Positions 1 through 64,000 of a DNA stretch of 64,000 bases are shown here, piece by piece. The stretch spans positions 248,001 to 312,000 of the forward strand of contig NZ_JAUYFF010000002.1 in the NCBI RefSeq assembly GCF_030691015.1. Reading direction: 5' to 3'. The position numbers were made by a program, and so were the translations under genes. This DNA comes from Sulfuricurvum sp. (GTDB lineage: Bacteria; Campylobacterota; Campylobacteria; Campylobacterales; Sulfurimonadaceae). The stretch's first letter is position 1; every line of letters begins with the position of its first letter. The notes beneath the pieces were generated by a model. It was not told the DNA's origin, did not search any database, and was given only the letters and a program-made list of their open reading frames with translations.

Positions 1-98
1 CCAAAGCGTATGTGAAGGATCGATTGGGAGATTGGTTTCGTACTCACTTGCTCAATATGGATAGCGATTTGGCTAGGGTAATCACCCTAAGCTGCTAG
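1..98 (+). CDS. C-terminal end of a hemerythrin-like protein (partial)
   Basis: The window opens inside a reading frame (frame 3) that ends at the TAG at 96-98; about 31 residues are visible. They contain W-F-R-T-H-L-L-N-M-D, which fits the last iron-binding motif (HxxxxD) of bacteriohemerythrins, a family that usually ends within some 10-20 residues of that motif, as here. Hemerythrins bind O2 at a di-iron centre and are common in Campylobacterota. Only the tail is seen, so the assignment rests on one motif and the position of the stop. The next gene converges from the other strand five bases later. Confidence 0.4.
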   Translation, partial: KAYVKDRLGDWFRTHLLNMDSDLARVITLSC

Positions 99-102
99 AT
101 AT

Positions 103-633
103 TTATTTTTTCATCTCCACGAGACGATCTAAAATATAAAGCTGCATATTTTTATGCGGTATCTCTTTTTCCAATGCTTCCGAATAAATCTTCGCTACCT
201 CTTTGGTATGTAATGTGTAGTCGAAATGGGGGAAATGATTTTCCCATGCCGTTTTGATAATCTTTAATGCGACCGTATCGATCAGATACTCTTTAAAAAT
301 GGCATAGGTAGCAAAAAACATCCCCGTAAAGAGTATCGCCATTAAAATCAAAAGATGACAATCGATTTTTGCTAAAACAGTATGTAAAAGTGCCGATGAG
401 GGAAGTAAAATCAGATGCCAAAGGGCGATGAAGACGAGGTAGCTTCTCCCGATGCTGAGACGAAATCCTGGAATTTTTCCCTCCAGTTTCAGCCCCTCTT
501 GATACATTTTATTGGTTTTCAAAAGGTCGCGAAACAGCATGGGATCATCACTGAGGGCAAAGGTATAGGGGATGATTTTATCATCGGTAAAGTGACGTAT
601 TTTAGTTTTCATCCATGAAAAAATTCTAAACAT
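103..633 (-). CDS. Conserved two-TM membrane protein of unknown function
   Basis: Unrecognised 176-aa protein. The ATG at 631-633 is chosen because it overlaps the lpxB stop by 8 bp, the usual coupled arrangement; a longer frame to 762 would run deep into lpxB. The N-terminal 60 residues are charged and look cytoplasmic, followed by two hydrophobic segments (about residues 65-85 and 95-112, from S-Y-L-V-F-I-A-L-W and L-L-I-L-M-A-I-L-F), then a soluble C-terminal tail rich in K, E and H. It is the last gene of a leftward cytochrome-lpxB unit and is probably co-transcribed, so an envelope role is plausible but not shown. Confidence 0.6.
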   Translation of the reverse strand: MFRIFSWMKTKIRHFTDDKIIPYTFALSDDPMLFRDLLKTNKMYQEGLKLEGKIPGFRLSIGRSYLVFIALWHLILLPSSALLHTVLAKIDCHLLILMAILFTGMFFATYAIFKEYLIDTVALKIIKTAWENHFPHFDYTLHTKEVAKIYSEALEKEIPHKNMQLYILDRLVEMKK

Positions 634-1675
634 TGTTATCCTTGATAAGTGTACTGACTCGATGGGCGCTTCCATGCTGCAAAAGCTCACGTAGTTTGAG
701 TGCATCATTAAAAAAAGCGGTTTTGTCCATTTGTTGATAAGCATTATACAGATTTTGAGCATTGACTTCGTTTTGGATGAATTCAGGATGCAAAGATCTG
801 CCGTATTTGTGTGAAAACAAGATGTTCCCTAACCCTACAAAATCCAGTTTTACTAACCTTTTAGCAATGGCGTAATCGAGCGATTTGGCTATGTAGGTGA
901 GTATAAACGGTGTACCGATAAGAGCTGCTTCTAACGTTGCTGTTCCGCTGCAGATAAAGGCAAAGTCGGATTCGGCAAGAGTTTTATGTGCTTCGTGCGT
1001 TATTTCAAAGCTTGAGATATCGCCGTAGAGTTCTGAAATTTGCTCACTCGTGAAATGAGAAGGGATAACGATGTAGGCGCGAGAATCTAACATTGCTCGC
1101 ACCTCCCTAAAAATCGGCATTAGCCTTTTTATCTCTCCAGGGCGACTTCCGGGCATAAAGGTTATTTTTCCGGTAGGGTCGAGTGATCTTTTTCGGATAG
1201 TAATTTCATCGAGAAGAGGATGCCCGACGTATTCGATAGGGGCGTCCTTGGAATAATAAGAAGGCTCAAAAGGGAGGATGGAACAAAGTTTTGTAATGGT
1301 TTTTTCCAGAACAGGTATCCGTTTTTTCTTCCATGCCCATGCTTGGGGGAGAATGTAATAGATGATCTCTTTTTCAGGATAGCGTTTACGGATCGCTTTG
1401 GCCAAAGGGAGATTAAATCCCGATGAATCGATCAGAAGCACTTTGTCTGCTGACGCGGCCAGTTCGACCATTTGATCTTTCAGTCGGAAGAAAAAAGGGA
1501 GCTTTTTGATCGCATCGACGAATCCCATGATGGAGGTGGAGCGTAAATCGACAATGCTCTCTCCAAGAGAGTTGTCAAATATTCCGCTTAAAACGATCTC
1601 TTCACCCAGCTCTTTGAGTAGATAGGAGAGGTGGACATTGGCAGAGTGCTCTAATGCACTGACGAGTAGTTTCAT
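626..1675 (-). CDS. lpxB: Lipid-A-disaccharide synthase LpxB
   Basis: The 349-aa product is a glycosyltransferase family 19 enzyme that condenses UDP-2,3-diacylglucosamine with lipid X to make the lipid A disaccharide at the inner face of the cytoplasmic membrane. The LpxB pattern is visible: an N-terminal Rossmann half, the mid-protein P-Q-A-W-A-W-K, the L-P-F-E-P and Y-V-G-H-P-L-L-D segment, the F-M-P-G-S-R-x-G-E-I loop, and near the C-terminus C-S-G-T-A-T-L-E-A-A for UDP-sugar binding. The length is a little under the usual 360-390 aa, typical of Campylobacterota. The start overlaps the upstream cytochrome stop as ATGA, so the genes are translationally coupled. Confidence 0.92.
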   Translation of the reverse strand: MKLLVSALEHSANVHLSYLLKELGEEIVLSGIFDNSLGESIVDLRSTSIMGFVDAIKKLPFFFRLKDQMVELAASADKVLLIDSSGFNLPLAKAIRKRYPEKEIIYYILPQAWAWKKKRIPVLEKTITKLCSILPFEPSYYSKDAPIEYVGHPLLDEITIRKRSLDPTGKITFMPGSRPGEIKRLMPIFREVRAMLDSRAYIVIPSHFTSEQISELYGDISSFEITHEAHKTLAESDFAFICSGTATLEAALIGTPFILTYIAKSLDYAIAKRLVKLDFVGLGNILFSHKYGRSLHPEFIQNEVNAQNLYNAYQQMDKTAFFNDALKLRELLQHGSAHRVSTLIKDNNV

Positions 1676-2028
1676 GATCCTCCGTCTCCTCGGGTACTTA
1701 AATCAGGTTTGTAATTGCTTTTGTTTTCGTTGTAATCGCTTAAAAATGTGGTTATTGCATCAATCTCTTTATCGCTAAGCTCCATGGCGAAAGGGATCAT
1801 TAGCTGGGATTGCTGGGTAGTTCCTTGTTTGGCACGGTACGATTTTAGTTTAGAGATTAAAAACGGTTTGCGCCGATAGGCAAGCGCAGGGTAAAGATTT
1901 GTTCCGCTCGCCGATATCCCATGACAGCCGTTACACCCTTTGGCAAAATAGAGATTTTTGCCCATTTTGTACATATCCTGAGTGCCATAGAGGAATAAAG
2001 GGAGTAAAAACAGAATGAACTTGAGCAC
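1672..2028 (-). CDS. Small periplasmic c-type cytochrome
   Basis: A 118-aa protein starting at GTG, with a hydrophobic N-terminal export signal (residues 1-14) and one haem c site, C-N-G-C-H at residues 32-36. A later M-I-P-F-A-M stretch (77-82) offers the distal methionine. This is the layout of class I monohaem cytochromes c that carry electrons in the periplasm, for example to a cbb3 oxidase. It overlaps lpxB by 4 bp (ATGA), an odd partnership because lpxB is a lipid A gene; this looks like operon economy, not shared function. The electron donor and acceptor cannot be told from sequence. Confidence 0.8.
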   Translation of the reverse strand: MLKFILFLLPLFLYGTQDMYKMGKNLYFAKGCNGCHGISASGTNLYPALAYRRKPFLISKLKSYRAKQGTTQQSQLMIPFAMELSDKEIDAITTFLSDYNENKSNYKPDLSTRGDGGS

Positions 2029-2103
2029 GTTAGAGGTACCTTTAACATTTCTTGGACTAAAATACCGTAATTATACCTACAAAAGAGCAATGGGAGCGTT
2101 TAT

Positions 2104-3321
2104 ATGATCATTAGGGGCGCAATTATCTGTGATATCAATGGAGAACGTCGCAGTGATGTTCAGATTGAAGAGGGGGTAATTACCCAGATCGGAGAAAATC
2201 TTGACGGTGATGAGATCATCAAGGCGGATGGGTGTTATTTGCTCCCCGGATTGATTGACACCGATGTGCGTCTCAAAGACTCTCAACTGAGCAGAACGAA
2301 TCTAGAAAAACTTTCATACCGCGCTCTAAGCGGCGGAGTTACGACTGTGGTTTTAGCAAGTGATTCGATTCCTCGCATCGATAATGAAATTACATTAGAG
2401 TTTGTTCAGCAACATCGCAGTTTAAAAAGCGGTGCGACTATAGAGACAGCTGTTAGTGCGTTGAGCGATTCAGGTGCCCTGAGCAATATTGCCATTATGC
2501 TAAAAAAAGGGTGTGTCGCGGTTCATACATCGACTATCCAAGATTACAATCTGATAAACCGTATCGCACAGTATTTAAAAATGGCGGATAAAGCATTGTT
2601 CTATAAAGCTGAAGATAAAAGTCTCTTTGAGAGCGGTGTGATGTCTGACGGTGCTGTTGCCTCTCAGTTGGGATTACCGGGAATATCACCGATGTCTGAA
2701 GTGGTTCATATTGCTTCGATGATTGAAATCGCCCGTCATTTCGGGATTAAGATCGTCTTTAAAAGCGTTAGTGAACCTCGATCGATAGAATTGATCGCTC
2801 AAGCACGTAAAGAGGGGATCGCGGTAGAGTGTGAAGTAGCGATTCATCATTTATTTAAAAACGATACGGCTTGTCTCGGGTTTGATACCGATGCGAAAAT
2901 CAATCCGCCTTTGATCAATGAGTCAAAGCGGCTTGCCCTTCTTGAAGCGCTGAAGCGAGGAGATATCCATTCTCTAACATCACTTCATCAACCGAACTCC
3001 GATGTACACAAAGATATCACATTTTACGATGCCAATGTAGGGACAACTTCTATCGCAGAATATCTCTCTTTGGTCTATACGTATCTGATTAAAAACGAAA
3101 TTATCGATATGGCTAAATTTATTGATTTGGCTTCACGTGCTCCCGCAGAGTATATCGGGAGAAAATCCGGGACTATTGCGGTAGGAACTATTGTCGATTG
3201 TATTCTTTTCAATCCTTCAGCGATGACACCGGTAACGCATCATCATAGTCTCTATAAGAATGAAATATTAGATGGAAAAGTGATAATGGCACTTTGCCGC
3301 GGCGAAGTGACGCGGTTCTAA
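2104..3321 (+). CDS. Dihydroorotase-like protein lacking metal ligands (PyrC'/PyrX type)
   Basis: This 405-aa amidohydrolase-fold protein aligns by eye with type I dihydroorotases: an N-terminal beta segment (I-I-R-G-A), then P-G-L-I-D at residues 48-52. In active enzymes the HxH metal pair follows; here it reads D54-V-R56, and the later conserved histidine positions are also poorly kept. The family includes noncatalytic partners (PyrC' or PyrX) that structurally support aspartate carbamoyltransferase, which is the best guess here. It has its own rightward promoter region and converges with the chorismate mutase-like gene, the two stops overlapping by 4 bp. An alternative is an amidohydrolase with a different substrate, but loss of both histidines argues against hydrolysis. 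Confidence 0.75.
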   Translation: MIIRGAIICDINGERRSDVQIEEGVITQIGENLDGDEIIKADGCYLLPGLIDTDVRLKDSQLSRTNLEKLSYRALSGGVTTVVLASDSIPRIDNEITLEFVQQHRSLKSGATIETAVSALSDSGALSNIAIMLKKGCVAVHTSTIQDYNLINRIAQYLKMADKALFYKAEDKSLFESGVMSDGAVASQLGLPGISPMSEVVHIASMIEIARHFGIKIVFKSVSEPRSIELIAQARKEGIAVECEVAIHHLFKNDTACLGFDTDAKINPPLINESKRLALLEALKRGDIHSLTSLHQPNSDVHKDITFYDANVGTTSIAEYLSLVYTYLIKNEIIDMAKFIDLASRAPAEYIGRKSGTIAVGTIVDCILFNPSAMTPVTHHHSLYKNEILDGKVIMALCRGEVTRF

Positions 3322-3617
3322 AGTGATTTCGCGTTGCGAAATTCCGAAATCTCTGCTTCGACCATCGCATCAATCATAATTTTGTAAAGGGTGGTGAGGA
3401 GGTTTGGAGAGACGCCAAACTCCATCGCGCGGGTACGGACACGGTCCATTACCGCTTCGAGACGCTCATTGGCTTTTATCTCTTCAATGGAGTGTTTAAA
3501 ATTTGCTGCTTGTTTGACATAGCTGTTGCGAGCAGCGATAAGTTCGACGATTTGGTCGTCTAAACGGTCGATATGGTTACGAACTTCCGCAAGGGAATGG
3601 CACTCTTCAATTTTCAT
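3318..3617 (-). CDS. Chorismate mutase type II (AroQ class) domain protein
   Basis: A 99-aa all-helical protein with the AroQ pattern: a first helix R-N-H-I-D-R-L-D-D-Q-I-V-E-L-I-A-A-R-N, a Lys in Y-V-K-Q-A-A, and the R-L-E-A-V-M-D-R-V-R-T-R-A segment. The length is that of stand-alone chorismate mutases and of PchB-like isochorismate-pyruvate lyases; the start of the first helix (H-S-L-A-E-V-R-N-H-I-D) slightly favours the PchB-like branch. The reaction would be chorismate to prephenate, or isochorismate to salicylate plus pyruvate. It stands alone, with no phe, tyr or siderophore genes next to it, so the exact reaction is open. Confidence 0.75.
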   Translation of the reverse strand: MKIEECHSLAEVRNHIDRLDDQIVELIAARNSYVKQAANFKHSIEEIKANERLEAVMDRVRTRAMEFGVSPNLLTTLYKIMIDAMVEAEISEFRNAKSL

Positions 3618-3839
3618 TCAAAATCTCCCTTTCATACATAGCGATATGATACCATATAATAGTATTTCTCTCAATGTATCACATTTGTATCACACAAAAA
3701 CGTATAATATTATCTTATTTCGATTTTTTTTACATATTTCACTATTTCTTATAAATATTTAAGAGTAAGCGGATTATTATGTCCACAGCGATAATTTAGA
3801 TTTCGCAATCGATATTGCATACGATGAAGGAGACTCATT

Positions 3840-5243
3840 ATGAACATTTCAAGACGTGACTTACTCAAATTTGCCGGACTAAGCGCAGCAGCAGCTGCCG
3901 TTACCGGTTGTACGGCCGCTACAGGCGCAACTCCTGGTGCACAAGGTGCAGTTGGTAAAATGCTTGGTAAGCATCAAGTTGTTATTATCGGCGGTGGTTT
4001 CGGCGGTTTGACCGTTGCCAAAGAATTGAAAAAAATTGATCCTAAATTCGATGTTGCGATTATCGAAAAAAATGATAGCTTTATGTCGTGCCCGTTTTCA
4101 AACTGTAATCTTGGTGGTATCAAAGGGGTTAGTCTTAGTACATTGACTCATGACTATTCACAAGCGGTAGAGAAAAATGGTTATGGTATGTTAACTGCAG
4201 TAGTTACAGGAATTGACCGTGCCAATAAAGTAGTATATACGTCTAAAGGTAGCGTGGGTTACGATATCTTGGTTCTTGCACCGGGAATCGATTATAACTA
4301 TAAAGGGCAGTTCCCTACATGGTCAGATGCAAAAATTGCAAAAGCACGTCGTGCGGCTCCTGCGGCGTTGGTTCCGGGCGGCGAACACGTAGCGCTTGAT
4401 CGTATGGTTAAAAACATGGAAGACGGTGATGTTGTTATCACGGTTCCGGCAGGTAAATACCGTTGTCCTCCGGCTCCTTTTGAGCGTGCAAGTATGATTG
4501 CAAACTTCATGAAAAATGAAGGGCTTAAAGGAAAAGTCATTATTTTGAATGAAACAGCTGAAGTTGCTAAAGGGGCTGCGTTTAAAGAGACATGGAAAGA
4601 GTTGTATCCGGATGTCGTTGTTCATCAAGACAATTGTAAAATTGTTGATGTCGATTTTGACAAAAAAGAGATTACCTACGTTCAAACAGTATTCGCTAAT
4701 AAAGAAGATACTGAAGGCGTTAAAACGACTAAAACATTACCATATGGTATTTTCAACTTTATTCCTCACAATATGTCAAACCCGGTCATTGAGATGTCAG
4801 GTGTTGCGACGACTCCGGACGGATTCAAAAAAGTTAAAATGGCGACTAGCCCTGAAAAACCGGTTTCATTCCAAACAGCAACCGATGCAAGTGTTTATGC
4901 CGTCGGTGACGTTGTCGGACACGCTATCCCTCCAAGCGGTCAATCGGCTATCTGGTCAGGTAAAGAGTGTGCAAAAGAGGTCGCTCACGTTCTTCACGGT
5001 AAATCGTACAGTGTTGCATCGGCACTTCCGTACAAAAGTGCAAACGTGTGTTACTCTATGGTTAACGGAAACCCTGAAGAAGCGATTATGGTTAATCATG
5101 AGTTTATGGTTGCAGGTCCGGTTATCGGTTCTAAAGGAAGTGTTCCAAAAGGTGATGAAGCGAATAATAAATTCCGCTCAAGCGGTCTTGCAAAAGCAAC
5201 ACACGATTGGTATAAAGGCGCAATGCGCGATTTGTTTAACTAA
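3840..5243 (+). CDS. TAT-exported FccB-like flavoprotein (sulfide dehydrogenase flavin subunit)
   Basis: The 467-aa protein is a pyridine-nucleotide-disulfide oxidoreductase of the flavocytochrome c sulfide dehydrogenase (FCSD/SoxF) type. A twin-arginine signal, S-R-R-D-L-L-K, opens the protein and V-T-G-C24 may be a lipobox. The dinucleotide fold is V-V-I-I-G-G-G-F-G-G at about 47-56. C84 in M-S-C-P-F-S-N lies where FccB binds FAD covalently, and C209 (Y-R-C-P-P-A-P-F-E-R-A-S) and C404 (A-N-V-C-Y-S-M-V) match the redox-active cysteine pair. A-V-G-D-V-V-G near 354-360 is the second FAD motif. The ribosome site AAGGAG sits 7-8 bases before ATG. The expected dihaem partner FccA is absent; a Rieske protein and a cytochrome c'-like protein follow. 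Confidence 0.85.
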   Translation: MNISRRDLLKFAGLSAAAAAVTGCTAATGATPGAQGAVGKMLGKHQVVIIGGGFGGLTVAKELKKIDPKFDVAIIEKNDSFMSCPFSNCNLGGIKGVSLSTLTHDYSQAVEKNGYGMLTAVVTGIDRANKVVYTSKGSVGYDILVLAPGIDYNYKGQFPTWSDAKIAKARRAAPAALVPGGEHVALDRMVKNMEDGDVVITVPAGKYRCPPAPFERASMIANFMKNEGLKGKVIILNETAEVAKGAAFKETWKELYPDVVVHQDNCKIVDVDFDKKEITYVQTVFANKEDTEGVKTTKTLPYGIFNFIPHNMSNPVIEMSGVATTPDGFKKVKMATSPEKPVSFQTATDASVYAVGDVVGHAIPPSGQSAIWSGKECAKEVAHVLHGKSYSVASALPYKSANVCYSMVNGNPEEAIMVNHEFMVAGPVIGSKGSVPKGDEANNKFRSSGLAKATHDWYKGAMRDLFN

Positions 5244-5327
5244 TACCGGTTATCTTACTCTCCACTCGGAGAGTAAAAGAAAAATCTGCTACACTTACTA
5301 CGTAAAATCATTCACACGGAAAACATT

Positions 5328-6056
5328 ATGGATAGAAGAAATTTTTTAAAAGTGGTTGCTGCAAGTGCAACAGTAATGGCTGTAAGCCCTTCGATGATTC
5401 GGGGAAATCTGTATGCAGCAGATGGAACGTTATACAAAGCGTATGACAAAGTTCAGCTTGTAGATGCTGCAGGAAAACCGATCAAAGCTTCGGCTTTGGC
5501 AAAAGAGGTCACTTATATTTTCAACTACCCTCATGCTTCAACCCCTTGTATGTTGATTAACTTGCCTAAGGCAACTTCTAAAGAGGTAGAGTTAACATCG
5601 GAGAACGGAGAAAAATACGTCTGGAAAAGCGGTGTCGGAAAAGAGGGCACTGTTGTTGCGTATGTAGCAATCTGTACCCATCAGATGACGCATCCGACTC
5701 CGAATGACAGTTTCATTACCTATGTCCCTACTGCTAAAAAAACGATGGCGTATGATAAAAGCGGAATTATCGTCTGCTCTTCACACCTTTCTGCTTTTGA
5801 CGCGGGTGCGGGTGCCAAAGTATTAGGCGGTGCGGCAACACAACCGCTGAATTCAGTTGTTCTTGAACACGCTGCTGATGATACTCTCTGGGCAGTCGGT
5901 ATTTTAGGGTCTGATAAATTTCAAGATTATTTCAAAAGTTTCCGTCCTGAGCTAAAAGAGTTTTACGGTGGACCTGCGGAAGCTAAAAAACTGGTTTCAA
6001 TCTCGGCTAAAACGGTTAAGATTACTGAATTTTCCAAAGAAATTATCCAATACTAA
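5328..6056 (+). CDS. TAT-exported Rieske [2Fe-2S] protein
   Basis: A 242-aa protein with a twin-arginine signal (D-R-R-N-F-L-K) and the two Rieske cluster boxes: C116-T-H118 and C150-S-S-H153. The boxes are C-x-H and C-x-x-H, so both Cys and both His ligands are present. The overall size resembles periplasmic Rieske subunits that pair with oxidoreductases (as in arsenite oxidase small subunits) more than the bc1 Rieske protein, which is membrane-anchored with petB and petC beside it. It lies 84 bp after the FccB-like gene and 11 bp before a haem protein, so it probably takes electrons from the flavoprotein. That electron path is inferred from gene order. Confidence 0.85.
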   Translation: MDRRNFLKVVAASATVMAVSPSMIRGNLYAADGTLYKAYDKVQLVDAAGKPIKASALAKEVTYIFNYPHASTPCMLINLPKATSKEVELTSENGEKYVWKSGVGKEGTVVAYVAICTHQMTHPTPNDSFITYVPTAKKTMAYDKSGIIVCSSHLSAFDAGAGAKVLGGAATQPLNSVVLEHAADDTLWAVGILGSDKFQDYFKSFRPELKEFYGGPAEAKKLVSISAKTVKITEFSKEIIQY

Positions 6057-6067
6057 AAGGGGTTGCT

Positions 6068-6478
6068 ATGAAAAAAAGTTTTACATTATTGGCTCTTTCA
6101 TTTTTGCTCGCAGGGTCGCTCAATGCTGCGGGTACGGATCATAGAACTATGCTTATGAAAGATATGCGTACGATGTTGGACGCTATGGAGGATATCCAGC
6201 GCGGAGGCTTATACAGCTCAACTGAGGATATGAAAGCGGGGATTAAAAAGCTTCAAGGAACGCTTAAAACACTTGAGAGCGAAGAGATTAAATTTATTCT
6301 CCCTAAAGATCAGGTATATGCGTACAAATTTGCTCAAAAAACAGCACATATGCTTCGTCTCTATTCGGATGATATGATCGTTGCGATTGAAGCAGGACGT
6401 ATGGATGAGGCGTTGGAAGATTACAGTCAACTCCTTAAGCAATGTACATCATGTCATATCCGTATTCGTAACTGGTAA
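6068..6478 (+). CDS. Cytochrome c'-like (c-556 class) periplasmic protein
   Basis: A 136-aa protein with a Sec signal (M-K-K-S-F-T-L-L-A-L ... L-N-A) and one haem c site, C-T-S-C-H at 126-130, only six residues from the C-terminus. A haem motif at the very end of a helical protein is typical of class II cytochromes c (c' and c-556), four-helix bundles. M28, M30 and nearby residues at the start of helix A could provide a sixth ligand. It follows the Rieske gene by 11 bp with AAAGGGG as ribosome site. It is the likely electron exit of the flavoprotein-Rieske-haem group. Confidence 0.82.
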   Translation: MKKSFTLLALSFLLAGSLNAAGTDHRTMLMKDMRTMLDAMEDIQRGGLYSSTEDMKAGIKKLQGTLKTLESEEIKFILPKDQVYAYKFAQKTAHMLRLYSDDMIVAIEAGRMDEALEDYSQLLKQCTSCHIRIRNW

Positions 6479-6493
6479 CTCTTCTTCATCTAT

Positions 6494-6524
6494 CTTTTCC
6501 CCAAGCAAAGGCTTGGGAAAATCT
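6494..6524 (+). terminator. Hairpin after the FccB-Rieske-cytochrome operon
   Basis: CCCAAGC (6500-6506), loop AAAG, GCTTGGG (6511-6517), flanked by TTTT before and AAAA after. The stem is strong but is not followed by a clean T-run on the plus strand, so it may stabilise the 3' end or act weakly as a terminator. Confidence 0.45.
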
Positions 6525-6756
6525 ATAATTATTTATTAACTAATCATTTCTTTTTCTAATCTATACTGCGTCTAACTTCACGGGTGTTACATAAATGGTG
6601 CTTTTTATCACAATTTTGTCTCACACTCCTACAAATTTGTCTATTTATTAAAAAACGCTATAAATCTAAAGATATGTTTAAGAATTAATTGTTATGATTG
6701 TTGCATGATTCGGAATAAGTAAATCTTATTACGGACGGTTTCTTGAAGGAGAATGA

Positions 6757-8124
6757 ATGAAATTAGGAAAACTTAGTCTAGTCGCTGTAATGGCTCTTGG
6801 AACAAGCGCGTTCGCTATCGATAACGTAAAAGTAAACGGTGAAGCAAAAGTATGGTATCAAACATCTGAGTACAGTGGAGCAGGTGCTGGAACAGGTGTT
6901 GGATCTCAATCAGAGCAAGATTTCTTTGATAATAGTACTAACTCAGTAGCTGAAGTTAAATTAAGTGTTGGTGCTACAGCTGATTTGCTTCAAAACTTAA
7001 GCGCAGGTATTAAAGTTACTGCACTTAGCACACTTGGTCTTGAAAACAATATGGTTGGAGCTGTTCCGGCTGCAAAATACAACAATGACGGTACTACTGC
7101 AGGTGCAGCGCAACTTGATGACCAATCATGGACTGAAGAATTGTATTTAGCGTACACTATGGGCAAAACAACGGCTAAAATCGGTCGCCAAGCATTAAGT
7201 ACTCCATTAGCGTTTACTGAAAACTGGAATGTTGTTGACAATACATTTGAAGCAGCCGTTCTTTTAAATAACGACCTTCCTGATACAACATTGGTTGCTG
7301 CCTATGTTGGTAAGCACAATGGTGTCGGATTGCTTCAAGCAAGTGCAACTGCTGCTACACACGGTGGAAGAGGTTCTACTGTTGCACAAGGCGGTACATT
7401 TAGCAATTTCGGAACTGAAGGTGCGTATGCTGCCGGTGCTATCAATAAATCTGTACCGAATACAACACTTCAAGCATGGTATTACAATGTAAGTGCGATT
7501 GCTGATGCATATTGGTTGCAAGCGGATGCTAAACTTATGGATATGGTAACGATCGGTGTACAATATGCCGGTATGGATCCAAAACTTTCACGTGCTACAG
7601 TAATTGCGGCAGGATATGTGGCTGGTAATGAAGATTTGGCAGTAGTCAAAAAATCTTCAGATGCATTTGCAGTTAAAGCAGCGGTAGATGTTGCAGGTGT
7701 AAACCTTTATGCAGCGTACTCAGAAGTAAGTGATGGTACTCTTGGATTTGCAAATACTGCAACGGGTGATAAATCAAGCCTATATACTGCACTCGGAAGT
7801 GTTTATATGGACGGTGAAATCGCTGCTGCACCAGATACTGATACATGGAAAATCGGTGCATCAACAAAAATGATTCCTGGTGTAACTCTTTCTGCAAGTT
7901 ATGCAGAAGCAGAAGTTGGAGCTAATGCTAATGCACTTGCTGCTGTTGGTGGAGCTTATACTATTAATACTGATTTCACAGCATGGGATGTTATTGCTGC
8001 AACGAAAGTTGGACCGGTTGATTTGACAGCTATCTATACTCAGTTTGATAAAGATGTAAAAGCTACAGATACAACTGATAAAACGACTGATACTATCCGT
8101 ATCATCGCTTCTTTGAAATTCTAA
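6757..8124 (+). CDS. Outer-membrane porin, Campylobacterota MOMP/OprD-like
   Basis: A 455-aa protein with a 20-residue signal peptide ending T-S-A-F-A, then alternating beta-strand sequence rich in Gly, Ala, Thr and Tyr, and a terminal Phe (I-A-S-L-K-F), the usual signature for BAM-dependent outer-membrane insertion. V-K-V-N-G-E-A-K-V-W-Y-Q right after the signal resembles the first strand of Campylobacterota porins. About 16-18 strands would be expected. A long AT-rich leader of 278 bp precedes it with a good AAGGAG ribosome site. It is monocistronic, followed by hairpins. Substrate preference cannot be judged. Confidence 0.85.
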   Translation: MKLGKLSLVAVMALGTSAFAIDNVKVNGEAKVWYQTSEYSGAGAGTGVGSQSEQDFFDNSTNSVAEVKLSVGATADLLQNLSAGIKVTALSTLGLENNMVGAVPAAKYNNDGTTAGAAQLDDQSWTEELYLAYTMGKTTAKIGRQALSTPLAFTENWNVVDNTFEAAVLLNNDLPDTTLVAAYVGKHNGVGLLQASATAATHGGRGSTVAQGGTFSNFGTEGAYAAGAINKSVPNTTLQAWYYNVSAIADAYWLQADAKLMDMVTIGVQYAGMDPKLSRATVIAAGYVAGNEDLAVVKKSSDAFAVKAAVDVAGVNLYAAYSEVSDGTLGFANTATGDKSSLYTALGSVYMDGEIAAAPDTDTWKIGASTKMIPGVTLSASYAEAEVGANANALAAVGGAYTINTDFTAWDVIAATKVGPVDLTAIYTQFDKDVKATDTTDKTTDTIRIIASLKF

Positions 8125-8157
8125 TTCCCTCTCGGGTCTTAGAACTATTTTCAATTC

Positions 8158-8173
8158 AGGGTCTTCGGGCCCT
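8158..8173 (+). terminator. UUCG-capped hairpin after the porin
   Basis: AGGGTC (8158-8163), loop TTCG, GGCCCT (8168-8173), one G-T wobble. UUCG closed by a C-G pair is an unusually stable tetraloop. No T-run follows. Confidence 0.45.
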
Positions 8174-8200
8174 AAACATTCTCCTTATGTTAAGCTTTCC

Positions 8201-8243
8201 GCCTGAGAATTCGTCACTCTCAGGCACCCTCAACACTTCTTTT
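8201..8243 (+). terminator. Porin terminator hairpin
   Basis: An 8-bp perfect stem, GCCTGAGA (8201-8208) with TCTCAGGC (8217-8224), 9-base loop. A T-rich CTTCTTTTT lies about 12 bases downstream. It lies between the porin and the convergent radical SAM gene and may serve both strands. Confidence 0.5.
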
Positions 8244-8247
8244 TAAA

Positions 8248-9747
8248 CTAAATTCTTTTTGCTTGCCGTTTCGGTGTAACTGTATTTGTATCTTTTGTTT
8301 TTTTCTCTTGAGTCGATTGTCGTAGAAAAAAGGGAATGGTTTTTTCAGGCCGTTGTGCTAAATCATGGCTTAATGCCGCTTCGACGACTTCTTTATCATG
8401 ATGCTCACATAAATACGCATGAATCAATCCGATTTGCCGATCCAGCGAGATTTTCCATGTGGAGAGAGTTTGAGTGTAAATCCATTCGCTAAAGGCATAG
8501 AACCCCTCAAATACGCTCCCCTCATTCCAAAGGAGCGGAACTGTTTTCGTAAAACTACCGCTGTTGTAAAAAATATCCCAAAAGCGTGCAAATCGCTTCA
8601 TCTTTTGTATCTGTTCAAAACTCAATAAATTGTTTTGGAGAATGTCATAAGGCGGTGTATCGGAGTAGATCATTCCGTGCGCTTTATCGTGGCGTGATAG
8701 AGTGGTACCGGAGAGGTTTTTTAGGATTCCTATCTGAATCTCGCTGTGAGTGAGAGAAACGAGTGTATCAAGATTTCGGCCAAACCCCTCAATGCTCTCT
8801 CCCGGTAATCCGACGATAAGGTCAAGGTGCATATGGGCAGAGGTCTCATTTTCCAAAAATCGGAGATTGTCGAATATTTTATCAACTTTTAGCGGTCGAT
8901 TGATCCCTTTTGCGATGATGGGATCAAGGGTTTGGATACCGATTTCGAGCTGCAACGATCCTGCGGGAAATTGAGCAATTTTTGCTTTGAGCACATCGGG
9001 GAAATGGTCGGGAATCACTTCAAAATGGGCAAAGTAGGGTGGCTCTTTGGAGAGGAAGAAATCGAGGATACGGTTGGCGAAGGTCATATTGAGATTAAAG
9101 GTACGGTCAATGAATTTAAAACTTCGAGCACCTCTTTGCCAAAGGGTTTCAAACTCTTCGAGGAGCTGATCGAGGGGAAAGTTACGTACTTTCTCATCGA
9201 TAGAGGAGAGGCAAAACTCACATTCGAACGGACATCCTCGTGAGGCTTCGACGTAGATGTATCGGTGTTCTACATCTTCATCATTAAAAGCAGAGTAGGG
9301 GAGACTAATCGCTTTAAGGTCGGGAAGAGAAGCTTTAATAAACTTCTCTTCTGGCAAATCATTGGCAAAGATTTTTTTGCACAACTCATAAAACGCCACC
9401 TCACCTTCACCGCTGATGATGAAATCGGCTTTGCTAAAATCGACACGATGCGGCAAATATCCCGCTTCGGGGCCGCCGAGGACGATGATCGTCTCAGGAG
9501 AGACTTTTTTAAGAGTTTGTATCAGTTCCGCACTCTGCGCGGCATTCCAGATATAGACACCGATTCCGATAATTTTCGGAGAGTGTTTTAATAAATCTTC
9601 GACAATACTCTGTATCTGTTCGTTCATCGTAAACTCGATGATTTTTGCCTCGGATTGCAGCTCGTGCAGGTTGGCATAGAGATAGCGCAAACCTAGTGCA
9701 GTGTGGGCGTAGCGGGCATTGAGAGTGGTCAGTAAAATTGTGTGCAT
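8248..9747 (-). CDS. B12-binding-domain radical SAM protein (DUF4080 type)
   Basis: A 499-aa protein. Residues 1-150 form a cobalamin-binding-like domain (I-L-L-T-T-L-N-A-R-Y at the start, G-G-P-E-A-G near 91). The radical SAM cluster motif is R-G-C-P-F-E-C-E-F-C-L near 177, a canonical CxxxCxxC. The SAM-binding and TIM-barrel parts follow (I-G-I-Q-T-L near 270, I-V-G-L-P-G near 310), then a C-terminal DUF4080-like region with a basic tail. These proteins are widespread and usually of unknown reaction; methyl or anaerobic ring chemistry is typical of the wider class. It is single, divergent from ppsA with about 70 bp between. Confidence 0.8.
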   Translation of the reverse strand: MHTILLTTLNARYAHTALGLRYLYANLHELQSEAKIIEFTMNEQIQSIVEDLLKHSPKIIGIGVYIWNAAQSAELIQTLKKVSPETIIVLGGPEAGYLPHRVDFSKADFIISGEGEVAFYELCKKIFANDLPEEKFIKASLPDLKAISLPYSAFNDEDVEHRYIYVEASRGCPFECEFCLSSIDEKVRNFPLDQLLEEFETLWQRGARSFKFIDRTFNLNMTFANRILDFFLSKEPPYFAHFEVIPDHFPDVLKAKIAQFPAGSLQLEIGIQTLDPIIAKGINRPLKVDKIFDNLRFLENETSAHMHLDLIVGLPGESIEGFGRNLDTLVSLTHSEIQIGILKNLSGTTLSRHDKAHGMIYSDTPPYDILQNNLLSFEQIQKMKRFARFWDIFYNSGSFTKTVPLLWNEGSVFEGFYAFSEWIYTQTLSTWKISLDRQIGLIHAYLCEHHDKEVVEAALSHDLAQRPEKTIPFFLRQSTQEKKTKDTNTVTPKRQAKRI

Positions 9748-9816
9748 TAGTGTTCCGATAAAAGATAAACGTATTATATGGTATTCTACAGATACTACGC
9801 CCTAAAGGGAGATATT

Positions 9817-12210
9817 ATGCATTATATTCGCCGCTTGGATTCATTAGGAATCAATGATATTGCATTGGTCGGAGGGAAAAATGCCTCTTTGGGAGAGATG
9901 ATCGGTTCTCTCAAAGTTCTGGGGGTAAAAGTTCCCGAAGGATTTGCCGTAACGGCGGAAGGGTATCGTCTCTTTATAGCTCATAATGGCTTTGAACCGA
10001 AAATACGTCAGTTTTTTAACGGTGTCGATCTGAGTGATATTGAAGCGTTGAACCGATGCGGGGATGCGATACGTTCTCTCATGCTCAGCGGTGAAGTGCC
10101 ACAAGTGTTAAAAACCGAAATTGCCGAGAGTTATCGTGCTATGGAGGAGGAGTATGGCACGGCGTCGGTAGATGTGGCGGTACGCTCCTCCGCAACGGCC
10201 GAAGATTTGCCCGATGCGAGCTTCGCAGGGCAACAGGAGAGTTACCTGAACGTTCGCGGTGAGACGATGCTCATCGAACACGTTAAGCGTTGTTTTGCCT
10301 CACTCTTTACCGACCGTGCGATCAGTTACCGCAACAGTCGCGGGTATGACCATTTTGCCGTTGCCCTCTCGGTGGGGGTGCAGAAAATGGTGCGCAGCGA
10401 TTTGGCTTCCAGCGGGGTGATGTTCACCATCGATACCGAAAACGGCTCGGAAAATCTGATCCTCATCAACTCGATTTGGGGACTAGGGGAGAACATCGTC
10501 GGCGGACGGGTCAATCCTGATGAATTTTTTCTTTTTAAACCAACCCTCAAAGAGGGAAAAGTCTCTATCCTCAAACGCCAGCTCGGCTCTAAAGCCCTCA
10601 CAATGACCTATGATGAGCGTCACCACACGATGAACCTCTCCACACCGAAAGAGCTACAGGAACAATTTTCGATTAACGACGATGAGGTTGCGACGCTGGC
10701 TCGTTATGCTTTGATTATCGAAGAGCATTACAGCGCAATGGCCGGGGAATACCGTCCTATGGATATCGAATGGGCGAAAGATGGTCTCACGGGTGAGCTT
10801 TTTATCGTTCAAGCTCGCCCTGAAACGGTGCAAAGCCGTAAAATGAGTGACACGACGCTGGAACAGTACCGCTTTAAAGGGGAAGTGAGTGCGAAAATAC
10901 TCCTTAGCGGCAAAGCGATCGGCGATAAGATCGGATCAGGAAATGTCAAAATCATCCACTCACCTGCTGAAGGGGAGTCTTTCCTCACAGGGGATGTTCT
11001 TGTCGCTGATATCACCGATCCCGATTGGGAACCGATTATGAAAAAAGCCTCCGCCGTTATCACCAATCGTGGAGGTCGGACGTGTCACGCGGCCATTGTC
11101 GCACGTGAGATCGGTGTTCCTGCTATCGTCGGGACGATCAATGCGACCGACGCATTGCACGATGGTGATGCGGTAACGGTGAGTTGTGCGGAGGGGGAAA
11201 ACGGAGTGGTTTATGAGGGGTCGGTTCCGTATGAGATTACCCAAATCGATTTGGGCAATCTTACTCCGACGAAGACAAAACTCTATATGAACGTCGGTAA
11301 TCCCGATATCGCCTTTAAAGTGGCAAAACTCCCTAATGACGGAGTTGGGCTGGCGCGGATGGAGTTTATCATCTCCAACACCGTCAAAGCGCACCCTATG
11401 GCACTGGTGGAACTTTCCCGTGGGAAAAAGATTCGTGAGCACAAAGCGATTAGAGCCGCGATGTTGGGGTATGATGATCCCAAGAAGTTTTTTGTTCACA
11501 AGATTTCCGAGGGGGTAGGGATGATTGCGGCAGCATTTTATCCCCGTCCTGTCATTGTCCGTACCAGTGATTTTAAATCCAATGAGTATAAACACATGGT
11601 CGGCGGCGCGGCGTATGAGTCGGATGAAGAGAACCCGATGATCGGATTTCGCGGGGCAAGCCGCTATTACTCACGGCAATACAAAGAGGCATTCGAGTGG
11701 GAGTGCGAAGCGTTGAAACGGGTACGGGATGATATGGGGCTTAGTAATGTCAAAGTAATGCTCCCCTTTGTCCGCACTCCCGAAGAGGGGCGCAAAGCCA
11801 TTGCCGTGATGAATGAAGCAAACTTGGTGCAAGGGGAAAACGGCTTGGAGATATACGCAATGTGCGAAATCCCTTCCAACGTCATACTCGCCGATCAGTT
11901 TTTGGAAATATTCGACGGCTACAGTATCGGCTCTAATGACCTCACCCAGCTCACCCTCGGAGTCGATCGAGACAGTACCCTTGTCGCGGCGGTGTTCGAT
12001 GAGCGTAACGAGGCGGTGACGCGTATGCTCTCTATGGCGATACGCGCGTGTAAAGAGCGGGGAAAATACATCGGTATATGCGGTCAGGCACCTTCGGATT
12101 ATCCTGAAATCACCCGATTTTTAGTGGAGGAGGGGATCGATTCGATCTCCCTCAATCCCGATTCGCTCCTAAAAATGCGGCAGGTCGTGAGTGAGTTTGA
12201 GGCTAAATAA
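9817..12210 (+). CDS. ppsA: Phosphoenolpyruvate synthase
   Basis: The 797-aa enzyme makes PEP from pyruvate, ATP and water, the entry to gluconeogenesis for a carbon-fixing cell. I place the start at 9817: AAAGGGAG lies just upstream, and the protein then starts at I-R-R-L-D-S-L-G, as in PpsA. Domains in order: the ATP-grasp N-terminal domain ([11 protein letters not shown] near 20, R-S-S-A-T-A-E-D near 117), the swivelling phosphohistidine domain with the catalytic His424 in G-G-R-T-C-H-A-A, and the PEP/pyruvate TIM barrel with G-S-N-D-L-T-Q and C-G-Q-A-P-S near the end. It is complete. KorAB nearby makes or uses 2-oxoacids, which fits the same central-carbon module. Confidence 0.93.
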
Positions 12211-12295
12211 TAAATTTTTAAATTAATTTAATTTTATATTGTTGTATTTACCAACTTGGACTAAAGTATCTGTAACGTAATAGAAGCAGGAATGT

Positions 12296-12994
12296 ATGCA
12301 ACAATTTAGCGAGGAAGAGCTTCGAGAATACAACGGTCGGGATGGTATGCCTGCCTATATCGCCTATAAGGGGCAAGTATACGATGTCATTTCGTCGAAG
12401 TTTTGGAAAGAGGGGAGCCACTTTAAAAAGCATTTTGCGGGGTGTGACCTGAGCGCTGAAATGGCAAATGCACCTCACAGCGATGAGGTATTTGCAAATT
12501 ATCCGTGTGTCGGCGTATTCATCTCCTCTCCTGCAATAACTACGATAGATAAAAAAGAGCGCTACCGTCTATGGTATGCCAAATATCATCCTCATCCCGC
12601 AGCCGTCCATTTTCCGATAGCGTTGCACTATTTCAGTGCCTTTGCCGATATTTTGTTTTTAGCTAACCCTTCCAGAGAATACGACACAGCGGTATTTTTA
12701 TCCTTTTTGATTGCTACCGTGATGGGATTATTGGCTTTACTCACCGGTGTTTTCAGCTGGTGGATCAATTATGATTTTTCGACCTCCAAACCGTTTATCA
12801 TCAAACTCATCGGTGCACTCTTCACCCTTATCATCGGGTTTATTCCGCTTGTGCAGAAACTGCGGAATCCTGATGTGGCGTTTAGCACGGGAGCGGATGG
12901 GATAACCTATCACGCCGTTATTTTTATCACGGTGATTTCGATCACGATCGTCGGCTATTACGGCGGAAAAATTACCTGGGGGGCGAAAAAATGA
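12296..12994 (+). CDS. Cytochrome b5-like domain fused to DUF2231 membrane domain
   Basis: A 232-aa two-part protein. Residues 1-75 look like a short cytochrome b5-like domain (F-S-E-E-E-L-R-E-Y-N-G-R-D-G, then H-F-K-K-H-F-A-G-C-D and N-A-P-H-S-D-E), with candidate haem histidines in H-F-K-K-H and A-P-H-S. Residues 95-230 hold four hydrophobic helices starting at H-P-H-P-A-A-V-H-F-P-I-A-L, the DUF2231 hallmark with several His. It overlaps korA by 4 bp (ATGA), so it is co-translated with the ferredoxin-type oxidoreductase. An electron-transfer role at the membrane is inferred from this coupling. Confidence 0.75.
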   Translation: MQQFSEEELREYNGRDGMPAYIAYKGQVYDVISSKFWKEGSHFKKHFAGCDLSAEMANAPHSDEVFANYPCVGVFISSPAITTIDKKERYRLWYAKYHPHPAAVHFPIALHYFSAFADILFLANPSREYDTAVFLSFLIATVMGLLALLTGVFSWWINYDFSTSKPFIIKLIGALFTLIIGFIPLVQKLRNPDVAFSTGADGITYHAVIFITVISITIVGYYGGKITWGAKK

Positions 12995-14670
12995 GAAGTT
13001 CAGTTTCGGTATTGATCGGGGGGAGTGCCGGGCAGGGGATCGCGAGCATCGAGACTCTTTTAACCAAAGGGTTCAAGAGAGGGGGATTTTATACCTTTTC
13101 GACCAAAGAGTTTATGTCCAGAGTTCGCGGGGGGAGTAACACGACGTTGATACGGATCTCCGATAAACCCGTCAATGCGCCCGATTTTAAGGTCGATATT
13201 TTTGTACCCCTTGATACAAATGCTTTTTTTCATGCTCAAGAACGGATTACCAATGAGACGTTTGTGGTCGCCAAAAAAGGGGATTATGAGTGCGACTGTG
13301 TCCTCTATGATTATGATTTGGAGAATCTGGCGAAAGAGATAGGCAATCCCATCGTCTCCAATACGATTGCGGCGGCGTTTATTTTCGGATTGCTGGGGTG
13401 TGATGGTGCGGTGCTGAGGGAGATTGTTGCGGAGTTCTATACCGATGAGCTGCTTGAGGTGAATCTCAAAGCATTAGAGATAGGTTCAGAGCTAGCACGT
13501 GAGAACGGGAACTGCCGCTACTGCATTGCTCCAAACTCTTCCATGAGCCCAAAGAATGATTTGTTTTTAAGCGGTACGGATGGGGTTGGATTCGGAGCGA
13601 TTGCGGGGGGGTGTAATTTTATCTCCAGCTATCCGATGAGCCCCTCTACGGGAGTGTTGACCTTTTTGGCGAAACAGAGTCGAAATTTCGGCATTTGTGT
13701 CGAGCAGGCCGAAGATGAAATCGCCGCCTTTCAGATGGGATTAGGGGTTTGGTACGGCGGCGGAAGAGCGATAACGACGACGAGCGGCGGCGGATTTGCC
13801 CTGATGGGTGAGGGACTCAGTCTCAGCGGAATAACCGAAACGCCGATGGTTGTCTATCTGGCGCAACGTCCCGGCCCTGCGACGGGTCTTCCGACACGGA
13901 CGGAGCAGGGGGATTTGGAACTCGCTATTTACAGCGGGCATGGAGAATTTCCGAGGATTGTATTGGCTCCCGGTGATCCTAAAGAGTGTTTTGAACTTGC
14001 ACGAAAAGCGTTTGAACTCGCCGATGCGTATCAGGTTCCCGTGATACTTATGAGTGATCAGTATTTGGCGGACAGCTATTTCACTGTCGAGCGATTTGAA
14101 ATCGATCCTATATCGCCTCCTCATCACATCGTTAAGACCGACGCGGACTATAAACGCTACCTTCTCACCCCAGAGGGGATCAGTCCTCGCGGGATTCCCG
14201 GATACGGAGAGGGGCTGGTACTGGTCGATTCGGATGAACATTCCGAGGAAGGGTTGATCACCGAGAGTATGTCTGTGCGGAACGAGCAACACACTAAACG
14301 GCTTCAAAAACGTCCGTTAGTAGAGAAAGAAGCTATTCTCCCCGATGTCGAGGCAGATGGGGATATTGCCGTTGTCGGATGGGGAAGTACAAAATATATC
14401 ATTAAAGAGGCGGTTGAGAGGATAGCGGATAAGAGACTTTCAACTGTCCATTTCTCGTGGGTTTACCCTCTTAGCGAAGCTCAGCTGGCACCGCTTCAAA
14501 AAGCCAAACGCCTTATCGTCGTCGAAAATAACGCTACGGGGCAGTTCGCAAAACTTTTACGACTGCACGGGATCAGTGTCGATGCGCAGATCCTGAAATC
14601 CGACGGATTGAGCTTTTTTGTCGATGAACTCTCCGAAAAAATCGCACTGCTGTTAAAGGAGATCCGATGA
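12991..14670 (+). CDS. korA: 2-oxoacid:acceptor oxidoreductase, fused gamma-alpha subunit
   Basis: A 559-aa protein of the OFOR family. Residues 1-175 are the gamma domain (G-G-S-A-G-Q-G-I near 10, R-V-R-G-G-S-N). The alpha pyrimidine-binding domain follows, with G-A-I-A-G-G-C near 207, S-Y-P-M-S-P-S, the V-E-Q-A-E-D-E-I-A-A segment, T-T-S-G-G-G-F, and the Y-L-A-Q-R-P-G-P-A-T-G-L-P-T-R loop. Such gamma-alpha fusions with a separate beta gene are 2-oxoglutarate (or related 2-oxoacid) ferredoxin oxidoreductases. In autotrophic Campylobacterota they can fix CO2 in the reductive TCA cycle, but the substrate cannot be fixed from sequence here. The korB start overlaps its end by 4 bp. Confidence 0.88.
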   Translation: MRSSVSVLIGGSAGQGIASIETLLTKGFKRGGFYTFSTKEFMSRVRGGSNTTLIRISDKPVNAPDFKVDIFVPLDTNAFFHAQERITNETFVVAKKGDYECDCVLYDYDLENLAKEIGNPIVSNTIAAAFIFGLLGCDGAVLREIVAEFYTDELLEVNLKALEIGSELARENGNCRYCIAPNSSMSPKNDLFLSGTDGVGFGAIAGGCNFISSYPMSPSTGVLTFLAKQSRNFGICVEQAEDEIAAFQMGLGVWYGGGRAITTTSGGGFALMGEGLSLSGITETPMVVYLAQRPGPATGLPTRTEQGDLELAIYSGHGEFPRIVLAPGDPKECFELARKAFELADAYQVPVILMSDQYLADSYFTVERFEIDPISPPHHIVKTDADYKRYLLTPEGISPRGIPGYGEGLVLVDSDEHSEEGLITESMSVRNEQHTKRLQKRPLVEKEAILPDVEADGDIAVVGWGSTKYIIKEAVERIADKRLSTVHFSWVYPLSEAQLAPLQKAKRLIVVENNATGQFAKLLRLHGISVDAQILKSDGLSFFVDELSEKIALLLKEIR

Positions 14671-15527
14671 GTACACGGTTTGATAGAATTGTAGAGGATA
14701 ACGCATGGTGCCCCGGATGCGGGAACTTTTCGATTCTTGTGCATTTGAAAGAGGCATTGGAGGAAATGGGGCTTGATCCGCTTCAATGCGTTGTGGTTTC
14801 AGGAATAGGACAGGCGGCAAAAACACCTCAATACATGCACGTGCATATGTTCAACGGACTCCATGGCAGGGCATTACCTGTGGCACAGGGATTGAAAGTC
14901 ACTAATCCCTCTCTTACGGTAATTGCCGAGGGGGGGGATGGTGATATGTACGGGGAGGGGGGAAACCACTTTATGTCTGCCATCCGACGAAATGCCGACA
15001 TCATCAACATCGTCCATAACAATATGGTCTACGGCCTCACCAAAGGTCAAGCCTCTCCGACATCGCAAAGAGGGTTTAAAACACCCGTACAGACACAGGG
15101 GGTTCACGTAGAGCCGTTTAATCCGATCGCGACGGCGATATCGCTCGATGCATCGCTTGTGATCCGTACTTTTTCGGGAAACAAAGAACACTGTAAAGCA
15201 ATGCTTAAAATCGCGATTGAGCATAAAGGGTATGTATTGATCGATATTTTTCAGCCGTGCGTTACGTTCAATAAAACCAATACGTTTAAATGGTTCAAAG
15301 AGAATGTGTATGTATTACCGAGTGACTATAACCCTGAGGATAAGGTCAAGGCATTTGAAAAATCGCTGGAGTCTCATCCCTTCCCGATTGGGGTTATCTA
15401 CAAAAGTCCTCAAAAAGCTATTTTAGAAGATGCACTTCGGGATGAAAGCAACATAGGAAGTAATCCGTTGTATCTGCACGAAGTTGATTTTAATCGACTT
15501 AATGCAGAAATGGATAAATACATTTAA
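14667..15527 (+). CDS. korB: 2-oxoacid:acceptor oxidoreductase, beta subunit
   Basis: The 286-aa beta subunit binds thiamine diphosphate and a [4Fe-4S] cluster. W-C-P-G-C-G-N-F near residue 13 gives the first cluster cysteines, I-G-Q-A-A-K-T sits in the early TPP region, and G-G-D-G-D-M-Y-G-E-G-G-N-H with I-V-H-N-N-M-V-Y-G-L-T is the TPP/Mg motif. A later Cys in F-Q-P-C-V-T-F completes the cluster set. The coupled ATGA overlap with korA shows one enzyme. No dedicated delta-type ferredoxin subunit is beside it; the rubredoxin 14 bp downstream may serve a nearby electron-transfer step. Confidence 0.88.
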   Translation: MSTRFDRIVEDNAWCPGCGNFSILVHLKEALEEMGLDPLQCVVVSGIGQAAKTPQYMHVHMFNGLHGRALPVAQGLKVTNPSLTVIAEGGDGDMYGEGGNHFMSAIRRNADIINIVHNNMVYGLTKGQASPTSQRGFKTPVQTQGVHVEPFNPIATAISLDASLVIRTFSGNKEHCKAMLKIAIEHKGYVLIDIFQPCVTFNKTNTFKWFKENVYVLPSDYNPEDKVKAFEKSLESHPFPIGVIYKSPQKAILEDALRDESNIGSNPLYLHEVDFNRLNAEMDKYI

Positions 15528-15541
15528 AAGAGGAGTAGAAG

Positions 15542-15706
15542 ATGAAAAAATATGAATGCAACGTATGCGGATACATTTATGATCCGGTAGTAGGAGACCC
15601 TGATAGCGGTATTGAACCTGGCACAGCTTTTGAAGATATACCGGATGATTGGGTATGTCCTGAGTGCAAGGTCGGGAAAGAAGATTTTAGCGAGCTTGTA
15701 GAGTGA
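15542..15706 (+). CDS. Rubredoxin
   Basis: A 54-aa protein read directly from the sequence: C-N-V-C-G-Y at residues 6-11 and C-P-E-C-K at 39-43 give the four cysteines of the mononuclear Fe(SCys)4 site, with the conserved Y-D-P, P-G-T and D-D-W-V-C-P around them. The length is exactly that of type I rubredoxins. AGAGGAG stands 7 bases before the ATG. It follows korB by 14 bp, so it is probably co-expressed with the oxidoreductase, either as an electron carrier or for oxygen/peroxide defence of this O2-sensitive enzyme. The tail converges with the HiPIP gene. Confidence 0.95.
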
Positions 15707-15719
15707 TATCTAATTACAA

Positions 15720-15974
15720 TTAGGCTTTTTTCGGAGCTTTTACGTAATAGGAACACCAACCTTCGGGATTTATTTTTCCTTCTACCAGTTTACATTCGTT
15801 TGTAGCTGCTAGAAAATGGAGGCACTCTTTACATTTTTTGCCGTTGGTCGATTTTTCCTTATATTTTATGGTCAATTTAGTCACTTTAGCCTGTAATGGA
15901 GAAGTCAAAAAAGTGACTGCACCCATTGCCAACATATGTTTGAAAAAGCTTCTGCGTGATAATGCGGTTGACAT
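15720..15974 (-). CDS. High-potential iron-sulfur protein (HiPIP), TAT-exported
   Basis: An 84-aa precursor. S-R-R-S-F-F-K-H-M-L is a twin-arginine signal, consistent with export of a prefolded cluster protein. The mature part has C-K-E-C-L-H-F, then C-K-L-V-E and G-W-C-S-Y-Y: four cysteines in the C-x2-C...C...C order and the terminal G-W-C-S-x-Y typical of HiPIPs. HiPIPs carry single electrons in the periplasm, often to cytochrome oxidase or from sulfur-oxidising enzymes. It is convergent with rubredoxin and is 15 bp upstream of the SHOCT membrane protein gene on the same strand order (read first membrane protein, then HiPIP). Confidence 0.88.
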   Translation of the reverse strand: MSTALSRRSFFKHMLAMGAVTFLTSPLQAKVTKLTIKYKEKSTNGKKCKECLHFLAATNECKLVEGKINPEGWCSYYVKAPKKA

Positions 15975-15989
15975 CTTATATCCTTAGTA

Positions 15990-16325
15990 TTATAGTCGGT
16001 TTAAAAGCTTCGCTTTTTCCGCTTCGTACTCTTCGGGTGTGAGGATACCCTCATCCAACAGTGATTTGAGTTTCGTGAGATGATCGTATTTATGACTCGG
16101 ATTTTGCTCATCCTGTGGGATTAGTTTCATGTTTCGTCCGAGTAACAGATAGAGTAAAACACCGATAAACGGCAAGAAGAAGACGACAAGAAGCCATACC
16201 ACCTGCATCAGATCTTCTTTGAATTTGGAGGTGATGATATCGATCATTGCCCATATCCATATTGCGAACATTCCGACAAGTATAAAGAGCAAAAATAGAT
16301 TTAATCCTAATAGTATTTCCATCAT
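15990..16325 (-). CDS. PLDc_N-SHOCT small membrane protein
   Basis: A 111-aa protein starting at 16325, where GAGG lies 5-9 bases upstream; a longer frame to 16376 lacks a ribosome site. Two hydrophobic helices (about residues 5-28 and 40-60) include the W-A-M-I-D-I and P-F-I-G-V-L-L-Y-L-L-L-G-R pattern of the PLDc_N family, as in phage-shock or cardiolipin-synthase-like anchors. The C-terminal 30 residues, L-K-S-L-L-D-E-G-I-L-T-P-E-E-Y-E, are a SHOCT motif, a short oligomerisation module. The function is unknown. It precedes HiPIP on the minus strand and may share its transcript. Confidence 0.75.
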   Translation of the reverse strand: MMEILLGLNLFLLFILVGMFAIWIWAMIDIITSKFKEDLMQVVWLLVVFFLPFIGVLLYLLLGRNMKLIPQDEQNPSHKYDHLTKLKSLLDEGILTPEEYEAEKAKLLNRL

Positions 16326-16397
16326 GGTAACCTCAATGTTTTTAGATACGCTATCGTAACGTAGATATGACAACAAGGCGTAAACTCTTTTGGTTAT

Positions 16398-16422
16398 ACT
16401 TCAGCTACAATTTAACTGAAGT
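16398..16422 (+). promoter_or_regulatory. Inverted repeat just before ycaO
   Basis: ACTTCAG (16398-16404) and CTGAAGT (16416-16422) form a perfect 7-bp inverted repeat with an 11-base spacer, ending 8 bases before the ycaO ATG. It could be an operator or an mRNA hairpin that includes the GAAGTGA ribosome-binding region. Confidence 0.35.
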
Positions 16423-16430
16423 GAACCGAT

Positions 16431-18050
16431 ATGAAATTAGCCTCCAAAAATGCCCCCGTAGAAGTCTCCATAAAGCGTATGCAAACGATACTAAGCGAGA
16501 TGGGGTGTGACGTCACCTACTCAAGCGAAAAACACCCCCTAAACCACTGTTACTCAGTTAACTTGGCTTCCGTAGAAGCCCCGAAACATATCTATTCCAA
16601 CGGTAAAGGGATTTACTCAGAGGCCTCTACGGCGAGTGCATTGGGCGAATATATCGAACGGCTCCAAACCAATAATTTTTTTATCGATTTTCATCTCCCT
16701 GCGCGGAAGTATTATCCCGATGAGGTGGCGTTTGATTACGATGGGGGATATTTAACCCCTGCGTTGATGAAGCTTTATGATCCAAAGAGTGAACTAAGCC
16801 AGGATGAACTGATCGATTTTAACAGTGATACTGAGGATAAAATCGTTGCCTTGCCGTTTCATACGCTTGATTCTGATGAGGTCGTCTATTTTCCCCTCAA
16901 TATCCTTAGTAATCTCTACGTGAGTAATGGGCTTGCGACGGGGAATACTGCCAAAGAGGCTCAGGTTCAGGCCATGAGCGAGATTTTGGAGCGGTATGCG
17001 AAGATCGAGATCATTAAAGAGGGATATTCGCTTCCCCATTACAGCGATGAATTTTTGAGCCAATTCGAGCGGCTTTACAGCGATTTGAAAAAGCTTCGAG
17101 AGTTAGGGTATGTTGTGAACGTCTTGGATGCCTCGTTGGGGGGCAAATACCCCGTGACGGCGATTTCGTTTATCAACCCTGCCAATGCGACCCTTTTTGT
17201 CTCCTTCGGTGCCCATCCGATTTTGGAGGTGTCGTTGGAGCGGACAATGACGGAGCTTATGCAGGGGCGCGGATTGGAAAATTTGCAAGAGTTTGAAGTG
17301 CCGACGTTTGATATGTCGCTCGTCTCTGAGAGTTTCAATCTCGAATCCCACTTTATCGATTCCAACGGCAAGATGGGGATACAGTTTCTAAGTGCCAAAA
17401 AGAGCTTTACATTCGCTCCGTGGAATTACAGCGGAGAGAATACCGAGGATGAGTTTACCTATCTCACGGGGATATTCGCGGCGATGGGGAAAGAGATCTA
17501 TATCCGAGATTACAATTATTTAGACTTTTACTCCTGCCAAATGATTGTTCCCGGAGTCTCCGAAGTCTATCCGATCGATGATCTGATCTATAACAACCGT
17601 AATCGGGGCAAAGCGTATCGTGAAGTGATTTTGAACTTCGCCGAGTATGAGCCTGAGACGGTATTGGATGAGATCGAAGCGCTTGAGGATCATCTGAATG
17701 TCGAGAAGTTTATCGGGGTTATTTTCGAGGAGAATTTTACCATCGGGGAACTCAAAGCGCAGATGCATCTGGCTTTGGGAAATGTTGAGGAAGCGGTGGG
17801 GTATTTGGAATTCGGTAACAGTGCTATGGGAAATCTGATCGTTGAACTGCTCCGGATGGAAGAGTTAGGATTAGAGTTGGATGATTACCGCCAAGCGTTG
17901 TATGATCTTTACAGTGCAGCACGCGTTGATAAAGCGGTGGGGATTCTAAGCGGGGAAGCGTTTTTAGTGAGTACGTCACTGCATCGCGATTATACCAATA
18001 TGCTCTCGATGTACGATCGGCTGGAAGTGAAAAAAGCGGCCGCTTTTTAA
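16431..18050 (+). CDS. ycaO: YcaO-domain protein (RimO accessory type)
   Basis: A 539-aa protein matching the E. coli YcaO layout: an N-terminal YcaO cyclo-ligase-like ATPase domain followed by a C-terminal helical TPR-like extension (about 440-539; N-V-E-E-A-V-G-Y-L-E). ATP-site segments visible include S-A-L-G-E-Y-I-E-R near 70, S-N-G-L-A-T-G-N-T near 165 and A-M-S-E-I-L-E-R-Y-A near 180. E. coli YcaO assists RimO in beta-methylthiolation of ribosomal protein S12. No peptide precursor or bacteriocin-type partner lies nearby, which argues against a natural-product cyclodehydratase. It converges with the ParA-like gene, the stops overlapping by 4 bp. Confidence 0.8.
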   Translation: MKLASKNAPVEVSIKRMQTILSEMGCDVTYSSEKHPLNHCYSVNLASVEAPKHIYSNGKGIYSEASTASALGEYIERLQTNNFFIDFHLPARKYYPDEVAFDYDGGYLTPALMKLYDPKSELSQDELIDFNSDTEDKIVALPFHTLDSDEVVYFPLNILSNLYVSNGLATGNTAKEAQVQAMSEILERYAKIEIIKEGYSLPHYSDEFLSQFERLYSDLKKLRELGYVVNVLDASLGGKYPVTAISFINPANATLFVSFGAHPILEVSLERTMTELMQGRGLENLQEFEVPTFDMSLVSESFNLESHFIDSNGKMGIQFLSAKKSFTFAPWNYSGENTEDEFTYLTGIFAAMGKEIYIRDYNYLDFYSCQMIVPGVSEVYPIDDLIYNNRNRGKAYREVILNFAEYEPETVLDEIEALEDHLNVEKFIGVIFEENFTIGELKAQMHLALGNVEEAVGYLEFGNSAMGNLIVELLRMEELGLELDDYRQALYDLYSAARVDKAVGILSGEAFLVSTSLHRDYTNMLSMYDRLEVKKAAAF

Positions 18051-18616
18051 TAGCCGCTTGTTTCGCCGTTAAAAAGGTTTAGAATTTTAGAATATTCTCC
18101 GAATGCCTGTTTGTACAGGTGTTGGGTATGTTTACTGCTCTCATACAGCTCACTCGCACTCATTCCGCTTTCCAACGCATTTTTTAAGAGTTTTGTCCGT
18201 CGCAAATAGGTAAACGCGAGGTTCGGGAAATGCTCATGAATCTTCTCTTTTATCATCACGGCATCGCTAGGGGTATCGATCATATTGGCAAATACAAGTA
18301 TGGTCTTTTCCCGAAAATTTTTAATAAAAATCAAACTTTTCATAATGGAGTTCAGATCGTTTGTCGTCGGGAGGATAATAATGTCCGATTCTCGGAGTAT
18401 TTCGTTGGCGTGAGGGTTTTCAAATCCGCCGAAGTCATAGACCGTATCGGGATAGAGGGGTATTTTGTTCGGGTAGTAGCGGGCATTTTTATATTTGTTC
18501 AGAACAACCGACATATCGTTGGTCGCGTAGCGATAGGAGAGATCTTTTGCGAGTGAAAACGCAAGAGAGGTTTTACCTACCCCCCCCTTGGTTGAAGCGA
18601 TTGAGATGATTGCCAT
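18047..18616 (-). CDS. ParA/MinD-family P-loop ATPase
   Basis: A 189-aa protein with the deviant Walker A motif K-G-G-V-G-K-T-S at residues 10-17 and a Walker B-like stretch D-I-I-I-L-P-T near 77. It is shorter than chromosomal Soj (about 250 aa) and has no ParB neighbour, so it resembles small orphan ParAs used for positioning proteins or plasmid-derived partition. Charged helices and a C-terminal basic patch follow. Substrate is unknown. The gene is read leftward from just before the cys operon promoter region, with GAGGAT as ribosome site. Confidence 0.7.
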   Translation of the reverse strand: MAIISIASTKGGVGKTSLAFSLAKDLSYRYATNDMSVVLNKYKNARYYPNKIPLYPDTVYDFGGFENPHANEILRESDIIILPTTNDLNSIMKSLIFIKNFREKTILVFANMIDTPSDAVMIKEKIHEHFPNLAFTYLRRTKLLKNALESGMSASELYESSKHTQHLYKQAFGEYSKILNLFNGETSGY

Positions 18617-18812
18617 AAATATCCTCTAATTTTTTGGAAATAGTAGCGTATATGGAATATAGTAGCTGAAATTATAGCAATTTCCCACTCTTTTGAAAGA
18701 TTATCCCCTATACAATAGTAAAACACTATGAATTAAGTGGTATGAACAACTCCATAAAATAGGGGTTTTCGTATTTAATTTCTAATAAACACTACTAATT
18801 CAATAGAATTAC

Positions 18813-18841
18813 TTGACAATGATAAAATATCTCCCTATAAT
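18813..18841 (+). promoter_or_regulatory. Consensus sigma-70 promoter of the cys operon
   Basis: TTGACA (18813-18818), a 17-base spacer, then TATAAT (18836-18841): both hexamers perfect with ideal spacing. The leader before cysK is about 60 bases. Such a strong promoter is usually held by a repressor; the palindrome just downstream is the likely site. Confidence 0.8.
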
Positions 18842-18854
18842 TTCTCCAGTAAAA

Positions 18855-18874
18855 AAATGAATGAGTATTCATTT
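18855..18874 (+). promoter_or_regulatory. Palindromic operator candidate for Rrf2 repressor at cysK
   Basis: AAATGAAT (18855-18862), GAGT, ATTCATTT (18867-18874) is a perfect 8-bp-arm palindrome lying roughly +8 to +27 of the predicted transcript, where bound protein would block RNA polymerase. Its bottom strand contains ATGAATACT, also present at the other Rrf2 promoter (56652-56660). Confidence 0.55.
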
Positions 18875-18906
18875 AGTGTGAATCTCGTCAAGGAAAGGAG
18901 TGAACA

Positions 18907-19842
18907 ATGAAAATTGCAGCCAATGTCACGGAGTTGATCGGAAATACCCCGCTCATTACGTTAAACCATTTTTCGACTGAGTCGACAACCATCATAGGTA
19001 AATGTGAATTTATGAATCCTTCAGGATCGGTCAAAGACCGAATCGGATGCAATATGATCCTCCAAGCCCTTCAACGAGGCGAGATCACGGAGGAGAGTGT
19101 TATTATTGAACCGACCAGCGGCAACACCGGTATAGCTTTGGCGAGTGTTGCCGCAAGCTTAGGATTGAAGCTGATTTTGACAATGCCGAGTTCCATGAGT
19201 TTGGAACGGAGACGTCTTTTGGCGGCTTTAGGTGCCCAAATTGTTTTGACCGAGCCTGAGAAGGGGATGGGTGGAGCAGTCGTGAAAGCGTTGGAATTGG
19301 GATCATCGATTCCCGGAGCGGTTGTCTTACAACAGTTCAACAACGCTGATAACCCTGATATCCATCGTCATACGACGGCGGAAGAGATATGGAGAGATAC
19401 GGACGGGAAAGTCGATATTTTTGTGGCGGCTATAGGAACAGGCGGAACGATCACCGGTGTGGGAGAGATACTTAAGCAGTATAACCCTGACATTCAAATT
19501 ATCGCGGTAGAACCGGATGCTTCGGCAGTTCTCTCAGGTGAGCCGGCCGGTCCTCATAAAATTCAGGGAATCGGTGCGGGATTTGTTCCTAAGGTTCTTA
19601 ATCGCGGTATTTATGATGAGATACTTCGAATCACAAATGCTGAAGCAATTGAGACGTCAAGGGTGATTGCCAAAGCCGAAGGACTTTTGGTCGGTATATC
19701 CGCAGGAGCCAATGTCGCTGCTGCAAAAAAGATTGCCGAGCGTCCCGAAAATAAAGGGAAAACAATCGTAACGATTTTGTGCGATACCGGTGAGAGGTAC
19801 TTGAGCACGGAGCTTTATGAATTTCCCTCTGAAAACGGGTGA
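18907..19842 (+). CDS. cysK: Cysteine synthase (O-acetylserine sulfhydrylase)
   Basis: The 311-aa PLP enzyme joins sulfide to O-acetylserine to give cysteine. Features: the PLP-lysine segment N-P-S-G-S-V-K-D-R near 37, the substrate loop P-T-S-G-N-T-G-I near 69, the phosphate-binding G-T-G-G-T-I near 177, and the C-terminal C-D-T-G-E-R-Y. The length is standard for CysK. The AAGGAAAGGAG leader is a strong ribosome site. It is the first gene of the sulfate-assimilation operon and the final step of the same pathway, so sulfide made by the downstream sulfite reductase would be used here. Confidence 0.95.
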   Translation: MKIAANVTELIGNTPLITLNHFSTESTTIIGKCEFMNPSGSVKDRIGCNMILQALQRGEITEESVIIEPTSGNTGIALASVAASLGLKLILTMPSSMSLERRRLLAALGAQIVLTEPEKGMGGAVVKALELGSSIPGAVVLQQFNNADNPDIHRHTTAEEIWRDTDGKVDIFVAAIGTGGTITGVGEILKQYNPDIQIIAVEPDASAVLSGEPAGPHKIQGIGAGFVPKVLNRGIYDEILRITNAEAIETSRVIAKAEGLLVGISAGANVAAAKKIAERPENKGKTIVTILCDTGERYLSTELYEFPSENG

Positions 19843-19864
19843 GGCGTTATGAGGAAGGTTAAAA

Positions 19865-20095
19865 ATGGCAGAAAAACATTATAGAAGTGTGATCAAGGCG
19901 ATCTCATGGCGCACGGTCGGAACGATTGATACCATAATCGTTTCGTATTTTATTACCGGAAATTTAGTCATGGCGGTTTCCATCGGTTCCATTGAAGTGA
20001 TTACAAAGATGTTCTTATATTATTTACACGAAAGAGCATGGGACAGAACCAATTTCGGGCGGATTAAAGTGGCCGAAAACGATTACCAAATTTAG
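19865..20095 (+). CDS. DUF2061 small membrane protein
   Basis: A 76-aa protein with the DUF2061 pattern: R-S-V-I-K-A-I-S-W-R-T-V-G-T, then T-I-I-V-S-Y-F-I-T-G and S-I-E-V-I-T-K-M-F-L-Y-Y-L-H-E-R-A-W near the end. Two membrane helices are expected. DUF2061 genes often lie in cysteine-biosynthesis operons, as here between cysK and cysH. No biochemical role is known; a link to sulfate or cysteine transport is only suggested by position. AGGAAGG is the ribosome site. Confidence 0.85.
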   Translation: MAEKHYRSVIKAISWRTVGTIDTIIVSYFITGNLVMAVSIGSIEVITKMFLYYLHERAWDRTNFGRIKVAENDYQI

Positions 20096-20103
20096 GAGAA
20101 GTA

Positions 20104-20811
20104 ATGAGTATAAATGTAGAATCATTAAATTTGCGATTTGAAAATGAATCCATTGAATCCTTGTTGGCTTGTTTTTTAGAAGCGTATAAAGGTCGGATAG
20201 CTTTGGCATCGAGCTACGGTGCGGAAGATCAAGTTTTAACCGACATGATCTTGGGTATCGATCCGACGGCAAAAATATTTACCCTGGACACGGGACGCCT
20301 TTGCGAAGAGACCTATACCGTGATGGATCAGACGAATCAGAAATACGGCATAAAAGTAGATGTCTATTGTCCTGATAGAGCTGCCGTTGAAGCACTCTAT
20401 CAAAATCAAGGAATCAACGGCTTTCGAGAGAGTATCGAAAATCGAAAAGCGTGTTGTCAGGTGAGAAAAATGGAACCGCTTCGAAGAGCATTAGAAGGAT
20501 TGGACGTTTGGATTACGGGATTACGCCGCGCACAGTCTCCGACACGTGAGACGATGCGGCTCATCGAATGGGATGAATCGAACAATCTTATTAAAGTAAA
20601 TCCTCTCATCGAATGGGATGAAGAGAAGGTTTGGGATTATATTAAAACAAATAAAGTCCCTTATAACGCGTTGCACACACAAGGGTATCCAAGTATCGGA
20701 TGTGCTCCGTGTACGAGAGCAATTCGTGAGGGAGAAGATCTCAGAGCCGGAAGATGGTGGTGGGAGAATCCTGAACACAAGGAGTGTGGACTCCATTTAA
20801 GAGGAACCTGA
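20104..20811 (+). CDS. cysH: Adenylylsulfate (APS) reductase, assimilatory CysH
   Basis: The 235-aa enzyme reduces activated sulfate to sulfite. It carries C117-C118 (K-A-C-C-Q-V), C200-x2-C203 (G-C-A-P-C-T) and the catalytic C228 in the terminal E-C-G-L-H. The CC...CxxC set binds a [4Fe-4S] cluster and marks the APS-type enzyme instead of the enterobacterial PAPS-type. This agrees with the absence of an APS kinase (cysC) in this operon. The S-S-Y-G-A-E-D PP-loop is at 37-43. AGGAG overlaps the preceding stop, so translation is coupled. Confidence 0.93.
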   Translation: MSINVESLNLRFENESIESLLACFLEAYKGRIALASSYGAEDQVLTDMILGIDPTAKIFTLDTGRLCEETYTVMDQTNQKYGIKVDVYCPDRAAVEALYQNQGINGFRESIENRKACCQVRKMEPLRRALEGLDVWITGLRRAQSPTRETMRLIEWDESNNLIKVNPLIEWDEEKVWDYIKTNKVPYNALHTQGYPSIGCAPCTRAIREGEDLRAGRWWWENPEHKECGLHLRGT

Positions 20812-20813
20812 GT

Positions 20814-20906
20814 ATGAAATTTTTGTTGGATATTTTGGATGGAATACTCGATGATGATGAGTATTCACATCGCACAGAGTTGGCCGATTGGGCTATTTTT
20901 ATTTGA
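20814..20906 (+). CDS. Possible 30-aa peptide between cysH and cysD
   Basis: An ATG two bases past the cysH stop opens a 30-codon frame that begins [10 protein letters not shown] and ends with W-A-I-F-I and TGA at 20904-20906. GAGGA lies 8 bases before the ATG. The peptide is strongly acidic (D-D-D-E in the middle) and has no known domain. It could encode a real small protein, a translational coupler for cysD, or be a by-product of the hairpin it contains (GAATACTC...GAGTATTC). The ribosome site and tight fit favour translation. Confidence 0.4.
20842..20866 (+). repeat. Inverted repeat with the GAATACT motif inside the cys operon
   Basis: GAATACTC (20842-20849) and GAGTATTC (20859-20866) form a perfect 8-bp inverted repeat with a 9-base spacer. 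It shares ATGAGTATTCA with the operator candidate at the cysK promoter. It may be an internal Rrf2 site or an mRNA hairpin between cysH and cysD. Confidence 0.45.
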
Positions 20907-20932
20907 TTGAAAAAGGTAATAAAGGAGAGACC

Positions 20933-21844
20933 ATGATTACTGAAGAGAAAAAAACACATCTAAAGGCGTTAGAAGCCGAAGCGATTCACATCATGCGTGA
21001 AGTGGTCGCTGAATTTGAGAATCCGGCAATGCTTTATTCGATCGGTAAAGATTCATCGGTCATGCTTCATTTGGCGATTAAAGCATTTTATCCGGCAAAA
21101 CTGCCGTTTCCATTGCTGCATGTCGATACGACATGGAAGTTTAAAGAGATGATCGAGTTTCGTGATCGACGGGTGAAGGAGCTGGGTCTAACCTTGCTTA
21201 CTCATGTGAATCCTGATGGGATTGCTCAGGGAATTAATCCGTTTACTCACGGAAGTGCGGTGCATACCGATGTGATGAAGACCGAGGGGCTAAAGCAAGC
21301 ACTGAATTATTATGAATTTGATGCGGTATTCGGCGGAGCGCGACGGGATGAAGAGAAGAGTCGGGCAAAAGAGCGGATATATTCATTTCGTGACAAAAAC
21401 CATCGGTGGAATCCGAAAAATCAGCGTCCCGAGCTGTGGAATATTTACAATGGACGGATTCATAGCGGAGAGAGTATTCGGGTATTTCCCCTCTCGAATT
21501 GGACGGAACTCGATATTTGGCAATACATCCATCTTGAGAATATCCCGATCGTGCCGCTTTATTATTCGGCACCGCGTCCGGTCGTAGTACGTGATGGGGT
21601 AAAAATAATGGTAGATGATGAACGGTTTCCATTTCATGAGGGGGAAGTTCCGACTATCGAAAACGTCCGTTTCCGAACATTGGGGTGTTATCCTTTGACC
21701 GGAGCGGTTGAGAGTGATGCGGTTACGCTTCCTGACATCATCCAAGAGATGCTTTTGACCAAAACATCGGAGCGTCAAGGGCGTCTGATCGATGCAGACA
21801 GCTCAGGATCTATGGAAAAGAAAAAAATTGAAGGATATTTTTAA
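20933..21844 (+). CDS. cysD: Sulfate adenylyltransferase subunit 2
   Basis: The 303-aa catalytic subunit of ATP sulfurylase makes APS from sulfate and ATP. The start at 20933 follows AAAGGAGAG; a longer frame from 20888 lacks one. Visible: the PP-loop S-I-G-K-D-S-S-V near 36-43, [29 protein letters not shown], and the C-terminal R-Q-G-R-L-I-D-A-D with K-K-K-I-E-G-Y-F. All match CysD. It is followed by cysN with a single-base stop/start overlap and forms the CysDN complex. Confidence 0.95.
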
Positions 21845-23250
21845 TGGCACATCAAGGCGATTTGATAGCCACCGATATCGAGGGCTATCTTAAAGAACAA
21901 GAACACAAAGAGTTGCTCCGCTTTATTACCTGCGGGAGCGTTGATGATGGCAAAAGCACCTTAATCGGTCGATTGTTGCACGACTCAAAAATGATATTCG
22001 AAGATCAGTTAGAGAGCATTAAAAACGACAGCAAAAAATCGGGGACGACGGGGGATAAAATCGATTTAGCCCTCCTTGTCGATGGATTGCAAAGTGAACG
22101 AGAACAGGGGATTACGATCGATGTAGCCTATCGCTATTTTTCGACCGATAAGCGCAAGTTTATTATCGCCGATACTCCCGGACATGAGCAGTATACCCGT
22201 AACATGGCGACAGGTGCCTCTACGGCGGATTTGGCGATTATACTTATCGATGCGCGCTACGGGATTGTGACGCAGACGCGTAGACATTCGTATATCGTCC
22301 GTCTTTTGGGGATTAAAAATGTCGTTGTCGCTATCAATAAAATGGACTTGGTTGGTTTCGATCAGGCGGTCTATGACAAGATCAATGCGGAATACAGAGC
22401 GTTTGCTAACGAGCTAGGAATTAGCGGAATCTATTCGGTTCCTTTATCGGCACTGGAGGGCGATAATGTCGTCACTAAGAGTGAACGCAGTCCATGGTAT
22501 GGAGGCGAAACATTGATGGAGATCCTTGAAGGAGTTCCTCTCGCCTCTGCTGCTGTAGACGGTCCGTTTAGAATGGTGGTGCAATACGTCAATCGCCCGA
22601 ATCTTGATTTTAGAGGATTCGCGGGAACGGTTGCCTCAGGAACGATACGTGTAGGTGATTCTATTACGACTTATCCTTCACAGAAGGTAGCTACCGTAAA
22701 AGAGATCGTTACCTATGATGGGAATTTGGAATCGGCTTCTACGGGTGATGCGATCACACTGACGTTGAATGAAGAGATCGATATTAGCCGAGGGAACGTA
22801 TTGATCAAAACGGGAGAGAGCATTGATCAAAGTGATGCGATTATCGCTAATATAGTATGGATGGATGAGGAAAAATTTCTTCCCGCCAAGAGCTATTTGT
22901 TTAAACGCGGTTCCAGTGTTACTACGGCGTATGTCGAGCGAATTGATTACCGTGTGGATGTCAATACGCAAGAAAAACATCAAGCATCACAGTTAGGGCT
23001 TAACGATATCGGATCGATTCGTTTGAACCTGGCTGAGCCGATCGCGTATGATCGCTACGATGAGAATCGGCAGATGGGGGGATTTATCCTTATCGACAAG
23101 ATTACCAACAACACGGTAGCTGCGGGGATGATTACCCAAAGTACAGAGCGTGAGAAAACAGTGCAAAGCGATGCGTCTGCATTTGAGGTAGAGCTTAATG
23201 CTCTTATACGGCGGCATTTCCCGCATTGGAATACCGCGACAATCATTTAA
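21844..23250 (+). CDS. cysN: Sulfate adenylyltransferase subunit 1 (GTPase)
   Basis: The 468-aa EF-Tu-like GTPase drives APS formation by CysD. G-S-V-D-D-G-K-S-T-L-I-G near 32-43 is the P-loop, D-T-P-G-H-E-Q-Y is G3 and N-K-M-D is G4, then beta-barrel domains. It ends without a fused APS kinase domain, unlike NodQ/CysNC proteins, in line with an APS-only route. A 10-bp gap separates it from the sulfite reductase gene. Confidence 0.95.
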   Translation: MAHQGDLIATDIEGYLKEQEHKELLRFITCGSVDDGKSTLIGRLLHDSKMIFEDQLESIKNDSKKSGTTGDKIDLALLVDGLQSEREQGITIDVAYRYFSTDKRKFIIADTPGHEQYTRNMATGASTADLAIILIDARYGIVTQTRRHSYIVRLLGIKNVVVAINKMDLVGFDQAVYDKINAEYRAFANELGISGIYSVPLSALEGDNVVTKSERSPWYGGETLMEILEGVPLASAAVDGPFRMVVQYVNRPNLDFRGFAGTVASGTIRVGDSITTYPSQKVATVKEIVTYDGNLESASTGDAITLTLNEEIDISRGNVLIKTGESIDQSDAIIANIVWMDEEKFLPAKSYLFKRGSSVTTAYVERIDYRVDVNTQEKHQASQLGLNDIGSIRLNLAEPIAYDRYDENRQMGGFILIDKITNNTVAAGMITQSTEREKTVQSDASAFEVELNALIRRHFPHWNTATII

Positions 23251-23260
23251 GGAATAGGTT

Positions 23261-24841
23261 ATGGCGAGTGAAACAAAAGCTGAACGAATTGAACGTATCA
23301 AGCGTGAAAAAGATGGGTTGGAGGTTATTTCCGACATCTACCGATATGCCTCAACCGGCGAAGCGATCGATCCTGAAGATATCGACCGCTTTAAATGGTA
23401 CGGAATATATACCCAAAATCGCAATCTTCAGGAGGCTGAGGATGAGACGCAGTATTTGATGCTTCGTGTTAAGCTTGATGGGGGGTATATAAGTGCCAAA
23501 CAAGCGGAAGTATTGGGTGACATATCGGTTCAATTTGCTCGTGAAAGCGGTGATATCACGACACGTCAGGATATTCAGTTTCACTGGCTCAAAATCGAAG
23601 ATTTACCTGAAATACTAGAGCGGTTATCTGCAGTAGGCTTAAGTGTAGTCGGAGCTTCGGGTGATTGTCCGCGTAATATCGTCAGTTGTCCGGTCAACGG
23701 GATTGATCACGATCAGATTGACGATGTCCGTGATGTGGTGGTTGCTCTGAACAATCTCTATCGGGGAAATCCCGATTTTTCGAATTTGCCTAGAAAGTTT
23801 AAAATCGGGGTCAGCGGATGTAATAAACATTGTATCCAGCACGAAGTACAGGATTTAGCGTTTACCGCACTCAAAAATGGCGATGAACTCCGATTCAGCG
23901 TAAGCGTCGGAGGGGGGCAGGCGAGTAATCGACGTATTGCCGATCATATCGGGTATGTGAAACGTCGTGATATTGTGAAAATTGCCGAAGCGGTAGCCCG
24001 TATTTATCGTGACTCTGGCCGACGTGATAACCGTAGCAAAGCCCGTTTGGGACATTTGGTTGAAGATTGGGGTGTTGAGCGCTTTGTCGCTGAACTGGAA
24101 AAAGAATCACGTGTGGAGTTAGAGCGATACGATGGGGCACCTTTTACTCCGTATCCGCGACGGAGCCATTTTGGCGTCGGAGCGAGTGTCAAAAAAGGGT
24201 ATAACACGATAGGATGTGCATTGACCAGCGGTCGGATCAAGGGTGAAAACCTGTTGAAACTCGGACGTATTTTGGACTTCTACGGCGCAGAGGGAATTAC
24301 CCTGACAACGACGCAAAATTTTGTAATTTTGAATGTCCATACCGATGCGACGGAACCGATGATCGATACATTAAAAGCCGTGGGATTTCATCCTTATCCG
24401 TCAGTTTTTGAAGCACGAACGTTGGCCTGTACGGGACTCAATTTTTGTAAATTTGCGGTGAGTGAGACGAAAGATCTGGCGATCGAGGTAGTGGAATATC
24501 TGAATCATCGATTTCCCAATTTTTATGAGCCTGTGAGCATCAGCATTAACGGCTGTCCGAACTCGTGTGCCCACCCGCACATTGTCGATCTCGGATTTGT
24601 CGGAGCTATCGTGAAACGGGGTGATGAACGGCTCAAAGGGTTTGATCTGATCGTCGGAGGACATCTGGAGGGTGAGAAAAGCCGTTTTGCGCTCAAAACG
24701 GGCGTCAAAGTTGCCGCAGATGAAGTTGCACCGTTGATCGAGTCTTTGATCCATAATTTTGAGGCAAGCAACAGTACCGATTTCGGAAATTTTTTATTGG
24801 AGAAATACGCACATGAGTCAGCTATTCCGTCCACTCCTTGA
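23261..24841 (+). CDS. Sulfite/nitrite reductase, siroheme-[4Fe-4S] type
   Basis: A 526-aa protein with the duplicated nitrite/sulfite reductase fold: two ferredoxin-like half domains (D-G-G-Y-I-S-A-K-Q near 66 and R-S-H-F-G-V-G-A near 300). In the second half, C-T-G-L-N-F-C-K-F and N-G-C-P-N-S-C-A-H provide the four cysteines that hold the [4Fe-4S] and axial siroheme. The length is close to that of ferredoxin-dependent sulfite reductases. The family does not separate sulfite from nitrite with certainty, but its place between cysN and a siroheme methyltransferase makes assimilatory sulfite reduction by far the likelier role. Ribosome site AAGGA. Confidence 0.88.
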   Translation: MASETKAERIERIKREKDGLEVISDIYRYASTGEAIDPEDIDRFKWYGIYTQNRNLQEAEDETQYLMLRVKLDGGYISAKQAEVLGDISVQFARESGDITTRQDIQFHWLKIEDLPEILERLSAVGLSVVGASGDCPRNIVSCPVNGIDHDQIDDVRDVVVALNNLYRGNPDFSNLPRKFKIGVSGCNKHCIQHEVQDLAFTALKNGDELRFSVSVGGGQASNRRIADHIGYVKRRDIVKIAEAVARIYRDSGRRDNRSKARLGHLVEDWGVERFVAELEKESRVELERYDGAPFTPYPRRSHFGVGASVKKGYNTIGCALTSGRIKGENLLKLGRILDFYGAEGITLTTTQNFVILNVHTDATEPMIDTLKAVGFHPYPSVFEARTLACTGLNFCKFAVSETKDLAIEVVEYLNHRFPNFYEPVSISINGCPNSCAHPHIVDLGFVGAIVKRGDERLKGFDLIVGGHLEGEKSRFALKTGVKVAADEVAPLIESLIHNFEASNSTDFGNFLLEKYAHESAIPSTP

Positions 24842-26120
24842 GAAGGGTGATACATACGCCCAAATAGGACGTAATACGATCGGTATCCATAAAAAAACCT
24901 ATTTCGACTTTACCGCATCGGGCTTGGCGTATGAGCCGATCGAAGCGCGTATACGAGAAGTGCTCGAAACCTATGCGAATACCCACTCCAAAGAGGCATC
25001 GATGGCGGCTCGGACGGATCGTTATTACCGTCAGGCAAGAGAGCATCTAAAAACATTATTAGGTCTGGACGGCTCTTTTGCATTAATGCCGTGCGGATGC
25101 GGTGCGACGGGAGCGGTTAAGCGGTTGCAGGAGATATTGGGACTCTATATCCCCCCGGCGACTCGCGCACGTTACCACTCCTTGCCTCCCAGCTATGAGC
25201 TTCCTCTCGTAATTGTGGGGCCGTATGAGCATCATTCTAACGAGATTAGCTATCGTGAAGCACTCTGTGAGACGGTACGGGTCGGGTTGAATACTAAGGG
25301 ATTGGTCGATTTGGAACAGCTCGAAGATATTTTGAAAGCGAACCCCAATCGCGAGTTGATCGGGTCGTTTTGTATCGCGTCGAATGTGACGGGGACGATT
25401 ACCCCCTATGTCGAGATATCAGAGATATTACGCCGTTACGACGCCATTGTCTGTTTTGATGCGGCGGCTTCGTCACCGTATATCAATATACCGTGTGAAC
25501 TGTACGACGCGATGTTTTATTCGCCCCATAAGCTTTTAGGGGGCCCCGGCTCGTGCGGTTTACTGGCTGTGCGAAAAAGTCTGTTTGAGGCGGATGCCAA
25601 ACCCACCTTTGCAGGTGGAGGAACGGTACGTTATGTCAGCCGTACCAGTCATTTTTTTGTAGACGGTGTCGAAGATCGTGAAGATGCGGGAACACCGGGA
25701 ATTTTACAGCTTATTCGCGCGGCATTGGCATACCAGCTTCGCAATGAGATTGGATTTGAGTGGATCGCTTCTCGAAAAAAAAGCTTATATGAGCGTTTTA
25801 TCGAGGGATTGAAAGAGATTGAGGGATCAACCTGTTACGGCTGTCGCAAGGCAGAGAATATCGGGATTGTTTCTTTTAATGTTAAGGGAGTAGACCCGTA
25901 CGCTTTGTGTGCGCTTCTCTCCGAATCAAAAGGGTTTCAAACACGAGCAGGGTGTTCGTGTGCCGGCCCTTACGGACATGATTTATTAGGATTGGAAGAT
26001 GATACACCCTTCCAAGAGCGGCCGGGATGGCTGCGTATTAGTATCCATTATTCGCAAGAGATAGACGATATCGATGCATTGTTGGAGGCTATTAAAAAAT
26101 CGATAAAGAGGCTCGAATGA
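24813..26120 (+). CDS. Class V aminotransferase, cysteine desulfurase-like
   Basis: The 435-aa PLP enzyme resembles SufS/Csd-type cysteine desulfurases. The start at 24813 has GGAG before it, lies inside the end of the sulfite reductase gene and gives a 29-base overlap. H-H-S-N near 136 lies in the substrate region, F-D-A-A-A-S near 216 is the PLP aspartate, S-P-H-K-L-L-G-G-P-G near 240 holds the PLP lysine, and R-A-G-C-S-C-A-G-P-Y near 380 carries a candidate sulfur-carrier Cys. The C-S-C pair and G-C-G-C-G-A-T-G near 90 are unusual. In a cys operon it may supply sulfur for Fe-S clusters of CysH and sulfite reductase, or release sulfide from cysteine. Substrate is not proven. Confidence 0.72.
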   Translation: MSQLFRPLLEKGDTYAQIGRNTIGIHKKTYFDFTASGLAYEPIEARIREVLETYANTHSKEASMAARTDRYYRQAREHLKTLLGLDGSFALMPCGCGATGAVKRLQEILGLYIPPATRARYHSLPPSYELPLVIVGPYEHHSNEISYREALCETVRVGLNTKGLVDLEQLEDILKANPNRELIGSFCIASNVTGTITPYVEISEILRRYDAIVCFDAAASSPYINIPCELYDAMFYSPHKLLGGPGSCGLLAVRKSLFEADAKPTFAGGGTVRYVSRTSHFFVDGVEDREDAGTPGILQLIRAALAYQLRNEIGFEWIASRKKSLYERFIEGLKEIEGSTCYGCRKAENIGIVSFNVKGVDPYALCALLSESKGFQTRAGCSCAGPYGHDLLGLEDDTPFQERPGWLRISIHYSQEIDDIDALLEAIKKSIKRLE

Positions 26121-26926
26121 CAAAAATCATACAACCGACTTCGGCCGAAACCCATGAGACGTTTTCGGTGAAAAAAGGGAATGTCTATCTTGTAGGCTGC
26201 GGCCTTGGAGATGTAGAACAGTTGACGCTCAAAGCGTATCGGATTATCCGAGAAGCCCAGATCGTCTTATACGATAATCTCATACCTAAAGAGATTCTGG
26301 ATGTGATTCCCGCAGAAACACGTAAAATTTATGTGGGCAAACCTAAAAACAACCATAGTATCAGCCAAGAGAGAATTAACCTCTTAATAGCCGATTATGC
26401 AGGTCAGGGATTCAGCGTTGCACGACTTAAAAGCGGTGATCCCTATATTTTCGGACGTGGGAGCGAAGAGGCGCAATTTTTACTGGAGAGAGGGTTTAGC
26501 GTTGATGTGATTGCGGGGATATCTTCGTGTGTCAGCGGACCTGCTTGTGCGGGAATCCCTCCGACCGCGAGAGGGTATGCGGCAAGTTTCTCCGTGGTTT
26601 CGGCACATCTAAAAGAGGGAAAATTCAACACGGATTGGTTGGGGTTACTTAAACTGAAGAATCATACTACCGTGGTGTTGATGGGGCTCAGTTTGGCAAA
26701 TACAATTCGTAAAGCCGCGCTAGCAGCAGGGGTGTCCAAAAATCTTCCGGTTGCGATCATCGCTAATGCTTCCCGTCCTGAACAACAGAGTGTTGTGACA
26801 ACGTTGGCCGATTTAACAAAAGCTGCAAAAACCGTTAACGGACCGGCAGTTATCGTCTTTGGCGATGTTGTCAATCTTCATGGAAAGCTGCCGCAGTATC
26901 AACTGCAACAGGTTGAGTTTAAATAA
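26117..26926 (+). CDS. cobA: Uroporphyrinogen-III C-methyltransferase (SUMT)
   Basis: The 269-aa SAM-dependent enzyme makes precorrin-2, the first dedicated step of siroheme synthesis. V-Y-L-V-G-C-G-L-G-D near 25 takes the place of the usual G-A-G-P-G-D, followed by L-Y-D-N-L-I and the V-A-R-L-K-S-G-D-P-Y-I-F-G-R-G loop near 110. The operon position after the siroheme-dependent sulfite reductase gives a clear cofactor-supply role. There is no fused dehydrogenase/ferrochelatase domain as in CysG. It overlaps the upstream PLP enzyme by 4 bp and the convergent Rrf2 gene by 8 bp. Confidence 0.88.
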   Translation: MTKIIQPTSAETHETFSVKKGNVYLVGCGLGDVEQLTLKAYRIIREAQIVLYDNLIPKEILDVIPAETRKIYVGKPKNNHSISQERINLLIADYAGQGFSVARLKSGDPYIFGRGSEEAQFLLERGFSVDVIAGISSCVSGPACAGIPPTARGYAASFSVVSAHLKEGKFNTDWLGLLKLKNHTTVVLMGLSLANTIRKAALAAGVSKNLPVAIIANASRPEQQSVVTTLADLTKAAKTVNGPAVIVFGDVVNLHGKLPQYQLQQVEFK

Positions 26927-27332
26927 AGTACATCGACTGTTGATCCAGGGCATTGCCCTGATCGACGAGCTCTTGGAGTGATTCACTAAAAACGTTTTTC
27001 ATATCGTCTCGAATGCGATTCCAGTAGAGATGTAAAATCGGTTGTAACCGCTCATCGGTGGGGTTGCAAAGTTCCCCTTCCAGTGCCACTAAAATTTCAA
27101 ATACCGCAATCGTATTCGGGGCTTTCGCGAGCAAATAGCCCCCTCCTGCACCACGAATACTTTGAATCAATCCCTCTTTGCGCAAGGTAGCGAGAATTTG
27201 TTCAAGATAGTTTTGTGGGATATTAGCTTTTTCCGCAATGTCACGGATTTGAAGATGTCCTTGTCCATAGTGGAGCGCTAACTCATACATGGCGGCAAGG
27301 CCATAGCTCCCTTTAGTAGAAATACCTGCCAC
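26919..27332 (-). CDS. Rrf2-family transcription regulator (CymR-like)
   Basis: A 137-aa regulator starting at GTG after AGGAGAG. The winged helix is clear: S-T-K-G-S-Y-G-L-A-A-M-Y near 5, I-R-D-I-A-E-K-A-N-I-P-Q-N-Y-L-E-Q-I-L recognition helix, R-G-A-G-G-G-Y-L-L-A wing. It has a single Cys (C89), so it lacks the three-Cys Fe-S set of IscR; that pattern resembles CymR, which represses cysteine genes by binding cysteine synthase. As it ends tail-to-tail with the cys operon, control of the cysK promoter is the natural hypothesis. The palindrome at 18855-18874 is the candidate target. Confidence 0.82.
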   Translation of the reverse strand: MAGISTKGSYGLAAMYELALHYGQGHLQIRDIAEKANIPQNYLEQILATLRKEGLIQSIRGAGGGYLLAKAPNTIAVFEILVALEGELCNPTDERLQPILHLYWNRIRDDMKNVFSESLQELVDQGNALDQQSMYFI

Positions 27333-27415
27333 TGTTCTCTCCTATTGGATTGTAGTGGAGGTATTGTATTCGAGGTAGTGTTAATAGTCCATTAAGGACA
27401 TCGATTTAGAAGAGA

Positions 27416-28630
27416 TTATTCGCTCTCTTTCGGTGATTTGAACGATTTTACGTCTATTCGGCGAGGTGCGCGTTTCGGTGCGGCAGGTGCTTCGGAGGGT
27501 TTTCGATCTTGGTAAGGTTTTTTGTCCCCAAACGGCTTTTTATCTCCATAGGGTTTCTTGTCTCCAAACGGTTTCTTATCACCGTAAGGTTTTTTCTCGC
27601 CGAAGGCAGGCTTGTCACCGTAAGGTTTTTTGTCACCGAACGGCTTCTTATCCCCATAAGGTTTTTTGTCTCCGAACGGTTTCTTATCTCCGTAAGGTTT
27701 TTTCTCACCGAAAGCAGGTTTGTCACCGTAAGGCTTCTTATCCCCATAAGATTTTTTATCACCGAAAGCAGGTTTGTCACCGTAAGGCTTCTTATCCCCA
27801 TAAGGTTTTTTATCCCCGAACGGTTTCTTATCTCCGTAAGGCTTTTTCTCATCAGAGCTTTTTTCTTTGTCACCGAAAAACTTCGGTTTGCTGCTGTAAG
27901 GGGTTTTGGTTGCTTTTTCGGCATCGGAACGGGGTGTTCCGTCGATGTAGTGGTTTCGCTCGCGGGTTTTACCTTCGAAGATCGGTTTTCCGCTCTCATC
28001 TTTTCCGACAAAGCGAGGTTTGGCGTTGTGTTGTTTTTTAGCCATAAAACCATCCCCTTCATTGCGCGGAGGGCGTTTATCGCCGCGTGAATCCTCACGA
28101 AGGCGCTCAGGTCTGGTATCACGAACCGGCTTTTTATCACGGTTTCTAGGATCTTGAGCATCACGAGCTTCACGTTCGTCACGGCGAGCTTTCGCTTCGG
28201 CTTTTTGCTGATTGTCTACGGCGATACCGAAGTCAGGTTCGAACCCTTTTACTACCTCTTGGGTAATGGTTCGTCCGTTGAGCAATTCGATAGGGTAGAG
28301 CCGTTTTTGATCCTCTTCATCGAGGGTAATGAGGGCATATTCGCTGGCTCTGGCAAAGCGTGACATATAGAGAATCGCTTTATCCGGAAGATCATAGCTG
28401 ATAAGAACCTCACATCGTAGATCAGGGGCCTTTGCCAATTCTACATCACTTAAAACGGTGATATTTTTTCCGGCAAAAATAGTGGGAAGCTCTCCGGATT
28501 CAGTAGAGGTAATAATGAGAATACTTTTTCCGGCATTGCGTTCGATTAAAAAATGGATCAGTTCATTTTTACGTGGACGATTACATGGGTGGATACGATG
28601 GTTTTGGCGTTTTATAGGTGTCGATGACAT
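27416..28630 (-). CDS. Degenerate helicase-C-like protein with hexapeptide repeat tail
   Basis: A 404-aa protein with two halves. Residues 20-125 look like the second RecA-like (helicase C) domain of DEAD-box proteins: I-L-I-I-T-S-T (motif IV-like), then L-I-S-Y-D-L-P with L-Y-M-S-R-F-A-R-A-S where motifs V/VI normally give H-R-I-G-R-T-G-R. The first RecA domain and the Walker motifs are absent, so it should not hydrolyse ATP. Residues 140-260 are charged and disordered (R, D, K, E). Residues 262-375 are 19 tandem hexapeptides of K-K-P-Y/F-G-D and K-P-A-F-G-D/E type. RNA binding through the basic repeats is likely by analogy with DEAD-box tails. It stands alone. Confidence 0.7.
   Translation of the reverse strand: MSSTPIKRQNHRIHPCNRPRKNELIHFLIERNAGKSILIITSTESGELPTIFAGKNITVLSDVELAKAPDLRCEVLISYDLPDKAILYMSRFARASEYALITLDEEDQKRLYPIELLNGRTITQEVVKGFEPDFGIAVDNQQKAEAKARRDEREARDAQDPRNRDKKPVRDTRPERLREDSRGDKRPPRNEGDGFMAKKQHNAKPRFVGKDESGKPIFEGKTRERNHYIDGTPRSDAEKATKTPYSSKPKFFGDKEKSSDEKKPYGDKKPFGDKKPYGDKKPYGDKPAFGDKKSYGDKKPYGDKPAFGEKKPYGDKKPFGDKKPYGDKKPFGDKKPYGDKPAFGEKKPYGDKKPFGDKKPYGDKKPFGDKKPYQDRKPSEAPAAPKRAPRRIDVKSFKSPKESE
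27506..27847 (-). repeat. 19 x 18-bp in-frame tandem repeat
   Basis: The 342-bp tract encodes 19 hexapeptides, mostly K-K-P-Y-G-D and K-K-P-F-G-D, with three K-P-A-F-G-x units. A higher-order block of six units that begins with a K-P-A-F-G-E unit recurs. In-frame 18-bp units mean slippage changes length without a frameshift, so copy number is likely variable between strains. Confidence 0.9.
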
Positions 28631-28753
28631 TAAATAGTCCTTGGGTACATAGGCCTCATTAAAGAGGGGGGATAAGCGATCATTATGAAGAAGTCTCTTA
28701 CGCGTGATCGAGAGCGCGAATGGTAGCAGTATTATAGCGTAAAGCTACCTCTT

Positions 28754-29530
28754 TTACCTGTAAGCTTTTATTCCGAGCATTTCATCTAGACGTTGAAAGG
28801 TAAATCCTTGTTTTTTGAGCTGTTCGATGATGTTCGAGAGCGATGCGACACTGGTACGATTTCGGTGCATCAGGATAATATCGCCGTTTCGGACATTGCT
28901 GAGGACATTATGGACGACGGCATCGGGATCTTTGAGGGTCCAGTCGAGGGAATCGAGTGACCAGAGGAGCGTCGTCATTCCTTGTTGGTTCACGCAATCG
29001 ATCACCAGAGGATTGATAGAACCATACGGGGGGCGGCAGAGGAGGGGATAGCGTCCGGTAACTGTTTCAATCCGTGCTGCTGCGCGATCGAGCTGAGAGA
29101 TGATGGCACTCTCATTAAGATCACTCAGGCGGGGGTGGCTGAAGGAGTGGTTTAATACGAGGTGACCTTCTCGGTCGGTTCGCTGTACTACGGAGATATT
29201 GCCGTCTCTCATCGTCCCGCCGATCATAAAAAAAGCGGCTTTGACGTTATGGGTATTTAAAATATCGAGGAGTTTATAGGTGTTGTTCTCATCGGGAGAA
29301 TCATCGAACGTAAGGGCAACGGTTTTATTCTTAGGATTGCCGTTAACCAACACATTGCTATAGGTTCCATTGCGGACGGGGGTGATAGTGTCGGTACGCC
29401 ATTTGTGAAGAAACGTAGTGAGATTGGCATCGAGCAGGGGAGAATCCCCCCGAATTTCATAAAGAGGAGTGCATCCGCTAAAAAGGGCAATGTGCACAAG
29501 TGTGAGGAGAAGAATCAGCAGTTTTTTCAT
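28754..29530 (-). CDS. Polysaccharide deacetylase lipoprotein (NodB domain)
   Basis: A 258-aa protein whose start at 29530 overlaps the HI0933-like stop as ATGA. The N-terminus is a lipoprotein signal with L-F-S-G-C (lipobox). The NodB fold is marked by T-F-D-D-S-P-D near 78 (catalytic base and metal Asp), H-S-F-S-H near 130 (metal His pair), R-P-P-Y-G near 167 and L-M-H-R near 220 (catalytic His). The class removes N-acetyl or other acyl groups from polysaccharides or peptidoglycan. It would act at the envelope; the substrate is unknown. Confidence 0.85.
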   Translation of the reverse strand: MKKLLILLLTLVHIALFSGCTPLYEIRGDSPLLDANLTTFLHKWRTDTITPVRNGTYSNVLVNGNPKNKTVALTFDDSPDENNTYKLLDILNTHNVKAAFFMIGGTMRDGNISVVQRTDREGHLVLNHSFSHPRLSDLNESAIISQLDRAAARIETVTGRYPLLCRPPYGSINPLVIDCVNQQGMTTLLWSLDSLDWTLKDPDAVVHNVLSNVRNGDIILMHRNRTSVASLSNIIEQLKKQGFTFQRLDEMLGIKAYR

Positions 29531-30786
29531 AAAATAGGTACTCCTAAATGCCCCGCCACATAGCCGCTGGCAAACGACCATTGGAGATTATATCCGCCGC
29601 ATGGGCCGTCGAGATTCATCACTTCACCGCAAAAATAGAGCCCTGAGAGGATTTTACTCTCCATACTCTCAGGCCGTATCTCTTTGAGCGATACTCCGCC
29701 TCGTGTGATCATCGCCATTTTGAAGCCGTCATGGCCGATGATAGTGAGGGGTGTCCATGCGAGGAGTTTTAGGAGACGGTCACGTACACTCCCCTCAAGG
29801 CGGTTAAACCCTTTTTCAGGATCGGCATCCGCGAGGGTGCAGAGGGCGCGTGAGAGCGATTCGGGGAGTAGGGTCATTATATGGGTTAAAACCGATTGCT
29901 CAGGATTGCGATCGATCTCTTTTTTGATATGGGTCAATAGTTGCTCTTCGTTTAGCCCTTTGGTCATATTGATGAGGAGAGGGACAGAGCCGAATTTTTC
30001 GATCAGTGGGGTGATGTCGCGGGAAATATCGAGGACGACGGGACCACGAATCCCGTTTTGGGTGAAAATCAGATCGCCTGATGCACGGATATTTTTGGCC
30101 TTAGGGAGATCGACACGAATTTCTACTTTCGCGATTGTGTCGGCGCGGCACTCAGATACCCATGTCTCACGCGTACGTAGCGGCATCATGGCAGGGAAGA
30201 GTTCGCTCACTTTGTGTCCGACATCCGAGGCGATGGCGAATCCGTCCCCCTCAGCCCCTAGCTGAGGATACCCTAGCCCTCCGGTAGCGATGATAACGTT
30301 GGAGGAGTGAAAGCTCTGATCCGCTGTTCTGACTCCACAGACTTTTTCGCCGTTATGTTCCAGCCTCTCAACCCTAGAATCGGTGATGAGGGTGATATTC
30401 AGCCGTCCCATCTCCTCTTCAAGTGCTGTGATGATACTCACAGAGCTGTGGGAGATAGGAAAGACACGATAACCATCAGGGGCATGGCTCTCTACGCCGA
30501 GTTCGGCGAAAAAAGTAATGAGTGCTTTATGATCGAAGGCACTCAACGCAGGGGTCATAAATCGCCCATCACGTCCGAAGCGAGCCATAAATTCTTCATT
30601 GGAGAGGGTATTGGTGAGATTGCATCGCCCGCCACCCGTTGCTTTGAGTTTTGAGCCTATTTTTGAGAGTTTTTCGAGGAGGAGAACGGTGTTCCCTCGC
30701 CGTGCTGCTGTGATGGCGGCGATAAGGCCTGCCGCACCGGCACCCACAACAATCACATCATAATTAGGTTCAGAAGAATTTTGCAT
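29527..30786 (-). CDS. HI0933/BaiN-family FAD-dependent oxidoreductase
   Basis: A 419-aa flavoprotein. The start at 30786 puts the FAD fold (V-I-V-V-G-A-G-A-A-G near residue 11) close to the N-terminus; a longer frame to 30900 would overlap the rhodanese gene. G-G-G-R-C-N-L-T-N near 54 and I-A-T-G-G-L-G-Y-P near 165 are HI0933 signatures, with the C-terminal D-G-P-C-G-G-Y-N-L-Q-W-S-F-A-S-G loop near 400. The family reduces double bonds or tailors small molecules; the physiological role is unknown. It overlaps the deacetylase gene by 4 bp. Confidence 0.85.
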   Translation of the reverse strand: MQNSSEPNYDVIVVGAGAAGLIAAITAARRGNTVLLLEKLSKIGSKLKATGGGRCNLTNTLSNEEFMARFGRDGRFMTPALSAFDHKALITFFAELGVESHAPDGYRVFPISHSSVSIITALEEEMGRLNITLITDSRVERLEHNGEKVCGVRTADQSFHSSNVIIATGGLGYPQLGAEGDGFAIASDVGHKVSELFPAMMPLRTRETWVSECRADTIAKVEIRVDLPKAKNIRASGDLIFTQNGIRGPVVLDISRDITPLIEKFGSVPLLINMTKGLNEEQLLTHIKKEIDRNPEQSVLTHIMTLLPESLSRALCTLADADPEKGFNRLEGSVRDRLLKLLAWTPLTIIGHDGFKMAMITRGGVSLKEIRPESMESKILSGLYFCGEVMNLDGPCGGYNLQWSFASGYVAGHLGVPIL

Positions 30787-30832
30787 TGCGCCATTATAGC
30801 GGTGCACTCCGTAAAAAACAAAACAGACTCTT

Positions 30833-31312
30833 TTATTTACTACTTGTCGGAAATTTGTTTTCTTTCCATTCGCCAAATCCGTTAAGGAGCCAATAAACAT
30901 TGGTATACCCGAGTTTTCGAACCGCTAAAGCCGCTTCATACGAGTTGGCGCATGTTTCACCGTAACAATAGAAGAGAACTTTTTCGTCTTTATCTTTGGG
31001 GAGCTGTATGACGATGTATTCTGCTTTGGAAACATCAAAATAGACAGGATAGGCACCTTTGATATGCTCTTTTTGAAAATGGCGTTTTTCACGCGCATCG
31101 AAAAAATTGGCTTTTTGATCATAGAGCTTTTTTGCTGTTTTGACATCGACGACTTTGATCCCTTTTTCGGTTGCTTCTTTCACTTGAGGGGGAATAATAC
31201 ATATATCGTATTTGGTTTCGAAAATAATACTTTTTTCACCGTCGTATTCGACACTGCTAAGGGATGTCGTTAGTAAAGCGGTTAAAAGAGCAAAAAATAC
31301 CAAGCGCAACAT
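30833..31312 (-). CDS. Exported rhodanese-domain protein
   Basis: A 159-aa protein with a signal peptide (L-V-F-F-A-L-L-T-A-L) and one rhodanese domain. D-A-R-E-K-R-H-F near 72 matches the rhodanese substrate motif, and C-Y-G-E-T-C near 115-120 is the active-site loop, in place of the common C-R-x-G-x-R. The role is transfer of sulfane sulfur in the periplasm, sensible in a sulfur oxidiser. An extra N-terminal segment with a conserved C-I-I-P-P lies before the domain. It lies 46 bp from the HI0933-like gene on the same strand. Confidence 0.8.
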   Translation of the reverse strand: MLRLVFFALLTALLTTSLSSVEYDGEKSIIFETKYDICIIPPQVKEATEKGIKVVDVKTAKKLYDQKANFFDAREKRHFQKEHIKGAYPVYFDVSKAEYIVIQLPKDKDEKVLFYCYGETCANSYEAALAVRKLGYTNVYWLLNGFGEWKENKFPTSSK

Positions 31313-31447
31313 AATAAACTCCTTGAATCAATTTAGTTTAATCATAGGATAGAGAATATTAGTAAACTATAATATTTTTAAATAGATATACATAATAAGA
31401 ATTTATTTAGGATGTTTAATTGGAAGGTTAACGGAGTCTTTAGGAGA

Positions 31448-31469
31448 GAGGAGAGAACTTTCTCCTCTG
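31448..31469 (-). terminator. Hairpin after the parvulin gene
   Basis: AGAGGAGA (31448-31455), loop GAACTT, TCTCCTCT (31462-31469): a perfect 8-bp stem just beyond the parvulin stop at 31477. No T-run follows on the minus strand, so termination is uncertain. Confidence 0.35.
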
Positions 31470-31476
31470 AGGTGGA

Positions 31477-31755
31477 TTAGCCTCTAGCCGTCACTTCTAA
31501 AAGGTGGTAGCCGAATTGGGTTTTGATCGGGCCGTATAAAACGCCGACATCACCGTTAAATACCGCTTTGTCAAATTCAGGAACCATTTGACCGGGGCTA
31601 AATCGTCCCAAATCTCCCCCTTTGCGGCCGGATGGACATTGTGAGTGATCTGCCGCTACTTCAGCGAAAGAGGTTCCCTCTTCAATTTGTTTTTTGAGTT
31701 CGTTACACTCTGCTTCGGTAGTGACTAAGATATGACGTGCGGTTGCCCATGCCAT
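31477..31755 (-). CDS. Parvulin-type peptidyl-prolyl isomerase
   Basis: A 92-aa stand-alone parvulin: A-R-H-I-L-V at residues 6-11, C-P-S-G-R-K-G-G-D-L-G near 40-50, then M-V-P-E-F-D-K-A-V-F and the terminal F-G-Y-H-L-L-E-V. These give the catalytic His pair and the C/S-P-S-G segment. No signal peptide or membrane segment, so it acts in the cytoplasm as a small prolyl isomerase like E. coli PpiC. Monocistronic. Confidence 0.93.
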   Translation of the reverse strand: MAWATARHILVTTEAECNELKKQIEEGTSFAEVAADHSQCPSGRKGGDLGRFSPGQMVPEFDKAVFNGDVGVLYGPIKTQFGYHLLEVTARG

Positions 31756-31796
31756 GATGATCCTTTGTATTTTTTTTTGAAATTTTACTCAAATTA

Positions 31797-32711
31797 TCAA
31801 TATTTTTTGTTTGTATTGACGAGAAGGTCTTTTTCGCTCAGATCTTCCATCAATATTTTGAGATGTTTGAGGCTTAAAAGTTTCAAGGTATCGCTTTTCT
31901 CTTTTTTGAACTCGCTAGAGAATCCGTTTTTGGAGAAGATAACGAAGATATCGGGGATCAGTGCCACTTTTGCACATTTTTCCTGCAATTTGGAGAGCTC
32001 TGATTTGTTCGCTTTGGATTTAGAGGTTTTGCACGACCCCACAATCACCTTATCCCCCTTGGTTTTACCCAATATTTCAATTTCGGTATTTTTGTCCCAG
32101 TATGAGCCGATTTTTGCCACCCAGTCCTCTTTGAAACTTTGTTTGACGAGGGCGATCGTCAGTGCTTCATAGATTTGATCGAAAAAGCTCGCTTTGGTGT
32201 TTTCCCATTTCTCTTTCGTTTCGGCGAAATCCCCCTCTTTGATCCCCTTGTAATAGGGTGATACGGAGGAGAACCAAAAGCGCAAAAACGGTGCGCTAAA
32301 TTGGAGACGCTCAGAAACTTCTTCTGTCTCATCGATGGGATCGGCTTGAGATGCTTGTCGCGAGAGTAAGCCAAACTTGATCAAAAAGGCGGCTGATTCT
32401 TCCCCCTCTTTACGGGTTAGATCGGCACGTCGATAGGCGGAATATTCACGTCGATCACCCAATGCCACCGCTGAAAGGAGTGCATGGTGTGATTTGTTGC
32501 TCTGGGTGATTTTGGTCAAATCGCCGTGAATGTAGCGGTAATTTGCCAAAATTTTCTCTTCGATCAGCTCCTCGAGAGGTTTTGTCATATCGACACTCCA
32601 TCCCATTCCGCCGAATACGGCGAAGTACTCTATCGCTTTTTCGATATCGGTGGCGTTGTTTTGAAAACAAAATGAGCGAAATTGCTGAAGGAGAGTGGGG
32701 TGTTTAGACAT
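31797..32711 (-). CDS. DUF234-type protein (archaeal-ATPase C-terminal nuclease-like)
   Basis: A 304-aa protein that resembles the C-terminal half of DUF234 'archaeal ATPase' proteins, without the P-loop ATPase domain. Residues 1-170 are helical with a winged-helix feel (R-L-Q-F-S-A-P-F-L-R-F-W-F near 140). The last part has E-I-E-I-L-G and V-G-S-C-K near 220-235, a PD-(D/E)xK-like nuclease or remnant with E, K and a CK in place of xEK. Function is unknown; related proteins are common in Campylobacterota. It reads as complete, so separation from the ATPase domain appears ancestral. Confidence 0.6.
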   Translation of the reverse strand: MSKHPTLLQQFRSFCFQNNATDIEKAIEYFAVFGGMGWSVDMTKPLEELIEEKILANYRYIHGDLTKITQSNKSHHALLSAVALGDRREYSAYRRADLTRKEGEESAAFLIKFGLLSRQASQADPIDETEEVSERLQFSAPFLRFWFSSVSPYYKGIKEGDFAETKEKWENTKASFFDQIYEALTIALVKQSFKEDWVAKIGSYWDKNTEIEILGKTKGDKVIVGSCKTSKSKANKSELSKLQEKCAKVALIPDIFVIFSKNGFSSEFKKEKSDTLKLLSLKHLKILMEDLSEKDLLVNTNKKY

Positions 32712-32783
32712 AAGAGGGCAACCTTGTATTAATTACCGCATTATAGCCTAAAGGATTTTACTCTTTTATTGAGAAAAAGGTGT

Positions 32784-32948
32784 TTATCCGTATATCGGAA
32801 CAGTATCAAATACGCCGAACATTTTTACTATACTGTAGATGATTGTACCTTCTATGGTTCCGATACAAAAACCGTACACTATTCCTCGCCATATCGTACC
32901 CCACGAATCTTTCGACTCAAATACCCACGGGTTCAGAAAGAGTTCCAT
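32784..32948 (-). CDS. 54-aa small membrane protein
   Basis: Read directly from the minus strand: an ATG at 32946-32948 with AAAGGAG 6 bases upstream, 54 codons, stop at 32784-32786. The N-terminus is polar with aromatic residues (M-E-L-F-L-N-P-W-V-F), then a hydrophobic helix (I-V-Y-G-F-C-I-G-T-I ... Y-S-I-V), then a short tail. No known family was recognised. The good ribosome site, clean stop and TM segment support a real gene. It is isolated between the DUF234 gene and the winged-helix gene. Confidence 0.65.
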   Translation of the reverse strand: MELFLNPWVFESKDSWGTIWRGIVYGFCIGTIEGTIIYSIVKMFGVFDTVPIYG

Positions 32949-33086
32949 TCCGTGCTCCTTTATGAAACTGGCAGTATCAAAAACGTGATGGGACTATGAT
33001 AGTATCATTCGGCTAAATGAAATATTTAAAAACAGAATTAAATTCTTTTGAATCCAATGTGTAACATACAAAAGGATAAACGCTCT

Positions 33087-33431
33087 TTAGAGACGCTCGC
33101 TCCCTTTTTGGGTTAAGATTAGCGTCACCCCATCTTCTTGGATTTCGATCAATCCGTCGTGTTTCAGCTCGTCCATTGCAATTTGGAAAGGGCGGTCTTG
33201 TTTGGAATCGAGTTTTTTCAAGATAGCACTGATGACGTCTTGTTTGCTCATAATATGACCTGCTTGGGCATGGCTGCTTTTGAACCAGTTCAAAAACATC
33301 GCTTTAATCTCATTCTTCTGAGTGGTTTCAATATTCTCTTTTTTTGGTGCAGGTTTGCGGGCAAAGTTTTGAGGAGCATTTCTACTATCGCGTCTTGGTG
33401 CGGGTTTTCGGTTAGTGGCAGGTGGTTTGAT
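33087..33431 (-). CDS. Winged-helix-like protein with a non-ATG start candidate
   Basis: The first in-frame ATG is at 33299 (70 aa). However, the frame is open upstream to 33431 with convincing low-complexity protein sequence (R-K-P-A-P-R-R-D-S-R, then A-R-K-P-A-P-K-K-E) and no ATG, GTG or TTG. An AAGGA lies 7 bases before ATC at 33429-33431, so ATC is the best candidate start (114 aa). The C-terminal part has F-Q-I-A-M-D-E-L-K-H-D-G-L-I-E-I and V-T-L-I-L-T-Q-K-G, a winged-helix shape with a wing near the end. It may bind nucleic acid. Start is uncertain; the shorter form is the conservative call. Confidence 0.5.
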   Translation of the reverse strand: MKPPATNRKPAPRRDSRNAPQNFARKPAPKKENIETTQKNEIKAMFLNWFKSSHAQAGHIMSKQDVISAILKKLDSKQDRPFQIAMDELKHDGLIEIQEDGVTLILTQKGSERL

Positions 33432-33571
33432 GGGGTATCCTTCGTATCCGTTTTAGTATCGTATTGTAGTGATTTTTACTAAAAATAGGGATATTAGTAT
33501 CTAGTAGAAGTTTTTTGGTAAAATAACGATCTTTTATAACTGAGTAAAATTGATAACAGATAAGGATTGAG

Positions 33572-33991
33572 ATGAAAGAGTTGAGCGCTATTGATTTAAA
33601 ACTTGCGTTCGAGCAGGATATACGGATGGCTTTGTATACCCTTGATCGATACAACATTGAAGCTAATCTCGCCTTAGTCGCCTGTGATGATTATGATATT
33701 GATAAAGCGCACTTGATTGAGAGTGTTCGACAAAGCGATATCATTAAAAAAGTGAATGAGCACTACCTTGCAGTTTTATTTACCTTTGTGGATCACATCG
33801 GTGCGGGACGTGCTTTGGAAAAGTTGGTCAATCTGTATGAGGAGTTTCATCTCAAAGGGAGCTTGATCATTTTGAAAAAAGGGGAAACGGTGGAAGAGGT
33901 GTGTGCTCGATTGTTAAAAGCGAATCATATTATCCATCAAGACCCAAGCAGTAAAATATTTAACGAATTCGAGTACGCTTCCGCTCTTTAG
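33572..33991 (+). CDS. Small protein resembling a degenerate GGDEF domain
   Basis: A 139-aa protein of uncertain family. R-Q-S-D-I-I-K-K-V-N-E-H-Y-L-A-V-L-F-T-F near residues 52-72 resembles the beta-hairpin of GGDEF domains (where L-R-x-S-D-x-x-x-R-x-G-G-D-E-F-A-V-L is expected) but G-G-D-E-F is replaced by V-N-E-H-Y. A-G-R-A-L-E-K-L-V follows as the next helix. It would not make cyclic di-GMP; a binding or structural role is possible. Alternatives include an unrelated alpha-beta protein. The AAGGATTGAG ribosome site is good. Confidence 0.5.
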   Translation: MKELSAIDLKLAFEQDIRMALYTLDRYNIEANLALVACDDYDIDKAHLIESVRQSDIIKKVNEHYLAVLFTFVDHIGAGRALEKLVNLYEEFHLKGSLIILKKGETVEEVCARLLKANHIIHQDPSSKIFNEFEYASAL

Positions 33992-34010
33992 AGTATTTTT
34001 CGGAAAGATG

Positions 34011-34739
34011 TTATTTCGGAAACGGGAGCATCATCCGAACCCGTTTTTGATACTCTTTATAGGTATTCCCCAATGTGTAAATCAAATCTCTCTCTTCATA
34101 TTTAAGACCGATAAAAATATAGATACTCAATGTGACAGAGAGCATCAGGTGCGAATAGGACATAGTAGGTGTTAACCACACTCCGATCAGTATTCCCAGC
34201 TGGATCGGATGACGTACCCATTTGTAAAACAATCTCTCTTTGAACGCGACGGAGGGTTCAGGCTTGTTGAGGAGGTTCCGATAGATCTGTTGTAGTCCGA
34301 AGAGTTCGAAATGGTTGATGATAAAAGTAGAAAAGAGCGAAAACGCCCAGCCGAAAAGATAGCCTGCAGTTAATAAGGCTTTTCCTATCTCATTATCGAC
34401 TTGCCATAAAAATCCCTCTAACGGCTGCCAGTACAAACAAATCAACCCCAGTGCCAATCCTGAAAAAAGGACATAGGTACTCCTCTCTGCGGCTTGAGGA
34501 ATAATCTTGGTTAGATAGTGCTTGAAGAACGAGCGCGCCATCACCGAATGTTGCAGCGCGAATATCGAGACTAAAATGAGGTTGATACTAAAAGCACTAA
34601 TCAAGGGGACCGGATACTGAGTGTTAACACTCGTCTCCATAAATTCCCACTCACCGATGTATAAAATGAACCAGACCTGCGCGATCAGGGCACCGGTATA
34701 GGCAAGTATTCCATAGATAAAAATGATGGATTTACTCAT
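34011..34739 (-). CDS. MddA-like methanethiol S-methyltransferase
   Basis: A 242-aa membrane protein with about six helices. Q-H-S-V-M-A-R near 63, E-R-S-T-Y-V-L-F near 85, T-F-I-I-N-H-F-E-L-F-G-L-Q near 138, W-V-R-H-P-I-Q-L-G near 175 and the final Y-E-E-R-D-L with R-V-R-M-M-L-P are all hallmarks of MddA, which S-methylates methanethiol to dimethyl sulfide; the family is isoprenylcysteine methyltransferase-like (R-H-P and E-E-R-D bind SAM). It overlaps the SDR-DUF2867 gene start by 4 bp. In a sulfur bacterium it could detoxify methanethiol; enzyme activity is inferred. Confidence 0.8.
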   Translation of the reverse strand: MSKSIIFIYGILAYTGALIAQVWFILYIGEWEFMETSVNTQYPVPLISAFSINLILVSIFALQHSVMARSFFKHYLTKIIPQAAERSTYVLFSGLALGLICLYWQPLEGFLWQVDNEIGKALLTAGYLFGWAFSLFSTFIINHFELFGLQQIYRNLLNKPEPSVAFKERLFYKWVRHPIQLGILIGVWLTPTMSYSHLMLSVTLSIYIFIGLKYEERDLIYTLGNTYKEYQKRVRMMLPFPK

Positions 34740-36166
34740 CTCTCATCTTTCAACTTTTTGGCACGATCTAGGATCGATGATGCCATGTTGCCGAATATGA
34801 GATGATGGATAGGGACCAGTGAATACCAGTACAATCGTCCTGAGACCCCATCGGGATAAAAATAGGCACTTTGGATCAAGGTGTGCTCTTGTATTTTAAA
34901 CTCCAGCCACGCTTTGCCGGGCAATTTCATTTGAGCGAAAAGGAGAAGCCGTTCATTCTCCACCAGATCGACCACTTTCCAAAAATCGACACTGTCTCCG
35001 ATACGAAGATGGTGTGAATCTCTTCGTCCACGATTGATCCCAGCCCCTCCGAATAGCTTATCGATCACTCCCCGTATTTTCCAGAGCCAGTCGTACCCGA
35101 ACCAGCCCGATTCTCCTCCGATCATGCAAAAACTGCGGTAGACGTTTTGAGGGGGAATATCACCGAAATCGACGACTCTGCGATCGATAAAAATAGCATT
35201 GGCGATGTTATCCGAAGAATCGGATTGTGCAGCACCTGCACCGCTGTCGCTCCATCGGCTGATGACCTGATTGGATTCGATCTCTTCAACCGCATGATGC
35301 ACTGCCTCTTCGAGCGTGTGGGGCGTGATCGTAAAGAGCTCATGGCGCAGTGTATTGGTCGTTACCACTTCACTTTTGAGCCCCTCTATTAAAGAACTGG
35401 CGACCCCGTAGGGTACCGGGGTAAACAGCGTCAGCCAGTAGGAGGAGAGCTTTGGTGTCAGGAGATTAACCGGAATCAGGTACCGTTTCAGCCCCATTCC
35501 CGCCGCCACGCGAAGCATCAAATCGCCATAACTCATCGCCTCTTCACCCAAATCGATCATCCGATTTTCACCCGACTCTAGCTCGAGTGCCGCCACCAGA
35601 TAACGGATGACATCCTCCACCCCGATAGGGGTGATGAGGGTCGATACCCATTTGGGGGTGATCATCACCGGTAATTTTTGGACGAGATTGCGGATGATTT
35701 CAAAACTCGCACTTCCCGAGCCGATAATTACTCCGGCACGAAACCAGATACATTGGAGCCTTTCGGGTGCGGAACTCAGTATCTCCCCCGTCTCGATTCG
35801 GCTCAGCAGATGTTCGCTTCCCGTTTCTTTATCTCCTAGACCGCCCAGATAAATGATCTTTTTGACCTTTTGACGGATACACGCATCGAGAAAATTTTGG
35901 GCGCTTTGACGGTCTAAATCACGAAAATTGGAATGGGTAAGTCCGTGGATGAGATAATAGGCTACGTCTACTCCTTCCAGCGCTGTATCGAGAGTTTCCG
36001 GGGACATTACGTCGGCTTTGACTATTTCGCACTCTTCTTTGGCCGCTGTTGAGAGGCTTTGCGGATTACGTACCATCAAACGGATGGAAATGCCCTCTTT
36101 TTGGATGAGGGCATGTTTCAAGCGTCGTCCGATATATCCGTTTGCCCCTGTGAGTAAAACACGCAT
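34736..36166 (-). CDS. SDR-type NAD(P)-binding protein with DUF2867 C-terminal domain
   Basis: A 476-aa protein. The N-terminal NAD(P)-binding fold starts V-L-L-T-G-A-N-G-Y-I-G-R-R, then atypical-SDR features near Y-Y-L-I-H-G and W-F-R-A-G-V-I-I-G-S-G. From about 310 the DUF2867 domain begins (R-S-F-C-M-I-G-G-E-S-G-W-F-G-Y-D-W-L-W). Such fusions are conserved in many bacteria; some relatives are annotated as NADH-ubiquinone-related NmrA-like proteins but the reaction is not known. It is translationally coupled (4-bp overlap) with the MddA-like gene, so joint volatile-sulfur or lipid work is a guess. Confidence 0.8.
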   Translation of the reverse strand: MRVLLTGANGYIGRRLKHALIQKEGISIRLMVRNPQSLSTAAKEECEIVKADVMSPETLDTALEGVDVAYYLIHGLTHSNFRDLDRQSAQNFLDACIRQKVKKIIYLGGLGDKETGSEHLLSRIETGEILSSAPERLQCIWFRAGVIIGSGSASFEIIRNLVQKLPVMITPKWVSTLITPIGVEDVIRYLVAALELESGENRMIDLGEEAMSYGDLMLRVAAGMGLKRYLIPVNLLTPKLSSYWLTLFTPVPYGVASSLIEGLKSEVVTTNTLRHELFTITPHTLEEAVHHAVEEIESNQVISRWSDSGAGAAQSDSSDNIANAIFIDRRVVDFGDIPPQNVYRSFCMIGGESGWFGYDWLWKIRGVIDKLFGGAGINRGRRDSHHLRIGDSVDFWKVVDLVENERLLLFAQMKLPGKAWLEFKIQEHTLIQSAYFYPDGVSGRLYWYSLVPIHHLIFGNMASSILDRAKKLKDER

Positions 36167-36278
36167 CTATTCCCCTTTAGCCTAAAGCTTATACTGGATT
36201 CTACAGCGTTTTACGTAAGAAATAGTTATTGGATGATGAAGTGTTTGTCGGTGCGGGAAAGATAATCAGAGAGAAAGA

Positions 36279-36632
36279 CTATAAACTAAAATAATAAAGG
36301 GTCTTTCCGCACTCCGTACAATAAATTTCTCTCTGAAACATTTCGTTTTTCAGTGGTCGGACATCGAGAGAATTGACTTCGCATGTGGAACAGGTAATAA
36401 CGTCGCCTTGAACATTCGAGGGATAGGTATCTTTATACCATTCGTACGTTTTTTTCTCAAAATCCACGGGTCGTTTGAATCTATTTTTCAAGAACATGAG
36501 GGGGAGAACAATGAGTAACCCTCCGCTCAAGAAGAAAAAGAGGCTGAATTGTGAGAGGAGTGAAAAAAGCATGACACCTGCACCGAGGGGCATACACATC
36601 GTACCGATTATGGTTGATATTTTGTTTTCCAT
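36279..36632 (-). CDS. Two-TM protein with C-terminal zinc ribbon
   Basis: A 117-aa protein: two adjacent hydrophobic segments (about 8-30 and 32-48, separated by S-G-G) followed by a soluble tail with C-S-T-C near 82-85 and C-T-E-C near 105-108. The two CxxC pairs, about 20 residues apart, look like a zinc ribbon or rubredoxin-like knuckle facing the cytoplasm. No family was recognised. It is monocistronic with its own leader; 110 bp separate its stop from the next gene on the same strand. Confidence 0.6.
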   Translation of the reverse strand: MENKISTIIGTMCMPLGAGVMLFSLLSQFSLFFFLSGGLLIVLPLMFLKNRFKRPVDFEKKTYEWYKDTYPSNVQGDVITCSTCEVNSLDVRPLKNEMFQREIYCTECGKTLYYFSL

Positions 36633-36848
36633 AGCATTGCCTTTGTCTAAATATTAAACAGCCATATATAACAATAAATATTAAATATAATGACGCACTT
36701 TAACTTATTTTTGTTTTAATATTTATAGTTAATATTTGTTTGTGAATGATTTTAATTACAAAAGAGAGGTAGGGTGTATTGTGGAGGGGCAGATACTAAA
36801 GCTTAATAATTGATAGGGAAGAAATAAAGTAGTTTCTCCCCCTTTATA

Positions 36849-37004
36849 TTATTCCGTTTTCGTTTTGACGGATGTTGCCCCTTCGTTTACTTCACCTTTA
36901 GTCCAAGTGGTTGCATTGGAGGTATCTTCTTTCATCCCTTTCCAAGTAGCAGAGCATCCTGTGCAGAGTAGTAATAGGGTAGCGATAAGTAGTGAGCGTT
37001 TCAT
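36849..37004 (-). CDS. Entericidin-like small lipoprotein
   Basis: A 51-aa protein read directly: AAGGATCACC then ATG at 37002-37004, stop 36849-36851. L-L-L-L-C-T-G-C is a lipobox (Cys17), followed by a polar A-T-W-K-G-M-K-E-D-T tail. Small lipoproteins with a G-C-x-T-W-x-G-x-x-x-D pattern are the entericidin A/B family, associated with envelope stress and toxin-antidote behaviour in enterics; here the role is open. TACAAT 20 bases before the ribosome site is a possible -10. Flanked by AT-rich gene-free stretches on both sides. Confidence 0.75.
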   Translation of the reverse strand: MKRSLLIATLLLLCTGCSATWKGMKEDTSNATTWTKGEVNEGATSVKTKTE

Positions 37005-37106
37005 GGTGATCCTTTTTATTCGAATGAATTTAAATCATTGTATCATTTAAAATAACGTATAATGTTAATTAATGTAATTAAAAGTGATAAGAAAGAATTT
37101 GCTAGT

Positions 37107-37586
37107 TTAATGGAGGGTAAATTTCTGTCTCGTGACTCTTCCCCAATAGGGATCATCGTAGCTCTCTTCGGTATATTTTGTCTCGTTAAAAGAGTTTATT
37201 GTTTTACGCCAAAACGCGGTGGCGTATTCAGCACCTTGAATCTGTTTAATCTCCCAATCTCCGAGATAGTTTTGCCAGATGGCGTGGGCAAACTCCATTC
37301 CGATACTGTTTTTTCGAAAATAGGGAACAACGTAAAACTCGCACACCTCATAGCTATGAGCTTCTTTACATTTGATCGCGGCGATTCCTGCGGGAGTATC
37401 ATCAATTAGAAGCAGGAAACCTAGTGTATCGCCATCTAGTTGGGTATCGAGTTCGAACAGCCCCGAACCATTCGGTTTCTTACCCGTGATAGGCGAAAAC
37501 TCAGCCTCGTAGCATTGCACGAGGTTGTGATAGATAGGGGAATTGGTTTCGGTAATGGGGGTGATTTTCATGGGATTTCCCCTCAT
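37107..37586 (-). CDS. GNAT-like acetyltransferase
   Basis: A 159-aa protein from the ATG at 37586, which has AAAGGAGCAGAT before it; the ATG at 37571 is a possible second start. V-C-E-F-Y-V-V-P-Y-F-R-K-N-S-I-G-M-E-F-A near 90-108 matches the acetyl-CoA binding region of GNAT enzymes (the R/Q-x-x-G-x-G/A site is shortened here to R-K-N-S-I-G), and the C-terminal W-G-R-V-T-R-Q-K-F is typical of short N-acetyltransferases. Substrate is unknown. Upstream by 26 bp on the same strand is the beta-flower-like gene. A 30-bp part of its 5' end is repeated at 39656-39685. Confidence 0.7.
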   Translation of the reverse strand: MRGNPMKITPITETNSPIYHNLVQCYEAEFSPITGKKPNGSGLFELDTQLDGDTLGFLLLIDDTPAGIAAIKCKEAHSYEVCEFYVVPYFRKNSIGMEFAHAIWQNYLGDWEIKQIQGAEYATAFWRKTINSFNETKYTEESYDDPYWGRVTRQKFTLH

Positions 37587-37612
37587 ATCTGCTCCTTTGC
37601 TCCAATAGTTTT

Positions 37613-37966
37613 TTATCCGTCTAAAAAGGCTTCCCATTTCAACGGATTCCAATAAGACGATGCGAGGGAAACTTGAGACGGTATATTCGGAATAGGAATA
37701 GTCGGAGGGATTGCGAGTATCGGCGGAGCAGGTGTGATTCCGGGGATCGGAAGCATCGGATCGCTGGAAGCTGCATCCATGAATGCTATGCATAGTCCTC
37801 TTTTATCACGAACGATCCCTTTATAAATAATTCCAAGATGTTGAGCGTCAAAGGTGAAGATATTATTATCACGGATGAATGCTCTGTAGCAATTTTTACG
37901 GTCATAAATGACACCATTATAAAGCCATCCTATGGTTCGTCCATGTCGGTTAAATATAGGTTCCAT
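37613..37966 (-). CDS. 4-fold beta-flower-like small protein
   Basis: A 117-aa protein with repeated W-L-Y-N-G-V-I-Y-D-R-K-N-C-Y-R-A-F and G-I-I-Y-K-G-I-V-R-D-K-R-G units in its first half, the pattern of the small proteins named '4-fold beta flower' (short beta blades, G-R-T-I-G-W-L at the start). The second half is a Pro-Ile-rich linker (P-I-P-G-I-T-P-A-P-P-I) and a W-N-P-L-K-W-E-A-F-L-D end. No catalytic motif is seen. It lies upstream of the GNAT-like gene on the same strand and is probably co-transcribed. Functions of this family are not established. Confidence 0.55.
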   Translation of the reverse strand: MEPIFNRHGRTIGWLYNGVIYDRKNCYRAFIRDNNIFTFDAQHLGIIYKGIVRDKRGLCIAFMDAASSDPMLPIPGITPAPPILAIPPTIPIPNIPSQVSLASSYWNPLKWEAFLDG

Positions 37967-38121
37967 CGCTGTTGCTCCTTACACCGGATTTTCAGGGGGA
38001 TTAATTGTAGCAAATATTTTTAAAAAGTGAAATAGTATTTAGTATTTTTAAACATTGATTATTTGTAGCTTTGCCTTTGAACGCATATTGCATAGTTAAT
38101 AAAAAATCCGAGGAGCGATGG

Positions 38122-38511
38122 ATGGCTGTTCTAATCACCGATTCTTGTATAAACTGCGATGCCTGTATCGAGGAGTGTCCCGCGACGGCGATCGTCAGTG
38201 GCTCTGAATCACCGTTAAGTGATGGTGAGTACACCTATGTCAAGCCCGAAAAATGTATCGAATGCGTCGATTCGGCAGTACCGAAATGTGCCGATGTGTG
38301 TCCTACCGAGGGGTGCATCGTGTGGGATATGCCCTATACGCCTGAATACAACGACCATTTTGTCCAAAGCGGCGAGTATGTGATCCGTGTCCATAAGTCC
38401 AAAGGGTTGATGTCTCCCGAAGTGAGTCCGATGCCGTGGCGGGAGAGTATCAGCATGGAGCAAAGAGAAGCGCGTGTGAGTGTCGGGGAGACGTTGAAGC
38501 TATATAATTAG
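38122..38511 (+). CDS. 2[4Fe-4S] ferredoxin with C-terminal extension
   Basis: A 129-aa protein from the ATG at 38122, which has CCGAGGAG before it. The first cluster box is C-I-N-C-D-A-C-I-E-E-C-P near 9-20; the second is C-I-E-C-V ... C-A-D-V-C-P near 45-60, with the wider spacing (insert between second and third Cys) of the YfhL / Allochromatium-type ferredoxins. The 65-residue C-terminal extension is longer than in YfhL. It probably serves low-potential electron transfer, perhaps for the KorAB-type enzyme. A monocistronic gene. Confidence 0.88.
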   Translation: MAVLITDSCINCDACIEECPATAIVSGSESPLSDGEYTYVKPEKCIECVDSAVPKCADVCPTEGCIVWDMPYTPEYNDHFVQSGEYVIRVHKSKGLMSPEVSPMPWRESISMEQREARVSVGETLKLYN

Positions 38512-38540
38512 TGTCTCAGGTTATAGTTATCAGCTGATGG

Positions 38541-38774
38541 TTAATCTCGTTGTTTGATTTCACGCAACATGGATTTGATCTCTTCAAGTTCTTGATGGAT
38601 ACGAAGAGAAGAAACACTTGATTTGTATGCCATTATGATCAATTTAACCGAAACCAAAAATACACCCGCTTCCAATAAAAGATCGTGGGTGAATCCTGTA
38701 AAAAACAGGGCTATTGTAAAAAGAACAAAAGTGATTAAAATAACAAGTAAAGACCCTATATCAAAATGTTTCAT
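38541..38774 (-). CDS. Small two-helix membrane protein with charged C-terminus
   Basis: A 77-aa protein: hydrophobic helices at about 9-28 and 31-50 (L-L-V-I-L-I-T-F-V-L-F and A-G-V-F-L-V-S-V-K-L), then a charged tail I-H-Q-E-L-E-E-I-K-S-M-L-R-E-I that should form a short coiled coil. No family was recognised. The ribosome site GGAAAAAA is weak but present. The coding sense is supported by the clean amphipathic tail. Confidence 0.55.
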   Translation of the reverse strand: MKHFDIGSLLVILITFVLFTIALFFTGFTHDLLLEAGVFLVSVKLIIMAYKSSVSSLRIHQELEEIKSMLREIKQRD

Positions 38775-38818
38775 TTTTTTCCTTTTTCATACTTCGTCCA
38801 ATGATGAGATATTGTAGC

Positions 38819-39161
38819 ATAAGTACGAATATGTCCTTTTCTTTTTCATAAGAAAAGAACGAAAAGAAAATCGCCTTGCGACAAATCGCTGGCGGTACGT
38901 TTCGCCCTATGGCGAACGACCTTGCTCTGGGTAGTGTCGCAAGGCATGAAACTATTTAAAATATCCCCGTGATCCAACACCTAGAGCCGTTCCGAAGGCA
39001 GTAGTGCCGAGAGGAACGAGCGTTCTTGGATCGCGGTATGCTCTTTTGCTACTTTTCGGCTAAACAGAAAAGTAGAGAGTTGTTTTGAAATGTGGGGTGA
39101 GGGTAGGGGAATAGAAAGTGAAGATTAAATACCTGACCCCTAGTCTTTTAAGAAATAGTTT
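38819..39161. other. Noncoding stretch with four nested or stacked inverted repeats
   Basis: No gene is seen in this stretch. It holds: TTTTCTTTT/AAAAGAAAA (38837-38845, 38862-38870); an 11-bp perfect pair GCCTTGCGACA/TGTCGCAAGGC (38873-38883, 38935-38945) enclosing TTCGCC-CTAT-GGCGAA (38901-38916); CCGTGATCCAA/TTGGATCGCGG (38967-38977, 39026-39036) enclosing CGTTCC/GGAACG and GGCA/TGCC; and CTACTTTTC/GAAAAGTAG (39049-39057, 39067-39075). The density of exact arms is far above chance. It could be a structured RNA, a decayed insertion, or a dispersed repeat. First copy of the 50-bp repeat is at its end. Confidence 0.6.
39095..39144 (-). repeat. Dispersed repeat, copy A
   Basis: About 50 bp that match 39768-39818 with three mismatches and one inserted base. 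On the minus strand it begins with GGGGTCAGG, a G-rich motif seen in REP-like intergenic elements. No transposase is nearby. Confidence 0.65.
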
Positions 39162-39578
39162 TTAAAGATGCATATATTGTGAGAGAATAATGATCAACAC
39201 GACGAGTACAAAAGGGAGAGTATGGGTTTTAAATACCCACGGATTGATTCCAAACACTTTTTGATTGAATCCGCGCACTCCTAACCACAAACCGAAAAGA
39301 GCCTTGATTAGCAGAAGGGTTTGAAAAGAGCTTAGCCCCTCAGGTGTTATCTCACCGAAAACTTGGCTGATGAGATAGATTCCACTCCCTACAGCGGTGA
39401 ATAGAGCGTAGGGTACAACTTTCCGCACATGCATCATGATCGCTTCACGGGCGCGCGTGTGCTCATCTGTAGTAAGGGTTTGTGTCATCTTCGAGAGGAA
39501 AAGATAATCGACGAATAAAAATCCGCCATACACGAACGCCGACAGTAAATGAAGGGTGTGAACAGTTGTGTAAATGAT
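39162..39578 (-). CDS. CopD/DUF2269-like membrane protein with non-ATG start candidate
   Basis: A four-helix membrane protein. From GTG at 39533 it has 123 aa, but that cuts off the first helix. The frame continues upstream with Y-T-T-V-H-T-L-H-L-L-S-A-F-V-Y-G-G-F, a typical first helix, and no ATG, GTG or TTG; the next likely start is ATC at 39578 (or ATT at 39575), with AAAGG 7-8 bases before. The 138-aa form has H-T-L-H-L-L-S and helices resembling CopD or DUF2269-type proteins, which often carry haem or copper. Function is unclear. If the GTG start is used the protein would be truncated. Confidence 0.5.
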   Translation of the reverse strand: MIYTTVHTLHLLSAFVYGGFLFVDYLFLSKMTQTLTTDEHTRAREAIMMHVRKVVPYALFTAVGSGIYLISQVFGEITPEGLSSFQTLLLIKALFGLWLGVRGFNQKVFGINPWVFKTHTLPFVLVVLIIILSQYMHL

Positions 39579-39607
39579 GGGAAAGCCTTTAAAAAAATGA
39601 TGGGGAA

Positions 39608-39679
39608 TTATACGGGGGATGAGAGGGAAAGGTATTGATCGAAATCAAGAAAAAGTTCGGTTACGGGGGTGATTTTCAT
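39608..39679 (-). pseudogene. 5' remnant of a GNAT-like gene
   Basis: From the ATG at 39677-39679 the first eight codons (M-K-I-T-P-V-T-E) match the inner start of the GNAT-like protein, after which similarity ends and a stop follows at 39608. At DNA level 28 of 30 bases match 37548-37577. It appears to be a leftover of duplication or recombination, not a functional gene. Confidence 0.45.
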
Positions 39680-39767
39680 GGGATTAAATGGTACTTTTTT
39701 TGGGTGAATTGTAGCAGAACTATAGCTTTGGAACGAGTAAAAAAGTAGCCTGTCCCCTCTTTTCAGG

Positions 39768-39818
39768 GTGAGGGAAGGGAAATAGAAAGTGAAGATTGAA
39801 TACCTGACCCCCTAGTTT
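39768..39818 (-). repeat. Dispersed repeat, copy B
   Basis: The second copy of the element at 39095-39144. Just before it (39741-39768) are GTAGCCTGTCCCC and related G-rich motifs on the complementary strand (GGGGACAGGCTAC), of the same style as GGGGTCAGG. The stretch 39579-39835 otherwise has no gene except the GNAT remnant. Confidence 0.65.
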
Positions 39819-39835
39819 TCTGGAATGAATAGATT

Positions 39836-40273
39836 TTATTTTGAGAGTTTCTCTACATTTTGATCAAACAGTTTAGTAAAAATTTGACTTTTATCAGCAT
39901 ATAGTTTTTGACCAAGATCTCTTTCGTCTTCTAAGGTTTGATTGTATGCATCTATGCAGATATTTTGTCGATCAGTGGAAGAACGCCCAAATAATTTTTT
40001 ATTTTGCATAATACAGTTTGTTAATATAGTAAATTCTTCTCTTGTTGAATAACGATCTTTTTTGAATGTATAATATAAAAAGCTTATTACAATTCCACCT
40101 AGAATGATTCCCAAAATAATACTTTTTGTTGTTGAAATACTTAAGAATGGTTTTTTAATATATTTTTTTTCAGTTAGGATTTCTCCACATTGTTTACAGT
40201 TTAGTTGTGTAGATAGATTGACAGTATTTTCTTTATTACATTTTGGGCAAGAGAGTTCTAATTTATCGTTCAT
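39836..40273 (-). CDS. Zinc-ribbon protein with one TM helix
   Basis: A 145-aa protein in an AT-rich stretch. C-P-K-C near 9-12 and C-K-Q-C near 26-29 form a zinc ribbon, I-I-L-G-I-I-L-G-G-I-V-I-S-F-L is a TM helix near 52-68, and the rest is a charged helical domain with T-N-C-I-M and N-I-C-I-D. No family was recognised. Base composition is markedly lower in GC than in the neighbouring htpG, suggesting recent acquisition with the next gene. Confidence 0.6.
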   Translation of the reverse strand: MNDKLELSCPKCNKENTVNLSTQLNCKQCGEILTEKKYIKKPFLSISTTKSIILGIILGGIVISFLYYTFKKDRYSTREEFTILTNCIMQNKKLFGRSSTDRQNICIDAYNQTLEDERDLGQKLYADKSQIFTKLFDQNVEKLSK

Positions 40274-40321
40274 TTGTATCCTTATTATTTTGATTTATTT
40301 CATATTCCGAATTTGGGCTTA

Positions 40322-41209
40322 TTAGCCTTTTTTCATTAAAGATGATAGTGCTTTTGTAAGTTCAGCTTCATCTTTTAAAGCCTGTGCAAGTCTTTCAGAT
40401 AATTCACCTAGGACAATTCGTACACTACTCGCCATTTCAAGACATTGTTCATCAGATAAGGCATGAACACCTTCGCTTAATGCACTATGTAAAAGTTTAA
40501 TTGGACTATGGCCATTGATGAGTAAACTTTCAGGAATTGCACCTTTAGCCATGTCTAATGCTGTAGTGAACTGTGTTTCTTCGACAGCTTTCTGTAATAT
40601 TTCAACATTTGATTTTGAAGTACCAATTTTATTTGCGACTTTTATAATTTCTCCTAGAATTCTATTTTTTTGGTTTTCTACCACTCTTCTATAGTATATA
40701 AAAGCTCCTACACCTAACCCCTGATTTTCACAACGTCTCCCTTTGAGAAATTCATCCCTATCTGGGCCAATTAGTTTCATAAGTTTAGAAGGAGTAGGCG
40801 GCCCATATGTTGGCATTTCACCAAATTTATAGCATTCGCCTTTTGTTTTGCCTTCTTCCATAACTGAAGCAGCAAGAGAAAATGTCTTCTCTATTTTTTG
40901 GCAATTTGAGCAAAGGTAAGTGAGATAGAAAAAGTGATAGCCACTCAGACTTATTTCTATAGAATCAGCTGTTACACATCTGAAAAAACGTATGCCATTA
41001 CAACGTTCATCTTCACAATGTAATTGTATTTCAGGTTTTTTTATTTCATACTCGCATGCAAAACTTGGACCAGAAACTTTAACTAAATTAGAAATGTAAA
41101 TAAGTTGGTTAGGTGGAGTGCTTTCTAAAAAATCTGAAAATGTTTGATACTCAATTTCTTCTTTTACTTCTTCGTTTTTATTAGACAAAATCTTTCCCTT
41201 TAATGCCAT
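40322..41209 (-). CDS. AT-rich protein of unknown function with cysteine motifs
   Basis: A 295-aa protein, unrecognised. Cysteines lie in H-C-E-D-E-R-C and L-C-S-N-C-Q-K near 70-110, a possible metal site. Residues 165-295 are helical (R-R-V-V-E-N-Q-K-N-R, then L-G-E-L-S-E-R-L-A-Q-A-L-K-D) and recall DUF4145-like or HEPN-like proteins, but this is a weak impression. The gene is AT-rich like its neighbour and unlike htpG, and a 17-bp palindrome lies just before its start. A defence role is possible for such a profile; not shown. Confidence 0.5.
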   Translation of the reverse strand: MALKGKILSNKNEEVKEEIEYQTFSDFLESTPPNQLIYISNLVKVSGPSFACEYEIKKPEIQLHCEDERCNGIRFFRCVTADSIEISLSGYHFFYLTYLCSNCQKIEKTFSLAASVMEEGKTKGECYKFGEMPTYGPPTPSKLMKLIGPDRDEFLKGRRCENQGLGVGAFIYYRRVVENQKNRILGEIIKVANKIGTSKSNVEILQKAVEETQFTTALDMAKGAIPESLLINGHSPIKLLHSALSEGVHALSDEQCLEMASSVRIVLGELSERLAQALKDEAELTKALSSLMKKG

Positions 41210-41211
41210 CG

Positions 41212-41228
41212 GCTAATTATTAATTAGC
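41212..41228 (-). promoter_or_regulatory. Palindrome before the AT-rich unknown gene
   Basis: GCTAATT (41212-41218), ATT, AATTAGC (41222-41228): a perfect 7-bp-arm palindrome 2 bp from the start at 41209. It overlaps the ribosome site and so could be an operator for autorepression. Confidence 0.4.
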
Positions 41229-41290
41229 ACACATTTTAGCAGGAAATTATATTGAAATAAATAATAAAAAATAAAATTGATTTGGAAATT

Positions 41291-41308
41291 TTCCCGCAAT
41301 AGCGGGAA
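41291..41308 (-). terminator. Hairpin after htpG
   Basis: TTCCCGC (41291-41297), loop AATA, GCGGGAA (41302-41308), a 7-bp perfect stem 24 bases after the htpG stop. A T-rich stretch lies between stop and stem, and an A/T run follows it. Confidence 0.5.
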
Positions 41309-41331
41309 TTTGAAGTAGAAAAAAAGAAGTC

Positions 41332-43212
41332 TTACAGCGCCTTAGCCATAATGCGATTTAATCGTGCGATAAACCCTGCGGTATCTGCAAGCGTTTCACC
41401 CTCATAGAGTTTCGCCTGATCAAGCAACACATGCGCCGCATCGTCGATGAGATTCATGTCTGCTGAATCGCTGAGCTTTTTGATCAACTCATGGTTCGGA
41501 TTGATTTGGAGGATCGGTTTCGGAGCCGGGAAATCCCCGCCCATGTTTCCGAACTGCTTCATCATCTGAGCCATCATGTACCCTTGGTCTTCTTTGTCGA
41601 CTCTCAAGCACACCGCAGAATCGGTGAGGTCGAAAGTCGTTTCAACTTTCGATACGTTCTCACCGAGAGCATTTTGGAGTTGTCCAACGAATGATTCCAT
41701 CCCTTTGGCTTTCTCTTCGTGCTCTTTTTTCTCCTCTTCTGACTCTTCGAGCTTCGCATCGGTGACGTTGACAAATTTATACTCGTTGTACTCGGTTACC
41801 ATCGGGAATACGATCGTGTCGATCTCTTCGTTGAGTACGAGAACATCGATCCCTTTGGCTTTGAAACGCTCTAGCGCAGGAGAGTTTTTGAGCATTTGGA
41901 GAGACATTTTTGCAGAGATATAATAGATCTCTTTTTTCTCAGCATCTACACCCTCTACGAATTTGCTGAACATGACAGGCTCGGCAGAGTTTAGGGTGTT
42001 GAGTTTGAGAAGTTCTAGGATTTTTTCACGGTTGCCCATGTCACTGTAAAGACCCTCTTTGAGAACGTTTCCGAACTCTTTGAAGAAAGCGTCGTATTTT
42101 TCAACGTCGTTCTCGGCGATTTTCGCCAATTCACCCAACACTTTTTTAACCGAAGCGTTTTTGATTTTTGCCATAACGCGGTTACTTTGGAGGATTTCAC
42201 GGCTGACGTTCAATGGAAGATCGGCAGAGTCGATTACCCCGCGTAGGAAGCGGAGATACGTCGGCATAAGCTCTTTTTCATCGTCGGTGATAAAGACACG
42301 GTTGATGTAGAGTTTGATACCGCTTTGGTAATCGACACGGTACAAATCCATCGGCGCTTTGGACGGTACGTAAAAGAGGGTGGTGTACTCTAATGCACCC
42401 TCGGCTTTGTTGTGCATCCATGCTAACGGCTCACTGGAATCGTGGGCGATGCTCGAGTAGAAATCTTTGTACTCTTCATCAGAGATATCGCCTTTGCTGA
42501 TCGTCCACAATGCGTTGGCTTTGTTGATCTGTTTGTTGACAAGCTCGTTGTGACCTTTCTCTTCTCCCTCGGCTGGGGCTACCCACTCCTCTTTGTCCAT
42601 AAAGATCGGGAAAGGGATGTGGTTCGAGTATTTTTTAACGATGGTATCGATGCGGTGAGCTTCTAAGAACTCTCCCTCATCGTCTTTGAGGTGCATGATG
42701 ATGGTTGTACCGTGGCTGTCGCGTTCCGCAGGCTCTAGGTCATATTCGCTTCCCGCCATAGAAGACCATTTGTACGCTTGCTCTTCTCCGGCTTTGCGGC
42801 TGATCACTTCGACTTTGTCGGCAACCATAAACGAGGCGTAGAAACCGACCCCGAATTGACCGATGAGTTTGGAATCTTTTTTCTGATCGCCGCTGAGTTT
42901 TTCCAAGAACGCTTTGGTTCCTGATTTCGCGATGGTTCCGAGGTTCTCTACGAGATCGGCTTCGTTCATCCCGATACCCGTATCAGAGATACTGAGGGTT
43001 TTCGCTTCTTTATCGATCACGATATCGATACGAGGGGCGAAGTTGACCCCTTTGTAGGCTTCGTCGGTGAGGACGAGCATGTTGAGTTTATCGAGGGCGT
43101 CGGAGCTGTTGGAGACAAGCTCGCGGACGAAAATCTCTTTGTTGGAGTACAAAGAGTGGATCATGAGATGTAAGATTTGTGAGACTTCAGTCTGGAACTG
43201 ATGTTTTGCCAT
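41332..43212 (-). CDS. htpG: Molecular chaperone HtpG (Hsp90)
   Basis: The 626-aa Hsp90 dimer chaperone. Start at 43212 follows AAAGGATAG; a longer frame to 43254 has no support. The N-terminal GHKL ATPase shows L-V-S-N-S-S-D-A-L-D-K-L (E/N box), I-S-D-T-G-I-G-M and Q-F-G-V-G-F-Y-A-S-F-M-V-A. The middle domain carries Y-L-R-F-L-R-G-V-I-D-S-A-D-L-P-L-N-V-S-R, including the catalytic Arg; the C-terminal dimerisation domain follows. Length and domains are standard. Monocistronic, next to the AT-rich pair. Confidence 0.96.
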   Translation of the reverse strand: MAKHQFQTEVSQILHLMIHSLYSNKEIFVRELVSNSSDALDKLNMLVLTDEAYKGVNFAPRIDIVIDKEAKTLSISDTGIGMNEADLVENLGTIAKSGTKAFLEKLSGDQKKDSKLIGQFGVGFYASFMVADKVEVISRKAGEEQAYKWSSMAGSEYDLEPAERDSHGTTIIMHLKDDEGEFLEAHRIDTIVKKYSNHIPFPIFMDKEEWVAPAEGEEKGHNELVNKQINKANALWTISKGDISDEEYKDFYSSIAHDSSEPLAWMHNKAEGALEYTTLFYVPSKAPMDLYRVDYQSGIKLYINRVFITDDEKELMPTYLRFLRGVIDSADLPLNVSREILQSNRVMAKIKNASVKKVLGELAKIAENDVEKYDAFFKEFGNVLKEGLYSDMGNREKILELLKLNTLNSAEPVMFSKFVEGVDAEKKEIYYISAKMSLQMLKNSPALERFKAKGIDVLVLNEEIDTIVFPMVTEYNEYKFVNVTDAKLEESEEEKKEHEEKAKGMESFVGQLQNALGENVSKVETTFDLTDSAVCLRVDKEDQGYMMAQMMKQFGNMGGDFPAPKPILQINPNHELIKKLSDSADMNLIDDAAHVLLDQAKLYEGETLADTAGFIARLNRIMAKAL

Positions 43213-43384
43213 GTGACTATCCTTTTGATTTGTTTTTATACGCCGAGCGAACACGTCCGTTCGGCTACGCTAACGCTGAGTTTACTTCGGCAGTAAGCCC
43301 AAATACATAAGCGATTTCAAGCTGTGATTGTAACGAAATAGTTTTAATAATGCAAGAGATATCAAGTAAGTTGAGTCTGTATGA

Positions 43385-44113
43385 CTAATACTTGATATGT
43401 GTGAGGTAGAGGCCGTTATGGGGTGCGATATCGGTGGAGTATCGTTTGAGACAGTTCAACTGCTCGATAAGCTGTTCTTTCGTAGCTTTCCCCGCCGAGA
43501 TGCGGAGTAAAAAACCGACCATAAGGCGGATTTGGGAGCGGAGAAATCCGTTCCCCTCGAACACGAGGACAAAATATCCTTTATGAGAGTAGGCATAGGC
43601 GCGGTAGATGATGCGGGTGAAGTGATCCATATCGTTGCCGCTTTTTTTGAAAAGCTCAAAGCTATGCGTCCCTTCGAAACATTGGATAGCATCGGCTATC
43701 ACTTCTCGGTTGAGGGTGGGGATAAACGAGACGAAATTATCTTCGAACGGGTTGGTCGTCCCCTCTTTGATGATGTAGCGGTAGACGCGACGCTTGGCAC
43801 TGTAGCGGGCATGGAATTCACTATCCACAAATTCGATTCGCAAGATGCGCAACGAATTGGGAAGCTGGAGGTTGAGCATCTCTTTGAGCCGCGTTAAATC
43901 TGTCCAAAAGAGAGGGAGGTCGATGTGCATTACTTGGTGGGTGGCATGGACACCGCGATCGGTACGTCCTGAGCCTTTGGGGGCGGCGTTGATTTTGAGC
44001 CGTTTGAGGGCGATGATGAGGGTACCGATAACGGTTTCATGGGTGGTGGGCTGTTGTTGAGAACCCATAAACGCTGAGCCGTTGTAGCTCATCGTGATTT
44101 TGGCTCGGTTCAA
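43385..44113 (-). CDS. truA: tRNA pseudouridine synthase A
   Basis: The 242-aa enzyme makes pseudouridine at positions 38-40 of tRNA anticodon stems. The catalytic Asp lies in G-S-G-R-T-D-R-G-V-H-A near 52, Y-N-G-S-A-F-M-G-S-Q-Q opens the protein, Y-R-Y-I near 118 and F-L-R-S-Q-I-R-L-M-V-G near 197 are TruA motifs. The start overlaps the upstream LPS permease stop by 4 bp; the last gene of the glmU operon. Confidence 0.95.
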   Translation of the reverse strand: MNRAKITMSYNGSAFMGSQQQPTTHETVIGTLIIALKRLKINAAPKGSGRTDRGVHATHQVMHIDLPLFWTDLTRLKEMLNLQLPNSLRILRIEFVDSEFHARYSAKRRVYRYIIKEGTTNPFEDNFVSFIPTLNREVIADAIQCFEGTHSFELFKKSGNDMDHFTRIIYRAYAYSHKGYFVLVFEGNGFLRSQIRLMVGFLLRISAGKATKEQLIEQLNCLKRYSTDIAPHNGLYLTHIKY

Positions 44114-45132
44114 AAACGGCTCCCAACCAGACGTTTGTAAAAGCTATAGCTGAGAATAAACCAGATAAGTGCGACGATCCAGATTGTATGAAAGGCGAAC
44201 CATTTTTGAATCATGATGGCGGCCGCATAGAATCCGACGATGGAGAGGAAAAGCCACAGATAGATCCACCGTTTTTGGTGGCGGGCATGAACGACCCCCA
44301 GCGCGATCATCAAAAATACCGAGAGGAGGGGAAAGAGACTCAAGAGGGTATTGGTAATGAGGAGTCTGTCTTTTTTTCCCCGTTCGATTTCGTTCGTCCA
44401 AAAATCGAGGGTGTCACGGTAGATAGTAGGATCGGTCGTCATTCTATCGTTGATGTATCCGGTTTTAAAGAGCATGGTTTTGAGAAGTTTATCGCTGTAG
44501 CTGTAGCTTTCGCCATCACTCAATTTCAGCTGTAATACCCCGTTTTTATTGATGAGTTCCGCTTTATCGGATTTGATAAGAATTTCATCTTTCATATCTT
44601 TGTTAAAGAGGACAACATCTTCAAATACACGTGAATCTTTATCGCTTTTGTTGATAAAAAGCATCCACTCGCCGAAATGGTGACCAAACTCTGAAGCACT
44701 GAGGTTGAATTTCGCTTCCGCCCTTTTTTTCTCTAAGAAGTTGCCTGAGATGACCTTGATATAAGGGATGACAACGATGAAGTTGACAAACAGCAACAGG
44801 GTAAGGAGGAGGGCGGGTACTGCCAAAACTCGCCCCACAAAAGAGGGGGATATCCCAAGCGAGAAGACGACAACCATCTCATTGTCATTGGAGAGACGAT
44901 AGAGTGCCAATGCTCCGCCGACGACAAAAGCGATAGGGAGGGTGTAAAAGAGGAGTTCGGGGATGACGAACAGGTAGAGTTTTCCCATTTCCAGCAGGCT
45001 CAGTTGAATGACCGCCGTGTAGGTCGCGAGTTTGATCAAAAAGATGACCGAAGCGATCGCGAAGAGGGGGAGAAATATGGAGAAAAAGAGTATCGACAGA
45101 TGCGATAAGATGTACTGACGTAATTTACCCAT
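44110..45132 (-). CDS. LptF/LptG-family LPS export permease (YjgP/YjgQ)
   Basis: A 340-aa inner-membrane protein with six TM helices (three before and three after a periplasmic domain of about 130-245). I-L-S-H-L-S-I-L-F-F-S-I at the start and the late cluster V-H-A-R-H-Q-K-R-W-I-Y-L-W-L-F show the YjgP/YjgQ family. It works with the LptB2 ATPase to pull LPS from the membrane to the LptC-A bridge. Only one of the F/G pair is present; the second should be elsewhere. It overlaps the prepilin peptidase gene by 8 bp and truA by 4 bp, and lies beside uppS, tying envelope genes together. Confidence 0.85.
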   Translation of the reverse strand: MGKLRQYILSHLSILFFSIFLPLFAIASVIFLIKLATYTAVIQLSLLEMGKLYLFVIPELLFYTLPIAFVVGGALALYRLSNDNEMVVVFSLGISPSFVGRVLAVPALLLTLLLFVNFIVVIPYIKVISGNFLEKKRAEAKFNLSASEFGHHFGEWMLFINKSDKDSRVFEDVVLFNKDMKDEILIKSDKAELINKNGVLQLKLSDGESYSYSDKLLKTMLFKTGYINDRMTTDPTIYRDTLDFWTNEIERGKKDRLLITNTLLSLFPLLSVFLMIALGVVHARHQKRWIYLWLFLSIVGFYAAAIMIQKWFAFHTIWIVALIWFILSYSFYKRLVGSRF

Positions 45133-45877
45133 ATATGCTCACCATCAAATCGTTGGCATAGCTATCGAACATGAGAACGATCCAACAGGCTAATGCTAAA
45201 AAGGGGATAAACGGGAGTTGTTTGGACTCTTCGCTCTCATCTTGGGTTAATAGGAGTGCGGGAAGTGCCAATACGGCACCGAGGAAGATGGCGGCAAGTC
45301 CGAGTTTGACCCCGAGCAGTGCCCCCATCGTCGCGGCGATCATAATATCGGCTTCCCCCATCGCCTCTTTTTTGATGGCGTAGGAGAGATAAAAGCGAAG
45401 GAGGGTAAAACCTCCGGCAAACAGGAGAGCGTTGGTGACGTTATAGCCGAACTGCTCAAACGAAGTGACGCTAAAGACGGCGATAGTGAGCGCTCCGAGG
45501 TTGAGGCTATCGGGAACCATTTTATAGCGATAATCGATAGCGGAGAGGGCTAGAAGCAACGCAAACGTCACGGCGATTCCCGCCGCTTGGAAGGTAAGGC
45601 CGAATTTCAGCGCGCTAAAGAGGAAAATAAGAGCGCTGAGTACTTCGATAAGAGGATACTGGATGGAAATCTTTGCTCCGCAAAAGGCACATTTTCCCCG
45701 TAAAAAAAGCCATGAGAGAATGGGAACATTATGCCAAGCTCTCAGCGGTGTGTTGCAACTCATACAGTGGGATGCGGGGAAAGAGACGCTCTCATTACGC
45801 GGGATGCGCAAGATCATCACATTCAAAAAGGAACCGATTACCGCTCCAAAAATAAAAATAAATAAAAATTCCATCAA
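45125..45877 (-). CDS. Prepilin peptidase (type IV leader peptidase, A24)
   Basis: A 250-aa integral membrane aspartic protease that cleaves type IV prepilin leaders and N-methylates the new end. The N-terminal methylase-like part has C-M-S-C and C-A-F-C (zinc pair near 38 and 65). The two catalytic Asp motifs are A-I-D-Y-R-Y-K near 113 and G-E-A-D-I-M-I near 172. About seven TM helices. Suggests type IV pili or a type II secretion system somewhere in the genome. It overlaps uppS by 4 bp and the LPS permease by 8 bp. Confidence 0.9.
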   Translation of the reverse strand: MMEFLFIFIFGAVIGSFLNVMILRIPRNESVSFPASHCMSCNTPLRAWHNVPILSWLFLRGKCAFCGAKISIQYPLIEVLSALIFLFSALKFGLTFQAAGIAVTFALLLALSAIDYRYKMVPDSLNLGALTIAVFSVTSFEQFGYNVTNALLFAGGFTLLRFYLSYAIKKEAMGEADIMIAATMGALLGVKLGLAAIFLGAVLALPALLLTQDESEESKQLPFIPFLALACWIVLMFDSYANDLMVSIYG

Positions 45878-46551
45878 TTCAAACCTCCGAAGCGTCTTTC
45901 GACCGTTTTAAATTTTTTGATAATACTTTCAAGCTCATCGGTACTAAATTCCGGCCAAAGGGTCTTGGTAAAGAAGAGTTCTGCGTAGGCCGCCTGCCAC
46001 AACAGAAAATTCGAAAGTCGATGATCTCCACCCGTTCGGATCAGCAGATCGACATCGTGGGGACAATCGAGGGCATTGTTCAGCGACTCTACCGTGAGGG
46101 TTCCTTTTTCACAAAGGGTGTTGGCGGCACGGACAATCTCGTCACGACCTCCGTAGTTCAGTGCAAGACATTGAACCAAGCTATTGCAATGCGCGGTAGC
46201 TTTTTGCACATCCTCGATCACATTGCGGAGTGATTTCGAGAAAATAGAGAGATCGCCGATCGGCTCAAAACGGATATTCCCTTCCAGATAGGTGGCACGT
46301 TCACTTTTGAGATACCGCTCCAAAAGTTTCATCAAAAATTCGACTTCAATTTTCGGCCGTTTCCAGTTTTCGGTACTGAATGCATAGAGGGTCAGGCGAT
46401 TAATATCGCTGTGAGCGGCGCAGTAGGTGGTGATGGCACGTACACTCTCAGCCCCTCGTTCATGTCCGTAGGTTCGGCTTTTTCCCTGAGCTTCTGCCCA
46501 GCGGCCGTTTCCGTCCATGATGATCGCGATGTGGCGAGGCTGATTGCTCAT
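45874..46551 (-). CDS. uppS: Undecaprenyl diphosphate synthase
   Basis: A 225-aa cis-prenyltransferase. The ATG at 46551 overlaps the coaBC stop as ATGA and puts I-A-I-I-M-D-G-N-G-R-W-A near residue 7, as in UppS; D of that motif binds Mg. R-T-Y-G-H-E-R-G and Y-A-F-S-T-E-N-W follow, then L-N-Y-G-G-R-D-E-I near 145 and D-L-L-I-R-T-G-G-D-x-R-L-S-N-F near 178. It makes the C55 lipid carrier for peptidoglycan and O-antigen. Co-transcribed with glmU, which feeds the same wall and LPS pathways. Confidence 0.95.
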   Translation of the reverse strand: MSNQPRHIAIIMDGNGRWAEAQGKSRTYGHERGAESVRAITTYCAAHSDINRLTLYAFSTENWKRPKIEVEFLMKLLERYLKSERATYLEGNIRFEPIGDLSIFSKSLRNVIEDVQKATAHCNSLVQCLALNYGGRDEIVRAANTLCEKGTLTVESLNNALDCPHDVDLLIRTGGDHRLSNFLLWQAAYAELFFTKTLWPEFSTDELESIIKKFKTVERRFGGLN

Positions 46552-47828
46552 GCTGTGCACGCTTGTGCGTGATGGAGTATTTTTTCGGCAAGCTCAAACT
46601 TACTATGGCGACCCAAATCGATTACGTTCTCTTTGGTAATAAAGGTTATGCTGTTCTCGTTTCCGCCAAAACTTTTGGCATCATCGAGAAGATTGTAACA
46701 CACCGCATCGACCTCTTTTTTCGTCAAAAGCTCTTTCGCGTTGTTTAGCCCCTCTTCACTGTCCATTTCTGCTTTAAAGGCGATAGTGGTAATCCCCTCT
46801 CGATCTTTGGCAAGTGTACTTAAAATATCCGATGTTTGGGTGAGTTCAATCTGCCACTTCTCCCCTAGCGTCGATTTTTTGAGTTTCCCTTGTTGCGGAA
46901 ATTTAGGGGTAAAGTCTGCTACGGCTGCGACCATAAACAAAAAGGGGCGTTTTTGTATGAGTTTAATTGCCTCAGCCGTAGTGAGTGAAGCTTTGCTCAA
47001 TTTCCCTTTTTTGGCAATACGTAGTGCGTCTTGGGTATACTCTAACATCTCTTTTGCATCGTCTACGTCAATCGTATAGATACTTTTAGGGAGTCCTTCG
47101 TTGCCCTTGGTCGTAATGTAGCATACATCAGCCCCTTTGAGATAGAGCGAAAGGGCAATAGATTTTGCCATTTTCCCCGAAGAGAAGTTAGAGATGTACC
47201 GTACTTCATCTATCTTTTCTCTTGTCCCTCCGCCGGTAATAACCACACGTCGATCTTCCCAAAAAGTCTCTTTGAGTAACACTTTTGCCGTTTCAAAAAA
47301 GATATCTATCGGCTCTGCCATTGCACCCTCACCGACTACTTGGCACGCCAACTCTTTGGTTTGGGTCTCAATGATCTCATAGTTGGCGATAGCGAGCATT
47401 TTTTGGGAGGCCTGAATCATCGGGTTTTGGATCATATTGGTGTTGGCTGAAGGGGCGAGTAATTTCGTACCGCTAAAGGCGAGTGCGCACTGGGTGAGGA
47501 TGGTATCGGCGATACCGTTGGCGAGCTTGGCAATGGTGTTGGCGGTAACGGGAGCGATGACGAGTATATCCGCCCACGATGAAATCTTGATATGGTTGAA
47601 ATCATCCGCCCACGATTCGTTGGTGTCATCGAGAACACGGTTTCGGCTAAGGGCTTCGAAACTCAGCGGTGCGACGAACTTTTTGGCGGCGGGGGTCATT
47701 ACCACCCGTACTTCGGCTCCCGCTTTGATGTAGAGGCGGAGTAACTCTAACGATTTGTACGCCGCAATCGACCCCGTAACACCGAGGAGGATTTTTTTAC
47801 CTTCAAGAAGATTAGTGGGAATCTGCAT
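46548..47828 (-). CDS. coaBC: Bifunctional CoaBC: phosphopantothenoylcysteine synthase/decarboxylase
   Basis: A 426-aa two-domain enzyme for coenzyme A synthesis. The CoaC half (1-190) has L-L-G-V-T-G-S-I-A-A-Y-K-S at the start, P-A-N-T-N-M and catalytic Cys in the A-C-Q-V-V-G-E-G-A-M-A-E-P loop. The CoaB half (from about 195) starts V-V-I-T-G-G-G-T-R-E-K-I-D-E-V-R-Y-I-S-N-F-S-S-G-K-M, CTP-binding. Joins 4'-phosphopantothenate with cysteine, then decarboxylates. Its start shares one base with the glmU stop (TAATG). Confidence 0.95.
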   Translation of the reverse strand: MQIPTNLLEGKKILLGVTGSIAAYKSLELLRLYIKAGAEVRVVMTPAAKKFVAPLSFEALSRNRVLDDTNESWADDFNHIKISSWADILVIAPVTANTIAKLANGIADTILTQCALAFSGTKLLAPSANTNMIQNPMIQASQKMLAIANYEIIETQTKELACQVVGEGAMAEPIDIFFETAKVLLKETFWEDRRVVITGGGTREKIDEVRYISNFSSGKMAKSIALSLYLKGADVCYITTKGNEGLPKSIYTIDVDDAKEMLEYTQDALRIAKKGKLSKASLTTAEAIKLIQKRPFLFMVAAVADFTPKFPQQGKLKKSTLGEKWQIELTQTSDILSTLAKDREGITTIAFKAEMDSEEGLNNAKELLTKKEVDAVCYNLLDDAKSFGGNENSITFITKENVIDLGRHSKFELAEKILHHAQACTA

Positions 47829-49132
47829 TATTTCCCTTTGCCGAAAAATTTGGTGAAAAACCCCGCTACTTTTCGGATCGGGGTACGGCTGAGGATGAGG
47901 ATGTCGCTCTCGTATTTTCCTGCCGTTACGGTTGTACCTGCGGCGATCATGACGTTATCGGCTATCTCTACGGGTGCGACGAGCTGGGTATCGCTTCCGA
48001 CGAAGACGTTTTTACCGATAATCGTCTGGTATTTTTTTACCCCGTCGTAGTTGCAGGTGATGGTTCCCGCACCGATGTTACTCCCCTCACCGATGGTCGC
48101 ATCGCCGAGATAGCTCAAATGTCCCGCTTTGACCCCTTTAAGCGTCGATTTTTTCACCTCGACGAAGTTTCCGACATGGGTATCTTCGAGTACGCTCAGA
48201 GGACGCAGATGAGCCAGAGGACCGACATCGGAATTCGTTATTGTTGAGTCTTCGATAACGCTGTGGGCTTTGATATGGGAGTTCACAATGAGGGTGTTGC
48301 CGCAAAGTCGTACCCCGTTTTCGATCACACATTCTCCCTCAAATTTCACCCCTTCTTCGAGGTAAATGGTATGAGGCAGCTGCATAATGACCCCCGCATC
48401 CATCCATGTGCGGCGTAGACGATCCATCATAATCATCTCGGCATTGGTGAGATCATTTTTGGAGTTTACCCCTTTAAACTCTACCTCTTCGACAAAAAGA
48501 GGTGAGATTTCCAGACCATCATGCCGTGCCATTTCGATGACGTCGGTGAGGTAGTATTCCCCTTGGGCATTGGCATTGGACAATCGAGGGATATAGGTTT
48601 GCAGTACGTGATGTTTGAACGCATAGACACCCGCATTGACGGTATGGATCGCTTTTTCGCTCGCAGACGCATCTTTCTCTTCGACGATCCGCTGGACACG
48701 GTCGTTTTCGATAACGACCCGTCCGTACCCGCTCGGGTTTTCGAGAGAGATAACCGACATAACGATGTCGGCAGGATTGGCGAGAAATTTTTCGATGGAG
48801 GTACGCTCTATCAGAGGCATATCACCGTTGAGAACGAGGACATCATCGTATTTGGGTTTAATCCCCATCATCGCTCCCCCCGTGCCGGGGAAATTCTCGG
48901 CATCTTGGGTGACAAACGTCAGATGTGTAAAATATTTCTCCATAGCGGCAATGACGGCATCCCTCTGGTGGGCGACGACTACAATAACGTCGTCGGTAAT
49001 TTCCCGCGCGGCTTTAATGCTGTAGTAGAGCATCTCGCGCCCGCATATCTCATGAAGCACTTTCGCTTTCGGCGATTTCATCCGAGACCCTTTTCCGGCG
49101 GCTAAAATGACGATAGAGAGAGGATTCAACAT
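47828..49132 (-). CDS. glmU: Bifunctional GlmU: UDP-N-acetylglucosamine synthesis
   Basis: A 434-aa enzyme. The start at 49132 follows CAGGAG; the N-terminal pyrophosphorylase begins V-I-L-A-A-G-K-G-S-R-M-K with K-A-K-V-L-H, the uridyltransferase signature. Mid-protein L-N-G-D-M-P-L and the C-terminal left-handed beta helix with hexapeptide repeats (I-G-A-G-T-I-T-C-N-Y-D-G-V near 360) hold the acetyltransferase. Product is the precursor for peptidoglycan, LPS and lipid A (the lpxB substrate). First gene of the leftward operon, divergent from fliP with about 112 bp between. Confidence 0.95.
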   Translation of the reverse strand: MLNPLSIVILAAGKGSRMKSPKAKVLHEICGREMLYYSIKAAREITDDVIVVVAHQRDAVIAAMEKYFTHLTFVTQDAENFPGTGGAMMGIKPKYDDVLVLNGDMPLIERTSIEKFLANPADIVMSVISLENPSGYGRVVIENDRVQRIVEEKDASASEKAIHTVNAGVYAFKHHVLQTYIPRLSNANAQGEYYLTDVIEMARHDGLEISPLFVEEVEFKGVNSKNDLTNAEMIMMDRLRRTWMDAGVIMQLPHTIYLEEGVKFEGECVIENGVRLCGNTLIVNSHIKAHSVIEDSTITNSDVGPLAHLRPLSVLEDTHVGNFVEVKKSTLKGVKAGHLSYLGDATIGEGSNIGAGTITCNYDGVKKYQTIIGKNVFVGSDTQLVAPVEIADNVMIAAGTTVTAGKYESDILILSRTPIRKVAGFFTKFFGKGK

Positions 49133-49244
49133 AGATGCTCCTGAGAATAATTCATGCAATTTTATCAGAATTTAATCAAGATACACACTTAGGTTGTGGT
49201 ATTATCGCCTCTTTAAAAACTATTCTTTATCCACGGAGTCCTGT

Positions 49245-49979
49245 TTGGGTCGTTTAGCCTTTTTTCTCTTTATGATCCCGCTGATGCTTTGGGGCGCCGA
49301 TCCGCAGATTCCTGCGATGAATTTTAATCTTACCGCTCCCGAATCTCCGGCAGAAGTGGTAAGTTCCCTTAATGTATTGCTGGTACTCACCGTCCTATTC
49401 TTGGCACCGAGCTTAGTTCTAGTGATGACGACTTTTACCCGCTTTGTCATCGTATTCGGATTTTTGCGTCAAGCTCTGGGGACACAGCAGGTTCCTCCGA
49501 CCCAGCTTTTGGTAATGCTCGCCCTGATTCTGACTATTTTTGTAATGGAGCCGGTGGCAACCAAAGCGTATGATGAGGGGATTAAACCCTACAGCGAAGA
49601 GTTGATTACCTACGATGAAGCCTTCGAGAAAACAACCGAACCGTTTAAAAGCTTTATGGTACGCAACACCCGCGAGAAAGATTTAGCCCTTTTTCTCCGT
49701 ATACGTCATATGGAAAATCCCCAATCGATTAAAGAAGTTCCTCTCACTATCGTCATCCCTGCCTTCATGATCAGTGAGCTGAAAACGGCGTTTGAGATCG
49801 GGTTTTTACTCTTCTTGCCGTTTCTCGTCATAGATATGGTTGTTGCCTCGATTCTAATGTCAATGGGTATGATGATGCTCCCTCCTGTTATGATTTCGAT
49901 GCCGTTTAAAATTCTTGTCTTTGTCATGGTCGACGGGTGGAATTTGCTCATCGGAAATCTGATCGCCAGCGTCAAATAA
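49245..49979 (+). CDS. fliP: Flagellar biosynthesis protein FliP
   Basis: A 244-aa export-gate component of the flagellar type III secretion apparatus. The start is taken as TTG at 49245: GGAG lies 6 bases before and gives a typical FliP signal (F-F-L-F-M-I-P-L-M-L-W-G-A); a start at 49194 would add 17 unlike residues. V-M-T-T-F-T-R-F-V-I-V near 57, G-T-Q-Q-V-P-P near 75, and the E-L-K-T-A-F-E-I-G-F-L-L-F-L-P-F near 175 are FliP hallmarks. Four TM helices. It stands without fliQ or fliR beside it, as often in Campylobacterota with dispersed flagellar genes. Confidence 0.93.
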   Translation: MGRLAFFLFMIPLMLWGADPQIPAMNFNLTAPESPAEVVSSLNVLLVLTVLFLAPSLVLVMTTFTRFVIVFGFLRQALGTQQVPPTQLLVMLALILTIFVMEPVATKAYDEGIKPYSEELITYDEAFEKTTEPFKSFMVRNTREKDLALFLRIRHMENPQSIKEVPLTIVIPAFMISELKTAFEIGFLLFLPFLVIDMVVASILMSMGMMMLPPVMISMPFKILVFVMVDGWNLLIGNLIASVK

Positions 49980-49987
49980 GGGTTACA

Positions 49988-51103
49988 ATGCAGTGTGAAT
50001 ATTTCGGAATTTGCGGAAGCTGCCGCGATTATGAAGAGGGGTATGAAGGGCAACTAAGCCATAAACTCTCAGCGGTGCAAGCGATGTTTTCCCCTTTGTA
50101 TGCGGGTGAGATTACTGTTCGTCCCTCCCCGAGCGAGCAGTACCGTTTCCGTGCCGAATTTAAAATTTATCACGATGAGGGGGGAATCTCCTATGCGATG
50201 AGCCGCCTTGATCGTCAAGGGGCATTGAAAATCGAGCGATGTTCTATCGTCTCCCCTCATATTGCCTCGGTTATGGAGCGACTTCTGATTGAAATCAGCA
50301 ATTTGGAGATTGCCCATAAACTCTTCGGCGTCGATTTTTTAGCCTCAGGTGAGGGGGAAGTAACTCTCAGTATGCTCTATCACAAACCGCTGGATGAGCA
50401 GTGGCAGAGCAGGGCACGTGAACTTGAAAAACGGCTCGGTGTGTACGTTATCGGACGGAGCCGCAAACAAAAACTGATCCTCTCCCAAGACTACGTCACC
50501 GAAAAACTTCACATTAACGGACGTGAATACCGCTACATCCACATCGAAAACAGTTTCACTCAACCGAATCCGAGAGTTAACGAGCAGATGATTGAGTGGT
50601 CGCTCTCTCAAGTGGGCGGTATCGGCGGTGATCTTCTCGAGCTCTACTGCGGTGCGGGGAACTTCACGATCCCTTTTGCGGCCAAATTTGATCGGGTTCT
50701 TGCGACGGAGATATCTAAATCTTCGATTATAGCGGCGAAACAAAATATGATGCTCAACGGTGTCGAAAATATCGAGTTTGTCCGCCTGTCGGCCGAAGAA
50801 TTCACCCAAGCACTCGATTGTGTCCGTGAATTTCGACGTCTTGAGGGGCTGAATGTAGCTGATTATCACCTCAAAACCCTTTTTGTCGATCCGCCTCGCG
50901 CAGGATTGGGGGAAGAACCGTGTGCTTTTGCCGCACGTTTCGATCATCTCCTCTATATTTCGTGCAATCCTGAAACCCTTTATCGTGATTTAGAGATACT
51001 CTCACGTACCCATACGATTGACGCGATGGCGGCATTCGATCAATTCCCCTACACCCACCATTTAGAAATGGGTGTGAAGTTAACTAAAAAAGGATCTGTG
51101 TGA
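49988..51103 (+). CDS. trmA: tRNA (uracil-5-)-methyltransferase TrmA
   Basis: The 371-aa enzyme makes m5U54 (T54) in tRNA with SAM. It starts at 49988, 8 bp from the fliP stop. An N-terminal Y-R-F-R-A-E-F-K-I near 56, L-L-E-L-Y-C-G-A-G-N-F-T near 219 (SAM motif), D-P-P-R-A-G-L near 300 and the catalytic Cys in Y-I-S-C-N-P-E-T-L near 323 are classic. C-E-Y-F-G-I-C-G-S-C at the start is a Cys cluster seen in TrmA-type enzymes of this phylum and could bind Fe-S or Zn, an unusual feature compared with E. coli TrmA. Confidence 0.93.
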   Translation: MQCEYFGICGSCRDYEEGYEGQLSHKLSAVQAMFSPLYAGEITVRPSPSEQYRFRAEFKIYHDEGGISYAMSRLDRQGALKIERCSIVSPHIASVMERLLIEISNLEIAHKLFGVDFLASGEGEVTLSMLYHKPLDEQWQSRARELEKRLGVYVIGRSRKQKLILSQDYVTEKLHINGREYRYIHIENSFTQPNPRVNEQMIEWSLSQVGGIGGDLLELYCGAGNFTIPFAAKFDRVLATEISKSSIIAAKQNMMLNGVENIEFVRLSAEEFTQALDCVREFRRLEGLNVADYHLKTLFVDPPRAGLGEEPCAFAARFDHLLYISCNPETLYRDLEILSRTHTIDAMAAFDQFPYTHHLEMGVKLTKKGSV

Positions 51104-52377
51104 GAGCTGTTTTACTGAGTGTACTAAGTGCCTTGTACCTATACGGTGCCAATGATCCTCAAGCTATTCTCAATGATGTAGCCAAACTCAGACAAAAATA
51201 CGAAGAGTGCCGCCAAGAACAAAACGCCCTCTCCACTACCGATGCAGCGGCTAAAATAAAAGGGTATCAAAAGCGGATATCTACTCTCGAAAATGAGATC
51301 AAACAACGTGACAGTGAACTGCAAAGTCTGAAAAAACGGACTACCGAACAAGAGCGTGAACTCTCCCAAAAAAGAGGGGTCATTCAGAGTCTCGAAAAAA
51401 CGCTTACCTCTAAAGATCAAAAATATCGCGAGTTTGCCGCTCAGAATGAACGGCTTGCCAAAGAGACCAATACGATCAAAGTGAGTAAAGTCGAACGGGA
51501 AAATCTTAAACGCGCCCTTGTGAAAGCCAAAACAGATTTAGATACGCTTGAGAGATCGATGGGGAAAACCGATAAAGAGGCGGCGGCACTGCGCGTTTCA
51601 TTAACCGATGCAAAAGCCGAGATTGAGAAACTTCGTACCCGTCCGATGCAAGGGCAAACGCAGGTTAAAGGGGTTGAACAGACTCCTAAGATAAGTGATC
51701 AGAGTGCTAAAGTCAAAGCTCTCCAAAATGAGCTCTCAAAAGCCAACGCGATGATAGTTCAAATGCAAAAAGCTCCTTCCGCAGTTGTCGTTCAAGAGAA
51801 GATTGTGACCAAAGTGGTAGAACCGACAGAAAAAATCGTAGCCCTTCAGCGTGAACTCTCAGCGGCTCAGGCGACGATTGCCAATTTGAAAAAAGGGACA
51901 AAAACGATTACCCAAGAGAGAATTGTCGAAAAAGTAGTCTATAAAGATCGTCCGGTAGTGCAAGAGAAGATCGTGGAGAAAGTAGTCTATAAAGATCGCC
52001 CGATTCCACCTGCAAAAGTAGCACTCAAATCGGCTGATGCGACCGAGAGACTCAACAAGGCATTGCAACAAAAGCTTACCCCTCCTAAAACGACAAAGGC
52101 AACAGCAACAAAAGAGCTGAAAGCTCCGGTTACAGTAGCAAGCACTCCGGTTAAACAGGGGAAATCCTCTGCGTACCGTATGGCATCTAATGCACCGATT
52201 TACAATGCTCCTGGGGGGTCTGTGGTCGATACGTGGGAATCGCGCCGATCGTTTACGGCAGGAAATCCATCAGGCGGATGGGTGCACATTACGGGATATT
52301 TCGTCAATCGTGTATGGCAGCGTACGGCGGATGGAGAGAATTTGTATGTAAGAGAGAGCGACGTTATCCGAAGATAA
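51100..52377 (+). CDS. Exported coiled-coil protein with SH3-like C-terminus
   Basis: A 425-aa protein starting at GTG overlapping the trmA stop, with AAGGA before it. Signal peptide residues 1-16 (V-L-L-S-V-L-S-A-L-Y-L-Y-G-A). Residues 20-200 and 205-270 are long coiled coil (heptads of L, E, K, Q, R). A short duplicated segment (E-K-V-V-Y-K-D-R-P twice near 270-300) follows. The last 75 residues, A-P-I-Y-N-A-P-G-G and G-G-W-V-H-I-T-G-Y-F, look like a bacterial SH3 cell-wall binding domain. It probably spans or binds the peptidoglycan. No exact family. Confidence 0.65.
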   Translation: MRAVLLSVLSALYLYGANDPQAILNDVAKLRQKYEECRQEQNALSTTDAAAKIKGYQKRISTLENEIKQRDSELQSLKKRTTEQERELSQKRGVIQSLEKTLTSKDQKYREFAAQNERLAKETNTIKVSKVERENLKRALVKAKTDLDTLERSMGKTDKEAAALRVSLTDAKAEIEKLRTRPMQGQTQVKGVEQTPKISDQSAKVKALQNELSKANAMIVQMQKAPSAVVVQEKIVTKVVEPTEKIVALQRELSAAQATIANLKKGTKTITQERIVEKVVYKDRPVVQEKIVEKVVYKDRPIPPAKVALKSADATERLNKALQQKLTPPKTTKATATKELKAPVTVASTPVKQGKSSAYRMASNAPIYNAPGGSVVDTWESRRSFTAGNPSGGWVHITGYFVNRVWQRTADGENLYVRESDVIRR

Positions 52378-52379
52378 CG
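52362..52379 (+). terminator. Hairpin across the end of the coiled-coil gene
   Basis: CGTTATC (52362-52368), loop CGAA, GATAACG (52373-52379), a 7-bp perfect stem that includes the stop codon. CTCTTAATA follows. The convergent rhodanese gene ends 4 bases on, so it may serve both transcripts. Confidence 0.45.
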
Positions 52380-52382
52380 CTC

Positions 52383-52895
52383 TTAATAGCCGTCCCACGG
52401 CATTTTTGCCTCTTTCCATCCGAACATAAATCCGTTTTCAAGATTGTAGGCTTTAATTCCCTCTTTAGCAAGAAGATTCGCCGCTGCAGTTGAACGCGGG
52501 CCGCTGCGGCAGACGAGGATAACCGAATCGACGTTACGGAGTTTCATCGCCTTCATGACATCACTGACAAAGTTTTTGTTAAATACCTCTTTGGCATCGT
52601 AGAGTTTTTGGATTTCCACGTGTCCTTTGGTTTTGTCGGTTTTTAGTTCAAACTCAGCACTTTTAACACGCTCCTCAACCGATTTCGGGACATAAGTCCA
52701 CTCATACGCGGGGATATTGATAAATCCCTCTCCATGACCCGTATAGATAAATTCAAGAGTCGTCCGGACATCGACAATAATCGCTGATCCTTTTTTTTGC
52801 ATCTCATGGGCTTCCGTAGCGCTAAGGTCACCCTCGTAAATGTCATCAGCGTTCAACGCCGCACAAGTAAGTAGTACAAATAGCAGTTTTTTCAT
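52383..52895 (-). CDS. Exported rhodanese-domain sulfurtransferase
   Basis: A 170-aa protein from the ATG at 52895, with GAGGA 8 bases before. Signal peptide K-K-L-L-F-V-L-L-T-C-A-A-L-N-A. Rhodanese domain: V-D-V-R-T-T-L-E-F near 41 and the active-site loop V-C-R-S-G-P-R-S near 128 with the catalytic Cys. This is the canonical CRxGxR form, in contrast to the other exported rhodanese at 30833-31312. A periplasmic sulfane-sulfur carrier role is likely in a sulfur-oxidising cell. Confidence 0.88.
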   Translation of the reverse strand: MKKLLFVLLTCAALNADDIYEGDLSATEAHEMQKKGSAIIVDVRTTLEFIYTGHGEGFINIPAYEWTYVPKSVEERVKSAEFELKTDKTKGHVEIQKLYDAKEVFNKNFVSDVMKAMKLRNVDSVILVCRSGPRSTAAANLLAKEGIKAYNLENGFMFGWKEAKMPWDGY

Positions 52896-52994
52896 CAAAA
52901 AATCCTCACAAAATGGTAATTGCGAATTGTATCCTAAGAAGATTATACTCAGATGAAAAAAATTAATGTACTATAATGAAAAAATAATGACGGA

Positions 52995-54905
52995 ATGATG
53001 ATTGATATTATAAAGATTGTTTATGTAACCGATTGGGCGATAGGAAATAGCAGTTTATCCAATAAAGACCCCTTCGGAGAAGTTTTACTCGGTTTTGATG
53101 CAGAGGTAAGTATTCAAGAAGAATTGCCCGATTTTTTCGATGATATCGATCTGTTGATTCTCCATCCCATGCAAATGAACAGTGCCATCTTCGAGACAAT
53201 CAGTCGCAGCAAAAGTGAAAATCCTGCCATAAAAACGGTGGTTATTTCGAGTGCTCACGGCAGTGATCTATTTTTACAGGCGATAGATGTGGGGGTCGAC
53301 AAATACCTTCTCAAGCCGTTGCTGCCGAGTGCGGTAAAAAAAGTAGCCGAACGGTTGATACGCCAGTCAATAGAGGCTAAACAGGCACAAAAAGCGTATA
53401 AGCAGATTAATCTGATGTTTGGAGCGATTTCGAAAACCTCCCTTTTAATCCGTATGGAAGAAAACGGCTTGATTATCGAGCTAAATGATTTGTTATGCCG
53501 ATTGTTGGGGTATCAGAGTGATATGATGATCGGAAGCCACTGGATGCGGTTTGTGGAGCGTCGTTTTTGGAATTTTTTACGATCTTTGGTTCGAGAGAGG
53601 CTTAAATCCGGAGAAATTTATCGGGGAATCCTCGAACTTTTAAGTGCCAAAGGTGAGCCGATAACCGTGGACAGCACCATTTATGCTATCCGTAATCAAC
53701 GTGGAGAGATAGAAGAGATCGTTTGTATCGCTCAGGATGTGAGTGAGGTGAATCGGGCTATTGTAGCCAGTATGGAGCAGTTAATTGATTACGAATCTTC
53801 GCTGACCGTATTATTCGATCATCGGTATGAAGCAATCTTAGTCAATAAAAAATATTTGGAGCTCAACGGCTTTACTCATAATAAAGAGTTCTTCTCATCG
53901 TGCGCTTTATGCTCTTGGTTTGCTGAAACGCCGGATGGTTTAAAGCCGATCACGCTAAAAGGATGGAGTCGAAAAGAGGTATTGGAATCTATTTTTACGT
54001 CAGTGTTCAGCGGAGATATCAAGGGACGGCTGGTGATGGAATATTTGAACCAAAGCAAGCAATTCTTTACCGTACATATCAGTTCCATGCCCAATCCGAT
54101 GATACGCAGTGAAGAGTATCATATCCTCTACTTTATCGATGTTACACCGCTCGAGAGGCTCAAAGAGGATAAAATAAATGATGCGAAACTGATGAGTGTA
54201 GGACGTTTGGCTGCGGCGATCACTCATGAAATCAATACCCCCATTACCTACATTAAAGGGAATCTGGAATTACTGGAATGGGAGTGTGAGGATAAAATTC
54301 CTGAGGCTCTCTCTTTGTTTGAACCGATTCACGAGGGGATTGTCCGAATCGAATCGATTGTCAACTCGATGTATGAGTTTGCCGGTACCGGTAAAGAGGA
54401 GATGAAGCCGTGTAATATTCATACGACACTGGTATATGCTCTTCGTATCGTGATGAACCGTTCTAAACATATTGTTCCGATTTGGATCAATGGAGAGCTA
54501 TTTACCCTTGCCAGCACTTATGATACAACCTCGTGTATGACGATGGGAATATCCAACCGTCTTGAACAAGTGTGGATAATAATGTTAAATAATGCGTTAG
54601 ATGAATTCGAAAAGGGTACAATAGCGTATGAAAATCGCCGAGTTGATATTCGGTTTCATTGTAACCAAGATATTATTATCATTACAATCAGCGACAATGC
54701 AGGGGGAATACCTGAATCGATGTTGAATGGAATTTTTGATTTTGCGATCAGCGGAGATAAAAAACAGAGCATGGGGATCGGATTGAATGTCGCTAAAGCG
54801 ATTATCGAGAAGCATGGAGGAAGTGTCAGGGTGAGTAACGAAAATCATGGTGCAGTTTTTGAAATTGTGTTGAAAAAATATGAGGAGACATTGGATGTGG
54901 TTTGA
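52995..54905 (+). CDS. Histidine kinase with degenerate receiver and PAS domains
   Basis: A 636-aa cytoplasmic sensor kinase with no TM helices. Residues 1-120 are a receiver-like domain in which the phospho-acceptor Asp is replaced (D-L-L-I-L-H57-P); the K107-P pair remains. Two PAS-like regions follow (about 145-260 and 270-390; the first has G-Y-Q-S-D-M and R-N-Q-R-G-E-I-E-E). H411 in [12 protein letters not shown] is the phospho-accepting His, then N-A-L-D-E-F (N box), D-N-A-G-G-I-P-E (G1) and [11 protein letters not shown] (G2). Overlaps the chemoreceptor gene by 11 bp. It probably phosphorylates the CheY-like regulator downstream. Confidence 0.85.
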
Positions 54906-56217
54906 TGGAGAGAGCGTAAAACTGAAGGAAGAGAAACGGTTGCTGCAAGAAGAGTGCAATGGTCTTAAAGAGCAATTGGCACTCTACAAAGAGATAGCCG
55001 CATTAAGTGACAAAGAAGCCCTCGTTGTTTTAAATCCCCAAGGGGATCCGATTTTTTTTAATGCCAGAGCTGAATCGATTACCAATAAAGAGACAGTCGT
55101 ACGAGAGTTATCCAAAGGGGTCTCTGAAATAGCGGTCGGAGAGTGCGAAGCGTCCGTTATTACTAAAAGTATGAGTAACGGGATGAGAGGGTTTATCCTC
55201 ATTAAGTCATCCGTAGTCGGCGGAGAAGACGGCAGTTTACTTGAGATGCATCAACAAAGCATTAAAGGGGCATTAAATGCAACTCAAAAAGTGTTTATGG
55301 ATATTCTTGAAAAACTAAAAGATATGATTCAACAATCGAGTGAAACAGCCAAAGGGTCTGATGAAGGGCTCAAAATTGCCAATCATGTCGATGATTATAT
55401 GAACAAACTCGCCGAACTTATGGAAGGGACACTTTCAACAACGGCAAGTCTTGTTTCACGATCAAATGAAGTCTCAAATGTTATTGCCCTGATCAAAGAT
55501 ATCGCCGATCAAACCAACCTTTTGGCATTGAATGCGGCTATTGAAGCCGCGCGTGCGGGTGAACACGGAAGAGGGTTTGCGGTTGTTGCCGATGAGGTGC
55601 GAAAACTGGCAGAACGTACCCAAAAAGCGACAAAAGAGATTGAAATCGTGATTCAATCGATGCAGCAGGATACCAATGAGATTGAAAGTGCAACCGAAGA
55701 GCTTGCAGGGATCGTTTCGAACACGAAAGAAGAGGTGTCGCAACTCAGTAGCCGTATGGGTGTTTTCCAGCGTAACTCTTCACGCAGTGTGTATGAAATT
55801 ATGGATATTAGCAACTATATTTTCAGCAACTTGGCTAAAATTGACCACGTTATTTTCAAAAACAATGTTTATGCGTTCTTGTTCGGTCAAGCCAATGATT
55901 TCAAACCGGTTGATCACCATAACTGTCGCTTGGGCAAATGGTATGACGGCGGAATCGGAAAAGAGCAATTCGGCCATCTTAAATCGTACAGTCGATTGGA
56001 AGCACCGCATGCTGCGGTTCATTCCCAAGCGAATGCTCTGATTGCGGATTGCGGTGAGGGGAAACAATTGTGTTCTCGTACTCAAATCGAAAAGCGTATT
56101 AAAACCATTGAAGAGGCGAGTCACGGCGTTTTTGAAGCGCTTGATGTTTTGGTTGCCGAAAAAACGGAAGATTTGATGGGAAGTGCGATTAATCAACTAT
56201 TTGGAGCAGTAAAATGA
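54895..56217 (+). CDS. Soluble chemoreceptor with CZB zinc-binding domain (TlpD-like)
   Basis: A 440-aa methyl-accepting chemotaxis protein without TM helices. The start at 54895 is after GAGGAG. A short coiled-coil and PAS-like N-terminus (V-V-L-N-P-Q-G-D-P near 45), then the MCP signalling hairpin with [22 protein letters not shown] near 200. At the C-terminus, H341-H342-N-C344-R-L-G-K-W-Y is the CZB motif; the Cys/His binds zinc and is sensitive to reactive oxygen and hypochlorite in family members. Closely parallels Helicobacter TlpD, a redox/energy-sensing receptor. No CheR-binding pentapeptide at the end. Coupled to the CheY-like gene (ATGA). Confidence 0.88.
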
Positions 56218-56585
56218 TACGTTTATTGATTGTGGATGATGAACCTTCGATCGGAACGATGCTGGAAAAAGCATTAGGACGATCGGGTGATTTTAAAATT
56301 ACCTACATAGACAATCCTGTCAATGCGGTTAGTCGCTTTCGTGCAGGTGATTACGATGGAGTACTTCTTGATATCATGATGCCGCAAAAAGACGGTTTGA
56401 GTGTTCTTGAAGAGATAAAAGCAAAAGATCCTGAGTGTGTCGTCGTGATGATGACCGCCTACTCGACCTTGGATAAAGTATTGCAAAGTCATAAAGTAGG
56501 GGCAGATCATTATTTACTCAAGCCGTTTGATTCATTGGCGAGTGTAGAGAAAAAAATTCGTGAATTGGTAAAAGAGAGTCTGTAA
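56214..56585 (+). CDS. CheY-like response regulator
   Basis: A 123-aa stand-alone receiver domain. I-V-D-D-E near 7-10 (acidic pocket), D53 in L-L-D-I-M-M-P as phospho-acceptor, T81 in M-M-T-A-Y-S and K103 in L-L-K-P-F complete the active set. It has no output domain, so it either signals to the motor or relays. It overlaps the chemoreceptor gene by 4 bp and shares an operon with the pseudo-receiver kinase, so the kinase may be its donor. An intrinsic terminator follows. Confidence 0.92.
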
Positions 56586-56593
56586 ATTCTAAA

Positions 56594-56620
56594 GGTGGGG
56601 ATTCTTTCCCCATTTTTTTT
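56594..56620 (+). terminator. Intrinsic terminator of the kinase-receptor-regulator operon
   Basis: TGGGGA (56596-56601), loop TTCTT, TCCCCA (56607-56612), then eight T (56613-56620). A classic rho-independent terminator 8 bases past the regulator stop. Confidence 0.9.
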
Positions 56621-56647
56621 GTCCCGAAAGTTTATACCTTAGTAAGT

Positions 56648-56661
56648 AAGTATGAATACTT
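56648..56661 (+). promoter_or_regulatory. Palindrome overlapping the -35 of the DUF4395-rrf2 promoter
   Basis: AAGTATGAATACTT (56648-56661) has 6-bp arms around GA. It shares ATGAATACT with the bottom strand of the cysK operator candidate and overlaps the -35, so it looks like a repressor site, perhaps for the Rrf2 protein encoded just downstream (autorepression). Confidence 0.55.
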
Positions 56662-56688
56662 GACAATGAGAGAGAGCTGTATTAAAAT
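56660..56688 (+). promoter_or_regulatory. Sigma-70 promoter of the DUF4395-rrf2 pair
   Basis: TTGACA (56660-56665), 17-base spacer, TAAAAT (56683-56688). It parallels the cysK promoter, also TTGACA-17, and both have ACTTGACAATGA around the -35. Confidence 0.7.
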
Positions 56689-56710
56689 GGTGAAAATTAA
56701 GGAGTTCACT

Positions 56711-57154
56711 ATGGCACAGCAATGCCCCCTTATCTTTCGTCAAATAGATGCGACCGTTGTCCGTATTAATACATTATTCGTAATAAGTGCTATTAGTGCA
56801 TTTTTAGTGACACACAATTGGGTAATATTAATCTTATTAGTCATTGATTTTATCCTTCGATTGTATGGGTATAAACATTTAAGCCCTATTCAAAATATGT
56901 CACTTTTTATTCAAAGAAAGCTTTCGTTTCCCGTTAAAATGGAAGATGCGGGTGCAAAGCGTCTGGCAGCATTTTTCGGAGTCGGATTTACCGTAGCATT
57001 ATTGATTGCATACTGGCTGAATGCGGATTCGGCTGTTTTGATTATTGGCGGAATATTTCTATTTTGTGCTTCCATGGAGCTGTTTTTCGGATATTGTGTC
57101 GGATGTAAAATTTATTACATTGCAAAAAAACTTTATCCGAAAGGATTTGAGTAA
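56711..57154 (+). CDS. DUF4395 membrane protein
   Basis: A 147-aa protein from the ATG at 56711 (AAGGAG before it). C-P-L-I-F-R-Q-I-D-A at the start and the four TM helices, with F-G-Y-C-V-G-C-K-I-Y near the end, match DUF4395. The C-V-G-C pair is conserved in that family. DUF4395 proteins often neighbour rhodanese or thioredoxin genes, suggesting sulfur or thiol handling at the membrane. The pairing with an Rrf2 gene (1-base overlap) supports a sulfur-status role. Confidence 0.82.
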   Translation: MAQQCPLIFRQIDATVVRINTLFVISAISAFLVTHNWVILILLVIDFILRLYGYKHLSPIQNMSLFIQRKLSFPVKMEDAGAKRLAAFFGVGFTVALLIAYWLNADSAVLIIGGIFLFCASMELFFGYCVGCKIYYIAKKLYPKGFE

Positions 57155-57558
57155 TGGCAGCGCTCTCGTCAAAAGCGATATACGGCCTCGCTGCTATGCA
57201 CGTACTCTCACACGCCCCGTATGGAAGAGCAATGCAAGTGCGTGAAATTTCGGCAATGACACAAATCTCACACGGCTATTTGGAACAGCTTCTCTCTATT
57301 TTACGACGTAATAATCTGGTGAGCAGTATTCGCGGAGCGTCGGGGGGGTATAAGCTCTCCAGAGCCAGCCATGAGATCGATGTGATTGAGATTATTGAAG
57401 CGTTGGAGGGGCCTTTTTACAAAGTAGAAGGGAACATGGGATCCAGTTTAATTTTAGAGTATTTCTGGGGCGATATAGAGACTAAAATGCGTGCCCTTTT
57501 CGGAATGAAACTCTCCGAACTCGATCAATCGTATCAACCTCATTATTATGAAATTTAA
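57154..57558 (+). CDS. Rrf2-family transcription regulator without cysteines
   Basis: A 134-aa regulator. S-S-K-A-I-Y-G-L-A-A-M-H at the start, I-S-H-G-Y-L-E-Q-L-L-S-I-L recognition helix, I-R-G-A-S-G-G-Y-K-L-S wing. It has no Cys at all, so it cannot hold an Fe-S cluster or sense by thiol; a ligand- or partner-based mode (like CymR) is needed. Its start shares one base with the DUF4395 stop. A palindrome on its promoter suggests autoregulation. It is a paralogue of the regulator at 26919-27332. Confidence 0.82.
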   Translation: MAALSSKAIYGLAAMHVLSHAPYGRAMQVREISAMTQISHGYLEQLLSILRRNNLVSSIRGASGGYKLSRASHEIDVIEIIEALEGPFYKVEGNMGSSLILEYFWGDIETKMRALFGMKLSELDQSYQPHYYEI

Positions 57559-57568
57559 ACGATATGAA

Positions 57569-57823
57569 TTATCGCTGTAGATTCCGTTTTGTTTCAATCA
57601 GTTTACGATTTTGCACCATAATGGTTTCAATTTCCTGAGCATTTTTCCCGTTGTAAACCTGCTCCATCGCAGCATTGCTTTTGGCGTACACTTCCTGATA
57701 AAAATCTTGTAAACTAGAACTTTTACTGTTCACTGAAGCGGTTTTATAAAAAGGCTGGACACGTAGTTTTTCTTTGGGTGCATATTTTGCCAAGACAGCT
57801 TCACTTGCTTTATTGATGCGCAT
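57569..57823 (-). CDS. Small hypothetical protein
   Basis: An 84-aa hydrophilic protein with a basic start (M-R-I-N-K-A-S-E-A-V-L-A-K-Y) and two helices at the end (A-M-E-Q-V-Y-N-G-K-N-A-Q-E-I-E-T-I-M). No domain was recognised. It converges with the Rrf2 gene 10 bp away and stands opposite cheB, so it may belong to motility or flagellar functions, but nothing in it proves that. Confidence 0.45.
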   Translation of the reverse strand: MRINKASEAVLAKYAPKEKLRVQPFYKTASVNSKSSSLQDFYQEVYAKSNAAMEQVYNGKNAQEIETIMVQNRKLIETKRNLQR

Positions 57824-57940
57824 ACCGTACTCATTTTAAATTGGATTTGTATTTTCTTAGTAGAGTACAAGCAAAAAACGTACCTAAAATAATTGTTCTC
57901 TTACGTGCTAACGAAGTCATTTATGGGGTAAAATACGAGA

Positions 57941-58528
57941 ATGAATATTACCGCATTAATTCTTATTGGAGCTTCGACAGGCGGCCCGGGTCGAATCTAC
58001 TCGATTCTCTCTTCTCTTGAACGCCATTTTGGCGGAACCGTTATCATTGCACAGCATATGAGCGCCCCTTTTATCCCCAGTTTTGTTCATCAAATGCAAT
58101 CGATAACACCCCTTCCTATCGTAGCCGTTACCTCTCCTATTAAGCTGGAGAGAGGTGAAATTTATATCTGTTCGATAACGTCTCGTCTCTCTCAAAAAGA
58201 GGGGGAGATTTGGCTGGAGCCTATGGAAGAGGGAAATTATCCTTATAATCCTCAAATTGATTTATTATTTTCATCGGCATCGCACCTCTCACCTGCGTTA
58301 AAACGGTTAGGGGTAATTTTGACCGGCATTGGGGATGATGGAGCGCTCGGGTCATTATCGCTGTATGAATCAGGGGGTGATTGCCTCTTTGAGAGTGAGG
58401 CGAGTTCTATCGTTTACGGTATGCCTCGCCGTGCAAAAGAGTTGGTGTGCAACGGCAATGTCGGCTCAATCGAAGAGATTATTGAGCGGATAAAAGAGTA
58501 CGGAGGGTTAGATGTTCGGATGGTTTAA
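57941..58528 (+). CDS. cheB: Stand-alone CheB-type methylesterase
   Basis: A 195-aa protein with the CheB methylesterase domain only. G-A-S-T-G-G-P at 11-17 holds the nucleophile Ser, I-A-Q-H-M near 37 the His, and T-G-I-G-D-D-G-A-L-G near 127 the Asp. The receiver domain of canonical CheB is absent, as in other Campylobacterota, so its activity is not regulated by CheA phosphorylation. It removes methyl groups from chemoreceptors. It overlaps the CheR gene by 17 bp. Confidence 0.9.
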   Translation: MNITALILIGASTGGPGRIYSILSSLERHFGGTVIIAQHMSAPFIPSFVHQMQSITPLPIVAVTSPIKLERGEIYICSITSRLSQKEGEIWLEPMEEGNYPYNPQIDLLFSSASHLSPALKRLGVILTGIGDDGALGSLSLYESGGDCLFESEASSIVYGMPRRAKELVCNGNVGSIEEIIERIKEYGGLDVRMV

Positions 58529-59351
58529 ATCAAAAAAACTTCCTGTAGAGGATGAACAAGCTGCACAAAAGATTGAAAATTTTCTTGACCCTCAAGCAGT
58601 TTTGGATAAATTTACCGCGATCACCGGTATCCATTTTAAAAAAAAAGAGTCGATTACAACGTCCAAACTGATCCATTTTTGTCGTAACCATCACCTTTAT
58701 TCTTTTGATGAGCTCTATTCGCGTCTTCAAAGTGATAGCGCAATTTTAGAAGCGTTAATCAATGTCTTAACCGTGAATGAAACCTATTTCTTCAGAGAAT
58801 CCCGCCAAATATATTTTTTTGTGGAAAAAGTTTCTCGAAATAAGGAGAAGGTACGGATCTTATGCGCTCCCGGTTCTACGGGGGAGGAGCCGTATTCCAT
58901 CGCAATGGCTTTACTAGAGGGGGGAATTCCGGCACAGAGGATCGAAATTATTTCTTTAGATATCAACAGTGATGTTGTAGCATTGGCGAGGGAGGGGCGC
59001 TATAATGCGAGATCACTTCATAAAACAGCGTCATCAGTACAGGAAAAATATTTTATCAAAGAGGATAAAATATTCACAATTTCGGATGACGTCAAACGTC
59101 TCGTGAGCTTCTATACCCTTAATATTTTTGATGACCACCTTTTTGAAATGGGTAAATTCGATATTATTTTTTCACGCAATATGCTTATCTATTTTGATGA
59201 ATCTACGGTTATACGTGCCGTTGAGCGGCTCGGTCGACTTGCCCGCAGTAAAGATACATATCTCTTTTTCGGACATGCCGATTTTGTGAAGACCCCCCCG
59301 ACGTTATTAGAACGTTATGAAGAGGGGATTAAGTTTTATACGATCCGTTAG
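58512..59351 (+). CDS. cheR: Chemotaxis methyltransferase CheR
   Basis: A 279-aa SAM-dependent receptor glutamate methyltransferase. The N-terminal helical part (to about 90) ends in L-T-V-N-E-T-Y-F-F-R-E, then R-I-L-C-A-P-G-S-T-G-E-E-P-Y-S (SAM site) near 118, and F-D-I-I-F-S-R-N-M-L-I-Y-F near 220. Complete. It ends overlapping recO by 4 bp on the opposite strand. It forms the adaptation pair with the cheB gene before it. Confidence 0.93.
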   Translation: MFGWFKSKKLPVEDEQAAQKIENFLDPQAVLDKFTAITGIHFKKKESITTSKLIHFCRNHHLYSFDELYSRLQSDSAILEALINVLTVNETYFFRESRQIYFFVEKVSRNKEKVRILCAPGSTGEEPYSIAMALLEGGIPAQRIEIISLDINSDVVALAREGRYNARSLHKTASSVQEKYFIKEDKIFTISDDVKRLVSFYTLNIFDDHLFEMGKFDIIFSRNMLIYFDESTVIRAVERLGRLARSKDTYLFFGHADFVKTPPTLLERYEEGIKFYTIR

Positions 59352-59965
59352 AGCCCTTCATTGAGTACGTACCACAGTCTCTCAATCTCTTTATCATCTA
59401 AAAACAGGGTCGAGGCATTGGTATAGAGCCACTCCAATCCCTTAGGATTGATAGAGAGGGTATGGGAGCAGTTTGTGTGTGCGGGTAAAAAAGCCCGAAT
59501 CAGGGAAATATCCTCTTCAATCGGAAGGTCACAGAAAAAGCAGTTGAGTTCGCGGTGCAACCGCCCCTCATGATCGAGTAGCCGGACATACGATTCGATG
59601 GCGACCCGTTTGGGATTTTGATCGCTCCAGCGCAGCGATGCATCATTTAAAAGGGCGAAATAAAACTCTCCGATCGATTCGGAATCTTTGAGATGGGGAT
59701 GAAAGAGGGTGATAAACTGCTGCCACAATCGTAGCCGCTCATACTGGCTCATCCATGGAAAGCCGAGATGGATAACGTCTTTCATTCGGGGAATGGAAGA
59801 TTTTAGAGAGTGTTCGGGTTCATAATCAATTTTGAACCCCATATTGATAGGGCTATGGCGTGCTCCGTAGAAGCGGTAAAGGGTCTGTAAGCTTTCCTCC
59901 GCTATGATAGTGACAATCATATCTTCTTCGCGTACACGGGTGAGTTTGATGATGAAGCCCTGCAT
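59348..59965 (-). CDS. recO: DNA repair protein RecO (short Campylobacterota type)
   Basis: A 205-aa protein matching the short RecO seen in Campylobacterota: F-I-I-K-L-T-R-V-R-E-E-D-M-I-V at the start (OB-fold), T-L-Y-R-F-Y-G-A-R-H near 29, W-M-S-Q-Y-E-R-L near 70, then the helical part with two Cys in C-F-F-C-D-L. The E. coli protein is about 240 aa. It loads RecA on SSB-coated DNA with RecR. Monocistronic and convergent with cheR. Confidence 0.75.
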   Translation of the reverse strand: MQGFIIKLTRVREEDMIVTIIAEESLQTLYRFYGARHSPINMGFKIDYEPEHSLKSSIPRMKDVIHLGFPWMSQYERLRLWQQFITLFHPHLKDSESIGEFYFALLNDASLRWSDQNPKRVAIESYVRLLDHEGRLHRELNCFFCDLPIEEDISLIRAFLPAHTNCSHTLSINPKGLEWLYTNASTLFLDDKEIERLWYVLNEGL

Positions 59966-60145
59966 TTATGGTTCTACTCTACACATTATTTTTTAATATC
60001 TTCATTATTTGCCGTCATTTTAACCTTTTTTAACCTAACAATCAGTAAAATAAGCAAATTTCATTTCTCTTTAAACTACTTATGTTTAAAAAGAGATTAA
60101 AAAATAATAATTTGCCGAATTTTATGGTGAAAGGTGACGATTAGA

Positions 60146-63100
60146 GTGGAATACCAAGACCTATTACGATCATTTAAAGATAACTGCGGATTCGGTTTGA
60201 TAGCAAATATCAAAAACCGACCTTCACATGAAAACTTGGAGAACGCGATTACCGCGTTAGAGCGTATGATGCACCGCGGTGCAGTTGCGGCGGATGGGAA
60301 AACGGGTGACGGAAGCGGTCTTCTTTTATCTCTTCCGCGTGAATTTATGCGCGCAGCTGCAGCAGAGGAGGGGGTAGAACTTCCTAAAATGTATGCGGTT
60401 GCGGTAGTATTTACCCAAGATCCGTCTCAGTTGTCAGTCTTAAAACGGGTTTGTGCCAATAATGATCTTAGGGTAGTACTAGAGCGTTTGGTTCCCGTCG
60501 ATACGAATGCTTTGGGTGAACAAGCATTGGCTACCCTCCCTGCTATTTATCATATTTTTATTACTCCTGATTCGTTGATGGCATCACAGCGATTTGACGC
60601 ATTGCTCTATCTCAGCCGAAAAGAGATTGAGCATGAATTGGTTGAGGATTCCGATTTTTATATCGCGTCGATGTCAACCAGCGTCGTATCGTACAAAGGG
60701 CTTATTATGCCCACTCATATTAAAGAGTTTTACACGGATCTCCAAAATGAGAAATTCAAAATTTCATTTGCCCTTTTCCATCAACGTTTCTCGACCAATA
60801 CGCTTCCTAAATGGCGTTTGGCTCAGCCGTTTCGTGCTGTTGCCCACAACGGTGAGATCAACTCGGTCGAAGCGAATCGTTTTAATGTCGCGGTAAAATC
60901 TGAATCGATCAAAAGTGAAGTGTTCACCGACGAAGAGATCGCGCGCCTTCTCCCTATCCTTCAGCCGGGCGGATCGGACAGTGCGAGTGCCGACAACTTT
61001 TTCGAGTTTTTGATTATCAACGGTATGGATTTTTTCAAAGCGGCACGTGCCGTTATCCCTGCGCCGTGGCAAAATGCTCCTCATATGGATCCTGAACTCC
61101 GTGCGTTTTACGAATACCACTCTACCGTATTCGAAGCATGGGACGGACCGGCGGCATTCTCCCTCACCGACGGACGCTATATCGGATGTGTCCTTGACCG
61201 TAACGGTCTTCGTCCTTCCAAATACATCATTACCCATGATGACACACTCCTCATCGCGAGTGAATACGGTGTTATCGATATCCCTGAGGATCAGATCAAA
61301 GAGCGCGGACGTTTGCAGTCCGGCCAAATGATCGGATTGGATTTGAAATTCGGTAAAGTCTTGAAAGACGGCGATATTAACGAATATCTTAAATCTTCCA
61401 ATCCGTATATGAAATGGCTCAACGAGCACATGATCTATCTTCAAGAACATGTTGAAGAACATTATGGAACCCGTTGTGAATACGATGCCACTAACCTTAT
61501 TCAGCGTCAACGTTTTTATAATATTACCCAAGAGGTGATTGAACAGGTGATTGAGCCGATGATGCGTGATGGCAAAGAGGCGGTCGGATCGATGGGGGAT
61601 GATACTCCATTGGCTGCGTTCAGTGAAAAACAACGTCATTTCTCTGATTATTTCAAACAGCGTTTTGCTCAAGTAACCAACCCTCCGATCGATCCGATTC
61701 GCGAAAAAGTGGTGATGAGTCTCAATACGGGATTCGGTGAAACCCATAATATTTTGGATGAAATCCCTTCGCACGCACACCGTCTTAAAGCGACATCCCC
61801 GATCATTACGCGTGAAAAACTTGATGTTCTCAAATCATTCGGTGATCCTAAATCACCGCGCTATGAATCTCATTATACGAACGGAGTTTTCTCAACGGCG
61901 TATAAAGGGGGATTGAAAGCGGCGTTGGAAACGTTGGTTGAAACTATCATTAAAGCGGTATCCGAAGAGGGTGTCCGCATTGTTATCCTTGAAGAGAGCG
62001 GTTTTGACAAAGAGCACAAAACGATTCCGATGGCTATGGCGGTAGGGCGAATCAGCCGAGGATTGTTAGATAAGCGTATCCGTCATTTGGTCTCGATTGT
62101 CGCGTGTACATCTGAGGTGATCGATTCTCACGGTGCAGCGACATTGATCGCGTATGGTGCAAGTGCCGTTTATCCTATCTTGTTATTTACGACGGTTGCA
62201 GCGCATATCGAGCAGCACAATAAGGATGTCAGTTGTTCCGAAGCATTTAAATCGGTTCATTATGCCCTCAATGCGGGATTGCTCAAAATAATGTCGAAAA
62301 TGGGGATTGCAACGATTGCGTCATACCGTAATTCAGGATTGTTTGATGTCATGGGTCTAAGCCGTGAAATCGTTCATGAATGTTTCGGCGAATCGCATGC
62401 GATGATTCCTGGGCTAACTTACGAAGACATCGATGCACGACTTGATCGTAACCACAAAGATGCGTTTGAAGTGAGCGGATTTAATACGATTTTCCCGCTT
62501 AAAATCGGGGGATACTATAAGTTCTACAACGGACAAGAGCATCATGATTTCAATCCGGATGTGATTCATGCGATTCATCTTGTTGCCAAAACCGGCAAGA
62601 AGGAAGATTTTGATCGTCTTAGCAGTTTGGTTAACGGGCGCGGACAAAAATTTATCCGAGATTTCTTTGAATTCAAATCCGATCGTAGCGCTATCGATAT
62701 TTCAGAAGTAGAGTCTAAAGAGGCTATTTTTAAACGTTTCGCTTCAGCGGCAATGTCTTTAGGGTCTATCTCCCCTGAAGCGCATGAATGCATCGCCGTT
62801 GCGATGAACACGATCGGCGCACAAAGCAACTCAGGTGAGGGAGGAGAAGACGCTGAGCGTTTCGGAACCCTCAAAAACTCTAAAATCAAACAGGTTGCAT
62901 CGGGACGTTTCGGGGTTACTCCGGCGTATCTCCGCTCTGCCGAAGAGATTCAAATCAAAGTAGCCCAAGGGGCAAAACCGGGTGAGGGTGGTCAGTTACC
63001 TGGTCATAAAGTGAGCGGTCTCATCGCACGCTTACGTTATACCATGCCGGGCGTTACCTTGATCTCACCTCCGCCGCACCACGATATCTATTCGATTGAG

Positions 63101-64000
63101 GATTTGGCGCAGCTTATTTTTGACATGAAACAGGTCAACCCGAACGCAAAAGTGGCGGTTAAACTTGTTTCTGCCGCAGGTGTCGGTACGATTGCCGCGG
63201 GTGTAGCGAAAGCATACGCCGATAAAATTATTATCTCAGGCGGAGATGGCGGTACGGGTGCCGCACCGCTTACTTCTATCAAGTTCGCAGGAAATCCATG
63301 GGAACTCGGACTTTCCGAAGCTCATAATGCCCTTAAAGTCAACAATCTCCGAGGACTGGTTCACGTTCAAACCGACGGAGGACTCAAAACGGGTATGGAT
63401 ATCGTCAAAGCAGCACTATTAGGGGCTGAGAGCTATGCGTTCGGTACGGGAGCACTCACAATCATCGGATGTAAAATGCTCCGTATCTGTCATGTCAATA
63501 AATGCTCCGTCGGTATTGCAACCCAAAACGAAAAACTTCGAAGTGAACATTTTGAGGGGACGGTTGAGCAGTTGATCAACTACTTCACCTATTTGGCGGA
63601 AGACGTACGTAAAATTATGGCGCAGCTGGGTTATAAAACGATGGAAGAGATGATCGGACGAAGTGATTTGCTTCGTGTGGTTGACACGGAATTCGCTAAA
63701 AAATTCGATTTTAGTTCGGTATTGCATCGTGAAGAGGGGGTAAATACCTGTCAATCACCTTCTAATGAACCGTTTGATGACAATGCATTTGAGCAAAAAG
63801 TCCTTGCAGAAGTGATGGACTCGATCAAACACCCTGAACGCACTATCCGTATCACACGTGATATTTGTAATCTTAACCGTAGCTTCGGTGCCCGAATCAG
63901 CGGTGAAATCGCCCACTATTACGGAGACAAAGGACTTAAAGCCGATACGATACGTCTCCAGCTCAAAGGGATTGCCGGTCAAGCATTGGGAGCATTCCTC
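60146..64000 (+). CDS. gltB: Glutamate synthase large subunit (partial, 3' end outside window)
   Basis: 1285 codons are visible of a usual ~1480. GTG at 60146 with AGGTGA upstream places the Ntn nucleophile Cys in D-N-C-G-F-G-L near residue 15, a short leader. Domains: glutaminase (R-M-M-H-R-G-A near 45, F-H-Q-R-F-S-T near 212), central domain, the FMN barrel with G-G-D-G-G-T-G-A-A-P near 1032, and the 3Fe-4S cysteines in G-C-K-M-L-R-I-C-H-V-N-K-C near 1108-1120. The frame then enters the GXGXG region and stays open. It converts glutamine and 2-oxoglutarate to two glutamates; gltD should lie beyond the window. Confidence 0.93.
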   Translation, partial: MEYQDLLRSFKDNCGFGLIANIKNRPSHENLENAITALERMMHRGAVAADGKTGDGSGLLLSLPREFMRAAAAEEGVELPKMYAVAVVFTQDPSQLSVLKRVCANNDLRVVLERLVPVDTNALGEQALATLPAIYHIFITPDSLMASQRFDALLYLSRKEIEHELVEDSDFYIASMSTSVVSYKGLIMPTHIKEFYTDLQNEKFKISFALFHQRFSTNTLPKWRLAQPFRAVAHNGEINSVEANRFNVAVKSESIKSEVFTDEEIARLLPILQPGGSDSASADNFFEFLIINGMDFFKAARAVIPAPWQNAPHMDPELRAFYEYHSTVFEAWDGPAAFSLTDGRYIGCVLDRNGLRPSKYIITHDDTLLIASEYGVIDIPEDQIKERGRLQSGQMIGLDLKFGKVLKDGDINEYLKSSNPYMKWLNEHMIYLQEHVEEHYGTRCEYDATNLIQRQRFYNITQEVIEQVIEPMMRDGKEAVGSMGDDTPLAAFSEKQRHFSDYFKQRFAQVTNPPIDPIREKVVMSLNTGFGETHNILDEIPSHAHRLKATSPIITREKLDVLKSFGDPKSPRYESHYTNGVFSTAYKGGLKAALETLVETIIKAVSEEGVRIVILEESGFDKEHKTIPMAMAVGRISRGLLDKRIRHLVSIVACTSEVIDSHGAATLIAYGASAVYPILLFTTVAAHIEQHNKDVSCSEAFKSVHYALNAGLLKIMSKMGIATIASYRNSGLFDVMGLSREIVHECFGESHAMIPGLTYEDIDARLDRNHKDAFEVSGFNTIFPLKIGGYYKFYNGQEHHDFNPDVIHAIHLVAKTGKKEDFDRLSSLVNGRGQKFIRDFFEFKSDRSAIDISEVESKEAIFKRFASAAMSLGSISPEAHECIAVAMNTIGAQSNSGEGGEDAERFGTLKNSKIKQVASGRFGVTPAYLRSAEEIQIKVAQGAKPGEGGQLPGHKVSGLIARLRYTMPGVTLISPPPHHDIYSIEDLAQLIFDMKQVNPNAKVAVKLVSAAGVGTIAAGVAKAYADKIIISGGDGGTGAAPLTSIKFAGNPWELGLSEAHNALKVNNLRGLVHVQTDGGLKTGMDIVKAALLGAESYAFGTGALTIIGCKMLRICHVNKCSVGIATQNEKLRSEHFEGTVEQLINYFTYLAEDVRKIMAQLGYKTMEEMIGRSDLLRVVDTEFAKKFDFSSVLHREEGVNTCQSPSNEPFDDNAFEQKVLAEVMDSIKHPERTIRITRDICNLNRSFGARISGEIAHYYGDKGLKADTIRLQLKGIAGQALGAFL

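Follow-up and report, generated by a model that had tools for sequence, protein, structure and literature searches.

Gene content and sequence features of the locus

Three collinear genes in the window (the whole stretch of 64,000 nucleotides analysed here) encode a flavoprotein of the flavocytochrome c sulfide dehydrogenase (FCSD) family, a Rieske protein and a small c-type cytochrome, with the coordinates given in Table 1.

Table 1. Features of the flavoprotein-Rieske-cytochrome cluster
Feature	Position in window	Strand	Basis
FCSD-family flavoprotein, 467 aa	3840-5243	+	Pfam FCSD_central, PDB matches, tree
TAT signal SRRDLLK with terminal lipobox VTGC (Cys24)	3840-3911	+	Pfam TAT_signal, 1.3e-4
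Cys84 codon; aligns with covalent-FAD Cys of FccB	4089-4091	+	PDB alignment
Cys209 codon, first redox-disulfide Cys, in RCPPAPFERAS	4464-4466	+	PDB alignment
Cys404 codon, second redox-disulfide Cys, in NVCYSM	5049-5051	+	PDB alignment
Hairpin TTACTCTCC-ACTC-GGAGAGTAA	5255-5276	+	z = -3.1 in window
TGCTACACT, extended -10-like element, 41 bp before Rieske start	5287-5295	+	Conservation among loci
TAT-exported Rieske [2Fe-2S] protein, 242 aa, SoxL2/SoxF/AioB-type	5328-6056	+	Profile and sequence similarity
Rieske ligands C116-T-H118	5673-5681	+	26/26 homologues
Rieske ligands C150-S-S-H153	5775-5786	+	26/26 homologues
Class II-like monohaem c-type cytochrome, 136 aa, Sec signal	6068-6478	+	Motif, fold prediction, weak Pfam match
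Haem-binding motif C126-T-S-C-H130, near C-terminus	6443-6457	+	Sequence

The flavoprotein scored 88.4 bits against Pfam FCSD_central (cut-off 27) and 23.5 bits against the C-terminal domain FCSD-flav_bind (cut-off 26). Its closest solved relatives in a PDB search were 5n1t (2.5e-50), 3vrd (1.9e-37) and 1fcd (9.5e-36); these are FCSD structures (FccAB), from Allochromatium, Thermochromatium and Thioalkalivibrio. Cys84, Cys209 and Cys404 are in register with the cysteine that links FAD and the redox pair in 3vrd and 5n1t, and Glu215 is situated six residues past Cys209, as in FccB. The FCSD-like flavoprotein with Cys84 and a C209/C404 pair described in the first-pass annotation is thus borne out by the Pfam and PDB matches and by the aligned columns, and FAD is probably attached covalently to Cys84, as judged from the aligned cysteine. 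Twin-arginine motif and lipobox are both present in 17 of the 19 flavoproteins of the same clade (clade I, see below), on the basis of which the protein is probably exported and tethered to the membrane as a lipoprotein, a feature absent from the earlier annotation.

In the Rieske protein, the CxH and CxxH ligand pattern is complete, with C116, H118, C150 and H153 invariant among 26 homologues; the two ligand pairs are separated by an insert, and the additional disulfide-forming cysteines that bc1 Rieske proteins have are absent. The score with Pfam Rieske was 20.0 bits, slightly under the cut-off of 20.3. SoxL2, Sulfolobus SoxF and AioB are the nearest families by sequence, with the cut-off of the SoxL2 equivalog (TIGR03171) missed by far (86.9 versus 582.1 bits). 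The source genome encodes a single Rieske protein of this family, and a tblastn search against plasmids returned one distant match, in Cupriavidus. An AlphaFold model of the protein had a pLDDT of 43 and was left unused.

The cytochrome contains a single CxxCH and is matched weakly by Pfam Cytochrom_C_2 (E 0.009; 17.4 bits, under the cut-off of 26.5). AlphaFold predicts a four-helix bundle for it (pLDDT 83), and such a bundle with a C-terminal CxxCH is as in class II cytochrome c (cytochrome c'). The nearest folds to the model were cytochrome b562 and c', all with E > 0.03, and a PDB profile search with the sequence gave no match. A paralogue is encoded directly 3' of petABC (bc1) in the source genome (G000:C19:193056-193448; L155 3054-3449), and likewise in genomes G137 and G194; this position right after petABC fits a role in the cytochrome pool.

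The flavoprotein and Rieske genes are 84 bp apart (5244-5327). The gap holds a hairpin that varies in sequence across the loci of relatives but is constant in its presence, and an extended -10-like TGCTANANT element is found 39-44 bp 5' of the Rieske start in 18 of 19 loci (shuffle rate 0.009). Sigma-70 and terminator scans of the window region performed no better than on shuffled sequences. Hairpin and conserved TGCTACACT suggest a promoter of their own for the Rieske and cytochrome genes, which we consider probable and which makes the locus a cluster rather than a single simple operon. The earlier placement of all three genes in the same operon therefore holds for their collinearity, with a TAT-exported Rieske protein followed by a single-haem cytochrome, but calls for caution as to a common transcript, given the gap and its putative promoter. 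In some related loci, the gap contains longer inserts resembling dispersed repeats.

No gene for a mono- or dihaem class I FccA adjoins the flavoprotein gene. The class I cytochrome gene nearest to the trio (1672-2028, minus strand, monohaem) overlaps lpxB by 4 bp; it is conserved together with lpxB in Sulfuricurvum but is absent beside the trio in loci L014 and L016. The source genome (2.33 Mb in 19 contigs, nearly complete) encodes one FCSD flavoprotein and yields 14 matches to PF13442 (class I cytochrome), of which CcoP and cytochrome c1 of the bc1 complex alone carry two haems; a dihaem FccA was not among these matches, and an FccA hidden elsewhere in the genome, which might have paired with the flavoprotein, was rejected on these grounds. 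The annotation's statement that the normal dihaem partner is missing is supported for this genome but too narrowly worded: canonical FccB-type genes in the order have monohaem FccA-like partners of ~100 aa, so that the contrast is with FccA generally and not with the dihaem form alone. The source genome also encodes a number of small cytochromes of class I that could serve as electron acceptors, one of them 32% identical to a canonical Campylobacterota FccA.

Conservation of the cluster

The full trio is found in 18 of 21 loci of the Sulfuricurvum group, with the remaining three cut by contig ends, and is retained in L014 and L016 next to different upstream genes. Across a wider sample of the order (299 genomes), 39 full-length Rieske genes of the window family are spread over 37 genomes, and all 39 adjoin an FCSD flavoprotein gene: for 37 this gene is on the same strand and no more than 4 kb away, and two, which at first appeared to be without a flavoprotein, have its C-terminus in a gene cut by the contig end and were rejected as exceptions. 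The chance expectation for this adjacency is ~0.2 of 39, estimated by assuming ~1.3 flavoproteins of this kind in a genome of 2.1 Mb. The gene order that the first-pass annotation proposed to look for in other Campylobacterota thus exists there, and the conservation it presumed for both neighbours holds throughout for the Rieske gene but only partly for the haem gene, as the class II cytochrome adjoins the Rieske gene in 23 of the 39 loci, a looser linkage than that between Rieske protein and flavoprotein. Neither of the outcomes that the annotation had named as contradicting it was observed. In the wider lineage, many flavoproteins lack a nearby Rieske gene, and hence not all of them require it, and the absence of both genes from another genome of the same genus (G288) marks the cluster as accessory. 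An Opr-family porin gene (6757-8124) adjoins the trio in most Sulfuricurvum loci and is inverted in L016; it is possibly a coincidental neighbour.

Phylogeny and partner exchange

A fully supported branch of the flavoprotein tree divides the FccA-linked flavoproteins and the FccB chains of the PDB from a Campylobacterota lineage to whose clade I the window flavoprotein belongs. Within this lineage, a Rieske gene neighbours the flavoprotein gene in two distinct clades, namely in 17 of 19 rows of clade I (a count that marks locus L020 as lacking a Rieske gene through an ORF-caller artefact, the gene being present), in 12 of 29 rows of clade II, and in one outlying row. Mapped onto the Rieske tree, the flavoprotein clades require five switches, at least two of them on well-supported branches, and one supported Rieske clade of 11 rows mixes clade I and clade II partners. 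At the same chromosomal spot, genome G170 has a clade II flavoprotein with Gly for Cys84 beside the orthologous Rieske and cytochrome genes. With one Rieske family accompanying two divergent flavoprotein clades, the Rieske protein (together with the cytochrome) looks like an exchangeable electron-acceptor module shared by FCSD flavoproteins. Clade II flavoproteins of L055 (3443-4801), L062, L093 and L110 have Gly at the position of the FAD-linking Cys but retain both redox cysteines, and a set of FccA-linked flavoproteins in groups f7, f9 and f16 has Pro at this position.

Association with soxYZ

Some flavoprotein-Rieske clusters of relatives include SoxY and SoxZ genes, as confirmed with Pfam (among them L062, L085, L092, L093 and L159). 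A SoxY gene lies within 3.5 kb of the Rieske gene in 13 of the 299 genomes, counted among the 117 listed of 127 SoxY genomes. Among the matches listed, none of these 13 encodes SoxC linked to SoxY or a Mo-co_dimer protein of any kind, compared to SoxCD in 73 of the remaining 104 listed (Fisher p 8e-7, computed on genomes that are not independent). The 13 belong to five families, and some of the genomes compared are drafts. The soxYZ-linked clusters mostly have a clade II flavoprotein, in some cases with Gly for Cys84. The window cluster is without soxYZ; the soxXYZAB genes of the source genome are on another contig (C4), with no SoxC gene beside them. The pattern looks as if the flavoprotein-Rieske module had replaced SoxCD, and no mention of it was found in the literature searched.

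Relation to known systems

With FccAB, the window cluster shares the flavoprotein family, TAT export, the FAD-linking Cys, the redox disulfide and the active-site Glu motif; it differs in having a Rieske protein and a class II cytochrome but no FccA, in the predicted lipoprotein character, and in a clade apart from FccA-linked FccB. SoxF of Paracoccus and Chlorobaculum, a monomeric sulfide dehydrogenase, is likewise an FCSD-type flavoprotein without a tightly bound FccA, but is encoded in sox operons, whereas the window flavoprotein gene is outside the sox cluster. We know of no Rieske partner for SoxF of Paracoccus or Chlorobaculum. SoxL2, Sulfolobus SoxF and AioB resemble the window Rieske protein as its closest families by profile and in their TAT signal, but have a different partner enzyme.

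The closest precedent is a dhsU1-Rieske-dhsU2-sox cluster with a cytochrome gene nearby, described in 2012 for an uncultured Aquificae bacterium near Sulfurihydrogenibium, with one of its two flavoproteins, in recombinant form, showing sulfide dehydrogenase activity as a monomer (PMC3504083). Going by the published description, it resembles the window in that a Rieske gene is flanked by genes for FCSD-type flavoproteins with a cytochrome nearby, and differs in having two flavoproteins and downstream sox genes; the class of its cytochrome is unstated. The FCSD-type genes of Sulfuricurvum and other Campylobacterota have been reported as 'Fcc' (PMC4288042, PMC12403661) and one Campylobacterota FCSD-type gene as non-canonical (PMC10066037); a word search for Rieske in PMC12403661 and PMC10066037 had no hits, and no description of an FCSD-Rieske pairing in Campylobacterota was found in the literature searched. 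The annotation had spoken of a new arrangement of the FCSD class. In view of PMC3504083, the neighbourhood itself is not new; new here are the obligate Rieske-FCSD linkage across Campylobacterota, the partner exchange, and the occurrence of cluster-soxYZ without SoxCD.

Proposed function

We consider it fairly probable that the product of the cluster is an FCSD-superfamily sulfide dehydrogenase of the periplasm, with a two-protein acceptor module taking the place of FccA. From the genes, motifs and genomic linkage observed, we infer substrate, flavin attachment, electron path and physical association as follows. The flavoprotein, which is probably exported by TAT as a lipoprotein and carries FAD on Cys84, would oxidise sulfide (or sulfane or polysulfide) to zero-valent sulfur, formed at the Cys209/Cys404 disulfide. 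Electrons would pass singly to the soluble Rieske protein, which would hand them via the class II cytochrome c to the cytochrome c pool serving the cbb3 oxidase; the three proteins may form a complex. This reading is supported by the FCSD family membership with its catalytic cysteines, the conserved trio (18/21), the unbroken Rieske linkage (39/39), the partner exchange and the lack of a dihaem FccA, and the activity of the Aquificae flavoprotein as a monomer (PMC3504083) was counted in favour of a sulfide dehydrogenase. Against it count the presence of the cytochrome beside the Rieske gene in only 23 of 39 loci, and the hairpin and promoter-like element, which suggest that the Rieske-cytochrome pair can be expressed separately. 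Also against it are the numerous flavoproteins of the wider lineage without a Rieske gene close by, and the score of FCSD-flav_bind slightly under its cut-off.

That same putative promoter would suit a flavoprotein acting alone, like monomeric SoxF or DhsU1, and passing its electrons directly to a soluble class I cytochrome c, with the Rieske protein and class II cytochrome otherwise employed. Recombinant DhsU1 and SoxF have been reported to be active as monomers (PMC3504083), and small class I cytochromes, including the FccA-like one, are at hand in the genome; but in 299 genomes the Rieske gene never occurs without an adjoining FCSD flavoprotein gene, even after exchange of the flavoprotein clade, and we hold this alternative to be rather unlikely. 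That the Rieske protein belongs to an arsenite oxidase-like or alternative bc-type enzyme as its small subunit, and stands here by chance, is hinted at by its similarity to AioB and SoxF/SoxL2. This reading was rejected as very improbable, as there is no molybdoenzyme or cytochrome b gene nearby and bc1 is encoded elsewhere in the genome by an operon that includes a Rieske gene for it, and the invariable FCSD linkage already disfavours it.

The substrate may instead be sulfur carried on SoxYZ or another carrier, the module being a sulfane dehydrogenase and the window copy working with SoxYZ encoded elsewhere. The 13 genomes of five families in which soxYZ joins the cluster and SoxCD is lacking among the matches listed point in this direction, as does the soxXYZAB of the source genome with no adjacent SoxC. 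However, the 13 genomes are not independent, soxYZ is missing from the window cluster, and the window flavoprotein, a member of clade I, has retained the covalent Cys as well as the CPPxPxER motif, while soxYZ-linked flavoproteins are mostly of clade II; for the window we regard a carrier-bound substrate as quite unlikely. A version spanning both situations, in which the trio module is a Mo-free substitute for SoxCD in several Campylobacterota lineages (a sulfane dehydrogenase on SoxYZ-bound sulfur) and the window copy is closely related but adapted to free sulfide or polysulfide, is speculative and in our estimate rather improbable.

As a rule, SQR is credited with sulfide oxidation in Campylobacterota, or else 'Fcc', which is called from the flavoprotein gene alone. 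Should the Rieske protein be the electron acceptor, as in the sulfide dehydrogenase with a two-protein acceptor module favoured above, annotated 'Fcc' genes without FccA would be explained, and electrons from sulfide would enter the chain at a different point, by a route that may have been overlooked. On the same premise, the sox-linked version of the cluster suggests, in a form open to experiment, how SoxYZ-bound sulfur might be oxidised in lineages that lack SoxCD.
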